A stretch of 64,000 nt of DNA, taken from contig JAMXDE010000004.1 of the NCBI GenBank assembly GCA_026770025.1, positions 62,001 to 126,000 of the forward strand, in the 5' to 3' direction. The notes under the pieces were generated by a model. The model had not been told where the DNA came from and searched no databases. It was given only the letters and a program-made list of their open reading frames with translations. Each line of letters starts with the position of its first letter. The stretch's first letter is position 1. Positions 1 through 64,000 of the stretch are shown one piece after another. The stretch is from Craspedostauros australis (Eukaryota; Bacillariophyta; Bacillariophyceae; Mastogloiales; Achnanthaceae). Both the position numbers and the translations under genes were made by a program.

Positions 1-3000
1 GTTTGACGTGGCTGGATTGGTCCGCAAGAATGCAAGATGCGCCATCGGCACCGAGTTGCAGTTCGGATCTTCGTTGTTGTTGATACTCCGTGGTAGGATT
101 GGGCCTGCACAAGCTTGCAAGCGCTGCAACAGAGAACTAGTCACACCCGGCTGCCCCGTGCTGGATTCGGAGGCGACCGTCTCGTACTCCTCGCGGACCT
201 TGATGGGCGAGATATCAGAGACAGCCTCGAATGCTTCATCAGGGGCTTTGTCGTGTGCCGGTGCCTTCATTGGCATACCTCGAGTCGTTTGGGTGGGGGT
301 CTTGCCGACCGCAAAATCGAAGATGGAATCGTTGTCCTTCGATTTGCGTGGTCCTTGAGTCGATTGATGCAGCTGCTTCAACTTCTCGGCGTTCAGCCCG
401 GTGGCTGATTGCTGTTGCCCAGGACCGAGTGCGGCCGTGTCCTTCTGCGCTTTCTTCAGAAGGAAGGACTTCCATTCGGTGGTGCCAGCAATTTCGGCGA
501 TCTCTGGCTCCAGTTTGTCGGCCTCGTCGTTGGAATTTGTCGCACGCAGCTCCCATTGCTGGGCACGGAGCTTCACAACGCTGGATGCGTTACTGTGATG
601 AGTCTTTGCGTCATCGTCGGCGTGCCCATGCGTTGGCGCACTTCTGCCCATGCGTTGCTCCTGCTGAGGCGGCGGTGCTCGCCCTTGAGGCTGTTCGGGT
701 CGCAAAGGCGCTGCCGGTGGTGGCGGTGGGGGATTCTGACGAGCCATCATCAACACCTGGCTCGTTGCCGCGGCCTCCACATCTACGACCGGCTTTTGCT
801 GCTGCCGTTGTTGGATGTTGGTGGCACTGATCTCTTTGGGTTGTTTGCGAATGGGCGAAGTGTCGCGCTTTGGTCCTCTCAACAATGGGATGGATCTGCT
901 TGTGGTCGACGTGGTGTCGAACGACTTGCCGTTCCCCAAGTTCATCACTGGTTCCTTCACGCTCATTGTCGTCTTGCTTCGAGACTTGCGACGTTCCGAC
1001 CGTGATCCACCATTCAAGAGTGGGCTCTGCGGTGTTCCTTGCGATGGAGACAGTGCTGTCTTGGCCTGTTCCTTCGTCGAGGATGGTTCCACGTTTGCAG
1101 TCAGGAAGGAATCATTATCCCACGAAAAGTCGGTACCATTATCGAAGCTGTTGTTGGAGGAGGGAACTGGTTGTCCTGCGGCACCATTGGAGCGGCTGGC
1201 CTTCTTGCCCTTCGAGGCGCCAGATGTTGAGAACATACCAGCTTCGTCCGGATCCACCTTCTCCTTCACAACGTCAACCATGACGGAGGAGAGCTCGGAA
1301 CGTTCATCGAGCTGTTCCAGCCGAGTTGGCGCACCCCGTGTTTTGTTGGCAAAAGCATCGAAGGTCGCGCTTTCCTGCTTGCGCTGTTGCTTGATGTCAT
1401 GCGTCACGTCCTTGCCCTCTACGTGGTAATGGCTCTTCACGGATCCCGTGTCACCGATTTGGATGTACCGTGACACACCGTCCTTCTTACGATCTGACGA
1501 AAGACCGCTGCCACCGGACCGATGCGAATGCCCTGTCAAAGGATTCGACAGCTTTCGTTCCGAGTTCACGACCGATTCGGTTTTCTGGAAGGAAGAAAGC
1601 TCTTCGAATGCATCCGCACCTGCCTGTTGCCTTGTGTGTGGCACGGCCATGATCACATCCTCCTTGTTATCCAGCAGGAATTGCTTCGGCGAGACGATTT
1701 CCTTCTCTGCCAATGCAGTTGCTGCCGATGCTGCTGCTGCTTCCGCTGCAACCGTTTCGGTAGGTGCAACATCAGCTGGCGGGTCCATTCGCTGCTGCTG
1801 CTGCTGTTCGACAGGTGGTTGCACCAGTTCTGTATGCGATTGTGGTTCGGCATCCATCTGCATGCCAAAATCATAAGACCGAGTTGCGAGCACTGGATCT
1901 GAAGATTCGATCGACTTGACCGACTTGAGTTCATGTTGACGTTGATCACGATTTTGATCTTGATACAGCTCGCGTGGTTTCATGGGTGCTTGCTCCATCG
2001 CTTGCGGTGGTTGGGTGTGTGCCTTATCAGCTCTCATGGGAATGGGACGGAGCAATGTTCGAGACTGCGACTGTGCCGGCTCTGGTTCAGTCTGTGGTGC
2101 AAGCACGGCGCCCATACCCAAATCCACGGTCTCGTTTTCCTCCTTCTGCAGGCCCAGCCATCCGAGATCCGGATCCCACTTCGCACCATTCTCCGACTTC
2201 AAGTTCGCCGTCGCTGCCTTCATGCTCTCCACCCATCCACGATTGCGCGATGGACTGCGTTGCGAGGACTCGATGGTACGCCGTTGCGGTGGAACGCGGC
2301 GTGCGTGGTGCGCGTGAGAACGTTGCGGTGTGAGAGGCCTTTGCAGCAACGGAACCGGCAATTCCTCTTCTGGCAGCATCTTCAGCTCTTCTGGCGTGAA
2401 CGGCGACAAGGGATCATTTTCGTTGCTGCTGATGATGACGCTCCTGCTGGCAACGCTCCTGCTGGCAACGCTCGTGTTTACGGATCGCGCTTGTTCCATA
2501 CTGCCACCATTGGCCTTGATCGCTGCCTGCAGGCGGGCCTGGGTGGGCAGCAACATCTCGCTGCGTTCCTTGGCCCAGTTGGCAGGGAAAGGGACTTCGA
2601 CTGCCTCGGCCTGTTCCTCCTCCTCCTGCTGTTGACGCGCGAGCTCCGCCTCACGTGTGCGCTTCGACTTGAGATCGAGATTGATGTGTAGCTTTTCGGT
2701 GGATGGTGGATCCACGGGCTGTGAGGTCAAGGTATCATCCGGATTCGTGTAATCGACCCATCCAAGCTGAGGGTACCATTGCCGGTTGGTGTTGGCGGCT
2801 GCCGCCTTCATGGTTTCATGCCAACCGGTCTTCTTTCTGACTACGGGAGCGTCTGTCGGCTTTGTGGCCGCGGAGACGCTCCTGGTGCTCGCCATTCGCG
2901 TCTTTGCCGCACCGGGACGACGCACGCGCGTGGAGACGGTGTTGGTGGTCATCGCAGTGCCCGTCGTTCTGTAGCTCATGACGGACTGGTCGCTGGATCT

Positions 3001-5373
3001 GATGGTGCGTCCACCTCCACCAACAGTGCTGCCTCCCATGGTGGAGAACATGTCCGTGGAGTTCATGTAGGTTTCAATGTCCAAATCGAGCTTGCTCTCC
3101 AATTCGACCTGCGCGGTTCCCAGCTCCTCCTTATGACGCGATTGCTGTTGCTGTTGTTGTGCCGGACTCTTTGGCATTCCGATTGGCTGCGTTTCTTCCG
3201 CAGCGACCCGTGCCAGGAATGCATCTGCAGATTGCATCGCTGGTGATGCCACCTTTTCATCTGGCGTGACCATGACGGCAGGTTGCTGTGCCGTGGAACG
3301 CGAAACGGGCGCAGGGTCATTCGCGACGCGTCCATCAACCTCGCCGTATGATTCGTCTTCCTCCGCGTGATCCGATTCGTCCTCCTTTTCTTCCGACGAG
3401 AGGGGCGGTGACGCGGAAGGCGGGCTTGGTGGTGGTTCGCGAAGCGCGGGCATCTCCAATCCAGCGCCATCAAAGTCGCCGATATCGTCATCCGTGTCCA
3501 TACCATCATCGTTTTTGTTGTCGGCGTCGGCGTTGGCGTTATCATTGTCATTATCCTTGTCGAGCTTGCTGGGCGTGGATGGTGTGAGAGGCGAGACCGG
3601 ATGCGAAATGGTGGTCGTCTGTTCATCGTTGGGACGCGGGGAGACCGGTTTGCCCATGACATTGTCCAAAGAATCCTCGCTGGCCTGTTCCTGGAGGGGT
3701 GCGAAGTCGTTCTTCTTCTCCTCCGTCCTGCCACGACCAAAGATACCCAGAAGTCCCTTGCGTGGCTTCTTGGTCTGCTGATCCTCGTCCTCCTCTTCGG
3801 CCGATACGTCAAAGGAACGCTCCTTGCGCACTGCATCGTAGTAGGTGATACCGCTGGGTGCAAATTCGCTGGACGGTTTCTGCTTGTCGTCTGCTGCAGA
3901 ACGTGGCGACTTGGTCAACTCGGGTTCCATCGAGGGAAGCTGCAGGTGTCGCTGCACATGCGGTGCCTGTTCTTTCTTGTTGCTGGCGAGAGATCGTGGC
4001 GATGACATGCCGTAATCGGATCGCGGTGAGAGCGGATCCTCCTCGACGCCATGCTGACGCTCATCTATGACCTGCTGCGTGCTGTTTGCTGGCGTGAGAC
4101 CGCTGTTGATGAGCCTGAGGAACTTTCGCTTCTCCGCCGCGCTGAAGGTGCCGTACAAATTCTCCTGCATGGCGGCCTCCTCCTCATCGACGGACGGGAA
4201 GCCGGAGGATCCCGCGATCGTCGAAGCTGCGAACGGCGTGGCTTCTGGTGGTGATGATGCCGCAGAACGCGATTTGCCAGTTGCAGCATTGGACTTGGAG
4301 TAGTCTTCACGCGCCTTCTGCGCCATGGCGGCGAGGTAGGCGTTCTTGCGTTGCGGCGTAAATCCCGCAGGTGCCTGGATCGCTGGTTCCGCGTTGTTCG
4401 GCGCCAAACCACGCGGATCGACGTACTCGACCTCGATGGCGGTCTGCTCCTCCGCTCCCAAGGGAACGTCCATGGTGGCGGATGCGGGCAGTTTGTAACG
4501 GCTCTCCCTGTGTATGTCCTCGTCCTCCTCTGGATCGCCCAGACTGGGTCTCGCAGCACGGGCGGGCGAGGTGGTTTGGGCCGTGCTTCCGTTGCAGATG
4601 TTCTGGAAGGCGTTGATGGTGGATTCGCAGAGACCATCGGAGTCTGGCAAGCCGCCGGCCATGGCGCGGTATCCCGACGAGTCTCCGGAGACGTAGGTCT
4701 CATCATCCTGCTTGGAACGATCGTCCATCAAGCGACGCCGGGGCGAGCGCGACATGAGTTCATCATCCGGCATGTCATCGCCTTCGATCTCGGTGTGCGG
4801 GAAGTTGAAGTCGTAGTTGTCGTTGTTGATGTTGTTGTCGCTGGCGTGATCGATCCCGTTCCTCGTGGCCGTGGCTGCGGTGGTGGCCGTGGCTGTGGTG
4901 GTAGCGGTGCCTGGAGTGTTGGGAGAGTTGTGAGCTGCGGTGGCATTGTTGGCATGATCGGCATCGGAGGAATGCGAAGGCAGTCCAGCCAGACTGGGTG
5001 GAGACAGAGGACGCGTCGTTGTGCGTTGGCCGTTGATGAGACGACCTCCTTTGGGTCCCGATGGCTGAGAGTGCGAGTGTGACTGGGAAAGGTTGGATCC
5101 CTTGGGAGTGAGGCTGGGGAGGTCACCATCTTCGAAGCTGGAGGACTCCGAGATGACGGCCACATCGGGGACATCCGATGGCTCTACATCCATTTCGTCG
5201 TCGCTGACAGTTGCGGGTTCTGCATGAGGAGAGTCTCCTTCGTATTCCATGCCGTTGGTGTTGATGTTGGCGTTGGTGTTGATGTTGTGGGAGCCATTGA
5301 AGTCTTCTTCTGTGTCTGGTTGGACCTTCACATTTTGTGCCTTGCGACGTCTCCTCCTCAGAATGTTAACCAT
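1..5373 (-). CDS. Very large, low-complexity hypothetical protein (C-terminus beyond the window)
   Basis: One uninterrupted frame starts at the ATG at 5373 and stays open to base 1, giving at least 1791 residues in a single exon. An in-frame TGA lies about 60 bases upstream of that ATG with no other ATG between, which fixes the start. The protein is rich in Ser, Pro, Glu, Asp and Gln, with Asn/Thr repeats near residues 25-40, poly-Gln tracts and many SP/TP sites. It looks mostly disordered. Two related motifs stand out: GW(H/V)E(S/T)MKAA near residues 850 and 1046, each followed about 22-26 residues later by LGW. I see no catalytic domain, signal peptide or membrane segment. I do not recognise the family; a scaffold or cytoskeletal role is possible but unsupported. 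Confidence is high that it is coding because the frame is so long. Confidence 0.85.
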   Translation of the reverse strand, partial: MVNILRRRRRKAQNVKVQPDTEEDFNGSHNINTNANINTNGMEYEGDSPHAEPATVSDDEMDVEPSDVPDVAVISESSSFEDGDLPSLTPKGSNLSQSHSHSQPSGPKGGRLINGQRTTTRPLSPPSLAGLPSHSSDADHANNATAAHNSPNTPGTATTTATATTAATATRNGIDHASDNNINNDNYDFNFPHTEIEGDDMPDDELMSRSPRRRLMDDRSKQDDETYVSGDSSGYRAMAGGLPDSDGLCESTINAFQNICNGSTAQTTSPARAARPSLGDPEEDEDIHRESRYKLPASATMDVPLGAEEQTAIEVEYVDPRGLAPNNAEPAIQAPAGFTPQRKNAYLAAMAQKAREDYSKSNAATGKSRSAASSPPEATPFAASTIAGSSGFPSVDEEEAAMQENLYGTFSAAEKRKFLRLINSGLTPANSTQQVIDERQHGVEEDPLSPRSDYGMSSPRSLASNKKEQAPHVQRHLQLPSMEPELTKSPRSAADDKQKPSSEFAPSGITYYDAVRKERSFDVSAEEEDEDQQTKKPRKGLLGIFGRGRTEEKKNDFAPLQEQASEDSLDNVMGKPVSPRPNDEQTTTISHPVSPLTPSTPSKLDKDNDNDNANADADNKNDDGMDTDDDIGDFDGAGLEMPALREPPPSPPSASPPLSSEEKEDESDHAEEDESYGEVDGRVANDPAPVSRSTAQQPAVMVTPDEKVASPAMQSADAFLARVAAEETQPIGMPKSPAQQQQQQSRHKEELGTAQVELESKLDLDIETYMNSTDMFSTMGGSTVGGGGRTIRSSDQSVMSYRTTGTAMTTNTVSTRVRRPGAAKTRMASTRSVSAATKPTDAPVVRKKTGWHETMKAAAANTNRQWYPQLGWVDYTNPDDTLTSQPVDPPSTEKLHINLDLKSKRTREAELARQQQEEEEQAEAVEVPFPANWAKERSEMLLPTQARLQAAIKANGGSMEQARSVNTSVASRSVASRSVIISSNENDPLSPFTPEELKMLPEEELPVPLLQRPLTPQRSHAHHARRVPPQRRTIESSQRSPSRNRGWVESMKAATANLKSENGAKWDPDLGWLGLQKEENETVDLGMGAVLAPQTEPEPAQSQSRTLLRPIPMRADKAHTQPPQAMEQAPMKPRELYQDQNRDQRQHELKSVKSIESSDPVLATRSYDFGMQMDAEPQSHTELVQPPVEQQQQQRMDPPADVAPTETVAAEAAAASAATALAEKEIVSPKQFLLDNKEDVIMAVPHTRQQAGADAFEELSSFQKTESVVNSERKLSNPLTGHSHRSGGSGLSSDRKKDGVSRYIQIGDTGSVKSHYHVEGKDVTHDIKQQRKQESATFDAFANKTRGAPTRLEQLDERSELSSVMVDVVKEKVDPDEAGMFSTSGASKGKKASRSNGAAGQPVPSSNNSFDNGTDFSWDNDSFLTANVEPSSTKEQAKTALSPSQGTPQSPLLNGGSRSERRKSRSKTTMSVKEPVMNLGNGKSFDTTSTTSRSIPLLRGPKRDTSPIRKQPKEISATNIQQRQQQKPVVDVEAAATSQVLMMARQNPPPPPPAAPLRPEQPQGRAPPPQQEQRMGRSAPTHGHADDDAKTHHSNASSVVKLRAQQWELRATNSNDEADKLEPEIAEIAGTTEWKSFLLKKAQKDTAALGPGQQQSATGLNAEKLKQLHQSTQGPRKSKDNDSIFDFAVGKTPTQTTRGMPMKAPAHDKAPDEAFEAVSDISPIKVREEYETVASESSTGQPGVTSSLLQRLQACAGPILPRSINNNEDPNCNSVPMAHLAFLRTNPATSN

Positions 5374-6855
5374 GTTGTGAATTCGTCTGCGACTTAGTCT
5401 GCTGCTGAGCTTGCTTTGGTGGTGTCAGATGGAGCGAGTGCTCGTGATGACGTGTGAAGCAGCCTCCCGGAGAAGTTGTGAGGAGTTGTGCGAAGAGTCA
5501 ATGAAAAGCAATCGATCTGCTCTGCGGCCGGTGACTTTTGATTTGAAATGAGGAGATTTTGGAGCAGCTTCTGCCTGTGAAACTCAACAAAGCAGATCGG
5601 AGAGTGCTCTACCTACTCCTCTCTGTTGGCAGAGACAGCGGCAGCAACTTGATTGTGTCTTGCTTCTGCTGATCTGCTATGTTCTGCTGTGGATGGGCCA
5701 GCACAGGTATCTATTATATTATATATAATGTATTATACTTGCAACCTGATTGTGGTGGCATCCAATGTAGTTGGTGCCGTCGATAGCGCAGCCGGCAGTA
5801 TAGTCGATTGTACAGTCGGCAGTATAGTCGGCAGTATAGTCGTAGCTGATGGATGAGTTCGTGTTTGTATTCGAGCTGTTGTTGTTGTTGTTGTTCTGAT
5901 TGTGATTGTGATTGTGGTCGAGTTCGTCTTCTTGGTGAATCCCAGCTGAACAAACTCTGCACAAACCGACCTCGGTTCGACTCCACTTTGATGCAACAAC
6001 TGTCGATGCTGTTGCTGTTGCTGTTGATACCAATCAATGGTGATAGCGATGGCAATGATGACAGCAACAACAACAACAACAACAACAACAACCATGAATC
6101 CTGCAAATGGTCGTGGTTGGTGGCAGGCGTTGCTGGTTGCTTCCGTTTCTTCCAACCACCATTCTCGGTTCTTGCTCTCATTCGATCGCCATCCATGCTG
6201 TTTGCTTCTTGCCCATCAACAACAACCTTGCGCACTCCTGTAGGTGCGCACAAGCGCCCGTTATCCACTCCTATCAAAACATGTCGCATGTGCACATGAT
6301 GTACACCTAGCGTCAACACAACTATGAAGTCTGTAAATAGTTTATAAATTCGTCCCCGATCCCATATACACGCTAGGAATATTGTCGGACGACATCGCGC
6401 ACGATCCGTTGAAACGCAGATACCTTAACGCGTGCGAGATCGTTGCCGTGAGTACTTAGATATTTGGCACGTTGGAACGCGCAAGCACGACTTTCATTGG
6501 CGTACGTCTCCGTTCGACAATCCCGCGTGTGCACGACTCCAACCAAGCGCTTCTCTCTATCTTTGTTTGGGAAGGCTATGAACAAATAGGCGGAGATGGA
6601 CTTGCTGAACTTACGTACTGGAGGAAAGGGAGTGGATGGATCCCAGACGACCGAACTCATGGAGCATGGCATATGGTATAATGGATCGTAGAGCATCGCA
6701 CTTTTTGAAAGTAGAGTGTTCAAGTAGGAGGAGGGAGAAAATGAACAACAGCTGGGTAGTTGTCGAGCGCAGTTCTCTGTCAATAGTCCCAGTGCCTCAG
6801 AAAAATCGCATTTGTACAATCTTGACTCTCGAGTACTATTCTGGTTTTGTTGAGC
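5374..6855. other. Intergenic region, repeat-rich
   Basis: This lies between the 5' end of the giant minus-strand gene and the 3' end of the methyltransferase gene. It holds an AT-rich tract (about 5707-5742), a 13-bp repeat (GGCAGTATAGTCG) in three copies near 5793-5842, a GTT run near 5880 and a long CAA/AAC run at about 6061-6093. Several long frames cross it on both strands only because of these runs. A minus-strand frame at 6373-6819 lacks an ATG start and has no recognisable domain. I see no gene I can support. Confidence 0.5.
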
Positions 6856-8022
6856 TTAACATTTCCATGTTGCCTCGATCAGCACAGTCTCTCCCTTGCA
6901 TTCTTCTGAATAGCAGGCCGCGTGCACTGTTGTTGGCGTCAGTTCTGTCACTGTCACACTCGCGCCTTCTGATTCCAGCGCTGCGACGAACTTCTTCTGC
7001 AATCCGGCAACTCTTTCAGCCTTTGGATCGGTCAGCCACAGCTTCCTGGTGTTGTCGCTGCTGTTCTTGCTGTTGTCGGTGGTGTCGCTACTATCAGCGC
7101 TGCCTCCATTCTCTCTTCCCGTCGGCAACAGCAACATCGCGATCATACGGGCCAAGGACTCCACGGTGTTGGGATCGTACAGCACGTCCGATGCCACCAC
7201 ACAATCCGCGGATCCGGCGTACCGCTCCTCGAACTCCCGCGTCGACCAATCCACAACCGCCGCCTGCACCCGATCTTCCACCTCGGCCAGATGCGCTGTG
7301 CTCATGGCGCAATGCAAGGCGTACGGTTCCCGGTCCATCAACGTGACATTGGAGGCACCCACGCAGGCCGCCACCACGCCGACGAGACCCAGACCAGCAC
7401 CCAGCTCCATGACGCGGCGGCCCTGCACCATTTCGCGCCGCTCCTGCAACGCCACGGCCAACGACGAGGCCGACGGCCACAGCTCGGCCCACGATGGATC
7501 GGCGTCCAGATTCTTGCACTCCTCGTACCACTGCCACAGCGTGTCGGCGTCCGGAGGTTTGATGATCTTGGTGAGCTGCGGGACGCCCTTCAATGCGCAT
7601 GGGACTTCCTGCATCGGCGGGAACCTCCAGTCTCCCGAATGCAATGGGACGGCGTCGTGAAGGAAGAGGCGGATGCCGCGCTGGGTACTTCCATCATCCA
7701 GCGCCTCAATCTGATCCTTCAACTTCGCTGCCAGCAGATAGTCCTCCACCTCGACGGCCTTGGCCTTTTCGGCTTTCAGCGTTTGCAGCAGCGCAGCGTT
7801 GCTATTACTGTTGTTGCTGCTGCTATTGCTACTGCTATTGCTGATGTTGTCGCTGGTGGCAGTACTCATGTCCTCACGACCTCCCGAACGCAAGAAAGAT
7901 CCAGCCCATCCGGACGCACCGACGAATGCCGCTGTCGGTCGCCGCAAGCCACTAACATGGTGCGGACTGATGGCAGCTGCCTCGGAAAGCACCCATGACA
8001 ACGCAAGACACCGCAGTCTCAT
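6856..8022 (-). CDS. UVR-motif plus class I methyltransferase (METTL21/Methyltransf_16-like)
   Basis: A 388-residue protein with an ATG start at 8022 and a TAA stop. Residues 1-20 look like a signal peptide, followed by an F-containing segment (about 29-36, PTAAFVGA) that could be the transit part of a bipartite plastid-targeting sequence. A Ser/Asn-rich linker (60-75) leads to a UVR-type helix pair (about 80-110, with EDYLLAAKLKDQIEAL). The rest is a Rossmann methyltransferase: SAM motif VMELGAGLGLVG at 204-215, acidic LMDRE at 228-232 and DCVVASDVLYD at 273-283. The best family fit is the METTL21/FAM86 protein-lysine methyltransferases; the substrate cannot be read from sequence. Plastid location is an inference. 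A promoter region shared with the divergent AMBRA1-like gene is possible, with 977 bases between the two ATGs. Confidence 0.85.
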   Translation of the reverse strand: MRLRCLALSWVLSEAAAISPHHVSGLRRPTAAFVGASGWAGSFLRSGGREDMSTATSDNISNSSSNSSSNNSNSNAALLQTLKAEKAKAVEVEDYLLAAKLKDQIEALDDGSTQRGIRLFLHDAVPLHSGDWRFPPMQEVPCALKGVPQLTKIIKPPDADTLWQWYEECKNLDADPSWAELWPSASSLAVALQERREMVQGRRVMELGAGLGLVGVVAACVGASNVTLMDREPYALHCAMSTAHLAEVEDRVQAAVVDWSTREFEERYAGSADCVVASDVLYDPNTVESLARMIAMLLLPTGRENGGSADSSDTTDNSKNSSDNTRKLWLTDPKAERVAGLQKKFVAALESEGASVTVTELTPTTVHAACYSEECKGETVLIEATWKC

Positions 8023-8999
8023 GGTCAGATCGTTTGTCCAGAGAGGAAGGGTGAGATCTTTTGGTATTGGAAGTGCGGCAGTGTGGAAGTGGTGCGTCCC
8101 TCTTGTTGTGTTGCATGTTGTTTTGCTTTTGTTGTGCCGAAGAACGAGGAAAGAGGAGAAGACGAAGAACAGGATCTCATCGTGATTGAGATGATCATTG
8201 AATCACGCGTGTCAAATTCGAGCGAAGAAGAAGGCAAAGAACGAAGTGAAGAACCATCTGTAAGTATGTCTGATTTCTCGAGTGTTCAGTGACCGCACAG
8301 ACTCTAAACACGGCATCAACCAGTCACGAGTCATGGACATCGACACTCCGGAGCAGATTGGAAGAACAGGGAACTCGAACCACCAAAGCCACCAACAACG
8401 AGTCGCAGCGTGTGAGTGTGAGTGTGAGTGTTTTCGTGTGTTGTGGTTGGTTGTTCGCCTTGTTGCAATTTCTGCGTGGTGTGTTTTGGTGGTGGCAAGC
8501 CGAACTGCGGTTCATCACATCGCATGGTATCGCCGCAGGCAGCAACACACACACAACATCAGGCATAGTAGTCGGCAATAGGCGCACAACTTGGCTTTGC
8601 GTGTGGTACAATAGCTCGTGCAGGTGCCATCCTCGTCGACTACTCTTTATTGTGAAGGAACTGCAGAGTAGTTCGTGCCGTGCTTGCATCATCCTCTCTC
8701 TACACTCATAGTCGACACTCATAGTCGACACAAGAGACAGTGACATTGCCGACCGGAGAAGGAGACAGTCGTGTTACGAGTACGCAGTAATTTGGGCGGA
8801 AACGGAAGGAGACTCGAAGCGCGCCAAACTCTGTGCTTGTGACTTTGGTTGTGACCAACGCCAACATCGACCCCCCAAAGGTGTAGGCATAGGCATAGGC
8901 AGAGTGGGTCGCAGTTAAGTCCAACAGCAACAATACCAACAATACCAACAGCAACAACAGCAGCAGCTATAGCAGCTATAGCAGAAAGAAAGAAGAACG
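8023..8999. promoter_or_regulatory. Intergenic region between divergent genes, likely bidirectional promoter
   Basis: This separates the minus-strand methyltransferase from the plus-strand AMBRA1-like gene. It contains a GAGTGT run near 8411-8430, a perfect 14-bp tandem duplication (CACTCATAGTCGAC) at about 8703-8730 and an AAC/AGC-rich stretch just before the ATG at 9000. I see no defined promoter element. The bidirectional role is inferred only from gene orientation. Confidence 0.35.
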
Positions 9000-11900
9000 A
9001 TGACTTCTAACAACCAACAGCAGCAGAAGCTGTTCTGGAACCTGCACAGAAGACACAACCATGCTCGCATCCGCAGCGACGAGAATGGCGACGATCACGG
9101 CGACAGCGACGCGAAGGACACCATTGACACCGCGGTGAGCCACAGACCGACAAGGGAGACCATCAAGCGACGCAGCTTCCTGCGCAGGAACATTCAGATC
9201 GAGACGCTCAACCAGCGGCGCATCCACAAGCACGGAGGCATGAGGGACACGGGACGCAACGTCTGCTTCGTGCTCAGGGATCGCGAGTGCAGGGGGGCCA
9301 GCCGTCTTGTGCTGCGTCAGCGTCGCGCGCTCATGGTGGAGCCGAAGGAGCCACCGGAGTACACCAGAAGTCCCAAGAGCGCGGTCGAGATGAACGTCGG
9401 TCTCTCCAATCTGGCTCTCAAGGAGCGCAACAAAAAGCAGAGGCGGATAGAGGCAGTTATCACTGGTGGTATTACAAGTGGTATTACAAGTGCTACTACA
9501 AGTGCTACTACAAGTGCTACTACAAGTGCTTCTACAAGTGCTACTACAAGTGCTGCTACTGGTGGCAACAATGCCAGTCCAGGGCATCAGTGCAACTCAA
9601 TGTCTCCTTCAGCAGATACTCCATCAGGCGCAGAAACGGCCACAGAAACGGCCACAACCACGTCTACGACAACGCCCATGCCAATGTCTCTGTCGACGCC
9701 TCCAACTCTCTCCTCGTCTCCTGCGCTCGGGAGAAGGCCCATCAGACCGGCGGGCGGTGTCATTGGAAGTTGGTGGAAAGGATCGTCCACATCTGCATAC
9801 ACATCCGCTTCAGCGCTGCGACCACAACCAAATACGGCGCACTTGCAATTTAATGCCGGTGCCAACTCTAACGGCGGCACCACCGCCACTACCACCAATC
9901 GAACCACAAATGGCATCCATCACATGCACAACGTACCCCCGCGCCGCGTTTCCTACCCCATGAGGATATCCAATGAGCTGCGCACGTTCAGCGAGTACCA
10001 TTGCGTCACCAAGTACCACTCCACCTATTTCAATCACCTCGGTGGCGAAGACATCCGGAGGCACTACGACAACATGAGGGGAGGTCAGAGCAGCAACCAC
10101 GATCAGGCACCGTCCTCCTCCGCCGCGGTCAGCACCATCTCCATCGCATTCTCGCCGGACTCCAAAACGATGGCCTCCACGCACGGCGACCACACTGTTA
10201 AAATCACCTGCTGCGTCACCGGCAACCTCCTCGAGACCCTCACTGGACACCCCAGAACACCGTGGACCGTCAAGTACCATCCCACCGATCCAAACATCCT
10301 TGCCAGCGGCTGTCTTGGCCACCAGATCATCATCTGGAATTGGAAAGCCGAGGGATCCAAGTGCATCAACTTCCTCTTCCTCCAGTCGGCCATCATCAGT
10401 CTCAGCTTCCACCCCGAGGGCAACATCCTCGCGATTGCCAACAGCAACAACATACACTTCTGGGCATTCAACTCACGCGACCGCCCAACGCACTCGTCAT
10501 CACCATCCTCAAACTCGCATTCCAACTCGCAAGCACAGACGCGTGCAAACGCACAAGACCAGGGCAGGACGGGCTCATCATCGGCGCTTGCATCCACCAC
10601 ATCCTCTTCGACACCCCAAAACAGAAACAACGGCCAGCAGTATCGAAGCACGCAGGGCGTCCTCACCAAATCCGATCAACGTCACATGCTGCGCTGCGTC
10701 CACTTCCTGCCCGACGGCAAGTCCATCATCGTGGGAGGTGTCAACCCGCGTGAGGAGGATATACCGCAGCTGCAAGGCGGTATGCCGGCCAACGCAATGA
10801 GCTTCTACCTGCGTCTCTGGGACTTCGATGTCGACCTCGCGCACAACCCGCCTCAAGGAGCTTCGTCTGGACGTCGCATCATCAGCAACGTGAGTCATGC
10901 TCTCTTATTTCCACTGCATTGTGAATTGCATTGTGAATGGCTTGGAATGACATCATTGGCGTGTGATGAAATGCCCTTTCCTCACGTTTCCTTTTGTCTT
11001 GTCTTGTGCTCTTCTTATACACGCACACGCTTCCACACACACGCTTCCACACACATGCGCATATCTACATACATACGCAGGGCCGAACTGTGATTCCTCG
11101 AGTTCTGTTGTACAACGACGGTGGTTTCGATGTATCACCGGACGGCAAGACACTCTGCGCCTGTGCAGAGTATTGGCTACCGCACGGTGTCGAGAATGTC
11201 ATGGAGCTGGCGCAGATGAAGGAAGCAGAGTTCCTGCAGGAGATCGAGACGGCCGAAACCGAAGCGTCGAACAGAGGCAATGGGACGGGGGAAATGGCGG
11301 ATGCTGACGACCAGCAGATGAGCACGGCGTGGCCGAATAGTGTCCCGCGAAACGCCTCATCACCAAAGAACACACGAAGGGGATCATCTATCCGCGTCAG
11401 TACGCCGAGCGCAACAGAGAGAGGGATGAATGCAAATGCTGGTGCAAACGCGAATGGGACTGCTGCTGCTGGTGGTGGTGATCGATCGCGTCCAGCCGCC
11501 CCATTGACACCGCGAACTCCACCACCAGGGCGATCACGCATTGCTCTTTCGCCTCCATCTCCGCCTGGTCGACGATTCGCAGGTGGATTGGCGACGTTGC
11601 GCACCAACAACGGGAATACCAGCAACAGCAATAGTCGCAATGGCGGCAGTACCGGCAGTACCGGCGCGAGGTCCAATGCAGCAACGAACGGGAATGGTAA
11701 CCCGCATGCACCCGCGAATCAAGGGCATGCGCGCAGTGGGGGCGCACTCAACGGTGCGAGGAATGGCACATCTAGCACTATGCAGCAGAGCATTCCAACC
11801 AACACGCAAAGCACACGGCCTCCCAGCCACCCGCTGCCAATGCCGCCGACAGGAGGCGCAACGGCGAATCGGATGCCGCATCCGCTTTCCATGGTAACCA

Positions 11901-12388
11901 TCGGCAACAGCCCAGCAGCCCAAATGTCGCACCAGAATGGGCGGTACGTCCCTCATGTTGCTACCGTGAGCTTGGACATTGCACCGATCATCAAGCCAAA
12001 CGGTTTGGTGGCGCCCGGGCGTCGCAATCTCGAGGCTGTCGCGCAGGGATACAGGCCGCGACTGGGACAGTTATTGGAGGCATGTCCGCTGGATGGCAAG
12101 AAGTCAAGGGCCGTCACGTGCGTTAAGTTCTCACCGTCGACAGATTTCTGCCTCATCGGGTACGGAATTCGGGACACCGTCTCCAACAACCACGGATCCT
12201 ATCACCCTGCCGCCTCCCTGTATCGCATCCGCGGCGGCATGACGCACATCTCCACCATGCTGAGCGAGCACGACGATGTCAACATCGCTCGGTTCCACCC
12301 TGATTCCGGTTATGGGCTCGTGTATGGCACCAAGCAAGGCCGCGTGCGAGTCCTGGGTCCCAGGCCATGGAACTACTACAACTTGTAG
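9000..12388 (+). CDS. AMBRA1-like WD40 autophagy regulator (two exons)
   Basis: Exon 1 is 9000-10889 (630 codons) and exon 2 is 11081-12388, joined in phase 0 across a GT-AG intron, giving 1065 residues. After a disordered N-terminus with a TS-rich repeat, WD40 blades begin near residue 330. They carry ASTHGDHTVKI, LTGHPRTPWTVKYHPTDPN and NILAIANSNNIHFWAF, which match the AMBRA1 WD region. A long disordered middle (about 680-910) precedes a C-terminal half-propeller with NIARFHPDSGYGLVYGTKQG and a VRVLG end, typical of plant and protist AMBRA1-like proteins. In animals AMBRA1 links Beclin-1/ULK autophagy control to CUL4-DDB1 ubiquitin ligase. The same role here is inferred. The gene is convergent with the ATP-grasp gene, with 212 bases between them. 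Confidence 0.85.
9466..9560 (+). repeat. 12-bp coding minisatellite in the AMBRA1-like gene
   Basis: About eight tandem copies of an ACAAGTGCTACT-like unit encode the TSAT/TSGI repeats in the N-terminal disordered region. The unit length keeps the frame, so copy number can vary without breaking the gene. Confidence 0.8.
10890..11080 (+). other. Spliceosomal intron of the AMBRA1-like gene
   Basis: A 191-base intron with donor GTGAGT and acceptor CGCAG. Removing it joins ...RRIISN to GRTVIPRV in phase 0 and restores the continuous WD frame. The tail is rich in ACACGC repeats. Confidence 0.8.
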
Positions 12389-12600
12389 CTGGCTGGTCAA
12401 TGACGGCTCCACTCGATGCTCAGCACTCAAAACTCAACGCTCAACACTCAATGATAGGAGTTCGCCAATTCCACTCTCGTACACTTGCGGAGTTATGCAA
12501 GGATTTAACGAATATCAACGCGAGTGTTATGAAAGTTCCCTTTGCTTCAAATGCAATGCGATGTGGTCTGTCTCTGTCTGCGCCTCCCCAACACCCCAGA

Positions 12601-13929
12601 CTAGCCCATCTCGACGCGAAATTCATTTTGGATAATATCAGTCTCTGTGTCCACCACCTCGCGTTCTCCAACCAACCAAACGAAGCCTGCGCAGGATGTG
12701 ATATCGCTCGTAGCGTCCACAGCATCCCCTTCCTTGACAATGATGGCATGGGTGTGGCACGTCGACAACTCGGAAAAATCGGGCAGAGCCAGCTTGTGAA
12801 TGACACCAGGCTTCTCCAACGACAAGAAGAGATGTCTCACGAAGCGCTTCGGACGCACCATTCCATTCTCAACACCGTCCGGCACAGAAGCTCCGAGATG
12901 GGATCGAATCAACGCCTGAAATGGATTCCACCCGCTGTTGGCAAGCCGGGACATGGTTGCCTTGCTTCCACCGGATAATCGAGCGCCGACTTCCACCAGC
13001 ATGGGGCGCACGTATTCGTTCATCTCCAGAACAGCCTTCAATTCCACATGCCCCGCCCCGTACCGTATTCCAACGGCCCGCACCACCTCCTTCGCATACT
13101 CCAGCAACCTGATGTACCGCGCATCGTGCGCGTCGCATATTTCAGCGGAGGAGTAGTTGGCGTTCTTCTGCTTGGCGTACCGCCACAGATCCGTGATCAC
13201 GATGCAATCGCCATGCTCGAATGCCATGACGTTGACCGCGAACTCGTCGCCCTCGATGTACTCTTCCAGCAAGGCATGATCGACGTTCGCCCTGCCGTCG
13301 GGACTGCGCGAATCGATAATGACATCCATGGCATGCGCAGCATCTGGCTGCGTCTCGCAAATAAAGACGTCGGTGGAAGAGAATCCTTGCGGCGTCTTGA
13401 TGACGACTGGATAATTGAGTCGCAAGGACCGAATGGCGGCCAGGACATCGTCCATGCAACGCACCCGGGCAAATTTGGCGACGCGCAAGCCCCGATCTGT
13501 GGACGAAGCCGCCTCCTTCATGAATCCCTTATCGCGTCGGCATAGAATCGTGTCCAATCCATTGTGCGCCGGTACGCCCAACATGGATGCCAGGATATCC
13601 GTGAATTCGACCGCCGTTTCCGACAAGGGAATCACCACTTCGAGATGCAGGCATCGTCGTTGGGACAGGATCTTCAAGTCTCTTGCGCAGGCGTACACAT
13701 CTCTGGGCTGCTCCTCCGATGAGAGCAGCACGTGATCGACACCCAGCGACTGCAAGGCTGCGGCGGTCGGCACGAACTTGCGCAGCTTTTCTGTGACCGG
13801 AGAGAGAAAACACGCCACGATCGTGTATTGGAGCTGCTTTGCTGCTGCCACGACGCCTCGCCATTCTGTCACGGGATCGACTATAACGATTGTCTTGTTG
13901 CTCGTGCTATTATCTTTATCATGTTCCAT
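12601..13929 (-). CDS. ATP-grasp ligase (amino-acid ligase/carboxylase-like)
   Basis: A 442-residue single-exon protein, ATG at 13929 and TAG stop. The order of elements is that of the ATP-grasp superfamily: an N-terminal Rossmann-like pre-ATP domain (residues 12-120), ATP-binding lysine strand YPVVIKTPQGFSSTDVF (173-189), LLEEYIEGDEFAVNV (220-234) with the adenine-contacting acidic residues, and GAGHVELK (291-298) plus MLVEVGARLSGG (310-321) supplying the metal-binding Glu and the conserved Arg. This pattern is closest to bacterial ATP-grasp enzymes that join a carboxylate to an amine (PF13535 type). The substrate is unknown. No targeting signal is obvious, so a cytosolic location is inferred. 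Bacterial-like family and single exon leave open an origin by transfer. Confidence 0.85.
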   Translation of the reverse strand: MEHDKDNSTSNKTIVIVDPVTEWRGVVAAAKQLQYTIVACFLSPVTEKLRKFVPTAAALQSLGVDHVLLSSEEQPRDVYACARDLKILSQRRCLHLEVVIPLSETAVEFTDILASMLGVPAHNGLDTILCRRDKGFMKEAASSTDRGLRVAKFARVRCMDDVLAAIRSLRLNYPVVIKTPQGFSSTDVFICETQPDAAHAMDVIIDSRSPDGRANVDHALLEEYIEGDEFAVNVMAFEHGDCIVITDLWRYAKQKNANYSSAEICDAHDARYIRLLEYAKEVVRAVGIRYGAGHVELKAVLEMNEYVRPMLVEVGARLSGGSKATMSRLANSGWNPFQALIRSHLGASVPDGVENGMVRPKRFVRHLFLSLEKPGVIHKLALPDFSELSTCHTHAIIVKEGDAVDATSDITSCAGFVWLVGEREVVDTETDIIQNEFRVEMG

Positions 13930-14450
13930 CCTCTGCTGTTCATGCTACTCTATTGGTACATACAGTACACTCACTGACTGACTATCAATGTACGCGTATG
14001 ATTAGTCGCACGGTAAATGATGCTTGTTTCTGTTGCTTCTTGTGCCGTTTGTGGTCGCAGGTCGTATGGTGCTAACAGTGTAGATCGAAGCTCGTGGCTC
14101 GCGCGTGTTGGATTGTGAGGTGATGGTTGTGAGAAAGACACGATCGTGCCAGAGTAGTGTGGAGTTTCGCTGAGTCCCCATTCTCGGAACACCCAAGAAA
14201 GATCTTTTGGCGCCAACAGGCGATGCGAAAGCGACAAAGGACAGACAGGCAGACACAGGCAGAGAGGAATGAACACGCCGCGATGTGTTGTGTTGTCTCA
14301 CATTGGCTATGAGCTCCAGCACCACGAGCTACTCGCATCATAGTAGTGCCATACGACTACTCGTACTCTAGGTAGTATTGTATTCCACCCCCATCCCCTC
14401 ACTCTCTACCTTCCGTCTCCTGCATCCGAGCTCCTACTTCATCCGAGCTC
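13930..14450. other. Intergenic region
   Basis: It separates the 5' end of the ATP-grasp gene from the 3' end of the LRR-like gene. The only structure I see is a near-perfect 18-bp tandem duplication (CATCCGAGCTCCTACTTC) at about 14423-14458 that runs into the stop codon of the LRR-like gene. Confidence 0.4.
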
Positions 14451-16082
14451 CTACTTCTTCGCAATCTTATTCATCTTGCGAGTCGGCGTTTCGGTACGCA
14501 GCAGGGATTCCTTCATATCCTCCACGAATGGATCCAACCATTGCCACGAGTCGACCTCCTCCGCGCGTCGCTTTCGGGATGTTCCTGCGACGCCGGATTG
14601 GCGTCGTTTGCCAGCGTCGACCATCATCTTGAACTGTTTGCTCGTCGTCATCAACACGCGGTATAGATGGTCGGGGCTTTGATGAACGTACTCCTGGCAT
14701 ATCAACTTGGCCAGCAGCTTGCGAGGGGCGCGGCGCTGCGCGATGCTACAGGTAGTTATGGCGACGTCCATGTTGCGACGCAGAATGTCATCCATAGCCG
14801 CGTAAAAGCGTGTCGGCGGAAAAGGGAGTGGATCGATGGCGATCTTCTTCAGGCGGACGGATTTCTTCAGGGCCCGCAGAATCATATTCGCTATCGAGGA
14901 GCGTATGGGTGCATCAGGAGCAACGTCGTCGAAACTACACCGAGGCAGTCGGTAGGATACCGCCCGGAGACCACGGTTGAGCAGCAGTTTCTTCAAGCCA
15001 CCTAGCCAGCCTTTGTGGGTACCAGGAAGCACCAGAGAGACGGATTCCAGCGAGGTCAACTCGGACAGCGCTCGGATCAGCTCTTTCCATTCCTCCATGC
15101 AGTACATTCCGTGCTTGTCCGAGATGCTCAAGCTCTTCACCGACGTCATCGTCGTCGTCTTGCTGCGTAGAATCTTGAGCAAGCTGGCGAAATCAATCGA
15201 CGTCTCGTGCAGGACCAACTTCGTCATGAAGGAGATGCTCACGGGATGCGGGGGATCGAACAGATCTGCAATATTGGCGCTCAATTGGCAGGATGAGAAG
15301 GTGATGGATCTGGCATTCTGGATCGCGTTGTCCAGCAGCACGTCGGCTTGGGATAGATCGCATCTCTCAAAATGGACTTGGCAGGCCGAGAACGGGATCC
15401 TGTGAAGCTCCTTCATCTCCATGAACGGGGCTTCGATGCAGAGGAGGCCGGTGTAGTTGGATTTGGCCACAAGCCGCAGACACATCGCCATTGGTTGCAG
15501 CGCGGTGGTGGTGTCGGTCAGACCATGCTCGATATGAAAGAAGAGGTTGTTGGCATTCATGAAGTGGTCGTATCCATCCACATTCATGCCTCCCAGCATC
15601 AGCCCGGGCCCGTATGCGATATGCTTCTTCTGCTTCACGAGGCGCTTCAGTTTGCCGAACGTGAATCCTTTCTCGATGGCTCGATCCCAGAATTCGGGAT
15701 TTCCAGCAACGACGGTCTTGTTCTGCGACGGTTTGCGAAGATTTGGAGGCTCGATCCTTCGAGTATGATTGCTGCTCATCCATGAGAATGGCTTGGAGTA
15801 CCACGGTGAGATGGGTGTACGAGTATGGTATGAATGTGAATATGAGTTTGAGTACGAGTTTGAATACGAGTTTGAGTACGAGCTTGAGTACGAGTAGGAT
15901 GATGAGTAGGAAGACGAATGGAAGGATGAGGACGATCCGTTGAGCATTCTCCAGAAGCTATCAAAGCTTTTGTCATCTCCACTGCCGCTGCCTTGGCTAG
16001 TGCCACTATCGCCAACTGTTCTGCCATTGCCGATGGCGTTGCCCTTATTCTTTTGCTTGTTCTTGTTCTTCCGTTTCCCCAT
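14451..16082 (-). CDS. Leucine-rich-repeat-like protein with a Ser/Tyr repeat
   Basis: The likely start is the ATG at 16082 (MGKRKNKNKQ), giving 543 residues; an upstream in-frame ATG at 16181 would add 33 residues. A Lys-rich start is followed by a striking Ser-Tyr/Asn-Ser-Tyr repeat (about residues 50-87) encoded by a GAGTTTGAGTAC-like minisatellite. The middle and C-terminal parts hold irregular leucine-rich segments (SITFSSCQLSANIADLF, SVKSLSISDKHG, LESVSLVLPG) resembling degenerate ribonuclease-inhibitor-type LRRs common in diatom proteins of unknown role. A basic KRRAEEVDSW segment near the end could be a nuclear signal. Function is not known. I rate coding as likely and the LRR assignment as moderate. 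Confidence 0.7.
   Translation of the reverse strand: MGKRKNKNKQKNKGNAIGNGRTVGDSGTSQGSGSGDDKSFDSFWRMLNGSSSSFHSSSYSSSYSYSSSYSNSYSNSYSNSYSHSYHTRTPISPWYSKPFSWMSSNHTRRIEPPNLRKPSQNKTVVAGNPEFWDRAIEKGFTFGKLKRLVKQKKHIAYGPGLMLGGMNVDGYDHFMNANNLFFHIEHGLTDTTTALQPMAMCLRLVAKSNYTGLLCIEAPFMEMKELHRIPFSACQVHFERCDLSQADVLLDNAIQNARSITFSSCQLSANIADLFDPPHPVSISFMTKLVLHETSIDFASLLKILRSKTTTMTSVKSLSISDKHGMYCMEEWKELIRALSELTSLESVSLVLPGTHKGWLGGLKKLLLNRGLRAVSYRLPRCSFDDVAPDAPIRSSIANMILRALKKSVRLKKIAIDPLPFPPTRFYAAMDDILRRNMDVAITTCSIAQRRAPRKLLAKLICQEYVHQSPDHLYRVLMTTSKQFKMMVDAGKRRQSGVAGTSRKRRAEEVDSWQWLDPFVEDMKESLLRTETPTRKMNKIAKK
15820..15905. repeat. Minisatellite encoding the Ser-Tyr repeat
   Basis: Tandem units of 6 and 12 bases of the GAGTTTGAGTAC type run through this stretch. 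Read on the minus strand they encode SYSNSYSN repeats of the LRR-like protein. Confidence 0.75.
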
Positions 16083-16182
16083 GATGCGATGTATTTGGTT
16101 CACTCGATCTCGTATTGTTCTAGCAGTTTGATAAAGGACCACAACGAAATGGAGTGCAAGTTGCTTCGGTTTCCAAACCATT

Positions 16183-17254
16183 CGGGCTAGGATTTATGTG
16201 GCTGTTGCGGACGGCACACGCACACGCACTCACTCTCTCTCTCCCCAGCAGCAGCATGGCACCGCGTACGAGCACCACGATAAAGTAAAGTAAAGTAAAG
16301 CAAAACACGAGACGCAAATCCAATCTCACTCAACACAGTGTGTTCGTGCTTCCACGATTTTTCATCATGTAGCAGACGATCGCTCGTGGGTGACTCACAC
16401 CGCACAAGAATGAAGAAAACGGAATACAGTAGGTGACTCTCTAGAGAGTATTCTATCGAATGAGGTATACTCCTACTTATGCGCCAGCACGCTCTGTGTA
16501 CAAGCACATACCTACTATATGATGCGAGTGCTCTGCGGCATGTACAGTGCACGTAAGAGGATGGCGCTCGACGACAGCTCCGTTCTTTGGCTGATGGACG
16601 CGCTGCGTGTTTCCGCGAATTTCGTGTCCACGGAACGAAAATGTGAGTTTGGAAACGGGAGTGACTTGGATCACGCATTACATACTGTGTTAGACTCGAA
16701 TCGATGTCACACATCAAGAACAGAACAACTGTGTGAGCTGGCCGGCCCTTTTGCGCATCACGATTTCGAGAACCCAAACGTGCATCTGCTGCCACCCATC
16801 AGCGAATTCGCCAAGAACAGCGCCACCTAACGATGCAATCGTGTTCGGGGCCGATCGACGGAAGGCGCTCGCAACACGCAGGTACGGATTGCGCCCCTCT
16901 CATTCATCCCGCCTCCAAGCGGTTGATTCTGATGCTGCTGTTGGCATGATGCCGTGGCAACATTCAATCGGACGAAAGGAGTCATTCAAAGCGGAGAATG
17001 ACACCATGCTTTGAGAGACAACCTGTGGAATTCCATGCCAGATTCGATGTCCCCATGAAACGAGCAGGTGAACAACAGAGAGCAATACGAGTGCCAGCAG
17101 AGAGATCAGCACAATAATCGTCCAACCACCATCAACGGGAACAGCAACACACAGCCTTCCAAGCACCCGATCATCGCCTGTGTAGCGAGAATCGTGTCCA
17201 AACACGCTACAGCACGTACTCGTACTTGTACTTGCACTCGTGCTCTGCTCCATC
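16183..17254. promoter_or_regulatory. Intergenic region between divergent genes
   Basis: About 1.1 kb lies between the minus-strand LRR-like gene and the plus-strand transporter. It has a CACACG/CTCT-rich patch (about 16210-16250) and a short AAAGT tandem run (about 16282-16300). Frames of 60-200 codons cross it but none has a convincing domain. Promoter function for both genes is inferred from orientation only. Confidence 0.35.
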
Positions 17255-18553
17255 ATGTCGGCAGACGCAGAAGCGATGCTCCCGCGTCCATCCTGGATCT
17301 CCGTCCAGCCCTTCGCCCTCTTCTTGCTTTTCGTTTCGGCAGCCTTCTTCGCTGGCATGGGAGCATGCCTGAAGCTGGCCTCGGGATCCGGCCTGCCAGC
17401 GACGGAGCTCGTGCTGATGTGCACCGTGTTCAAAGGCGTCTTCGTCCTCATGGCCTTGACCCACGTCAAACCGAGCTGCGTCGCTCAGGGTGCGATTCTC
17501 CACAGATCGCCCTCGCAATCGCAATCCATCGACGTGCTCATGGACGTAGATACCCTGCAGGGTGCTGATGACGCTGTAGCCGTGCCTGTGATCCGTGCGG
17601 AAGAACAAAGGCCGCTGCTGTTCACGCCGCTGGGAGGTCCCTGGACTGTCCAGAGGGTGGTCATCGCGCGCGGGGTTTGCGGGTCGTTGGCGTTCATCCT
17701 GTACTCCATGGCCATGAAATTGCTGCCGTTGGGCGACGCCATCACCTTGCTGTCCCTTCACCCCATCTTCACCATCATCTTTGGTGCGATCTTCCTGCAC
17801 GAGCCGATCCGATTCATCCACGTGGTGGTGGCGGCGTTGAGCTTAATCGGGACCATCTGCATCGCGCACCCCAGCTTCGTCTTTGGAACCGCAGATACGA
17901 ACACATATCGAGATGACGGCCCCGACCACGAAGAAGAGGGTCTTGGCACGTCGTCGTACGCCTGGATCGGGTACTTGACCGCCATTCTGGGAAGCTTCTT
18001 CTGCGCCATCATCATCTCCCTGATCCGCGTGGCGGGGAAGCTGGGCGTCCACACCTTCCAGCTGATGGGATCGTTTGTGATCTTCAGCATCATGACGTCC
18101 ATCTTCTTTGGCACGCAAGGCTGGGTGCGTCAGATCGACGGTTTGTGGTACTTTCCGTTCGACGCAACCATCTGGTGGTACATCCTTGGCATGGGAGCCT
18201 TTGGGACGTGCGAGCTGTTCCTGATCAGCTGCGCCGGCCAGCTGGCACCCGCGGGGTTGGGAAGCATCGTGCGGAGCTCGGACATTCTGTTTGCGTACCT
18301 TTGCGACATCGTGGTCTTCGACGAGATCCCGAGCGCGTTGAAATGCTTCGGCGTGGCGCTGATCATGACTGCGCTGTCCACCATCGCCATTGAACAGTAC
18401 CACGACCGGGCTGACGAGAAAGAGCACGAGGCGGACCATACGGCAGAGCAAGATGGCGCCGTTGTGATCGCTACCGAAACAACGAACCTTCTTGACGAAA
18501 AGCCACACGATCCGACACACAAGACCGCTGTTGGGAACGCGCAGATGACGTGA
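17255..18553 (+). CDS. EamA-family (DMT superfamily, SLC35G-like) membrane transporter
   Basis: The ATG at 17255 gives 432 residues, ending in TGA. I count about ten hydrophobic spans: the first about residues 21-42 (ALFLLFVSAAFFAGMGACLK), then ELVLMCTVFKGVFVLMAL, VVIARGVCGSLAFILYSMAM and onward, arranged as two EamA halves. The signature LPLGDAITLLSLHPIFTIIF, followed by an FLHEPI motif at the end of half one, is typical of SLC35G/drug-metabolite transporters. A hydrophilic loop of about 70 residues separates spans two and three, and the acidic C-terminal tail (about 390-432) is cytosolic. Substrate and membrane are unknown. There is no strong signal or plastid peptide, so plasma membrane or endomembrane is a guess. 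Confidence 0.85.
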   Translation: MSADAEAMLPRPSWISVQPFALFLLFVSAAFFAGMGACLKLASGSGLPATELVLMCTVFKGVFVLMALTHVKPSCVAQGAILHRSPSQSQSIDVLMDVDTLQGADDAVAVPVIRAEEQRPLLFTPLGGPWTVQRVVIARGVCGSLAFILYSMAMKLLPLGDAITLLSLHPIFTIIFGAIFLHEPIRFIHVVVAALSLIGTICIAHPSFVFGTADTNTYRDDGPDHEEEGLGTSSYAWIGYLTAILGSFFCAIIISLIRVAGKLGVHTFQLMGSFVIFSIMTSIFFGTQGWVRQIDGLWYFPFDATIWWYILGMGAFGTCELFLISCAGQLAPAGLGSIVRSSDILFAYLCDIVVFDEIPSALKCFGVALIMTALSTIAIEQYHDRADEKEHEADHTAEQDGAVVIATETTNLLDEKPHDPTHKTAVGNAQMT

Positions 18554-19478
18554 CGGCTGATAACATTGAATATTTTGACGCCAAAATCTCTCCGGGAAGT
18601 TTCGAATGAACCTATTACATTCTACTCTCTCTCTATGGAAACGTTCATACGATACTACGCTCGTCCACATCCTCTTGCTTCACAGGAAGAGCGTAATGTC
18701 AAATCACCGTTGATCGGTTGCTGCCAACGAATACGGCACATGCAAAACGTCGTAGATTTACCGTCGGGTGTTGCCTTGTTTGGTTGACGAGAATCGACCG
18801 GACAAGACACGGCAGGTCTCCCTCCCTAATTTTAAGCATGTGGGGTACGACCACATGGACTCAAGTCGCGAAACAACACGACAGAAAAACCGCCGTGCAC
18901 TTCTCCTGCACGCCTCGGCAGCAAATTGAGGCGTGCTGAGAATTTCAGCAACCGACGCTGAGGGGAGAGCACGCGCCCGCGAAAGTGTCGTTGGAGTAGT
19001 TATCGAGAGGCCAAACCTGACCCGTCTGCGCGAGTACTCACACAACACAGCAGATCAAGATCTTGCGTGCAGGCGCTTCGTGTGCAACCATCTTCATTGT
19101 AGGCATTCCATTCTATTCTATTGTGGTGTATTACATAATATCATTATAAAGGAAACCAAGGCAGGAAGTGTCGAAAGTGGGTCAACAACAAGCAGCAAGA
19201 GACTCTCCATCTGTTGGAGAAGGAGCTGCTTCCCAACTCCACCTTCGCCTCATTTTTGTGTTGCTTCGCGCGAAGTCATTTGCGCTTGCTCTGCACTCTG
19301 CTGCTCTGCACTCTGCTGCTCTGCGGTTGTCACTCCGCCGAATCCAGCGGATCGATCTATCGATCGGTGAGTCTCTTCTGATCAGTAGACAGCGCTATCT
19401 GGTCAATTCACCAGACTGCCAACGAGTGAGGACTCCACAAGGCTCCACCAGCAGCATCAAGCATTCTACAGTTTGATC
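18554..19478. other. Intergenic region
   Basis: It lies between two plus-strand genes. There is a 15-bp tandem duplication (CTCTGCACTCTGCTG) at about 19287-19323. No other gene, RNA or repeat that I can support. Confidence 0.4.
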
Positions 19479-21071
19479 ATGAATCAGGCACAAAGGAATA
19501 GCGATGCCATGATCCAGGATGTCACGTCTGGCATGAATGCAATGCAGGTGGACGGCATACAGAATCCACAGACAGGAAGCAGCACCAGCGGTGCCAGAAG
19601 CCAACAGCAGCAGCAACAGCAGCAACGTCGAAGACTCGTGACTCCCAGCGCAAATCAGAGGCGACCAATGGACGATGTCGTCGCGGCCGGTCCACCAGCG
19701 TTGCCCATCGACTTTCCCAAGCCCCGCTTCGAACGCGGCTGCCGCAATGACGTGCTATGCTACAATGAACGCACGCAGGCCCACGATGTCGCGCACAATG
19801 TCCTCTTTCGCGATTATTCACGAGAATTCGGCACGGACGATGGCGCGGCCCTGTCTCGCGTGCAGCAGGCGTACTGGCCGCTGCCATACAAGGCCAAGAT
19901 CAACACCATCATGGGCCACGTGGAGATCTGCGTGGTGCTGGAACGCATTCGCAACAAGAACAAAGGTGGTGCTGGTGCCGGCGGCAGGGGTGGTAATCAC
20001 GACGACGACGATGGCTCGGAGAGCTCCGCCTGGGGGTCCAGTGACAGTAGCATGGGCGACGAGGATGAAGATATCGTCTTCCAGGTCACGCAGAAGTACG
20101 TCGCGGTCAAGGTCAACTACGCAGATCGCATGGAACGTCTTCGGGGACGGCACGCCGAGGATCCCTTGAAGGAGATCGCCGCCATGCAGGTAATCGGCCA
20201 GCGCCATCCCAACGTCCTGGGTTGCATCGAGGTCTTGTTTGATGGCCGTCATTTGAATGTTGTGCTGCCGTACTGCGGGAACGGCGATCTCTTCGAGCTG
20301 TTGCAGGAATCGCAGGCCCCGGCGGATCCTTCCCAACCACCGGGGGTGCCCGAGGGCCAGGCGCGGTATTGGTTCCGCCAGGTCATGGCCGGGGTGCAGT
20401 ACCTGCATTCCATCGGCATCTGCCACCGCGATCTGTCACCGGAGAATGTCATGATCGATGGCAACGGTTGTCTCATCATTGACATGGGCATGTGCCTCCG
20501 AATACCCTACACCAACCCAAACCCCAACGGCGGTAGCAAAGGCAGCGCGTCAAGCAGAATGCATGGGGCGTCGCCATCCACCTCGGCCTCACCATCGTCG
20601 TCTTCGGCCGCAGCGAACTCTTCCTCCTCGTCATCCTCGAATCCAGACACTGCCACCAACGTCACGGACGCCCGCCATGGCACGCACCGCCGCATGATCC
20701 TGCCGCAAGGCGCGTGCGGCAAGCTGCCCTACATGTCACCCGAGATTTACCGCAACCGGGATGCCTTCGATGGCAACGCAATTGACGTCTGGACGGCCGG
20801 CACCATCCTCTTCTGCATGGTCACAGGCAACCGATCCTACGAACGACCGCATTCCAGCGACCCACAATTCTACTGGATGGCCAACGGCATCGAGCGCCTC
20901 ATCGCGGATTGGGGAGTCACCATCACGCCGGAATGCCTCCATCTCCTCAAGAACATGCTGCAGATCGATCCTCGATTGCGATTCACCACGAAGGAAGTCC
21001 TGGATCATCCTTGGTTTCAATATCCCGATGAAATCCCCCCGCGATTCGGATCCTTGCGATACAACAAGTAA
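19479..21071 (+). CDS. Divergent eukaryotic-type protein kinase
   Basis: The ATG at 19479 gives 530 residues. After a poly-Gln/basic N-terminus (about 30-55) the kinase domain starts without a clear glycine loop; an acidic, Gly/Asp-rich insert occupies about 165-200. The ATP-anchoring Lys is K211 in YVAVKV, its partner Glu is probably E232, and the catalytic loop CHRDLSPENVMID has D318. The metal-binding motif is DMG (D335) instead of DFG. A Ser-rich insert of about 70 residues sits in the activation loop before YMSPE (E422). The C-lobe contains DVWTAGTILFCMVTG and a final alpha-helical part ending near HPWF. The catalytic residues are present, so it is probably active. CHRDLSPEN is a pattern I associate with diatom kinases. 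Substrate unknown. Confidence 0.88.
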   Translation: MNQAQRNSDAMIQDVTSGMNAMQVDGIQNPQTGSSTSGARSQQQQQQQQRRRLVTPSANQRRPMDDVVAAGPPALPIDFPKPRFERGCRNDVLCYNERTQAHDVAHNVLFRDYSREFGTDDGAALSRVQQAYWPLPYKAKINTIMGHVEICVVLERIRNKNKGGAGAGGRGGNHDDDDGSESSAWGSSDSSMGDEDEDIVFQVTQKYVAVKVNYADRMERLRGRHAEDPLKEIAAMQVIGQRHPNVLGCIEVLFDGRHLNVVLPYCGNGDLFELLQESQAPADPSQPPGVPEGQARYWFRQVMAGVQYLHSIGICHRDLSPENVMIDGNGCLIIDMGMCLRIPYTNPNPNGGSKGSASSRMHGASPSTSASPSSSSAAANSSSSSSSNPDTATNVTDARHGTHRRMILPQGACGKLPYMSPEIYRNRDAFDGNAIDVWTAGTILFCMVTGNRSYERPHSSDPQFYWMANGIERLIADWGVTITPECLHLLKNMLQIDPRLRFTTKEVLDHPWFQYPDEIPPRFGSLRYNK

Positions 21072-23490
21072 CTACGTAACAATCGTACCATACTCGTACG
21101 ACTAGAGCAGGACTACCTACACATACGCATATTCACACGAGCACTACGAATGCGGGAAAACGGTGTTGCTCTCTTTCCATCAACTGTGTCCATCGCAGAT
21201 CAGAGAAGCAACCGATAACTTTCGCATCGACGCAAACGCACCTCCAAATGGGAGGGCAGTTGTTGCACACTCCTCTCTCCGTACGAGCCATTGCCAATGA
21301 ATCACCAAGTGCGACAACAAATGCTTTCACGAGATAATCTCACTTGGATGGGTGCAGTTGCGACGCAACTGGCATACTTCATTCGCCTTTGGGCATCATC
21401 GAAACTAGCACGTCAAGAGTCGTCATGATTTCTCCAAGCGTACCTTCTTCTTGCACTTAGGGGACAATTGTTGGGGAAGGAATGAAGTAGACTACGTACG
21501 AAATGTACTCCATCGCGGAAAATCTAATTAGTCTACATACGCATAGGGGGAGCACGTCTATGGTACACATCAAGTCCCATTACTGGCGCGAAACGTCCAT
21601 CGTATTTCCAGAAAAGGCTAACACAGTCTTCGCGCGTCGATGAAAACTGCACCAGGGACTCATCGGACTAAATCAAACACCAGTCAGTCACGAGATCGTT
21701 GACATTGCGAATTCCAGCCGTTTCGTGACTGTTGTGGTGGCGTTGTCGTGTTCTTAACATGTCCACCTGGTTTCATTTCCTCTTGGTCGGAACTTCAGAG
21801 AGCTCCACCAGCAACGGCGCCATGCTCGCACGAGGAGGTGGTGTTCGTGCGCCACGATGGCAACAGGGGCAAATGAGGATCACAACCAAACGTCTGCTAC
21901 CATTGTTGTTGGTGGTAAAGGTCCTGTTTGTCATCTAGCTACACTAGTGTAGCGTATGAGACCTTGATGTCGTATGGTGATGTCGATGTCAAACAGATTC
22001 GCGGCACGGAACAGACAGGAAACCTGTGTGTGGTCGTGCTCGCCACGCAAGCCACAAGCAACTCTGCATAGGTACGGACACGTGCGATTAGCACTCATCA
22101 TACGCGTAGTCGTATGGTACAACGGACAGGAAACAACTGTCACCATGGTGAACATGATGCCAGTAGCACATTTGGTGCCGATGCATCATCGACATGAAAA
22201 ACGAGCATTTGTTGTGACGTGGAGATCGTATCCACAACAGATGTGGCCAATCCCACTTTTGGTGTCGCTGTTTCATCGAAGTAATCGTGCCTCCGGATTG
22301 GATGATGGCATTGTGTCAATACTGGGGGGCGTAGTTCTCCCACATGCTCGAGTCGCAGTTTGTGCATTCTTCATGGCTGGTGTGTGTGCCAATGGAACAA
22401 CTCGCGCAAACAAAGCAGTCATAGAGGTACTGCCACGAGATGGACAATGACCCAGCCTTGCGGTTTCATTCATGAAAAAGCACCCAACAACAACAGCGGC
22501 AAAAAGGAGAAGCGAATCAAACCAGACACGCAACAAACCACCAAGTCTTGCGCTGTTTCGTTGAAAGCCGAACAAGAAATGTATCGGCCCCGACAACAGC
22601 GCTTTTCGAGCTCTTGGTCTTCTAGGGGGGCCGTTCAAAATGCAATAATTACCTCTATTTCATAGCTTTTCAGTCCAAAATGCTTGGTAATGTCTTATTT
22701 TTGCTCTCGACGGAATAGCACTGAATTTGTGTTCTTTTTTTGGACATGTTGCTATTCCCCCAAAATTCGCCGACAGGGTGAAAAAGTAAAATCGAGCTTC
22801 GAATGTGGGTTGTGCACAAATCAAGACAACTGCGCAAGAACTGACAGGAAGAACACTCGAAACAAGCAAATTTTCAGTATCGGTTTTGACATTTGAAGTG
22901 TGGGACAAGGAAGAAACAAGTGTTGCCTTATCACAGGAAAGGAAATATTACCTGAGTTCCCCACTAATTGTGAGCAAGCAACTGTCGTGACATTCATGGT
23001 TGTTGATGGCTTCTCGGTTTCGACATTTCTCCCTTCATACGTACTATACCGAAGTTGCGAAGCGCACAGATCAGGCATCGAACTGGAGCCACCTGCGGCT
23101 GCTGCGGTAGTGGACGTGGGTGGCAACACACAGCCCATGTGGCCTTCCTTCCATTTGGGGTGAATGTAACCGCGCCAACACTTCAACGAAGCGAAGACTT
23201 TGAACACGACATGTACGACTACAGAACCAACCACAACCACCACGCATCGACACCACCAACAACACCACCAACACCAACAACACCAACCAACACCAACCAA
23301 CACCAACCAACACCAACCAACACGAAGATCTACTCGAGTCTCCACTTGTACCACACATCGGGTCCTCACATTCCATTTTCCCAATCAAAACGGCAGCAGC
23401 ATAGGTATCAACAGCGGAACCAACACAATTAGCTCCATCAGCATCGCTGGCGCCTTTGACCATACTCCAGGAGTACCAGCCAACAGCACC
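21072..23490. other. Intergenic region, 2.4 kb
   Basis: I find no gene I can support. Frames such as 21974-22450 (plus) and 22821-23384 (minus) show no domain and biased composition. The last 300 bases hold an ACCAACACC-type tandem run (about 23262-23322). The frame of the downstream ATPase gene is open through part of it from about 23200 but has no ATG until 23491. The region presumably contains the promoter and 5' leader of that gene. Confidence 0.4.
23262..23322. repeat. ACCAACACC-type tandem repeat
   Basis: Short C/A-rich units (ACCAAC, CACCAACAC) recur tandemly upstream of the STAND ATPase start. It is simple-sequence DNA and does not need to be coding. Confidence 0.7.
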
Positions 23491-26400
23491 ATGACGGACG
23501 TCCTTCAACAGAACAACCCATCGAAGATGGATGGACACGAGAACCAACAGCACTGCAATCGCCATCGTCAGCATCCTCACAAACCGAACTTCTCGTCAGG
23601 CCGCGAGTTCTACGATGATGGGTACACGGAGGAGGAGCAGAACGCTGCAGAGCTGCCAACCACCATGATTGCGGGATCGGTTCCTGGCCTTTCTACTCAC
23701 GCGAGAAAGCTTGGAGTTTGCATGGAGGATGTTGTGGATGGTGGTCACGTTGATGGCCAGCACGGTACTGTCAGCGGCGATGATGACAATGGGAGCCCGT
23801 CTCCAGCGGCAGGAGCGCCGTCGTCTTCGCCAAATCTCTTCTTTGGCAGACAAACAGAGCTCAAGAAGCTGCATCAAATCCGAGAATGCATCATCCATGG
23901 AGCAACCTTCCACAGAAGACAACAGTCCGACGACGATGATGATGAGAACAAGACGACACCCTTCTCCGGCTCCAACCAGAGTCGTGGCACGAGTACGAAG
24001 GAAATGGATACTGCGACGATGCCTTCGACAACAGCATCATCGCTGGGAACGGACCTCGAGAGAGACAAGCTGCTCCCGGCAGTGCTGGTCTGGGGAGTCA
24101 GCGGAACGGGAAAGTCGCGACTTGTTGACCAATTCTTGCAAGAGTCTTGCACTTGCAACCACCATGCAGGAGTTCAAGAAGGCAGCGGGGATGAGACGGA
24201 TGGAGCAAGGCGGCCTCCAAGACATGACCTCACATGCTGCTCGTGCTGCTACGTCCTGCGGGGAAAGTACGATGAGTGCACCGGCGGCAGCGACCCATTC
24301 TCCGCAATTGTGCAGGCACTCAACGACTTCTCCAGACAGCTCCACAACGGATCCAAGGAGGAGTTGGAGCGCATGCGTGTCTGTGTGAGGCAGGCATTTG
24401 CGTCCGATGAGAAGCTTCAGCAACGACCAAGCACCAACACCAATCCTTCGAATGTGACGATGAACAAGGCCTCATCGAACATGTCTTGTGACAATAGCAC
24501 CAGCCTTAGACAGCAGCAGCAGCAACATGAAGGCGGCGATGAGACTTCCCGAGTATCATCCTCTCTCAGGGCACTGATCTCGGTGATCCCATCCTTGTCC
24601 ATACTCTTACCACCAACGGATACAGGCATGCGTATGAGCATGAGTATGAGCATGGAGAGACAAGGCAGCCACGACACACACGGGAACTCATCCAACGAAC
24701 TAACCCACGACCGCGGGTCACAAACGGATGATGGCAACGACGGTGCGAGCATATCCGTCTCGTCCACAGGACGCCAACGTCGGACGGCCCAAAGTGCTCC
24801 AGGCAAGTCCTTCGACAGTGCATGGAAACAACTGCAGTTCATCTTCCAGAAGTTCGTCAAGGCGATCTGCACGCCTCAAAAGCCGGTGTACTTCTTCATC
24901 GACGACTTGCAGTGGTCATCGAGCGTCAGCTTCGACCTCCTTGCTGGTCTCATCGCTGATCCAGAGATGCGGAACTTCATGTTCCTCGGTGTCATCCGCC
25001 AGGAGACCGACCCACACAGCAACGAAGCCATGGAGCTGACTGAAGACGCACCACTTCGCACATGCTTCTTGGACGTCCTGTTGGCCAGGAAGCTCGAACA
25101 GATCACCATCCATAACCTATCCCCCAGGAACCTGACGAAGCTAGTGTCGGAACTGCTGGATCGACCAGCGGAGGATGTGGCCGTCCTCTCCAAGAAGCTG
25201 TATGCCAAAACCCAGGGCAACGTGTACTTCACGCTGCAGGCCTTGGAGGAGCTGGAGCGCAAGAACATCCTCATCTACAGCCGCATCTTCTTCCAGTGGG
25301 AATGGAACCTTGGCGACGATGAAGAGCTCCCCGTGAGCAACAACATCGTCAGCGCGATCGAATCCAAGCTCAAGGAGCTGCCGGAGCAACTCCAGCTGGT
25401 GCTGTCCGTCGCCGCCTACATCCGTGCCAGCTTCGACCTCCAGACGCTCTGGCTGGTGCTGCAAAACGAGGCCCAGCATGCCGCGGGTGTCTTCTCCACC
25501 ATGCCAGGGCCCAGCAGCAAGGAAGGCGCCCCTGTTTCTCGAAAGTCATTCCAGGAGCACGCCGTTGCCAAACCGATGGATGCCAACGAAGTGTCTCACC
25601 TTCTGGAGCAGGCCGTGCTGGAGCGACTCATCCTCAACCCCATCGGTGGATCAAACTATCGATTCGCTCACGATCGGATCCAGCAGGCCGCCTACGGTAT
25701 GATCCCGTATGGCGAACAGCGAGAAATGCTGCGAGTGCGCATCGGTCACTGCCTACTGGATCACTATCGCGCACTCACGGATGCGAATCAATCAACGTTG
25801 GACTCGTCTCCGCCACCAACAAACAACGATACAGACCAGGCCAACGACGTTGATGCCCTCTTGTTCGTTGCGGCGGACCATCTGAACAGCGTCCAGTGCA
25901 AGGACCACATGTTCTCAGTCGCGATGAACTTGGAAGTCGGCGAGAAGGCCCTGCAAATGGCCGCCCTCGCACCGGCTGCTGGGTACCTGCAAAAGGCCAC
26001 CAATGCCCTGCGGCGGGTTCAAAATCCTTGGGATGAGCACTACTCCGTATGCTTTCGACTGTATTCAGCCAGATCGGCCGTCGAGCTGTCTCTCGGTCAC
26101 TTCGATGTGGGCTACAAGCTCGGTTACGAAGCCATCGACAAGGCTCACAGTCTGGATGAGAAGCTCCCTATCTACCTCTCCATCATGCACAACCTGGGTC
26201 GCGAAAATCGTCACCTTGAAGCACTCAAGATTGGTCTTAGCACAATGCGCCAAATCAATGAGTTCCCCAAGCGCTTCCTTGCCATACACGCAGTGGCGGG
26301 GCTGAGCAAAGTTAGGGCTTACTTCAAAGCGTACACCGACGAAGATATCCTGAATCTCCCGCTGAATCAAGACCCGAGGAAGGTCATCACGATGAAGTTT

Positions 26401-27828
26401 TTCAATGAAATCGGCATCCGGGCGCACTTGTGCAAGAGCATGCTCAAATTGGTTGTCAACCACTTTAGCTCCATACGGACCACATTTGAATTTGGGATCT
26501 CCGAGGACTCAGCCATGGCCATGACGGGGTTCGGTATGATGAGTCTGGCAATGGGTGATTTCGAGTTGGCCATCCGCTGCGGAGATGTAGCGCGCCGTAT
26601 CGTTCGCAAGACGAATGGCACGGCCGCAGCTGGCTGGATTACAGTGGTCACGTCACTGTATATTGACCCCTACATCGTGCCATTTGCCGACATCATCCAG
26701 CGTCTCCGCACGGGATACATGATCTCGATGGAGGCAGGCGAATTTGAAGCCGGCTTCATGAACTGGCAGGGCAGCAATATCGTTTCGCTTTTCGCAGGCT
26801 GCGAACTCAAACCATTGCTCAAAGCAGCAGAGATCACCCACGAGCAATGTCGGATGTACCGTGTCGAATCCATGCTTGGTACGTCCCAAGCGTTCCTCAC
26901 GTTGTTCCGAGTGCTCTCCGGAGCCGAGCCTCCTGACTGGGACAAGCTGGAAGAACAATCACGAAGAAACTTGAAGAAGGAGAAGCTCGATGGATCTGAG
27001 ACCTACGACCTCCTTCCGTACTTTCAGGCCAGGGTCATCCTCGCAGTGTACATGCGACGCCACCACATTGCGCAAGGCCTGCTCAAATGCTTCAGCTTGA
27101 TTTCGAGCGAGGACAATGCTTTGGTGACGGCTGCATCGCGTGAATTCTTCGGTGGTCTGATCTGTGCCAATCTTTACCGCGAGACCGGCAAGAAGAAGCA
27201 CCTGCGCAAAATGCAGAAGCTCCACAAGCAACTGCGGACCGTCACAACCGCAAAAGGACCCAACTGCCTGCATTACGCCTTGATTCTAGATGCCGAAGAG
27301 CTCGCCATTCGCAAGGGTGGAAGGAAGATGCGGAACGTGAAGAACGCTTACGACAAGGCCATCGCAGTTGCCGCCAGGTCATCTTACATCCAAGACGCTG
27401 GTCTAACTTGCGAGATGGCTGGTGAGTACTTCGTGCTGCATGGGCAGAAGGAGCTGGCCACGGAGTACCTTTCTAAGTCGGTGCAGTATTTCAAGGCATG
27501 GGGTGGCATCCTCAAAATTGATGATATCAAGCAGCGGAGATCAGAGTACATCAGAGACCTTCCAATGGAGGGTGGTGGCCTCCCAGGCATTCGTTCTCAT
27601 GGCATCCTTTCTGGTACTGGCGGGGGAGTGTCACAGCACGCCTCCGAGGGAGCCAAGATCATTCTGGTGTCAACGTACACCCCCGCTACGTCCCATATTG
27701 CGCACAGTATGAAGAGCGCCAGCCAATCGGCATCAGAAGAAGCCGACCAAAGCAATAGCCACAGAGTCGAGACAGAGCAGCAGGACATCGATATCGACCG
27801 CGTTTCCGTGCTGACAGATGCAAGTTAA
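23491..27828 (+). CDS. Large STAND/AAA-type ATPase with helical (TPR-like) C-terminus
   Basis: The ATG at 23491 in an ACAGCACC context gives 1445 residues in one exon, ending in TAA; an AATAAA follows almost directly. The P-loop GVSGTGKS is at residues 202-209 and the Walker B strand VYFFIDDLQW at 466-475. Between them is an unusually long insert (about 225-445) rich in Ser, Asn and Gln. LTKLVSELL, a sensor-like TQGNVYFTLQALEEL and SNYRFAHDRIQQAAY follow, the arrangement seen in 'predicted ATPase' modules of bacterial and diatom signalling proteins (PF13191 type). About 800 C-terminal residues are helical with TPR-like spacing. The usual partner domains (kinase, GAF, histidine kinase, cyclase) are absent, so this is a stand-alone ATPase-scaffold. 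A signalling or sensing role is inferred. Confidence 0.85.
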   Translation: MTDVLQQNNPSKMDGHENQQHCNRHRQHPHKPNFSSGREFYDDGYTEEEQNAAELPTTMIAGSVPGLSTHARKLGVCMEDVVDGGHVDGQHGTVSGDDDNGSPSPAAGAPSSSPNLFFGRQTELKKLHQIRECIIHGATFHRRQQSDDDDDENKTTPFSGSNQSRGTSTKEMDTATMPSTTASSLGTDLERDKLLPAVLVWGVSGTGKSRLVDQFLQESCTCNHHAGVQEGSGDETDGARRPPRHDLTCCSCCYVLRGKYDECTGGSDPFSAIVQALNDFSRQLHNGSKEELERMRVCVRQAFASDEKLQQRPSTNTNPSNVTMNKASSNMSCDNSTSLRQQQQQHEGGDETSRVSSSLRALISVIPSLSILLPPTDTGMRMSMSMSMERQGSHDTHGNSSNELTHDRGSQTDDGNDGASISVSSTGRQRRTAQSAPGKSFDSAWKQLQFIFQKFVKAICTPQKPVYFFIDDLQWSSSVSFDLLAGLIADPEMRNFMFLGVIRQETDPHSNEAMELTEDAPLRTCFLDVLLARKLEQITIHNLSPRNLTKLVSELLDRPAEDVAVLSKKLYAKTQGNVYFTLQALEELERKNILIYSRIFFQWEWNLGDDEELPVSNNIVSAIESKLKELPEQLQLVLSVAAYIRASFDLQTLWLVLQNEAQHAAGVFSTMPGPSSKEGAPVSRKSFQEHAVAKPMDANEVSHLLEQAVLERLILNPIGGSNYRFAHDRIQQAAYGMIPYGEQREMLRVRIGHCLLDHYRALTDANQSTLDSSPPPTNNDTDQANDVDALLFVAADHLNSVQCKDHMFSVAMNLEVGEKALQMAALAPAAGYLQKATNALRRVQNPWDEHYSVCFRLYSARSAVELSLGHFDVGYKLGYEAIDKAHSLDEKLPIYLSIMHNLGRENRHLEALKIGLSTMRQINEFPKRFLAIHAVAGLSKVRAYFKAYTDEDILNLPLNQDPRKVITMKFFNEIGIRAHLCKSMLKLVVNHFSSIRTTFEFGISEDSAMAMTGFGMMSLAMGDFELAIRCGDVARRIVRKTNGTAAAGWITVVTSLYIDPYIVPFADIIQRLRTGYMISMEAGEFEAGFMNWQGSNIVSLFAGCELKPLLKAAEITHEQCRMYRVESMLGTSQAFLTLFRVLSGAEPPDWDKLEEQSRRNLKKEKLDGSETYDLLPYFQARVILAVYMRRHHIAQGLLKCFSLISSEDNALVTAASREFFGGLICANLYRETGKKKHLRKMQKLHKQLRTVTTAKGPNCLHYALILDAEELAIRKGGRKMRNVKNAYDKAIAVAARSSYIQDAGLTCEMAGEYFVLHGQKELATEYLSKSVQYFKAWGGILKIDDIKQRRSEYIRDLPMEGGGLPGIRSHGILSGTGGGVSQHASEGAKIILVSTYTPATSHIAHSMKSASQSASEEADQSNSHRVETEQQDIDIDRVSVLTDAS

Positions 27829-28710
27829 TTCAAAATAAAATGAGCAGAGATGTAAGCTCTTGTACCTCCAAATGCACACATGAGGCTATCAGGCCCAGGC
27901 TACCATGCGTAGGCGCCATAGGACTCGATACCGTCTGGTAGTTTATCGCTTTCCCCATCCCATCATGCAAGGCATGTCGAGATAATGAACAAACAACAAG
28001 CGAGAGTGCTCTTCAATGTGCGCAACCTCCAGCTTGCAGTGTGGAACTGTAGAATTCATCATTGGGCAGCAACAACGCTTTCCCGCAAGTGCTACTGGTT
28101 TGGGCATGGGCTGGTATTGTAACAGCAGACTCGTGGATCCATCTAACCACCTGCCTGCTCGGCACAGTTCGCAGCATTCGCATGTCGTCCGATGAGCCTC
28201 CAGGTATCGGTGGAAAGAAGGAGCAAAGTTCTTTGGGCTTGCTTTGTTGGCCTCGTATCATCTGTCAGTCTACGACCTAGCCGCAGAGCAACTCAAATAC
28301 CAGAACATTAAAACGTAACGAACAGACTCTGTTCTGCAAACCAGTGAAACCACCAATACGGTATCAATATTGACCAAGTGGATCGAAGCAGTTTGCTCAA
28401 GTGTGTCCTCAAAACTTCTTGAAGTTGTTCTTGTGTGTGTTTTCGCGTACAACAATGACCGGATTGTACACACCAACTCCCAACAGCGATGGTATCGAAT
28501 ACAACGAATGGCTAATCCATTGTCGCTTGGCTTTCGTCTGCGTTGGATGATAGGTTATCTAGCACCTTCAAGCTTGCTTTGAATCTTCTGGCTCGTCCCC
28601 TTCTGTCAGACTCATGTCCCTGTCGCTGTCTCTGTCTCTGCTTGTGCATTGATGTTGGTAGAGTTGAGTGTGTTGCAAGGGGTAGCGCTGGAATCCCTCC
28701 ATTCAGAGGT
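27829..28710. other. Intergenic region up to the Copia insertion
   Basis: It holds the 3' end of the ATPase gene and then about 850 bases in which I see no supported gene. The last five bases (GAGGT, 28706-28710) are the left target-site duplication of the Copia element. Confidence 0.4.
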
Positions 28711-29397
28711 AGTTAGGATTCGTGCGTAGGCGTCGCGAATCGGTGGAGAATGCCTCGTGAATCTGCCGGCTTCGGGATAGCCGTGTGATGCAGTTCAAGA
28801 GAGGTGTGCTGTTTGAATAGTTATAACTTGTAACGATGAGAAGTAGAGTGCTTTGTAGCTAATCCTAGTCCGTTATTATGAGTTAGCTTATTGGTGTTAG
28901 TAGGGTGAAGAAACGATGCCACACAACTTGGCGAGACCCTGCACTGATGCACTTGATTCAGTGCAACAGAGTAGACAGTCAATACAGTACCTTGCTCTCC
29001 GCACATGTAGTTACACTGCAGTGTAGGTCATGACAATCAGTGGTGACGGTCATGAAGCAGTGGCTGTGGCTGAAGCTGACACTCGGATTCCATTGCTTGA
29101 GTTGAAGCAAGTTGGATACGCATGCTGAGACCACGGTGGTAGTGTGGTGGTCATCAGCAATGAAGGAATCGAGATAAGTTTTAGTAAGGAGGATCTGAAG
29201 AGCATATAGTTCCCAGGTGGGGTGTGAGTCAGGTCGGTCAGGTTTGAGTCATGATGGATTCGTGAATGGAGGAGAGAAAGGAGGAGAAAAAGGTTTGGTG
29301 GTCAATCAAGTCGGAAGATTTCGCGCCAAAACAGGAATTTCTCCCATCGGGTTGATACCGTGTTCGGTACTAGTCTGTCCCTCATTGAATCTCAACT
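28711..29397 (-). repeat. 3' LTR of Copia element A
   Basis: A 687-bp direct repeat of 37174-37860, aligned at a constant offset of 8463 bases. Its inner border abuts a purine-rich tract (GAGAGGGAG on the minus strand), which supports the chosen boundary. Confidence 0.95.
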
Positions 29398-29480
29398 CTC
29401 CCTCTCAGTGTTGGGTCGTGATTGGAGTTGTGGTATCGATGAAAACTTCATCCTTCGTTGTTGTTTGTTGTTGTTGGTTA

Positions 29481-32400
29481 TTACCAACCCATGATCTTGA
29501 ATCGCAGGTATTCGAAGACTGCGATGGACAGTCCTTTGGTGAAGATGTCGGCCAGTTGCTCCGGTGTTGCGATGTGCTGGATGTAGATGAACCCTGCCTT
29601 GACCCAGTACCAAAAGAAGTGCCACTTAGTCAGGAAGTGCTTGGTGCGCGCGGTTGGTTGATGATTGGTAGCAAGGGAAATGCAGGCTTGGTTGTCCTCA
29701 AACACCGTGCACTGGAGGTTGGTGTGCAGTGGCATGGTGGTGCCGGCATTGTTGATGACTTGGCGGATGAGCTGTTGAATGGGAATCAGCGTGCGCATTG
29801 CGAGAGAGAGAGCGGCGTACTCGGACTCCATCGTAGATAGAGCAATCTCAGTTTGGAGTTTGGACTTCCAAATGAGGGGGCACCCTCCCAGCGTAATGAG
29901 GTAGCCAGTGCGCGACTTGACTGAGACGGGGTCCTTGCTGTCTTCTCGTCCGTAGAGTCCTGCGAAGTCTGCATCCACGTAGCACTTGAGATCAAGCTGC
30001 CCGGTGGGACGCACGATGGTACCCTTGTCCTCAGTGTGCTTGAGATAGCGCATGATGCGCTTGACGGCCTTGGCGTGTGAGCGGCGAGGGTCACTTCCGA
30101 AGCGAGCGACTTGGGAGACTGCGAATGCCAGGTCGGGGCGAGTGTTGGTCGTGAGATACAACAGCATGCCGACGACGGAGCGGTAGTTCCATGGTTCGTT
30201 CATGGGAGGCTCATGCTTGCATTGTCCCAGTGCGAGCTGCGTAGTTGGTACGGGGCACGGACTGCAGTTCGTCATCTTCGTAGTGGCGAGGATCTTCTTG
30301 ATTAGTCCTGGTTGGCGGAGATGGACCGTGTCTGCTTTTGGATCACGGCTGAGCTCGATTCCCAGGAACTCGGTGAAGCTTCCTTCTTGGGTGAGCTCAA
30401 AGCCGAGGTCGCGCATTGATTTGATGAAGTCGTCGGCGGCTTGCTTGGTCTTGGAGGCGATGCCCGCATCGTCAACGTAGAGGACGATCATGATGTCCTT
30501 CTTGATGAACAAGCACTGCTCTTGGTCGCAGGCCTTGAAGCCGATCGTAGTGAGGGCTCGGATGAGGTGTTCATACCAGAGGCGAGGAGCAATCGTCAAG
30601 CCGTACAGGCTCTTGCGGAGCTTGAGGCAGGTGTCGGGACCCTTCGTTGATTTGAATCCACGAGGGAGATGAAGGTAGACTGGCTTGTGGATGGATGCTT
30701 GCACGAAAGCGTTCGTGAAGTCGATGGACGTTGTTGTCCAACCCATGACGATGGAAGTGCTGAGGAAGATGCGGACGGATGACCATGCGACGACTGGTGC
30801 GTAGGTGGAGGAGTCCTCTTGCATGAGGTCTCCACGGCAACACCAGCGTCCCTTGTATTTCTTGATGGTTCCGTCGGGGAGGCGCTTGCGGCGAAAGACC
30901 CAGGTTCCTGGAAAGATGCGATCGTTCTTGATGTCGATCTTCTTCACTTCCTCCCACGTGCCCTTTTCCGTGAGATCTCGAATCTCCTTTTCGGCGGCTT
31001 GCATCCACTCGTCTTTGTTGTCGTCGCGAATGGCTTCGTCGAAGGAGAGAGTATCCGGGTCGGTGTTGGATGCCTTGTACACCGAGGTGCGTTCGGCGAT
31101 CTCCAAGTCGCCACCTGCGGCAAAGTAGCTGATCATGCGATTATCGACGTAGGTGGGGTAGTTTGTTGCATCCTTCTGTGGCTCGATGATTGCGACAGAG
31201 TAGGCATGCTGTTCGATGTTCGCCCATGTAGTTGGTGGAATGCACTTCGCTGTGTCGAGGATGAACGACGGGTTGATGTCGAGCGTGGATGACGAGTCGA
31301 TGTCGAGCATGGATCCTTTGTTGGCGGAGCGAGTCGCTGGGGCCGAAGTGAGTGGCGCCGTGTTCGACTCAATCATGCCTTGGACGAATTGCTCAATCTC
31401 GTATTCGCTTGGAAGTGGCCACGGTCCTGGTCGGATCGTCGTCACTTGGCGACGGAGTAGCTCGAATGCGAGACGGTAATGATGATTTTCGATCATCGCA
31501 TTCCACACGGAGCGAGTCCTTTGGACGAACGCTTCTGCGTTGTACGCAGATTTGGGTGGAAGGTACCCTTGGTTCATCAAATGTTCGGGGTCTTGGTAGT
31601 ACCATGGCCCTGATTTGGCCTTGGACATGAAGTCGAGAGCGTCGAAGTGGGGTTCCATCGTGCCAGTACTGATGAAGGTGCTCAGCTTCTCCACGAATTG
31701 CTCGACGGCGTGGTCAGTGGCCAGTCGGAGGAGGTCTTCGTTGAGAAAGACGCTGTTGAGGTCTTTCTCGAAATGGTCCTCCATGTCCGAGTGAAAGTTG
31801 TTGTACGTCTCCTGAAATGGAGTCGCTCCTTCCTCGGTCATGTTGTCGGGGTCCGGTTGCCACCAGTCAGCCATGTTGATGCTTGCTTCTTCTACTTCAG
31901 CCGCCTTTGGAGCGAACGTTGGGAGGACGACGTTGGTTGGCTGTGGATTCAAGGTGTTGAATCGACCTCGGAGTCTGCGCAACAAGTAGTGAGCGTCCAC
32001 CTTGAATTGGTGTAGATCGATGGAGAGAGAGTCGCTACCTTTGCGTTGGAGAGGTTCGATTGTATGTAAGCAATCGACGATAGCTTGTGAGAATGTGATG
32101 ATCGATGATGAGTCGGGGTGCAGTTCCCTGGGTGTTGCGGCCTGTTCGATCTCTTCCAAGGTAGCTACTGCAGGGCAGAAGTAGTAATCATCGGTGTCTT
32201 CGTCGTCCAGCCAGGCTGCTTTGCCTCCCATACGTGCGTACGTGAATCGCTTTGGTTGTTTGCGAATTCTCGTGCTTTGAGGTCTTTCTGGCGTTGGCTC
32301 AGACTTAGGTATCATGGGTGGCGTGGAGCTCGTCTGAATTGGCGTCGGAGCTGGAAGTGGTAATGGAGTTGCTAATTCCAATGTTGGTGATTCTCGGAGA

Positions 32401-35400
32401 GGTGAGCTCAATTGCGGTTGAAGTGTTCGCTGATCCGGTGACTCTATAGTAGAGTCAGGTACCGGGGACTCATCGGGAGCTCCCTCTGTCGAGGACATTT
32501 GCCTGTTGGCTCCCTCTGAAACTGGCATCGGAGGGGCGAGAGCTTCACTCATGAGATCGGGGATCTGTTGTGTCATTGGTTGCGACCCTTTCGCCAATAC
32601 CTGTGGCGTTCTTTCACGGATGGTTTGTTGGTTTCGCGTATCAAAACTCGGTGGTGGAGTGTTATCGTCGTTGCGTTGTAACCGGTTGTGGTCTCGCGTG
32701 TCTGATGCGAAGATGTCGTCCTGCTCCATTGATTCCACATCGTCGTCATCGAATGGATATTGGAAGGTGGTGTCACCAAACATGCGAGTCCATTCTTCCG
32801 ATTGATAGCTTGGAAGTTGCTTCAAGTCGGTAGCAATCGTTGCGAACCAGTCATCGAACACGACGTGGAACTGAGGGGTGATTGAACCTGTCCGTGGTGA
32901 TAGGACTAGAGGTACGGTTGAAGCATGCTTCGTAGAGAGACCCATGTTCACGTATCTCTCTCCTCTTGGTTCCCATCGGGGTATCTTGCGTCCATCGGCC
33001 AGCGCTTTGTTAAGGACATAGACTGGACTGCCCCATACGTGCAGGTTATGAAGTTGCTTGAGGGGAAGACGGATGCGTGATAGAACATCGTAGGGTGTGA
33101 GACCGGTGGCGGGATTAGGCACGCGATTGTAGATGTACGCGGCGTGTACGACGGCCATTGGCCATAGTTGAGCATCAAACATCGTTGGCCAGTGGATGCT
33201 TTGATGCATCATCATGGTTCGGGCCATTGAGACAATTGTTCGAATGCTTCGCTCGGCTATTCCGTTGTGGTGATGTGCGCCGACACCTGCGAATCGATGG
33301 ACTTGATGGAAGATTTCAAGGTGTTTGGAGTATTCGGGTGAGGTGAAGGTGGTGGCGTTGTCTGATAGATACGATCGTACGGGGACTCCAACATCACGAC
33401 ACATCAGTTCGAACCGTTCCTTGGCTTCGAGGGTGGCGTGCGTGGTTAGCGCTGCCACAGGTTCCACGTGAATGTATCCTGATGCGTGATCGACAAAGAT
33501 GGCTCCGCCTTTGTACATTTCGTTTGGATCGCCTTTGCCTCGTCCTGAGAAGAGGCGTCCTGGCGTTCGACCGACGAAGTGGTCCACTGATACTTGTTGT
33601 CCAGGGAACAAGTGATCGGTGCGCAAAACTCCTTGTTTGTCACGGACGACATGTTGAGTTATTCCTGGGGAAGGGCGACGGTGCAGCTTTCCGAATTGGC
33701 ATGCAGCGCAAAGCGGGAGGCTTGTGACCCTTGCCGCAGCTGTGTGCATCTTTCTAGACGATTCTGACCCGGTGAGAGTACCCGAACGCAGCAGGAACTT
33801 CACTCGACTGAAGGATAAATGTCCGAGACGATAGTGCCACCGAAGAAGTTCCTTTTGCGGTTGGGTGAGGTTCACGTTGTGGTCCGACACGGTGGAGACG
33901 ATGGAAGTTAGTGCAGCTGGCACGTCATGGATGTTGTTGGCACTGTAGCCGACTGATGTTGGTAGCCTTGTGGACTTCTTGTAATTCGCTACGATTGCGT
34001 TGCGATCGTCGTTTCCCAGGATTCCGCTGAGTTTGCAGGAGGATTTGTTGAAAACGATCGTTTCGCCCTGATACTCTTCAAGGAGACTGGAAGTGCTGAT
34101 TAGCTTGACCTTTGATTCGGGAACATGGAAAGCAGGCAGTCGCAATTTGCGAGGGCTTCCAGTTACATCAAGGACATACCATTCGACGGTTCCCAACGCA
34201 TTCACTTGGATTTTCTTGAGGAATCCGTTGAGAAAGGTCGGTCTTGGTGGAGGACTTGGAGTAGAACTGAAATCGTTGAGGTCATTTGTCACAGAAATTG
34301 ATGCTCCGCTGTCCCAAACGAGTTCGAATGGAGCATCGGGTGAGAGATAACTCTCAGCTTTAGCTGGAGATGCGAAAGCATTGCGATTGGAGAAGAAGGA
34401 GGCTAGACCTTGCAGAGTGAGTAGTGCGGGCATGTCATTGTCACATTGTTGCTTTTGACTTCGATCATACATCAAGTCAATTCCGCGAGTTGGGTACAGG
34501 CTCCAGAGATTTCGTGAGATGGATGAGGTGCGACCTTCTTGGCGGGGCAATTTTGCTGTCGTGGGTGTTTGGTTTTTACCATAAGTGGAATTTTTCGATT
34601 GGTTCCAGTGACGACGTTTTGATCTGTGATTGCGAGTTTTGGTCCGAGCCTGGGGACGCCACACACGTTTTGTTCGTGGGGAGTTTCCTTTCGACACGTT
34701 CACGGGTTTGGGTCCATCTGGGTCGAGACTTTCCATTACGAGATCGTAGAGACTGCGTTTCACGGCTCCATTGAAGTGTGTTGGACGTTTATGCACTTGC
34801 TTGTACCGTTCTTTGACTCGTGCCTTGTTGTAGACTAGATCAGCAGAGTTGATTGAGTCAGGTCTTCGTGGTACGTTCGTGTGGAGGAGTAGTAGAGTTA
34901 CGGCAATTAGCATCCAGGCATTTGCTGCCGCGATGTACCACCCATACTCTACTCCGATAGTGATGACTTGGAGTGAGGCGAAGAGGAGAACCATTCCAAC
35001 GATGCTACCGAAGTAGTTGAAGGAGGTGAAGAGGTTCCAGACGAGAGACCACCAGGTGTCTTCGTCTTGACTGGAGGCGGCTGTGAAGCATGTCCACGCA
35101 GCCATGTCAATGGAGAGGTTGTCCTGTTTGGGAGCTTGCTTGCCCTTTGCCTTCGCCTTGAACTTGAAGTTGTCCTGATGACTCTCAGTGTTGTGCGAGA
35201 GACGCCAGCGGCGGCACTTGGCGCACCACATGAAAGTCTTGTCGTTGACAAGCTTGCGCTGTGGTTCACCGGGCTTGGGAGCTTTGGACGACCAGCCCTG
35301 GCTGGCGTTGCGTTTGGCGTCGCGTTCCTTGGGCTTCTTGAAGTTGTTTCTCCTTCCGTCGTTCTTGGAGAAACCCTTGTGTTGCTCGAGAACGTTGGCG

Positions 35401-36746
35401 CTTGGATTCTGGACGGCGTTGTTGGCGTACGAGTACCTGGGCACGTTGCTGTCTCTGGTACGCCTGATGGCATGCCAGCGATTTCCGCGCACTTCGTTTT
35501 CGTACGACGCCTCGGCCTTGTTGCAGATTGCCATCCATGTGAGATCTTTTGCGGCAAGCTGGGGGCGAGCGTACTCGTACGTGAAGACGGGGAGACGCAT
35601 GAGGATTTCCTCAAGGTTATCCTTCATCACATAGAGAGGACGTCGGTACTGTTCACCAGACCGGATCTGTCCTCCAGCCTGCAGGAAGGCGTCGAGGATC
35701 GTTCGGAGGAGACGAAGGTCGAAGCGACCGGCGTCGTCGAGGCGCTTGCAAAGAGCACGGAGGTGGACTGCCATGAGACCAACGTTCTCGTTTGGAAAAC
35801 GTCTGCAGTTGACTTCGCGGATCTTGGCTGCGAGGGCGTCTTGTTCATCCAAGGAGTTGGCCGAGTTGCTGTTCATGAACTCAACGAAGAGAGTGATGAA
35901 GTTATCGTGGAACTTCGGCTCGATTCGGTTCATGAGTTGGTCTTCGAGGGCTGGATCAAGACTGTCACGGAAGAACGCTGAGGCTGTCTCGTTGTTCTGG
36001 ACGTCGTAGTGATCCCACTTCAGATGGAACTCGTCGAAGTGCTTGGTGGCATCTTCAAGAGTGAAGGCGGCTGGTGAGTCCAAGACGCAAGTCATTCCTG
36101 ACTCTGCGTTGGCGTCAGCGATGTACGCCATGGTGAGGAGTCCGGTTCTTGCCATGTGGTTTCGCACCAGGCGAATGAACTGCTGGATGTTCCCTCCTTT
36201 CTTGAACTTGTCGGTGAGTCCTTGCTCTCGCTTGGACTGGTTGGTTGAGTCAGCACCGTTATGGAGGATTCTCTGTTGTTGAGAGTTGGTCCACCTGGTG
36301 TGTGACTCGTCTTGGAGGCCCGTCCAATGCCCGTTCGGCGCGCCTGCGGTCCAGGGCACCCAGTTGCGTCCTTGCTTGAGGATACCTCCCATGATGGGAA
36401 CGGTTGGTTTCCCAGAGAGGTCGTGGTCGTCGTCTTCGCTGTCCTCTTCTGACTTTCTGCTCTTCTTGGGCATGGGGGTTTCCATGTCGAAGATGCTGTC
36501 GCCGAGGAAGGACTGTTCCGTTCGAGGTCTTGTGTCGCCAGCGGAGCGGCTGCGCTCGAGACCGGGACGGCTTGGGGTCGTGGTGGCTGTCGCCGCTGCT
36601 TGGGCAGTGGCTATGGCCGCGTTTGCTGCTTCTGCAGCGGCTTCGGCCGCCAACGTCGCCTGTGTGAGGCGAGCGTTCTCGACCGTGATCGCTTCGAGCT
36701 GCGCTTGCAGCTCTTCCAGCGTGGCAGGAGTTGTCTCTTCCGCCAT
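29481..36746 (-). CDS. Copia element A gag-pol polyprotein
   Basis: A single frame of 2421 residues. Parts in order: gag-like region (about 1-500) with an N-terminal coiled-coil-like stretch; a CAKC...H...H zinc-knuckle-like patch (about 508-523); a strongly hydrophobic stretch (about 577-622) that reads as two membrane helices; aspartic protease with DSGA near 812; GAG-pre-integrase HYRLGHLSFSRV; integrase core (about 33.8-33.1 kb); reverse transcriptase with YVDDAG near 30.48 kb; and RNase H (about 30.0-29.5 kb). Gag and pol are fused in one frame, as in many Copia elements. The hydrophobic stretch is unusual for the family. Confidence 0.92.
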   Translation of the reverse strand: MAEETTPATLEELQAQLEAITVENARLTQATLAAEAAAEAANAAIATAQAAATATTTPSRPGLERSRSAGDTRPRTEQSFLGDSIFDMETPMPKKSRKSEEDSEDDDHDLSGKPTVPIMGGILKQGRNWVPWTAGAPNGHWTGLQDESHTRWTNSQQQRILHNGADSTNQSKREQGLTDKFKKGGNIQQFIRLVRNHMARTGLLTMAYIADANAESGMTCVLDSPAAFTLEDATKHFDEFHLKWDHYDVQNNETASAFFRDSLDPALEDQLMNRIEPKFHDNFITLFVEFMNSNSANSLDEQDALAAKIREVNCRRFPNENVGLMAVHLRALCKRLDDAGRFDLRLLRTILDAFLQAGGQIRSGEQYRRPLYVMKDNLEEILMRLPVFTYEYARPQLAAKDLTWMAICNKAEASYENEVRGNRWHAIRRTRDSNVPRYSYANNAVQNPSANVLEQHKGFSKNDGRRNNFKKPKERDAKRNASQGWSSKAPKPGEPQRKLVNDKTFMWCAKCRRWRLSHNTESHQDNFKFKAKAKGKQAPKQDNLSIDMAAWTCFTAASSQDEDTWWSLVWNLFTSFNYFGSIVGMVLLFASLQVITIGVEYGWYIAAANAWMLIAVTLLLLHTNVPRRPDSINSADLVYNKARVKERYKQVHKRPTHFNGAVKRSLYDLVMESLDPDGPKPVNVSKGNSPRTKRVWRPQARTKTRNHRSKRRHWNQSKNSTYGKNQTPTTAKLPRQEGRTSSISRNLWSLYPTRGIDLMYDRSQKQQCDNDMPALLTLQGLASFFSNRNAFASPAKAESYLSPDAPFELVWDSGASISVTNDLNDFSSTPSPPPRPTFLNGFLKKIQVNALGTVEWYVLDVTGSPRKLRLPAFHVPESKVKLISTSSLLEEYQGETIVFNKSSCKLSGILGNDDRNAIVANYKKSTRLPTSVGYSANNIHDVPAALTSIVSTVSDHNVNLTQPQKELLRWHYRLGHLSFSRVKFLLRSGTLTGSESSRKMHTAAARVTSLPLCAACQFGKLHRRPSPGITQHVVRDKQGVLRTDHLFPGQQVSVDHFVGRTPGRLFSGRGKGDPNEMYKGGAIFVDHASGYIHVEPVAALTTHATLEAKERFELMCRDVGVPVRSYLSDNATTFTSPEYSKHLEIFHQVHRFAGVGAHHHNGIAERSIRTIVSMARTMMMHQSIHWPTMFDAQLWPMAVVHAAYIYNRVPNPATGLTPYDVLSRIRLPLKQLHNLHVWGSPVYVLNKALADGRKIPRWEPRGERYVNMGLSTKHASTVPLVLSPRTGSITPQFHVVFDDWFATIATDLKQLPSYQSEEWTRMFGDTTFQYPFDDDDVESMEQDDIFASDTRDHNRLQRNDDNTPPPSFDTRNQQTIRERTPQVLAKGSQPMTQQIPDLMSEALAPPMPVSEGANRQMSSTEGAPDESPVPDSTIESPDQRTLQPQLSSPLRESPTLELATPLPLPAPTPIQTSSTPPMIPKSEPTPERPQSTRIRKQPKRFTYARMGGKAAWLDDEDTDDYYFCPAVATLEEIEQAATPRELHPDSSSIITFSQAIVDCLHTIEPLQRKGSDSLSIDLHQFKVDAHYLLRRLRGRFNTLNPQPTNVVLPTFAPKAAEVEEASINMADWWQPDPDNMTEEGATPFQETYNNFHSDMEDHFEKDLNSVFLNEDLLRLATDHAVEQFVEKLSTFISTGTMEPHFDALDFMSKAKSGPWYYQDPEHLMNQGYLPPKSAYNAEAFVQRTRSVWNAMIENHHYRLAFELLRRQVTTIRPGPWPLPSEYEIEQFVQGMIESNTAPLTSAPATRSANKGSMLDIDSSSTLDINPSFILDTAKCIPPTTWANIEQHAYSVAIIEPQKDATNYPTYVDNRMISYFAAGGDLEIAERTSVYKASNTDPDTLSFDEAIRDDNKDEWMQAAEKEIRDLTEKGTWEEVKKIDIKNDRIFPGTWVFRRKRLPDGTIKKYKGRWCCRGDLMQEDSSTYAPVVAWSSVRIFLSTSIVMGWTTTSIDFTNAFVQASIHKPVYLHLPRGFKSTKGPDTCLKLRKSLYGLTIAPRLWYEHLIRALTTIGFKACDQEQCLFIKKDIMIVLYVDDAGIASKTKQAADDFIKSMRDLGFELTQEGSFTEFLGIELSRDPKADTVHLRQPGLIKKILATTKMTNCSPCPVPTTQLALGQCKHEPPMNEPWNYRSVVGMLLYLTTNTRPDLAFAVSQVARFGSDPRRSHAKAVKRIMRYLKHTEDKGTIVRPTGQLDLKCYVDADFAGLYGREDSKDPVSVKSRTGYLITLGGCPLIWKSKLQTEIALSTMESEYAALSLAMRTLIPIQQLIRQVINNAGTTMPLHTNLQCTVFEDNQACISLATNHQPTARTKHFLTKWHFFWYWVKAGFIYIQHIATPEQLADIFTKGLSIAVFEYLRFKIMGW

Positions 36747-37173
36747 GATGGATGACGGGGACTTCTCGAATAGTCTTCGGACTTCGAGGGGATCGATCTG
36801 TTTGCCTTCTCTTGCTCTTGCTCGACTTCACTTCGTTGGGAAGGTGTGCACTGAAGTTCGATGCAGGCTTGGAGGGGCTCGCACTCGGTCGGCGAGTGCG
36901 GTTATTGCTTGCTTTGGCAGAGGCTACTGAAGTTCGACCTTGGGTCGCTTACCTTCAGCTGGGACTTTTGTCCTCTTGAGTGGCTCGGTTTTCGAGCGGT
37001 GGGGATCTGATTTCAGATCAGATGCATGCGGTGAGGACGTGGTCCTTGTTGGAAGCTCGGTCTTCGAGCTGTGCCTTTTGGCTTCGTCTCAGAGAGACTC
37101 TTGCGATCGGTTGGCAGAGGAAGATGCTCGGTGGAGTTGATAAGAGAGTATTTGGCAACCACTCGCAGCTACC
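36747..37173 (-). other. Leader of Copia element A
   Basis: About 430 bases between the 5' LTR and the gag-pol start, expected to hold primer-binding and packaging signals. No separate frame that I can support. Confidence 0.6.
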
Positions 37174-37860
37174 AGTTAGGATTCGTGCGTAGGCGTCGCG
37201 AATCGGTGGAGAATGCCTCGTGAATCTGCCGGCTTCGGGATAGCCGTGTGATGCAGTTCAAGAGAGGTGTGCTGTTTGAATAGTTATAACTTGTAACGAT
37301 GAGAAGTAGAGTGCTTTGTAGCTAATCCTAGTCCGTTATTATGAGTTAGCTTATTGGTGTTAGTAGGGTGAAGAAACGATGCCACACAACTTGGCGAGAC
37401 CCTGCACTGATGCACTTGATTCAGTGCAACAGAGTAGACAGTCAATACAGTACCTTGCTCTCCGCACATGTAGTTACACTGCAGTGTAGGTCATGACAAT
37501 CAGTGGTGACGGTCATGAAGCAGTGGCTGTGGCTGAAGCTGACACTCGGATTCCATTGCTTGAGTTGAAGCAAGTTGGATACGCATGCTGAGACCACGGT
37601 GGTAGTGTGGTGGTCATCAGCAATGAAGGAATCGAGATAAGTTTTAGTAAGGAGGATCTGAAGAGCATATAGTTCCCAGGTGGGGTGTGAGTCAGGTCGG
37701 TCAGGTTTGAGTCATGATGGATTCGTGAATGGAGGAGAGAAAGGAGGAGAAAAAGGTTTGGTGGTCAATCAAGTCGGAAGATTTCGCGCCAAAACAGGAA
37801 TTTCTCCCATCGGGTTGATACCGTGTTCGGTACTAGTCTGTCCCTCATTGAATCTCAACT
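37174..37860 (-). repeat. 5' LTR of Copia element A
   Basis: A 687-bp direct repeat of 28711-29397. Just inside it, on the minus strand, the sequence GGTAGCTGCGAGTGG is where a primer-binding site should lie. Its start resembles the TGGTA of initiator-tRNA primer sites but I cannot match the rest to a tRNA. Confidence 0.95.
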
Positions 37861-37865
37861 GAGGT

Positions 37866-38150
37866 GGTCGTTGGCACCTCTCGATGCCTTTTGATGTTGC
37901 AGTCGGCCGACAAAAGAGAGCCTCCCCCCTCCAAGAGAAAGAATAGGAGAAACAAGAAGAAGATGAGAGCGGGCGAGTGGGTCACATGCACAGTGCAGTG
38001 ATAGCGAGCCGATCGGCAAGAGGCCATCGCAAGGAAGCAGTTGGCATGTCGTGGTTGGCGCGTTGGCGCGTTGGTGTCGCCATCGGCCGTGTTCAGAGGC
38101 CTCCAGTTTGGTGGCTGCCCTCACACAACCCGTGCGCTGTCGGGACACGT
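37866..38150. other. Spacer between Copia element A and the DIRS-like fossil
   Basis: Short non-coding stretch after the right GAGGT duplication. I see nothing assignable; it may be the decayed end of the neighbouring fossil. Confidence 0.3.
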
Positions 38151-40650
38151 GTGTCCTCACCCCACGCTAGCACATGTGGGAAGAGTTCAACCTTGTCAGA
38201 CTAGGTGCCTGTTGGGCCCTGATGGCAGACCACAAGAAGGGATCCCCACGGTCCCACTGTTCGAGTAGGGAAGAGTGCACGAATGTAGTACGGTAGAATT
38301 GCAATGTCCAGGGCTGCCCGGAAAGATATTGGGTGACGAAGTCCGTTGTGTTGCGTGCATCTTGAAGCCGATGTGCCCACTGCAACCAGTCGCCAAGACT
38401 CAGACCCGAGGCTGTGCGAAAGGCAACGGCGACATCGGCTCGGCGGCTGTGATCTGACTTGGTTTGGAGAGCGAGGCGTAGCAGCACCGCACCGGTATTG
38501 CCGGAGAGGTCGTTGTTGCTGGCATTTTTGTAGGTGGATCAGGGTGACACCCAACCAATTGATTCTGAACGCTTTGGACACCCTGAACCATCCGAGCTAA
38601 CCCACCAGGTTGATGATGGCGGCCATGGCTGCGGTACGTCGTTGCTGTACCGTCACGGAGTGCTGGTACTGTTGATGGAAGCTGCAGTCCATGAAGTGCA
38701 CATGGCGGGCGAACGAGCAAAGCTGCTTGCATGCGATAGTCCTCCCCCATGCGTGACCGCATGCCTTGAGTGAGCATGGCGTAGCTGAGATGGTCAGTGG
38801 GACTGCATGCATTGACGACGATGGGTCGTTGCTTGGCGTCCATCATGGCTGCGTCGGATCGGGTGAAGCACATGTTCCAGGTCCAAAAGGCGGAGGAGAC
38901 GCTCCGAAGTCCCCGTCCGTTGCTGATTTTGATGGTGCTGCTGTCCTGACTGTTGCTTCGAGTGGGGGCTGGATTGCATAATGCTCCTGTGCCCACATGA
39001 GTGATATAGCATCCGAGTAGGGAGGGCTGGTGAGTACTGGTGGCTGTAGCGTGGGGCCTCGTAGTCGGCTCCGAATTGGCGCAGCACACGGATCTTGCTG
39101 CCATATGTAGCCAGGGTGCCCGCTGCCCAATTGTGCGCCAAGTCGATGATGTGCATTTGCTCTAGCCAGAGGAGTTAGATGGCTGTGGGACTGGGAGCCA
39201 GTTCACGTTTGGTGTGTACGTGAACTGTGCATGCTTCGCGCACAAAATTCGCAAGAATCCCAATACTAGGCGGTAGAGCACGACTATTACCATTTCGCAG
39301 TCGTGTGTAGAACGGCAGGCCTGCACGGCAACACAATTTCTGATAGCGTGTGTGACAGGGTCGGTAGTATAGGCTGTCGTGAGCGAACCTGGCGCTGGCG
39401 AAGTAGCATTGATGGGCGGCTGTACAGCGGTTGATGGGCCAAGCGCAGCCCAGGCAGTTGTTTGGAGATCTGTTGCCGGTGGTGTCGACCCCAGGAACGG
39501 GGAGCTGTGTCCAGTCTGGGAGGAGTTAAAGAGCGAGTGTGAGGAGATACACAAAGGAGGAAGTTGGGAATGTTGAGAGGGAAGGAAGACAGAATGTGAA
39601 GATCTTGGTTGGTGAACACGCCAACCCGAATGAGATGACAGGGTAGATGGGTGAAGGCGCGCTGGAGTACGCGAGGGACGAGGGTGATGAATCCTGTATG
39701 GAGTGGCCATTCTGCCCAGCAACCCAGTAGGAAGTAGATGAGAGGGTATGCCAATTTGGGTGGGGGAGCCCAGAGCGTGATGCAGTCCACACAACTCTCT
39801 GAGTCCCATGGCTTGTTCCATGCTCGTAGCTGGAAATCGGCAGTGTGCTGTGAGGAGGCCAGCTGTGCGATACGGAGAACATGTTGCGGACGCAATGGCG
39901 TTGGCACAAGGCAGGCAGTGAGGATCCGTTCTGAGGTCGGCCGTTGATGCGCCTCATTGACCCAGATGACGCGACAGAGGCCGTCGGTTCCTTCCGTAAT
40001 GATGGCAGTTCCTGGAATGTGGACGACCTGTAGGTGGCAAGACAACTGTACCTCGAGCTGCTTAATCCGTCGCACCAGCTTGTGGAGTTCTGTAGAGGTA
40101 AAATCCCGCAGTCCACCATGCAGTAGGTGCACATGTTGGTGGTAAAGTAGAAGAAGGTTGCTCCAGCAGCTTCCATGGCAGCATCCGGTGACTGGGCAAC
40201 TTGCTCAAGAGTACTGAGTAGAGTTTGAAGCTCTTTCCAGTTAGATGAATGGCGAGTGGCGACAAGAGATGACCATAACCCCTCCACATGCGAGAGGCTT
40301 GCTATGGGAAGAGGATGGTACCGCTGGCCCCTGTTCTGCTGCTGTCTCCAAAGCTTCTGACCAGAACGCCTGTGCATGTGGATTGTCTGCTCCATGCTGT
40401 GTTGTTGAGGAGTGCTGCTCGCCACCAACAGAGGCCACGTTGCGCTGCAGGGACGATTGCTGTGTAGCTGAAGTAGGGTAGCTTGGCCAGGTCCCATGCG
40501 GTGGGGTGGACAAGGTGGTAGAGTATGCAGAGGCAATTGCGGCCAAGGTATGTGAGCATGGCTTTGGCAACACTCTTGAGCATACTGGTTAACACAGACA
40601 GGCTGTGTTGGAATGTGCATATGTGTATTTGCATCGCTCACCCATTGTTC
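38150..40650 (-). mobile_element. Broken tyrosine-recombinase (DIRS-like) retroelement fossil
   Basis: Minus-strand pieces in several frames resemble parts of DIRS-type retroelements. An RNase H-like part contains HVEGLWSSLVATRHSSNWKE and VVHIPGTAIITEGTDGLCR (about 40.3-39.9 kb). A piece with PLIYFLLGCWAEWPLHTGF lies near 39.7 kb. A recombinase-like part has AHNWAAGTLATYGSKIRVL near 39.1 kb and an IINLVGWLGWFR stretch near 38.6 kb. The reverse transcriptase was not found. It is clearly broken in several places and older than the Copia element beside it. Family assignment is by motif memory only. Confidence 0.55.
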
Positions 40651-41311
40651 TCTTATACTCTATGCGCAATCAGCACACAAGTTCATGCCATGAGTGATCT
40701 GTGACTGAGCTAGATCACATTACAAATTTATGCACACCAACTCATTCACAATTTTGGAAGGAAATGTGCGAACAATGTTATCTGAGAACATCAGGAACTC
40801 GGTCTGTCCATCATCCAGCGGAAATGTATAGCATCGAGCAAGAATCGATGTATTTTGCAACTAACCTCAAATGACAACACCTTTGCCAGACCATTGCATC
40901 ATCAATGGAATGTGGCATCTGAGTGAACATGGGAGGCAGCAACAGCTGACATTGACAGGATGTCATTGTGTCACCATGTCAACATCTGTCTCCATGTCAG
41001 AACAAGAAGCTGAAGATCCTATGACCATAGTGTTTTGAGATTGTGGATATGCAAACAGAAGTTTGGAGGAGACATTGGAGACTGCATGCAGAGGAGTGGG
41101 ACAGTGGAAGACAAGACAATAAAAAATGTATTGCATATGGAGTATTGCATAACATTTACATGGACAAGAGAGAGAGAGAGAGAGAGAGAAACAGTGAGAG
41201 AGCATCTTGTGTACCAACTCATAGTCAGGAGACATCAGGCCAACAGGAGACCCCCAAAACCATTGGAACAAAAAAATGAAATAGCAAACAGAATCGAAAC
41301 CACCTCCACCA
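40651..41311. other. Intergenic region with a GA microsatellite
   Basis: The stretch is AT-richer than the gene regions. A (GA)n run of about 11 units lies at about 41167-41189. I see no supported gene. Confidence 0.4.
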
Positions 41312-41905
41312 TTATCTACAGTGCAAGGAATATCCATGAGCAGAGCTTGCCAACATCACCAACTGCAGCTCCAACGCAGGCCCTTCACTGTAGAATCCGG
41401 CCAAAGCACATGGAAGGTCTTGACCGCTAGGAAATAGTGCTTGCGCCGCGGCATGCCCCACAGTTCCGGTGTCAATTGCACAGCTGTTGGTCGTGTCAAA
41501 CTTGACTGGACAGTTGTGGTACAAGATGAGCTCTGGCACCAGGTTGGAGTCCCTCTTGTTGAAGGCGCGAGTGGCAATCACCAACGACACCAGCTGGTTG
41601 TAGCCTGGGTTGTCTTCACCTTGCACATTGAAGAATGGCCTTGCCACCACCTTTGTGTTGTTGTTGGTGTTGATCATGATGAATGGCATGAAGCTGTAGA
41701 TGGAGCACATGTAGTCATTTGCGGATGATATTCTTGTGGGTGCTTGCTTTGTGGTGGATACCTCAATGTCCACTGCTTGCACGAATGGCCACGAACTGTG
41801 TCAATGCAGAGCATGTGGCTTCTCATCCGCAAGCAACATCACCACGATCACGGCGATTGCGCAGGCAAATCTTCGCATCGCCATCGTTGACTTCTTCATC
41901 AGCAT
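41312..41905 (-). CDS. Small secreted-protein candidate with an in-frame TGA
   Basis: The minus-strand frame starts at the ATG at 41905 (MLMKKSTMAMRRFACAIAV), a good signal peptide. The same frame continues to 41312 except for one TGA at 41801-41803. A 42-base GT-AG segment (about 41838-41797) holds that TGA; its removal keeps the frame and extends the hydrophobic core to ISWPFVQA, a plausible signal-peptidase site before VDIEV. The downstream part (about 160 residues) has several Cys (YHNCPVKF, NSCAIDTG, LHC) and no domain I recognise. It could instead be a broken gene, or two unrelated frames. The upstream open frame to 42397 is low-complexity and probably not coding. Confidence 0.4.
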
Positions 41906-44779
41906 GCGGTTCCGGTTCTTGCTGCTGGCCTCGCCCCTTGTCGTCGCGGTGTTGGTTCCCGCAAGTGATGATGCTCGTGATGATGATCGGGATGATGGAA
42001 GCGATGGCAGTGTTCTGTGGAGTGGTGGGTGCGAAAGACAGTGAATGATCTTTGAGCAGTGGCTTTGAACGTCGTTTGTGGATGATGGTTGGCACGTTCT
42101 GTACGTACTCCAGTGGAGCATAAGTTGAGTATGGCAGAGATGAATGCAGAGAGTATCGGGATTGGTGTGGGCGTGGGTAGGTATGGCATGAATGGCGCGA
42201 GCAAGAGCAGTGCTGCTGTTCGCATGAATAACAGTACGCCTCCTCTTTGAGGAGGCGTTGCGCCATGCGCCCATGGAGGGGTGTTCGTTCTTCCATAGCA
42301 TTCGCATAGCGTGGTCGCAGTGATCGAGCCAAGAGAGATACGAGTACGAACTGTTGCTCGTTGGAGAGAAGACACAACTATTGTTATCGTTAGGCATTTT
42401 CTGCGATGTGCAGGACGTATGTTACCAAGCGATACGTATTATACTATGCGTGCGTTAGCTGCCACCAAGCACGCAATAGCGCTCAGCATCAGCGTCAGCC
42501 CCCAAGCATGTGACCAATCGATCCCCTGCAGTGGCGAGATGCGGTGCATATGCGTACTAGTAAATACGAATACCATCCATTGATGGACAGCTTCGCCAGG
42601 ACCTCACCCTGGAAAGGCACCGAAGACTCTGCAGGCAGCCAGCCCTAATGGACGTCCATCACTGCTTCATTTCCCACTCTGAGGTCGTACAGAAGCGAAA
42701 GCGCTCCCACAGAAATGATCGCCTGACACGCACCTCCTTGGACCCACGAGCACACAGAGGAGCTCGAGCCACGCCGATCGTACCCTGAATCGGTGTTCAC
42801 TCAAATATCCACTGCAGATCGAGACACACTTGGAAAGTACGATCACTCTCTGAGCCCTACCCAGTGCTGCCTTGCTACCTCATCCCCTGCATGGGCAAAA
42901 TCGCAATCATGCCAAAGGCGCCCAGGCAGACGAGTGCGTACGAACAGAGTCGGCCTCAACCCGAGATTTTCCGACGCGCGCGTGCATGATTGACGCGCCA
43001 CCACTGCCACACTGTCAAGTTTGACCCTTATCCCATCAAGCAGGTATCTTTGGCAGCCAATGCTGCACAGAACAGCCAGACAGTACTCACAAGCTTCCTC
43101 TCATGCGTCTCCGACCGCTCCATAGAGTAAATACAATAGGCAATACTGTCTCGAGCGCAAAGTTACAATAGTGTGGAGCAGTGGTGTGCAAAACGCCATG
43201 AAGCATGCGACTTTTCTCGACCTCTGCTCGCATTGCATCATCTCGTCTCGTTGAGGGAATGTAACAGGAGGATCAGCTCTCTACTAGACGCATCTATCTT
43301 CAGGTACGAGAAGGAGCACTTCTATGTCGGGAGCTGTTTGTCTTTGTGATGCGTGGTATGGTAACGTGGCATGGCAACTTGACATGGTAACGTGTCAAGA
43401 ACTCCATGTTCCGGCTTCTCCTACCCTTAGTCATTGACAAGTTCGGATTGTGTGGGCGCGTGTGCGGGAACGGGGGGAGGACCACGGTTCGTTGGGTGAC
43501 CATTCCCGCAAACATACCCCAAGTGATCATGTTTTGGTGCCCCCAAAAACACGCGGCAGGACTGTGTCGCAAAATCGAGGGCGCCTTCTTCCTCGGCCAC
43601 AACACCCAAGAGCGACACCGACACACAGAGGCGCCATAAAACGCAACACCTCGATGCACACGTGCTCGCTGTGTGACCACACATTCCAGCACAGGAAGAG
43701 GAAGGATATCCCTGGTGAGATTTTCGCGTCTCAGGACGCATGGCCGAGGAACCGCGCCCCGAGACACATAGACCCCACCGGGATCTGGTTCCTTCCTCGT
43801 TTCTCCATCCCTTCTCTGCCTGTTGTTCTGAGGTTGTTTCCTGTGCTTTTTGCTGCTGGGATCAAATAGGATCCTTCACACAGCATCCAACCATTGTTTC
43901 TTACTATACATCACGGATCTATGAAATAATAGCTTCCATTTCCATCAACGCAACTGCACCGTATTATAGTGCATCATTGTATGTACAACGTTGCTGTTTG
44001 TGGCGGTTTCCTAAACTTACGTCTCGAAATCAAGAGACCGAGGAAGATGACATCCGATGAAAGAAGCACAACAAACATTCACAGATGAACAGGGGGCGGA
44101 GAAAGGGGGGACGAGAAACGAAGAAGGAACCCAATAATTGCGGCGGTGTTCTCGTCCGCTCCCGTGATTTGGACCACACAAATGCATCACAATACGTGGA
44201 GAATGGGGCCATGTGTGTTGAGGCACGATCCTCCTGGGCAATGGGTTGCAGGGCGCGAAAAATCTCAGCAAGGATGTGGCCTATTCCCTGTATGTCAACA
44301 ACCAGCTGCTCTCTGTCTGCTCTGCCTCTCCAATTCGCTTGCGTACCCAAGGGGACACCGCGCCATTGTGTGAGCATACTACCTGAAGCCAAAAGGCAAG
44401 CCAAGCGGCTCTCAGCATCATGACAAAGTACAACAAGGGGGAGCGCGGCTGTCCCTGTTGCGTGTTGTGTCGACCGTGATTTCGATCAGAACAAGCTTGA
44501 AGTCTGAGCTATGGCACTACATGGGCCACTCCAGTGTCCACCTGCATCCACACAACGAATTCTCAACAGCAACGGCAGTTCCTGTTTCTTCCACAAACTC
44601 GACATCAAACAAAGATGCCGTGAGACGCTGTGAGCTCAATTTCCTCCAGCCCATCTTTCTCCAGCCCACCCCAGATCAGCGCAGCGTGCTCACAGAATCA
44701 CTTCAAGCCACGAGCACAGACATCAATCTTGCGCGAAACAACCATTACTACTGCAGATACCGTGACCGGCATTCCCACC
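41906..44779. other. Intergenic region, 2.9 kb
   Basis: No gene I can support. Overlapping frames of 70-200 codons exist on both strands (for example 43300-43767 minus and 43450-43869 plus), without recognisable domains and with each mirrored in another frame. The end nearest 44.78 kb presumably holds the promoter of the DUF6824 gene. Confidence 0.4.
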
Positions 44780-46962
44780 ATGAGTATCTTCTCCGCCGAC
44801 GAGTGGCAGCAACTGGATGAGTATTCAACACTTTGCACGGATGACGATGAGTTCCTCATGGCGAGCCGCTCTTTGTCAGAATCCTGCTTTCCATGTCATG
44901 GCGAGCAACATATTCGCACGCTTGGCAATGAGATCGTTGAAGCCAGATCAGACCTCGGCTCAGACACTGGCAACGGCTGCAACTGTGACTTCAGCGGCAG
45001 CACTCTCCGTGACGATGATGGCAAGGTGAGTACTTGCGCAATGGCGATGATTCTCTGTAGCCCATGATGCCGACTACGACCGCGGAGATACCATACCTAC
45101 TATAATAGTTCGAATGAAGTTGCAACCGGAACGCCAACAGTGAACCAAACCGCATGTTGATATAGCTCACAATCCATCGTCGTCTCACTCGTCATGGTCA
45201 GATCGGGAAACCGAACGAGGATACTAATCACAGCAATCCTGCTTGCGCGGCCGCATTTGCGAACGCCGTGATAGGAACAGATGCGCAGCAAACCACAAGG
45301 TTGACCAACGATGACATCTTGAACACATTTAAGGCCCCCGATATCATCGCGCAAGAGCTGCACGCGATGTCACCCGAAGAACGCAAGCACATACATGAGG
45401 ACATCACCGGGAGCTCCGCTCCCTGCGAGGAGATCCCCGAGTTCCTGAGCGCCAAGCTCGACGACATGGAGATGGAGCTGGTCATGACGACCAGCAACAG
45501 GACTGCATACGACATCGCCAAGCAGACGAATCAAGCCTACATCGAAGACAAGGACCTGCGCCTCAAGTTCCTGCGCTGCACCTCCTTCGACTCGTACAAA
45601 GCCGCGATGCGATTGATCGCCTGGTGCGATGCCAAGCTGCACTTGTTCGGTCCGCATGTGCTAGGCAGAGACGTGCTGCTGTCCGATCTGTGCCCAGGAG
45701 CGGTCGCTCTGCTGGAAGCTGGGAATGTACAACCGCTTCCATGCAAGGATGCGCATGGAAGTCGCGTAATCGTAGCGACAGAGTTCGTCCCGAGCATGTT
45801 CGACACCTTGGCAAATGCCCGGGCCCTGTTTTACGCAGCCATGACGGTTGTAGAAGACGTCGACGCACAGAAGAACGGAGTAGTGATGGTGCATGCACTG
45901 GACAAGATGATGCCGAATGTAACATCAAAACAACGGCTGAACATGTGCATTTGCGCGCAGACCACCACGACCACGCCGGTGAACGTAAAGAGGATGTACT
46001 TCCTATCAGACGATACGAAGGACATGAGGGCCATGGTAGACATTTTTCAGCTCTCGCTGGCCCATCATACTCGCCACCGATTCAAGCCATTCTTCGGTAC
46101 GCTGGCTGATAACATCAAGAGCCTCTCTTTGCACGGCGTGTCACCTCAGGTCCTGCCATTCGATGACAGGGGGATGCTCAAAATGGCGGGGGCCAGCGCT
46201 TGGATCATGCATCGCAGAGCGCTGGAAGCTTACCGGACCGCAATGGCAACACAGATGAGAAACGGGAATGGCACCTCTGGCGCTCACGATCATCCTGAGC
46301 GCAATGGTGCCAGTGACGTAGCGGAGATGCAAGTCGTTCAAGACGCTGAAGAAGAGGAAGACAAGAATGCCGTTGTGGATCTCCAACCGCCAGACCGATG
46401 CGCAGACATCCCAGCAGCTGCAGTCGTGCGTAATGGCAGGTCGCCAACTCTGTCACTCCCACCAAAACAGAGGTCAATGCCACCATCATCACAGCAGCTT
46501 TCTTCATCGCTGCCACTCACGGTGGTTGATCCAATTGAAAGCGACAGCATTCGTCCAAGTTGCAGTCCAACTGAAGTTGACATTCTGATGGGACGTGGAA
46601 GGCCATTTCAAGAGCACCCCGGCAATCAGTACATGAAAGCAGTCATTGCTGATATGTTCGATGAGTACGACAAAGCGCCAAGGTGGGCCAAGCTGAACGT
46701 CGCTGAGAAGCTGGTGCACAAGATGCAGGAGCGAAAGGGCCGCTTCCTCAAGAAGTGCAAGGAGACAGGCTGTTGGATCGAGGTCACCTTCGCGGAAGCA
46801 CGGGACAAGGCCGCGCATGGCTTCCGCAAGAAGCGCGAGATGGATCTCGCTCGGGCAAGAAGAGATGAGAGACTGTCGCCCACAACCAAGAAACGGAGGA
46901 GGCGAGCACCATCGAAATCAAGCAAACCAACCAAGTCCATCTCTCGAAAGAGGCATTTTTGA
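44780..46962 (+). CDS. CRAL-TRIO-like plus DUF6824 protein, likely nuclear regulator (two exons)
   Basis: Exon 1 is 44780-45025 (82 codons, MSIFSADEWQ...DDDGK). Exon 2 is 45202-46962. They join in phase 0 over a GT-AG intron and give 668 residues. After an acidic start, exon 2 has a segment common in diatom proteins (MSPEERKHIHEDITG, LKFLRCTSFDSYKAAMR, QPLPCKDAHGSRVIV) that resembles the N-terminal and early core of CRAL-TRIO/Sec14-like folds. The C-terminal domain begins at about residue 542 with DILMGRGRPFQEHPGNQ and runs to about 632. It matches the diatom-expanded domain I know as DUF6824. A basic tail (KKRRRRAPSKSSKP) looks like a nuclear signal. DNA-binding or transcriptional control is inferred. 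The gene ends in TGA. Confidence 0.8.
45026..45201 (+). other. Spliceosomal intron of the DUF6824 gene
   Basis: A 176-base intron with donor GTGAGT and acceptor GGTCAG. It contains in-frame stops and its removal keeps the frame. The acceptor was chosen because two nearby AGs (45233 and 45280) would put exon 2 out of frame. Confidence 0.65.
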
Positions 46963-47786
46963 TGCAGGTGTATGAGTTAGTACGTATAATATCTATTGCA
47001 TGTGGAATAGAGGACCAGAGACTTGGCCCGTTGGTCAGATGGAAGCGGAATCACTAATGTTAGTCATTGTGTTGCATATCCACATACCGCAATAGAGAAG
47101 TCACACCTGCAATCGTCTGCACGCATGAGCAGCAGAGAGATAGACGGGAAAACAGATCCCACGTTTTCATCTTTGGGTGATGCTCGCGCTTTTGCATGGT
47201 TGGACGCCAGATTCATGGTCTCGCCTCCTCAATTTCGCGATATCCATCTGTAGCGCAACGTGCGTACGTACCGAAATAGTAGGAGTACAAGCGCGTCTTC
47301 GACTGCTTTGAGGCGCGCCCCAAAAGATATCGATATCTCGACGGTATCGTACCATGTGGTATGTACACGTGACACTTCACCAGTACGAGGCGATCTTGTT
47401 TGTTGTGGAGATGATCAAGCCATCGCCACTGAAATTGCCGTTCTTGTCCCAAGTTGCGGAGGTTGTTCTGCTGTTCATGCACCGCAGGCAATGCTTTCCA
47501 TGTTCCTCATGTCTCTGACCGTGCCCCAACTGCGAAAGATCCGTTGCCATTCCGACAAAAAGTGAGTCATCGATGAAACGCGCGTCCTCACCTTGACGAT
47601 TCAGCATGACGATGGGATGGTGCATGCTCGAGTGGAGCAGAGTAGAGTTTGCGCGCGGCGGGGCATGGTCGGGTGGGCGACTCATGGTGCGAGCACAAAG
47701 CTTGATGTTCTCCGATGGAGAATTTCGAACCACGTATCTCCCGTCGCTGCCCACAGCGAATTCTTCCCAACGATCCAACAATAGGT
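46963..47786. other. Convergent intergenic region
   Basis: It lies between the 3' ends of the DUF6824 gene (plus) and the seipin-like gene (minus). A minus-strand frame at 47377-47781 (134 codons, no ATG at its start) begins just after the seipin-like stop, with a mildly protein-like composition but no domain. It could be 3' UTR or a decayed fragment. Not called as a gene. Confidence 0.35.
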
Positions 47787-49531
47787 CTATTCATCCACGA
47801 TGATTGCTGGAGACTCGCCTCGACGGGAGGTCTCAGCGTTAGCATTGGAGTGGATATCAGGCTCGACATCGGGACTGGCCGTATCACCGTGGGTGTTTTG
47901 GCCATTGGTGCCGTTGGAATCCTCACTGACTACGGCATTCACCTGCGACTGTGGCGGCGCCTGCGCCCCATCCACCAAGGTGCTCAACCAGGGTCCATCA
48001 TCAGTGTCATCATGTTCCCCGACCCCACCATTGTTGCCGTCGTGAAAATCTAACGACTCATCCAGTTCCAGTTGGAGCGAAGCATCGCTGGCTCTTTCTT
48101 CAAGACCTTGCCGTCAGCTTTCCCACAGATACATCAGCAGGCCTACGGAGGCGGATTGGAATACGAAGATGGCGCTGATGCCAATCATCGCACACGTTAA
48201 GAATCAGTGCTTCAGAACGTACTGGTATGGCTTCAGCTCTCTTCCAATACAGACGTGCCCTGCGCTGACTTGCACATCGTCATTGTAGAGAGCGTCGTCA
48301 TGCAACGGTGTCCATTCTATCCACGCAGCTGGAGAGCTCGTGCGCTGTGTTCGTTGCCGCCTTTTCGTTCTGCTCACCAACCAAACAATGATGGACCGTG
48401 ACGGATGCTGCTTTCGTTCCATGACGTAATGATACGACGGGATCACGATGGTGCGAGTTTCCGGGATAGCACCGACGAGAAACGGCACCAGTAGCGTCCA
48501 TTTTCGAATCAGCGATATCCAGTCACTTTCGTGCAGGCATTGCGTGGATCGCACAGATATTGCAAGGGCCGTTCCATTTGCGGATTGCAATGTCACGTGC
48601 ACGCCGAAGATGCCCAACTCTCGGTTAGTCAGCGATTCTAGAAGTTCCAGCGCGATTTCGATGGCGCACGGTTGGTTTGTCTTCAACGCGGAGCGAGATC
48701 GTGGTTTGGGGTGATGACCGTCAAGGTATGGTCCCCATTGCGTGCGCTTGGTGAAAAGATCGGCAGTTGCTCAAGGCGATCGTTGCAAGGCACGCCGCTG
48801 ATCAACTGAAAGATTAGGTATTTGGTTCTGCGGTGGCATCTGAGGTTGTGCTTGGGCTTGTCTTTGAGCTTGCCCATGCGATGGTGGTGGTGATGAGTGG
48901 GAGACTGTCTCCTGTTGCGACTCGACGCCAGCTTCATGACTGCTCTCGCTGCTGCTGCTGCTGTCATTATTGATGGCTATATTCGTCTCATATTGTTTGC
49001 ATTCTTGTAACCCCTCTTTCTCCGTTTGATGCTTCCCATCCTCCTTATCTGAATCTGCATCTGTTTCTGCTACTGCTCCAGCCACCATTGTTGCACGAGA
49101 TGATGTTCAGTTGGATGGATGGACATCTCAGTGTAATCGAAGTAGAGTGACATCATGATGTCGTGGGATGGCATCACAATGATGTGGAACAGTCCGTAGG
49201 ACAACACGGATGTGGAGAGGATCACCATGGCTATGCTCCAGCAGATGACGAGCTTTTGCAACAAGGGAATGAAGCCCATGAATCCATCTGCGCTGGTTCT
49301 GCTGTCATTATTGTTGCCATTGTCGTTTGTACCGTGGTTGCCATCTCCGTCTGTTGCATTGTGCACGGAAGATGAGCGATGCAAGATGCTGGAGTTTCCA
49401 TTGCTCATCGCGATGGCTGTCGTTGCCCATGATGGCACGGGCAGCCCGTACGCAGACGAGAGCAACAGCACATCAGACGCAGTCGAAGCAAGGCGGTGAA
49501 CAATGTGTTGGTTTTGGGAGGTGTCGGCCAT
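47787..49531 (-). CDS. Seipin-family lipid-droplet protein, frame interrupted by TGA triplets
   Basis: The N-terminal exon starts at the ATG at 49531. It carries the first membrane helix (residues about 90-119, LLQKLVICWSIAMVILS) and the strand MMSLYFDYTEM. After a frame change between about 49.12 and 49.07 kb, one frame continues to the TAG at 47787. It holds a low-complexity insert, ADLFTKRTQWGPYLDG, the seipin core IEIALELLESLTNRELGIFG, then SDWISLIRKW, LVPFLVGAIPETRTI, IGRELKPYQYVLKH, a second membrane helix (FLTCAMIGISAIFVFQ) and an acidic tail. Three TGA triplets lie in this frame (48771-48773, 48204-48206, 48114-48116). Seipin shapes ER-lipid-droplet contacts. The TGAs could be in very short introns, be recoded, or mark a dying gene. 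Family call is firm; gene structure is not. Confidence 0.7.
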
Positions 49532-50725
49532 GATGGGATGATGAGCCTCGTGATCTTGGTGGCGCCGATATCGCTTCTGATACGATTAGAGTCGAGTAGA
49601 GCAGAGCATGTCCTTGCGCTTACATCTGCACTTCCACCTGCGCTTCCACTTCCAAGGATGCTTGCGCTTGCTCGTCGCAATCAGTATCATCCACGACAAC
49701 ATTCCTTCTATGCTCTGTTTTGCTGCGTCCAACCCTCCTCTTGCTGGCCCGAAACAATCATTGCCGCAAGGTACTTCCTCTTGTTGTGTCGTCTTCCTCC
49801 TTTGATTCTTGGTAGCGACGTGGTGTTGGGATTGTTGGCATACATACGTTGGCCATCGGTTGGCCATCGGTTGGCCATCGGTTGGTTCTTTCTCTTCATT
49901 CTTGGTCGGATGGAGGGAAATGATGTTGCTTCCCTCTTCTGTAATTTCACGCTTGCATCGAGCACCTCCAAATCTGGGAGAAGTACGACTACGGATTGCC
50001 TTGTGTCTCCGAAGACGTACACTTTGTGAGTGTTGGTAGTCGCGAGGCAACAATTTCACAACTGGCAAGCCTCGCTCATCCTGATCCCAAGTCGCGATTA
50101 CGAATCCTGTGGAGTATTGACAACACAGACTCAGCGGACTTTAGTCCCGTGACACTACTGACTAAATGCATGTTTCACAGAACTCGTTATGAAATTATGA
50201 CCGGTCTCCCACCAGCGTTCAAAACCGGAACAACAAATCCATACTACTCCGATCGGTTCAGATTTGTGTGCGACATGGGTTGGGACCGTATATAACGGAA
50301 AAGGGTTATATTGGGATATGCGGTAAATTAATTACTTGTAACTCCCAATACTTCTTCCCGAGTGTTGCAGGCTCGCAAGCACGTCATCCAGAACCGCATT
50401 CTTGTCTGAACGGCGTCGCAATACTACGTCATCCTGTGACGTCATCTGTTCGAACTGTTGCTCAATGAGATACCTTCATATTGGTACCATATCTTCGATC
50501 AATTTGTCTCAGTTCTGTTCGTGGTGATCATGCGTGTTGATGCGAGCTTCGTGCGCAGACAACGGCGCAGCTCGTCGCGGCCTACGAGTCATCATTTTGG
50601 GAGTGACCCGCTGCACATCATGATCGCAATTACAGCATTATAATCCATACTGAATTAGACTACACAACTACCTACCACCACTATCAAGGTGCTCCATCTT
50701 ACTGGGATCATCGCATTCTCCTTAT
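49532..50725. other. Intergenic region upstream of the seipin-like gene
   Basis: It probably holds the seipin-like promoter. An 11-bp unit (GTTGGCCATCG) is repeated three times at about 49851-49886. No other gene is supported. The TTAT at 50722-50725 is the left target duplication of the TIR element. Confidence 0.4.
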
Positions 50726-50891
50726 GAGCCCCCCGAGTGAGTCGACCTGCACTTTGTCCTGGGACTCAACACCTTTTTTCTCGGATATCCAAACAAATCA
50801 CATATTCATAATCCCCATATTCTAAAACCAAATACTGATTCAAATCACTTTCCGGTTAGACCTTAGTTTAAGTTTTATGGTCCCATCAAGG
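50726..50891 (+). repeat. Left terminal inverted repeat of the DNA transposon
   Basis: 166 bases matching the reverse complement of 62461-62626 with about nine substitutions and no gaps in my alignment. Confidence 0.92.
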
Positions 50892-51394
50892 TGCTAATTT
50901 TTAGACTGATTTAGGGACTCAGCCTTTGACAGACGACTACATCGATCCAATTTAACCCTTTGCTGTTCTTTGTTTCAGCAACTTTGTTCCGATTTTGAAT
51001 TGTTTAGTCTCTTTTTCAGGTGTTCGGACGACACCATCCAACAGTCCCTCCACGATAGCACTAGTTGTGGAATGTTGGGGGAAGCGGTGAACCTACATTT
51101 ACGTTACTTACACCATGTGCTTGTCCAATCCGTCATCGACGTCACGAAATTGGATACTTCGTCACGAAACACCAATGATATCACGATGCGCAACATCATC
51201 AGGTCTGCTTCGTCGTGGCGAAGTGGTTGAGTGGGGTTGGTACTCCTCGAGTGTTTTGTGTCGTGGTCTTTTTGGACAGTCGGTACAATTGTTGGTAAAT
51301 CTCCACATCCCCCAACATGTGAGGCTGGCCGAGAGTGGCAAACTCGACACACCAACATGGAAGTGGAGCAACACCAAAAAAATACCACAATGGC
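50892..51394. other. Left internal arm of the DNA transposon
   Basis: About 500 bases between the left TIR and the Copia insertion. Only short frames (for example 50970-51230, plus, about 86 codons) with no domain. The last five bases (ATGGC) are the Copia target duplication. Confidence 0.45.
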
Positions 51395-51553
51395 TGACAG
51401 CTTTCACTGTACTTCTTACCTCTTTACTAATCGTATTAATCAAATACTGGTCGGAGATTGTCCTCGGACAACTCACAATAAAACAACAAGAGCTCCGACC
51501 AGGGCACGCAACAACGGGCCAATCAGTCTCAGTAGTTACTTGCACGTTTGACA
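51395..51553 (+). repeat. 5' LTR of Copia element B
   Basis: A 159-bp direct repeat of 57068-57226 (constant offset 5673) with TG...CA ends. It is short for a Copia LTR. Confidence 0.95.
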
Positions 51554-51607
51554 GATTAAGAGTCGTGATATCACCAACAAGCTTATCACTATACCACCAC
51601 TTCCACC

Positions 51608-52984
51608 ATGACGAGAACGATCAACAACAAGGCAGTAGCAGGATACATCAAGGAGCTTGTTGGGCTGAACGAGCAGCAGATGTCCTTTATCACGAGCACT
51701 CTTGGACGCATCGACAATGCCATCCGCCTCACCGACCAAGAAATCGTGGACTCTTTGGTTCATTCCCCATCTCTCAATGCCGTCAACATCGGTAACGTCA
51801 TGCGCATCTTCGAATACGCACGTCACAACGCCGTCGACGACACAACGAACTGGGAAGCCATCCATGACTTCAACGAAGGTCGCAACTACAAGCTGCCAAC
51901 CATCGACTCATCAGTGGCGATCTCGACGACCAAACTTCGTCTCGAGATGGACATGAAGACAGCGGCCGCAGCCGTGCAAACCAACGAGATGGTTGTGCGC
52001 TCGCCGCAACGTGGAGGCGCAAGCATGCGCTCTCCATCAACACCTACCAACTGGCGCTATGACAAGGTTTCCATCCCCGATCCTCTCCCTTTCTCCGGTC
52101 TGAACGAAGACTGGCGCGATTGGAAGATATCGTTCGAGCGGTCCATGGTGACCACTCGATTCTCCAAGTACATGGACCAGGAACGTCCAGCTGGATACGA
52201 ACAGCACGTTGACCGGCAATTCCATTCGGTCATCAACGCACTGACCTATCAGGGAGACGCCGACTTCCTCGTCTCCGCCAACCGCAACAGCGGACACGAT
52301 GCCTGGCAAGCATTAATCCAGCTCTACGAATCTGAGGAGAACCAGGCGCAAACAGTCGCCGAGCAAGAAGTCTACGTGACTCAGCTCTCCTTCGACGGAT
52401 CAGAGCCATTCACCAAGTACGTCAACGCGTTCTCCAAGTCTATTCAAGTCATGAAGGACAACGGCAAGGACATGACGGAAGAGCACATCATTGCGCAATT
52501 CTTCCGCAATATACGCGATGAACGATACATGAGCGAGGTGTCGCGTCTCCGAAAGCAGAAGCTCACCTTCACAGAGATCCGCAAGGAACTCATGGAACAT
52601 GATCGTGTGCTGACCAACATCGAAGCACATCAATCTCCTCGGCGCAACCGCCGACTCCAAACCAAGCAGGGCGGACGCAACGACCGCAAGCGACCACACG
52701 ATGGCCAATCCGGCGACCGCAAATCCGCGCCCGCATTTCGGCTGTCGGACAGCGTCTTCAGACGCCTCCCAGCCTGCCAACAGGCACTCCTTGTGGAGGC
52801 CACGCGGCACTACCGCAAGAACGGGAAGAACATCGACGATGAGACCCTCAAGAAACTCAAGCCAGCGGAGTTCGCACAGAATCTCCAGCTGCCGCTCACA
52901 CGCAGAGCAGCCAAGCGCGACCGACCCCACGGGACCCCGACTCGCGACGGCAAGAAACGCGGATCATACGGCGACAGCTCTTGA
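51608..52984 (+). CDS. Copia element B gag
   Basis: A 458-residue frame. It has an N-terminal helical region, then a conserved capsid-like core (WRDWKISFERSM, HDAWQALIQLYESEENQ, FTKYVNAFSKSIQVMKD, FRNIRDERYMSEV) like the Copia gag domain, and a basic C-terminal tail suited to nucleic-acid binding without a clear CCHC knuckle. The following pol frame is in the same register, consistent with the read-through mode described for some LTR elements. Confidence 0.85.
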   Translation: MTRTINNKAVAGYIKELVGLNEQQMSFITSTLGRIDNAIRLTDQEIVDSLVHSPSLNAVNIGNVMRIFEYARHNAVDDTTNWEAIHDFNEGRNYKLPTIDSSVAISTTKLRLEMDMKTAAAAVQTNEMVVRSPQRGGASMRSPSTPTNWRYDKVSIPDPLPFSGLNEDWRDWKISFERSMVTTRFSKYMDQERPAGYEQHVDRQFHSVINALTYQGDADFLVSANRNSGHDAWQALIQLYESEENQAQTVAEQEVYVTQLSFDGSEPFTKYVNAFSKSIQVMKDNGKDMTEEHIIAQFFRNIRDERYMSEVSRLRKQKLTFTEIRKELMEHDRVLTNIEAHQSPRRNRRLQTKQGGRNDRKRPHDGQSGDRKSAPAFRLSDSVFRRLPACQQALLVEATRHYRKNGKNIDDETLKKLKPAEFAQNLQLPLTRRAAKRDRPHGTPTRDGKKRGSYGDSS

Positions 52985-53101
52985 CAACCAACGACGGGCA
53001 CACTTCGCCGTCAGTCTGAGGTTGCCATCCGTATCAAGCCCCGCAACTGTAGGGGGGAGACGCGTACAGCTGCAGAGGGACGGCCCAAGCGTGCACGCAT
53101 T

Positions 53102-56100
53102 GTGGAACCCCGAGTGCCGCCGTCGAGCATAACCCACCCGCGTGTCGAGCACTGTCTTCGCAGGGCAAGAGTGATGGACGGTAGCCAGGGCTACATCATA
53201 TTGGACTCAGGGGCGGACGGCGACATCGTGCATGAATCCGGATGGGTGGTGACCCGAAGACACAAGCAGACTTTCCAAGCCCGCGGGGCGACAATGGAAT
53301 CACACATCGAGACCTTCCAGATGGTCGACGCGGTGGCAGCGTATGAATCACCCATAGGGGATGTGGTTCTGATCAAGGCAAACTACGTGGCGCTCGATGA
53401 GCACCCAAGGCAGACAGAATCATTGATGAATACTCATCATATGCGCGCGTCCGGACTGAACGTCTACGATCGCCTACTTCAACACCAAGGGCAACAGCGC
53501 ATCGCGTCAGGGGGGATCAGTATACCACTGGCCAATCATGACGGCAACACTCTGCGCATACCCATACGAAAACCGACGGCTCACGAGCTCGATAACACTA
53601 CTAAGCATATCACGATATGCGACAGACACCAACGACTTCGACGTAACAACCAACGGGTTGACTTCGGCGAAGTGTTCAAGCATCTCCCACAGCAGGTGGT
53701 TGAGAAGACCATGGCGGCATCAACCCAGCTGGCGGACAAACCGATAGAGGCCGAGTCAAGACTCATCCCACGGCAATACCGTACACAGCGCGCAGGGGTA
53801 TTGCAACCACTCCGACTTCACGGAAGAGTCGACACCGATCCATTCTTTTCCACCATCCAGTCGATCCGACACTACAATTGCTTTCAGCTGTTCATACACA
53901 GCGAATCCAAGCTGATTTGGACCAAGCCACTCCGACGGGAGGCGATGGCGCCAGGGGCGCTGACCGACTTCATCCTCAACGTTGGAGCACCAGACCTGCT
54001 CATTTCCGACAATTCACAAGTGCAGTCGGGCAAGGCATGGAAGGCGGTAACATCCAAGCACATGATCAAGCATTCGTTCACAACGCCAATGAACCAGAAC
54101 CAGAACCGAGCGGAACGCGCTATCGGAGACATCAAGCGGCACGCATACCAACTCATTTGGGCGGCATCTGCGCCACTCGAATTCTGGTGCTACGCTGTTC
54201 AGCACGCTGTCGACGTTTGGAACTTCACGGCCAAGGCAAGCATCCAATGGAAGACGCCGATCGAACTTGCTCGGGGCAACACACCTGACATCTCTATGTT
54301 TCGTTTCACTTTCTTCCAGCCGGTGTGGTTCTTCGAACCGATGACGAAGTTCCCGGCTCATCCCTTCAAGCCAGGATATTTCCTGGGAATCGCGTGGGAT
54401 CATGGCGATCCATTTACATATCACATCTGGTCACCGAAGGCCGACGACATCAAGAAAGGCACAGCACTCGTCCGGAACATCGTGAAACCGCGAATTTTGG
54501 AGAATGCAGAAGTGCCACGGATCACTGACGAGGAAATACAGCGGATCGCTCGACTCGACCTCATACACTACAAGACCAGGGGCGCTTCGGGGGACAGGGC
54601 ACGCACCAAGACGATGCCAGCTGAGCTCGCTCGACAGGTCCGCGAGGCCATCGACGCGATTGCTGTGCGGTCAGGGGCGGCGGCTTGCATTCCGGAACCT
54701 GGACCCGAACGGGTCAGGGGCGTCGAGGTCGACGCAAATACTACTCCATCGGAGGATCAATGGTTTGGGCGGCCGAACATCGTACCAGATGACGATGGCA
54801 TGCGCGGACAGAACGCCGCTGGCATGATATCGGATGACGACGACGACGGCGACGACATTCCAGATGATGACATCTCAGTGGAGTCCGACGGCTCGGCGGC
54901 GGAACCTATGCCGGATCCACCGGAGCAGCGGACTCAGGGGCGTCAAAGCTCTCTTGCAGAGCGCGAACACGATGAAATGTTTCAGAATCAGGTCGACAAG
55001 GTCGATCCAAATGAGCAAGACATCACCAGCATCATCGGACACAGCTTCCGAGACGGACATCTACACCTTCACGCGAGGTGGGACAGCGATGACACACAAT
55101 GGTTTCGATATGATATCCTACGGGCGGATCATCCGGAACTTGTGGCTCGCTACATTGTCGCGAACAAGCCTACTCGACACGGACGGCACAATCGTCAATC
55201 GCAAACGATGTTGAAATGGGCAACCCATGCACTACGAGCGATCAGACGGCGCATCCAACGAATCGAGCGTACGCATCAATTCTCAATCGATGGCAACGAC
55301 AACGTGACAATCATACGACGGGTCCGGCCAGGAAAGAAGAAGCAGAAGAAAGACTTCTTCGCAACTGTATTTCAATACGGAGTCGAGGTTCCACGCAATA
55401 TGAAACACGCTTTGCAACTCGACCAGGCCAACAACAACGACATGTGGAAGGCAGCAGCCAAGAAGGAGATCGATGCACTCATCGAGCTCGACTGCTTCGA
55501 ATTCCATCCGTCAACACATCGACCATCATCCGAATATCAGAGCACGAAGCTCAGACTTATCTTCGCAGTCAAGCAGGACCTGCGACGCAAGGCACGACTC
55601 GTGGCGGGAGGACACCTCATCGAGCTGGCAGACAACATCCGTGTCTACTCATCGACAGTCAAGTCGACCAGCGTGAGAATACTCGACGTCATCGCCGACG
55701 CGAACAAACTGGACCAGCTCTGCGGCGATGTCGGCAATGCATTCGTCAACGCATATACCAACGAGAAGATATATGCAACAGCAGGCAAGGAATTCGACCA
55801 CCGGGAAGGCCAGACAATCGTGCTCAAGAAAGCATTGTACGGGCTCAGATCCAGTGCACAACGATTCCACGCACACTTCGCGAATACACTATCCTCGATG
55901 GGATTCAAGCCATCACGACATGACCAGGACGTCTGGATCAGACTTCGTGACGAGTCCGGATATGACTACATCTGCACACATGTGGACGACTTCAAGATCG
56001 TGGCAAAGGACCCACAGAAATATATGAAGTCCATCCAGCAGGTATACACGATCAAGGATATCGGACCTCCCAAGTACTACCTTGGGAACGACTATTCCAG

Positions 56101-57070
56101 GAATGCCAAGGGCAAATGGAGCGTTGGATGTGACAAGTACATCGCCAACGCACTGGACAAAGTCGAGCGCCAACACGGGCAGCTACACAACCAGCACGTT
56201 CCTATGCGGAACAAGGATCATCCAGAGACGGACGATACCGAACTACTAACACCTGACGAGCAACAGCAGTTCCAGCAGCTCATCGGCATGCTGAACTGGG
56301 TCGTTCAGCTCGGACGTTTCGACGTCGCATTTGCAACTTCTTCACTTTCACGTTTCACTGCATCACCACGCAAGGGACACCTTGTGCGAGCGCTCAAGAT
56401 ATGGGGCTATCTCAAGCACAAGGCAACTCTCCGCACGCAGATCGACTCCAAGCCAATGATATTCGACAACTTTCCATCGACTCCATCCAATCCGAAATTG
56501 GTGGCGCAAATGAAGGAGGAATACCCAGAAGCTATGGAGGACCTCGACAGCGGTGCTCCAGCGGCAATCTACCCGGAACTACCAATGTATGCATTCGTGG
56601 ACGCGGACCATGCTCATGATTTGGTCACGCGGCGATCCAACACCGGCATCATTCTTTTCCTTGGCAGAACGCCTGTCTACTTCTCCAGCAAGCGGCAGAC
56701 ATCGGTTACCACATCGACATACGGCGCGGAATTCAATGCACTGCGCTCGGTGACTGAAGAGATTATTGCACTCAGATATGCTCTCCGATCGCTGGGAGTT
56801 CATGTCAAGTCTCCAACCATCACATTCTGCGACAATAAGGCTGTGATCTCGAACACGACGATCGCGGACAGCCTGCTACAAAAGAAACACGTGGCAATAT
56901 CGTTTCACAGAGTGCGCGAGTCCGTTGGAGCCGGGATATTGGTCCCAATATACGTTCCTTCGAAGCTCAACTTCGCGGATATGCTCACAAAGGCACTGGC
57001 ACGGCCAGATCTAACCACTTTTGTCACAGCCCTGTTCTACGGAGGTCATCCTCAAGATCAAGGGGCGTGA
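53102..57070 (+). CDS. Copia element B pol
   Basis: About 1320 residues. Parts in order: aspartic protease (LDSGADGDIVHESG) near 53.2 kb; an integrase core (about 53.8-54.4 kb, with LLISDNSQVQSGK and NRAERAIGDIKRHAYQL); an acidic linker; reverse transcriptase (about 55.4-56.1 kb) with the active-site motif HVDD where most Copia have YVDD; and RNase H (about 56.55-57.0 kb, with FVDADHAHD and TYGAEFNAL). The frame ends within the first bases of the 3' LTR, an unusually compact layout. Confidence 0.9.
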   Translation: MEPRVPPSSITHPRVEHCLRRARVMDGSQGYIILDSGADGDIVHESGWVVTRRHKQTFQARGATMESHIETFQMVDAVAAYESPIGDVVLIKANYVALDEHPRQTESLMNTHHMRASGLNVYDRLLQHQGQQRIASGGISIPLANHDGNTLRIPIRKPTAHELDNTTKHITICDRHQRLRRNNQRVDFGEVFKHLPQQVVEKTMAASTQLADKPIEAESRLIPRQYRTQRAGVLQPLRLHGRVDTDPFFSTIQSIRHYNCFQLFIHSESKLIWTKPLRREAMAPGALTDFILNVGAPDLLISDNSQVQSGKAWKAVTSKHMIKHSFTTPMNQNQNRAERAIGDIKRHAYQLIWAASAPLEFWCYAVQHAVDVWNFTAKASIQWKTPIELARGNTPDISMFRFTFFQPVWFFEPMTKFPAHPFKPGYFLGIAWDHGDPFTYHIWSPKADDIKKGTALVRNIVKPRILENAEVPRITDEEIQRIARLDLIHYKTRGASGDRARTKTMPAELARQVREAIDAIAVRSGAAACIPEPGPERVRGVEVDANTTPSEDQWFGRPNIVPDDDGMRGQNAAGMISDDDDDGDDIPDDDISVESDGSAAEPMPDPPEQRTQGRQSSLAEREHDEMFQNQVDKVDPNEQDITSIIGHSFRDGHLHLHARWDSDDTQWFRYDILRADHPELVARYIVANKPTRHGRHNRQSQTMLKWATHALRAIRRRIQRIERTHQFSIDGNDNVTIIRRVRPGKKKQKKDFFATVFQYGVEVPRNMKHALQLDQANNNDMWKAAAKKEIDALIELDCFEFHPSTHRPSSEYQSTKLRLIFAVKQDLRRKARLVAGGHLIELADNIRVYSSTVKSTSVRILDVIADANKLDQLCGDVGNAFVNAYTNEKIYATAGKEFDHREGQTIVLKKALYGLRSSAQRFHAHFANTLSSMGFKPSRHDQDVWIRLRDESGYDYICTHVDDFKIVAKDPQKYMKSIQQVYTIKDIGPPKYYLGNDYSRNAKGKWSVGCDKYIANALDKVERQHGQLHNQHVPMRNKDHPETDDTELLTPDEQQQFQQLIGMLNWVVQLGRFDVAFATSSLSRFTASPRKGHLVRALKIWGYLKHKATLRTQIDSKPMIFDNFPSTPSNPKLVAQMKEEYPEAMEDLDSGAPAAIYPELPMYAFVDADHAHDLVTRRSNTGIILFLGRTPVYFSSKRQTSVTTSTYGAEFNALRSVTEEIIALRYALRSLGVHVKSPTITFCDNKAVISNTTIADSLLQKKHVAISFHRVRESVGAGILVPIYVPSKLNFADMLTKALARPDLTTFVTALFYGGHPQDQGA

Positions 57071-57226
57071 CAGCTTTCACTGTACTTCTTACCTCTTTAC
57101 TAATCGTATTAATCAAATACTGGTCGGAGATTGTCCTCGGACAACTCACAATAAAACAACAAGAGCTCCGACCAGGGCACGCAACAACGGGCCAATCAGT
57201 CTCAGTAGTTACTTGCACGTTTGACA
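57068..57226 (+). repeat. 3' LTR of Copia element B
   Basis: A 159-bp direct repeat of 51395-51553. A short purine-rich run (AAGGGGCG) immediately precedes it. Confidence 0.95.
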
Positions 57227-57311
57227 ATGGCCATCGAACGGTATGCTTGGCGCCGCAACAACCAGCCGGCCAATTCAAGATTCAAGCATATCGCCGTCAC
57301 CGCCATGCAAC

Positions 57312-57860
57312 CCTTGGTGGGTGGACGAGCGGAGGCGGGAAGAGGGGTTGATTTGGGGCCGTCGTAGGCCCCAGAAATACAGCCACAATTTGGCTCCAAA
57401 TCGGCTCGTTGGTTTTGGCCTGTGTGTGGCACACACAGGCCATATCAGCACCTATGGATGCACAAGATGCCTCAAAGAGGCCAAGACAAAGGCACCCTCG
57501 AAGTTTGAGGCTTGCGGAGCACCGGGAAGGTGTCCGCGCGGAGGCAAAGGTGGTTTTGAGGAGTTTTGGTTGGGGCTCGCCTGGCACCGGTCGCGTGGCT
57601 TTGGCGGTGAGGGGCGATGGGACGACGCCCCTCAATCGCCAAGCCACCCATACAAGGTGCGTGCGACATCAATTGAAGATGCACGTCGTGAAGTGTGCGC
57701 CATGGATATGGTCTACAAGAGGCTGCAGCTGACCATATCTGCAGAATGGTCGTTGCTGGTGGGAGCAAAAAATACACCACCACATCATCATCTGGAGGTG
57801 TACCACGTCGGCCATGCACTCCCATCCCATTCTGGATGCATCCGCGTGTCGCCATGGAGT
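57312..57860 (+). repeat. Dispersed repeat, copy 1 (inside the DNA transposon)
   Basis: From TTGGTGGGTGGA onward this stretch aligns, with roughly 60-70% identity by eye, to 63459-64000. Best blocks are around AAGTTTGAGGCTTG (57.5/63.64 kb), GCCAAGCCACCCA (57.64/63.78 kb) and the GGTGTACC end block. An open frame at 57243-58079 (278 codons) crosses it, but the second copy does not keep a matching long frame, so coding is doubtful. Confidence 0.6.
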
Positions 57861-58411
57861 GTGGAAATGCACGAGGAGCGCTTGGAGGTGCTGAAAGGAT
57901 CGTATGGACGAGATACGGATCCAAATCTGCATCACAAGCTGATTGAAACCGTTTTTTGGAAATCACTCTGTTTCAGTGCGTGGATGCATTGCTGCATGCA
58001 GAGCCGATGTCTGTGGCCATCCTTCATGGAGCGGATAGCTGGGGGGTATGCAGAGCGAATGGTATGCACAGTTTTCTGAAATACAAGGATGATGATGATG
58101 ATCATGTGTGCTCATTGGAGGGCAACATTGTGGCATCAGCATTTTTTCCGAATCCGCCACACAAAACACAGCAAACCAACATGACTTCCAAAATATTTTC
58201 TATACTCATTTAACTTCGATATTCTGATTAAACAATAGTCAGGCGTCAGAATGCAATGTTTAGATTTAATTTTAAGCGATGTCTTGTTGAGATATAGCAT
58301 GACAAGCAGATATTGGATGTGTTTTTTGGATGGCCTCTAGACTCGTTGTAGTAGCATGGCCTGCCTCCCACAAAACTCCACAACTAGTGTTATCGCGGCG
58401 ATGCACATCCA
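57861..58411. other. Internal stretch of the DNA transposon, 3' of the transposase gene
   Basis: It probably holds the 3' end of the minus-strand transposase transcript. A GAT microsatellite of about five units lies near 58087-58102. No supported gene. Confidence 0.4.
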
Positions 58412-61400
58412 TCACAAAATTTCCGTCCCATCATCCAACACAGCCTCACTTTCTGTGTTGGCCTTCAGTGTGTCAGCATCACACCACATCTGATGATCCA
58501 GCTCCTCCTCCTCTCTCTGCAACTCCTTCTCTCTTCGTTCCTCCTGTGTTTCAGCTGGCGCATCGTAGGTCGCCACAATTGCAGATGCTGTTGCTTTGCT
58601 TGTTGGGTTGGTGTTGGTGTCGGTGTTGGCTTCCGCCTTGATGAGAGCGGCCTCCTTCTTGTCCTTGCGTTGTTTGGCGTTGTACGCTGCAGACAGCGAC
58701 GCTTTCACGCGCATGGGGTTTGCGTGCAGTTGTACGTACCAGTCAGTTTTGGTCCTGTTGTCGTCCATCAATTGTTCGTGTGCTTCGTGTTCGGATGGTC
58801 TGTTTTTTGGGTCCTTCGCGGACACTTCACTGATGTCCTTCAACTTGTCCGCGATGTAGTCTGGTAGTTCCGCTGGTTTGCGCGTTGTTTTGCTCGCCCA
58901 GCCTGGCACTGCGAGTGGAGGGTGTTCGGTTTCGGCGGTCTGGTCTTGTAGCGCTGTGGTGTGATCGGATGGTAGATGTTGTTGTCCGTCTGCAATGGCT
59001 TTGCCGAACGCCAGCCCCTTGCTCTCTGCCGCTGTGCGCCCGAGTTTTCGCGTCTTGTCCGTCTTCCTGAACGATTCGGACGTTATCGGCAGCTTGTCGG
59101 ACTTGTGTGTGTGAACATCGGCAACGCCCAGCTGGTTGATGATCCAGCCCTCCCATTCGGTGCTCTTCACCACGACGTCTTCAGTGATGCCAGATGCAGC
59201 CACCAACCGCGCCTGGTCATCATCATACTTCACCTCGTGAGTTTGACGTACCTGTTGTCCGTTCGCGCGGAATCGTCGTTTTGGTGCGCCAGGAAGCGTG
59301 GTGATGTTGCCTTGGAGGGATGACGCGTTGACCAGTACCGTGGTGGTGCCCGCGATGTCACCTACTTTCAGTGCAAGGAAGAGTTGGAACGGGGTCTTGA
59401 TGTCCTTGCCACTTTGCACGTATTTTCGCAGTACACGTGTGATGTACGCGAAGTGGGTGTCCAGCATGCTCTTACCAGTTTGGGCCTCCGTGTAAATCCA
59501 TGCGATGATTTTGGCCGCCTTTCGTGTCGCAAGGTTCTTGTTGAGTACCGATGTGATGAGCGCGATGTGCTCGTGACTGGCGAAACAACACGCGTTATTG
59601 CTCTGTAGGATGATTTCAGTCACGGATGGGAGAATGTCTTTGACCGTTTTTTGCAGGATGTCAAGTAGTCCACCAACTTGAAGTGTGTCTTGTGTCGGTC
59701 TTCCGCCGACCACAATGTCAATGAACTGATAAGTAAAAATGTCGTTGCGACATGTGATGACCATCGCTCCAAGCAGTGACATTCCCTTCTTCCCCCAATA
59801 TTCTTGTTGGGCTTCGCTTTGGCCTGTTGGTAGAATTTTTTGCTTATGGTCGAGTACCACATAGGCTCTTTCAGGCTTATCATTGAGCTGGGATTGATAA
59901 AAGGCGATTTGTCGGAATTGAACTTTTGCACGCACTTTGTGAGCCATGTAGTTAACAATTTCGTTGGCGAATCCCGGCGCCGCCACAAGCATTGATTGCA
60001 ATTCGTCCTTGTGTTCTGCGAGTTCGTTGTCCTTAAGCATTTCGACGAATGGGACAAAACGATCATTCACAAATCGCATTGCTGATCCACAACGGTTGCA
60101 TACTTTACGTGGTTGTTCGGTCGCGGTGGTGGGAGAAGTGTCATTTGTGACGGTTGGCGTGTCGCTTTTGAGAGTGTTCTTCTTGCGCTTGTGCTTGTTG
60201 GTGCGTGGTTTGCGTTGATTGGTTGATGTGGTTGTTGCCTTTTTCTTCTCCTTTCCGGTGATGAGTGCGAACGCAGCCGAATGCATGGGGTCATCACACT
60301 GAAGCTGCATGTGCGACGCGGTGAATTCCCATTTGAGGAACACGACAAGCAGCTCGAGTGCATGCAAGAGGGAATCGGCTGTGCGCACATGCTGCGCGAT
60401 CACGTCATCTGGCTCGTCGTTGTGGTTGTCGCTCTCGTCATTGGCATCGTTTTGTTCCTCCCCGTCTGTTTCATACTTAGCCTTCAGTAGGTCTACTAGG
60501 CGCGAAATTGCCTGTTTGAGTTTCTCCGTCGCCATCCAGAAGTAACTCTCGAAGGAAGAAAGGCCCGTCTTGATCTTGCTTTTGCGTGTTAGTAGGTGGG
60601 TCATGGTGGTGAAAGTGGGCATTCCCACTGGGCGGTTGGTCGTAGACGAGTACATGTCGAATAGTTGTTCGATAGTCGTGCTTCCTCGATCGAACACCGG
60701 CACATTTTCAAAATTGACACCGCCATACTGTACTGTGTGACTCAAACCTGCCTTGTATGTTGCAGTGGTCATGAGGAAAGACGTCACACCAGACAGGTCA
60801 CAGGCAGGCACACGATACTGGAGAACTCTTGGCGGGATGATTTTGCCGCGGCTGAAAATTTCAAAAGCATGTCGCAAGGTTGTTAGTTGACTCCGGGTCA
60901 TAGTAGCGCGTGCAGGCTTGACATGAATACGTTGTTCCTCTGGAAGAGTCTCCACATGATGAGACAGGATTGCAGAGCTGTTAGTGAATGTCGTAGATGC
61001 AGCAAGCACAGCCCTGGATGCGTTAGCCAGTGTCTTTTCCCCCCTCACACAGAGGGTGTATAGATTCGGACCGAGTGTAGTTGGTGGAAGGTCCACGCGA
61101 GCACGGACAAACGCCACCACCTGTTGCATCTGGCGAGTTGGCAATGCCTCACAAGGGAGCAAGACACCCCAGAGTGCAGTAACCACAGTAACCCATACGC
61201 GTGTCACGTCCCACCATGTTTGCCTGTCACGCTGGCCGCCAAGCACGAATCCCGTGGGAGGCATGGCGTTAAACACGTCCATGTTGATCTGATCCGTGAG
61301 CTCCTCCATCACACGGATCACAGCATCACGTCTCCAGCTCCCCTCCTCTGCTGTATCACCCTTGAACTTGCCACCCCTCCTGCCCCTGCCGGCGCGCATC

Positions 61401-61939
61401 TGTTCCTCCTTGTCGTCCATGTAGGTGCTGTCACTGTCATGGGAGGGATCCGCGTAGCCCCCAGCAACAACAGCATTGCAGCGACGAGGGAGCCTCGCTG
61501 GTGGGGCAGGCTCGACAGGTGGTGCAACGTCGGCCACAGCAGGCGGGGGTGGCGCGTTCACGACAACGCTCACCGAAGTCCCATCGCCAACACCTCGTCC
61601 CTCGGATCGCACCCTGACGTTGGAGTTGTCGTAGGCGCTTCCGTTGTTGTCGAGGATGTGAACGTACACATGTAGCTCGCGAGCGTGCGCATGTGTACCG
61701 TTCGGGACGAGGCTGCCATCCGCTGCAAGTATTGGCTTCACATCGATCACTTGCGTGATGGTGCTCGGCTTCCTCAACGCAGCAGATGGCTTGTCAGGCA
61801 ACAGTTGCTCGACAGTAGGCAGCAAGTTCCCCTTCGAATCGAAAGGAGGAGCAGACATGGGGTCAACAGAACGCAGTTTCTTACTGGGGGAGGGGTTAGC
61901 ATCCTTGGAGTGGGCCTTGGCAGCGGTAGAGGTAGACAT
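58412..61939 (-). CDS. Transposase-like protein of an unassigned DNA-transposon family
   Basis: The ATG at 61939 (MSTSTAAKAHSK) gives 1175 residues, stop TGA; the frame is open further upstream but has no other ATG. A disordered N-terminus is followed by a basic region and a helical domain. A CNRCG patch then precedes the likely catalytic core: VVLDHKQKILP (D697), an EYWGKKGMSLLGAMV stretch, IILQSNNACC (N781) and YTEAQTGKSMLDTHFAYI (E818), then RKYVQSGKDIKTPFQL. This resembles a transposase-like family I recall from animal genomes, in which the second motif reads DNAxCY, so N781 replaces an expected Asp. The C-terminus is charged and coiled-coil-like. It is the only long gene of the TIR element and lies on its minus strand. 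Confidence 0.75.
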   Translation of the reverse strand: MSTSTAAKAHSKDANPSPSKKLRSVDPMSAPPFDSKGNLLPTVEQLLPDKPSAALRKPSTITQVIDVKPILAADGSLVPNGTHAHARELHVYVHILDNNGSAYDNSNVRVRSEGRGVGDGTSVSVVVNAPPPPAVADVAPPVEPAPPARLPRRCNAVVAGGYADPSHDSDSTYMDDKEEQMRAGRGRRGGKFKGDTAEEGSWRRDAVIRVMEELTDQINMDVFNAMPPTGFVLGGQRDRQTWWDVTRVWVTVVTALWGVLLPCEALPTRQMQQVVAFVRARVDLPPTTLGPNLYTLCVRGEKTLANASRAVLAASTTFTNSSAILSHHVETLPEEQRIHVKPARATMTRSQLTTLRHAFEIFSRGKIIPPRVLQYRVPACDLSGVTSFLMTTATYKAGLSHTVQYGGVNFENVPVFDRGSTTIEQLFDMYSSTTNRPVGMPTFTTMTHLLTRKSKIKTGLSSFESYFWMATEKLKQAISRLVDLLKAKYETDGEEQNDANDESDNHNDEPDDVIAQHVRTADSLLHALELLVVFLKWEFTASHMQLQCDDPMHSAAFALITGKEKKKATTTSTNQRKPRTNKHKRKKNTLKSDTPTVTNDTSPTTATEQPRKVCNRCGSAMRFVNDRFVPFVEMLKDNELAEHKDELQSMLVAAPGFANEIVNYMAHKVRAKVQFRQIAFYQSQLNDKPERAYVVLDHKQKILPTGQSEAQQEYWGKKGMSLLGAMVITCRNDIFTYQFIDIVVGGRPTQDTLQVGGLLDILQKTVKDILPSVTEIILQSNNACCFASHEHIALITSVLNKNLATRKAAKIIAWIYTEAQTGKSMLDTHFAYITRVLRKYVQSGKDIKTPFQLFLALKVGDIAGTTTVLVNASSLQGNITTLPGAPKRRFRANGQQVRQTHEVKYDDDQARLVAASGITEDVVVKSTEWEGWIINQLGVADVHTHKSDKLPITSESFRKTDKTRKLGRTAAESKGLAFGKAIADGQQHLPSDHTTALQDQTAETEHPPLAVPGWASKTTRKPAELPDYIADKLKDISEVSAKDPKNRPSEHEAHEQLMDDNRTKTDWYVQLHANPMRVKASLSAAYNAKQRKDKKEAALIKAEANTDTNTNPTSKATASAIVATYDAPAETQEERREKELQREEEELDHQMWCDADTLKANTESEAVLDDGTEIL

Positions 61940-62460
61940 GGTGAAGTTGTTGCTGTAGAGTATAGTTGTTGGCTGGTTGGATGTGATGAACTGCACTGGT
62001 CTGAGATAAAGTGAGGAAGGAGAGCATGCGATGATGGGTCGACCATTCGTTGGCAACAACAACAACTACTACTACTACTACACTACCACTACACTACCAG
62101 AACGAGCACTAACATTGAACACAAGAGCGAGCACGCATGGAATTGGCGAGGAAAGTTGTGAAATGGAGCGAAAGTGTGGCGATGATGTGTGAATGGTGAG
62201 GGGGTGTCGATGATGTTGGATGGGATGTGTTTTGTGTGATGTGTTTTGTGTGATGCGTTTTGTGTGATGTGTTTTGTGACGAGCAAAATGTGAGATCATG
62301 CGCCACATGCTAACGTGTATTTAACGCGTACCAACCGAACGACATCTTCGACACCGTCTTCGTGACTGAGTACCATCCGATAAATAATCAAGAACATCAC
62401 AGAACCTTCTGAGAAACAAGTAGGAGTTTCATGGGGTTCGACCCATACGACTCAAAAATG
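61940..62460 (-). promoter_or_regulatory. Right internal arm of the DNA transposon, upstream of the transposase
   Basis: About 520 bases between the transposase ATG and the right TIR. It holds a CAACAACTACTA run (about 62054-62083) and a 14-15-bp TGTGATGTGTTTTG tandem repeat (about 62224-62280). Promoter function is inferred from position. Confidence 0.45.
62224..62280. repeat. TGTGATGTGTTTTG minisatellite
   Basis: About four tandem copies of a 14-15-bp unit, upstream of the transposase gene. Such subterminal repeats can serve as transposase-binding sites in some families; here that is only a possibility. Confidence 0.7.
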
Positions 62461-62626
62461 CCTTGATGGGCTCATAAAACTTAAAACAAGGTCTAACCGG
62501 AAAGTAATTTGAATCATTATTTGGTTTTAGAATATGGGGATTATGAATATGTGGTTGGTTTGGATATCTGAGAAAAAAGGTGTTGAGTCCCAGGACAAAG
62601 TGCAGGTCGACTCACTCGGGGGGCTC
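62461..62626 (-). repeat. Right terminal inverted repeat of the DNA transposon
   Basis: 166 bases forming the inverted partner of 50726-50891, followed by the TTAT duplication. Confidence 0.92.
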
Positions 62627-62630
62627 TTAT

Positions 62631-63458
62631 GTTCATTCAACGTCCTTGTGTGCATCAAATTAGTGTTTGCTTTGCATTGCGCATGTCAGGAATCGAGGGT
62701 ACGACTATGTCGGAAAGATACCCATGATTGCCGCACCTCCCAAAATTATCAATCACGACTGAAGTCAACTCTTGTTGATCACATCTTTGAGTCTTGTTGA
62801 TCACACCCGTGACTCAAGACAAACGTGACTGATATCAGTCTTGACAAGAAAACAAGCCTGTCCTCTCTGAATCAAGAAAAGTCACGACATCGAAAAACAG
62901 GATGTCCCAACATCAAGCATGACATCGCGACGATCCAAACAACGACGTCACAGGAGAAACATCGATGACCAGCAGGTCTGTGATCACCCCATCTGGAGAA
63001 CCGAAACACGTGCCACCTGCGGACTAGAACAATTCAGAAAGGACATCAAGCTTGACACCAATCGTAAGAAAAGGTGTCAAGAGATCAAGGGCGAAACCTG
63101 TGACAAGTCAAGCGCATGACTGCGGAATCGTACCGCATGAATGTAGATGATGATATGCATGATGAGATGCATGATGGAGATGCCTGATGAAAGGATCGAT
63201 GAATACAAGCGAGAATGCATGATGAAGACAGCATGAAGGCAACAGTTTGACATGATGTTACTGTGGATTATACATGCTATGGCAAATGGAATTGGAAGAG
63301 CTGAAGATGTTATGCTCACAGTTCTGAGAATGCAACAACAGGAATAGGTAATCAGATACAACTAATAAGGTTGGGTTACCCGGATTTCTCAACAAACACT
63401 ACAACAACCATCAGTCCAATACAATATCTAAGCACATAGGCGGAACCACCAAGGAAAG
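62631..63458. other. Intergenic region right of the DNA transposon
   Basis: It contains short repeated TTGATCACA and GACTCAAGAC/GTCTTGAC-type words (about 62770-62850) that make small inverted repeats, and an ATG/CATGATG-rich stretch (about 63130-63230). No supported gene. Confidence 0.4.
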
Positions 63459-64000
63459 ATTGGTGGATGGATCAGAGGGGGCTGCCAGAGCGGTTGATTT
63501 GATGCCATGGCAGGCCCATGGGCAAAGGACACGATTTGGAGGCAAATCTACTTGATGGATATGGGCTCTGTATGGAATATGCAGATCATGGCAATGATTA
63601 TATGGGCAAGACGCATCCAGGAAGGTAAGGCAAAGGTGCCCACGAAGTTTGAGGCTTGGGGATGGTCTGGAAGGTGGCAACCGGAAGAAACAAGTGGAGG
63701 GCAAGAGTTTGTTGGTAGATGGCAGTGCACGCATCCTGTGACTTCGGCAGTGACGGGCACCATGCACAAATCACCCAAAATGGCCAAGCCACCCATGCAA
63801 GATGTGTTCAGTATGAACTCAGGGGTTGGTGGATGAAGCAGCAGAATGCTCTATTTTCTGGAAGAGGCTGCATCCAGGAATGCACACCAAAGGGTCGTTT
63901 TTGGTGGTCGCAACAGCAGCAGAATGGCATCATCATACAGAGGTGTACCCTTGGAGGCATGAATGTCCAGCTCATTCTGCATGCATCAGTATGTCACCAG
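63459..64000 (+). repeat. Dispersed repeat, copy 2 (runs off the window)
   Basis: Diverged copy of the repeat at 57312-57860, in the same orientation. The alignment still holds at base 64000, so its right end lies outside the window. Confidence 0.6.

Follow-up and report, generated by a model that had tools for sequence, protein, structure and literature searches.

The window, a 64,000-nucleotide stretch of Craspedostauros australis DNA analyzed here as a whole, contains an insertion of 11,901 bp with TTAT at either flank (Table 1). Its inverted arms (positions 50723 to 50891 and 62461 to 62629) are 169 nt long and 94% complementary, and the inverted ends (TIRs) proper are identical at 157 of 166 positions. 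The initial annotation, made from the letters of the sequence, had described both the TTAT flanks and 166-bp inverted ends with about nine differences, in agreement with our comparison. It had also described an 11.9-kb element. This is correct for the span, but the transposon itself measures 6,064 bp once a nested Copia retrotransposon is subtracted. The 1175-residue gene that had been listed is indeed open on the minus strand, and upstream of it lies a 14-bp tandem repeat that possibly provides candidate subterminal sites.

Table 1. Features of the interrupted transposon, in window positions
Feature	Position	Strand	Basis
TSD TTAT, left	50722..50725	.	single TTAT in paralogous empty site
Left TIR, starts GAGCCCCCCGAGTGAGTCGACC	50726..50891	+	inverted-end comparison
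Transposon non-coding arm, part 1	50892..51389	.	dN/dS 0.72-1.04 across arm, six frames
ATGGC duplication (5 bp), Copia left	51390..51394	.	flank comparison
Nested Copia LTR retrotransposon, 5,832 bp	51395..57226	+	LTRs, gag/pol profiles
Copia gag ORF, TGA end	51608..52984	+	PF14223, E 6e-7
Copia pol ORF, frame shared with gag	53102..57070	+	RVT_2 PF07727, E 9.8e-18
ATGGC duplication (5 bp), Copia right	57227..57231	.	flank comparison
Transposon non-coding arm, part 2	57232..58411	.	dN/dS over arm
Transposase gene, 1175 aa + stop	58412..61939	-	open frame; purifying selection
Putative catalytic Asp 3, D827, in GKSMLDTHF	59459..59461	-	motif conservation and predicted fold
Invariant E818	59486..59488	-	alignment
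Catalytic position 2, residue 781, AAT (Asn)	59597..59599	-	comparison with other elements
Putative catalytic Asp 1, D697, in LDHK	59849..59851	-	motif conservation and predicted fold
Putative HHCC zinc-type motif H543, H553, C614, C617, upstream of core	60089..60313	-	invariant in alignments
14-bp tandem repeat upstream of transposase gene	62214..62283	-	repeat detection
Right TIR	62461..62626	-	inverted-end comparison
TSD TTAT, right	62627..62630	.	flank comparison

The identification of the nested element as Copia held on every feature considered. Like other Copia retrotransposons, it has LTRs, a copia-type gag, an RVT_2 reverse transcriptase, and a 5-bp target duplication; it differs from them by its short LTRs (51395 to 51553 and 57068 to 57226, 159 bp each) and by one in-frame TGA (52982 to 52984) between gag and pol, beyond which pol stays open in the same frame. 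This TGA could be either a readthrough codon or an inactivating stop. Since the two LTRs are identical, the Copia element arrived recently, and since it sits inside the transposon, it is the younger of the two.

Comparison of copies across the genome yielded dN/dS values of 0.18 to 0.34 for the transposase gene in 13 pairwise comparisons, which share sequences and are thus not independent; these low values point to selection acting on the gene across copies. For the 1.85-kb arm, dN/dS was 0.72 to 1.04 (18 tests, six frames), and its open reading frames (ORFs), of at most 404 aa and mostly on the strand opposite to the transposase, vary from copy to copy. We call the arm non-coding on these two grounds, and a second gene within it was rejected because the ORFs are inconstant and the ratio stays in this range in every frame. 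Judged by these substitution patterns, the 1175-aa protein is the product of the one gene in the element found to be under purifying selection.

The window element belongs to a high-copy, recently amplified family. When the left end was searched against all 74.8 Mb of the genome, with 40 of 266 first-look candidates scored, at least 44 matches came back, and most of these pair up as bounded copies. We fetched 19 places with paired ends as well as the single-ended C20; both ends were readable in 18 of the 19, C54 being left out of the duplication count on account of its eroded left end. Together with the window copy and loci L038 and L043 to L046, this gave 24 bounded copies, which rules out the possibility, raised in the initial annotation, that no other copy in the genome has the same ends. 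All 24 carry a perfect 4-bp duplication, always of the form NTAN, and none of these duplications extends to 5 to 8 bp. The duplicated sequences were ATAT (five copies), TTAT (four), CTAG (four), TTAG (three), and ATAA (two), with GTAT, TTAC, CTAT, ATAC, CTAC, and TTAA seen once each. TTAT, which had been taken as the target, is therefore right for the window copy but not as a general target; it is one instance of a TA-centered NTAN rule. The ends read GAG..CTC in 23 of the 24 copies, L038 having AAC/GAC starts.

Seven uninterrupted copies of the window's subfamily measure 6,068 to 6,090 bp and the remaining uninterrupted GAGCC-ended copies 6,024 to 6,100 bp; L038 and C15 are 4,545 and 7,728 bp long, and the others, which carry inserts, 12 to 14.6 kb. 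Without its Copia insert, the window copy is 99.0% identical to copy C42a, and the closest pair among nine compared copies (C51 and C42b) reaches 99.5%. At the protein level, 37 of the 39 genome matches scored (from 559 candidates) have no internal stop, and each of the 39 is almost full length with at least 83% identity. A DNA pattern for the third catalytic motif, GK-[S/T/C/R/W]-xx-D-x-H-F, gave 221 exact matches, against none for its reversed control. GKSMLDTHF was the commonest form among the 100 of these 221 places that were listed, which also included GKSALDGHF, GKSPVDGHF, GKCPIDTHF, and GKSRLDTHF. The pattern FGKxGM(S/T..) matched 45 times, versus 0 in the control. Six copies (C65, C12, C25, C40, C4, and C33; loci L020-L021, L024-L027, and L029-L034) are 13 to 15 kb long and have ORFs of 1819 to 2080 aa, which look retrotransposon-like by their size; nested insertions look frequent in the family.

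To seek empty sites, the two flanks of the window copy were joined into one query of 296 positions. Of 552 candidates 40 were scored, and 29 of these rows cross the junction; the best of the scored rows (C2:193725-193922) has 93% identity over query positions 1 to 200 of 296. The paralogous repeat at G000:C2:193700-193950 runs uninterrupted across the window junction and has TTAT once, and the paralogues L048 and L049 are likewise contiguous, with TTCT and TTGC at the junction. The joined flanks of copy C48 matched from end to end at two paralogous places, C16:1160621-1160908 (93%) and C48:133802-134091 (89%), each of which carries GTAT once. Within C9, a diverged-subfamily copy (ends GAGCCCGATC) is nested in the right-hand portion of a GAGCCCCCC copy, with ATAA at either flank; at the corresponding place, GGGCTC-ATAA-AACTT, the window has a single ATAA (62474 to 62477). 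The empty sites and the C9 nesting together demonstrate, at the level of sequence, a 4-bp staggered insertion. The reading of the element as a TIR DNA transposon is thus borne out by bounded copies, duplications, and paralogous empty sites. The same evidence, with the 221 third-motif matches, refutes the view that an unrelated inverted duplication happens to enclose a host gene, a view for which we found no support and to which we assign practically no weight; the initial annotation had itself named an unrelated inverted duplication as a refuting case. The window flanks themselves (50576 to 50725 and 62631 to 62680) belong to a dispersed repeat that hosts the transposon. In L019 at about 6190 to 6215 (C44:388564-388568), two transposon ends stand back to back with one ATAT between them (GGGCTC-ATAT-GAGCCCCCC), which is an insertion at or beside the target site of another copy.

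The transposase-like motifs that had been seen in the protein gained support from conservation, selection, and predicted fold. Alignment A2 comprises 18 rows, 11 with a full core and seven fragments without one; in the 11 full cores, the first and second Asp are 83 to 84 residues apart and the second and third 44 to 190. All five rows of alignment A4 share the Glu and the first and third Asp, and four of the five have the second Asp, the window being the exception. L036, L037, L039, and the window protein share 30 to 39% identity with L035, and the diverged relatives retain the first and third Asp, the Glu, two residues of QSDNA (S and N), and the upstream H..H..C..C. Every full core except the window's has the second Asp. 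Position 781 is Asp in all 21 of the other elements whose core could be read (C65, C4, and C54, for which the motif search gave no full core, are outside this count) and Asn in the window copy (D781N). Judged by this substitution, the window copy is probably dead; since the second Asp has been lost and Copia lies in the arm, it is probably inactive on its own.

Two AF2 models were built from alignments of the window and locus proteins. The larger model (residues 205 to 1100) had a mean pLDDT of 59.6 and the model of the C48 core, from 16 sequences, one of 65.8, with ten-residue blocks mostly at 66 to 92 and one loop below 50. Both models show the RNase H order beta1-beta2-beta3-helix-beta4-helix-beta5-helix. 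In the C48 core model, the first Asp (D181) lies in beta1 (175 to 183), close to its end; the second (D265) is the last residue of beta4 (259 to 265); and the third (D311) is in the helix 308 to 326, which follows beta5. Among the 50 of 784 PDB matches listed for this model, MVV integrase was best (E 3.9e-3), and HCMV terminase nuclease, MutSbeta, RNase HI, RuvC, and, at rank 29, Hermes also appeared; the larger model matched Mos1 first (E 9.1e-3). The listed PDB matches are weak, none having an E value of 0.001 or below, with TM-scores of about 0.2 to 0.4 and unrelated folds lower down, and the top ones are mostly RNase H-like folds. In a viral structure library, an unnamed phage protein was the best match (5.1e-4), and an RNase H came next (1.4e-3). 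The 1175-aa protein is accordingly predicted to be a transposase of the DDD type whose core (D697/D781/D827) is RNase H-like. Since the invariant Glu near the third Asp stands immediately after beta5, the triad may instead be DDE.

We thus regard the insertion, with a probability of about 0.87, as one copy of a high-copy autonomous DNA transposon of about 6.07 kb that has 166-bp TIRs starting with GAGCC and one gene for a 1175-aa DDD transposase, and that was later interrupted by Copia. As expected from its class, the transposase would bind the TIRs, cut the DNA at the ends marked by GAG, and attack the two strands of an NTAN target at positions 4 bp apart, which would generate the 4-bp duplication; movement would proceed by cut-and-paste rather than by copying. 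In the window copy, Copia later interrupted the non-coding arm, and the second Asp has been lost (D781N). With its ends intact, this copy would move only with enzyme supplied by other copies.

A profile search had been proposed for the protein, and no named superfamily was matched in Pfam or NCBIfam. More broadly, Pfam, NCBIfam, and PHROGs profiles and PDB sequences gave no credible match to the transposase, and Pfam searched with 18 family members matched no transposase family; hits to TFIIA (7.5e-4) and Med26_M (1.2e-3), in one of the 18 members each, were set aside as low-complexity. The patterns and tblastn searches used brought up no relatives in viral contigs, bacterial genomes, or phages. 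The motif strings of the transposase were not found in literature text. Similar motifs presumably occur in unnamed proteins of oomycetes and animals.

Several named superfamilies could be weighed against the targets, ends, and core. Duplication of a TA dinucleotide, as in Tc1/Mariner, is at odds with the 4-bp duplication and with empty sites carrying one TTAT or GTAT. Kinship with Kolobok would suit the 4-bp duplication and the GAG..CTC ends, which fit 5'-RR..YY-3', and Kolobok is listed from the diatom Fragilariopsis cylindrus (PMC9587614); we consider it improbable nevertheless, as Kolobok is TTAA specific, whereas TTAA is duplicated in one of our 24 copies, and the C/DxxH signature between the second and third catalytic residues is unconserved in the 11 full cores, with a lone DKKH in L036. 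The same signature, running from the second D to the last E/D and unconserved in these cores, argues against hAT, P, MuDR, and Dada. The CMC/Transib group is defined by C(2)C and H(3-4)H motifs lying between the second and last catalytic residues (PMC12730594); neither occurs in any of the 11 full cores, which argues against this group. Less credible still is a piggyBac relative, even though a DDD-type triad and a 4-bp duplication are common to both and ATAA is printed for one piggyBac element (PMC8634313). The transposon has GAG ends and NTAN instead of TTAA targets, the 18 members have no transposase family among their Pfam matches, and no piggyBac chain is among the best 50 of 784 fold matches.

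Sola offers the closest description. Ends of Sola2 and Sola3 start with GRG or GAG, and the Sola3 target is TTAA. Sola transposases have, to our knowledge, no named Pfam family. A plant TE review characterizes Sola by a DDD type, 4-bp duplications, sizes mostly of 2 to 9 kb, and TIRs of 11 to 1124 bp (PMC10741241); AT-rich 4-bp duplications, ATAT among them, are described for Sola2 (PMC3627910), and the brown alga Ectocarpus has annotated Sola-1 and Sola-2 elements (PMC12477816). The transposon has in common with the reviewed description the DDD type, by motif and predicted fold (D697, D781, which is N in the window, and D827), the 4-bp duplication (24 of 24 copies), the element size (6.0 to 6.1 kb in uninterrupted GAGCC-ended copies), and the TIR length (166 bp). 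Set against the printed description of Sola, it differs in its NTAN target rule. None of the papers searched joined Sola-superfamily DNA transposons with diatoms. On the analogy with this printed description, we lean toward a Sola-type lineage, and an existing superfamily is a likelier home for the transposon than none. That the element could not be placed in a named superfamily, as the initial annotation had stated, thus stands as far as profiles go, but the printed Sola description fits.

An unnamed superfamily is the main alternative to Sola-type placement. Judged by profiles, signatures, and printed descriptions of named superfamilies, the transposon family is likely new, and a new superfamily is possible. 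A DDD superfamily apart from Sola, recognizable by its NTAN targets, its GAG ends, and the HHCC motif that precedes the core, would be consistent with the failure of Pfam, NCBIfam, PHROGs, and PDB sequences to give a credible match, with NTAN in all 24 copies, and with the silence of the viral, phage, and bacterial collections. However, this silence says little because those collections are non-eukaryotic, and the traits tested agree with the description printed for Sola, so that we hold such a superfamily to be doubtful, though well ahead of Kolobok. Slightly more doubtful is its fuller form, a DDD superfamily of its own defined by HHCC followed by an RNase H core, a variable distance of 44 to 190 residues from the second to the third Asp, and TA-centered 4-bp targets. 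Its core motif would read D(H/F)K..(Q/E)SDNA(S/C)CF..TEAQxGK(S/C/G)xxDxHF, and the genome would then hold at least five lineages of it, with more than 200 third-motif matches.

Under the favored Sola-type placement, the family would provide Sola with a sharp rule for its targets and a model of catalysis; if it is not Sola, it would be a new superfamily. Either way, the family is complete and recently amplified, many of its genes are open, its ends are exact, and a target rule and empty sites are available for it. Its transposase is of a type missed by the curated protein profiles searched, and the family makes the chemistry of this type testable. The motif set DHK / QSDNA / TEAQxGKSxxDxHF allows annotation of genes that would otherwise be seen as large unknown proteins.

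Diverged relatives in the genome varied in structure. No long inverted ends were present in the stretches fetched for L035, L036, L037, L039, L040, and L041; L036 and L042 have boundaries in common, but no clear TIR or duplication. L038:2249-6793, a diverged relative of 4.5 kb, has an ATAT duplication and long inverted arms that start with RACCCRGGTCAGTGAGT, and its transposase is split into three ORF pieces. The N-termini of L035, L039, and L042 carry an extra cysteine-rich motif (CxxC...FCxxC type) absent from the window protein. A tandem array of units of about 77 to 80 bp lies beside the diverged transposase gene at L037:421-2461, and about one unit of it was matched in L041. In the window itself, positions 63402 to 63807, about 0.8 kb beyond the right end of the transposon, share 67% identity with its non-coding arm and represent either what is left of a related element or a passenger sequence common to both places.
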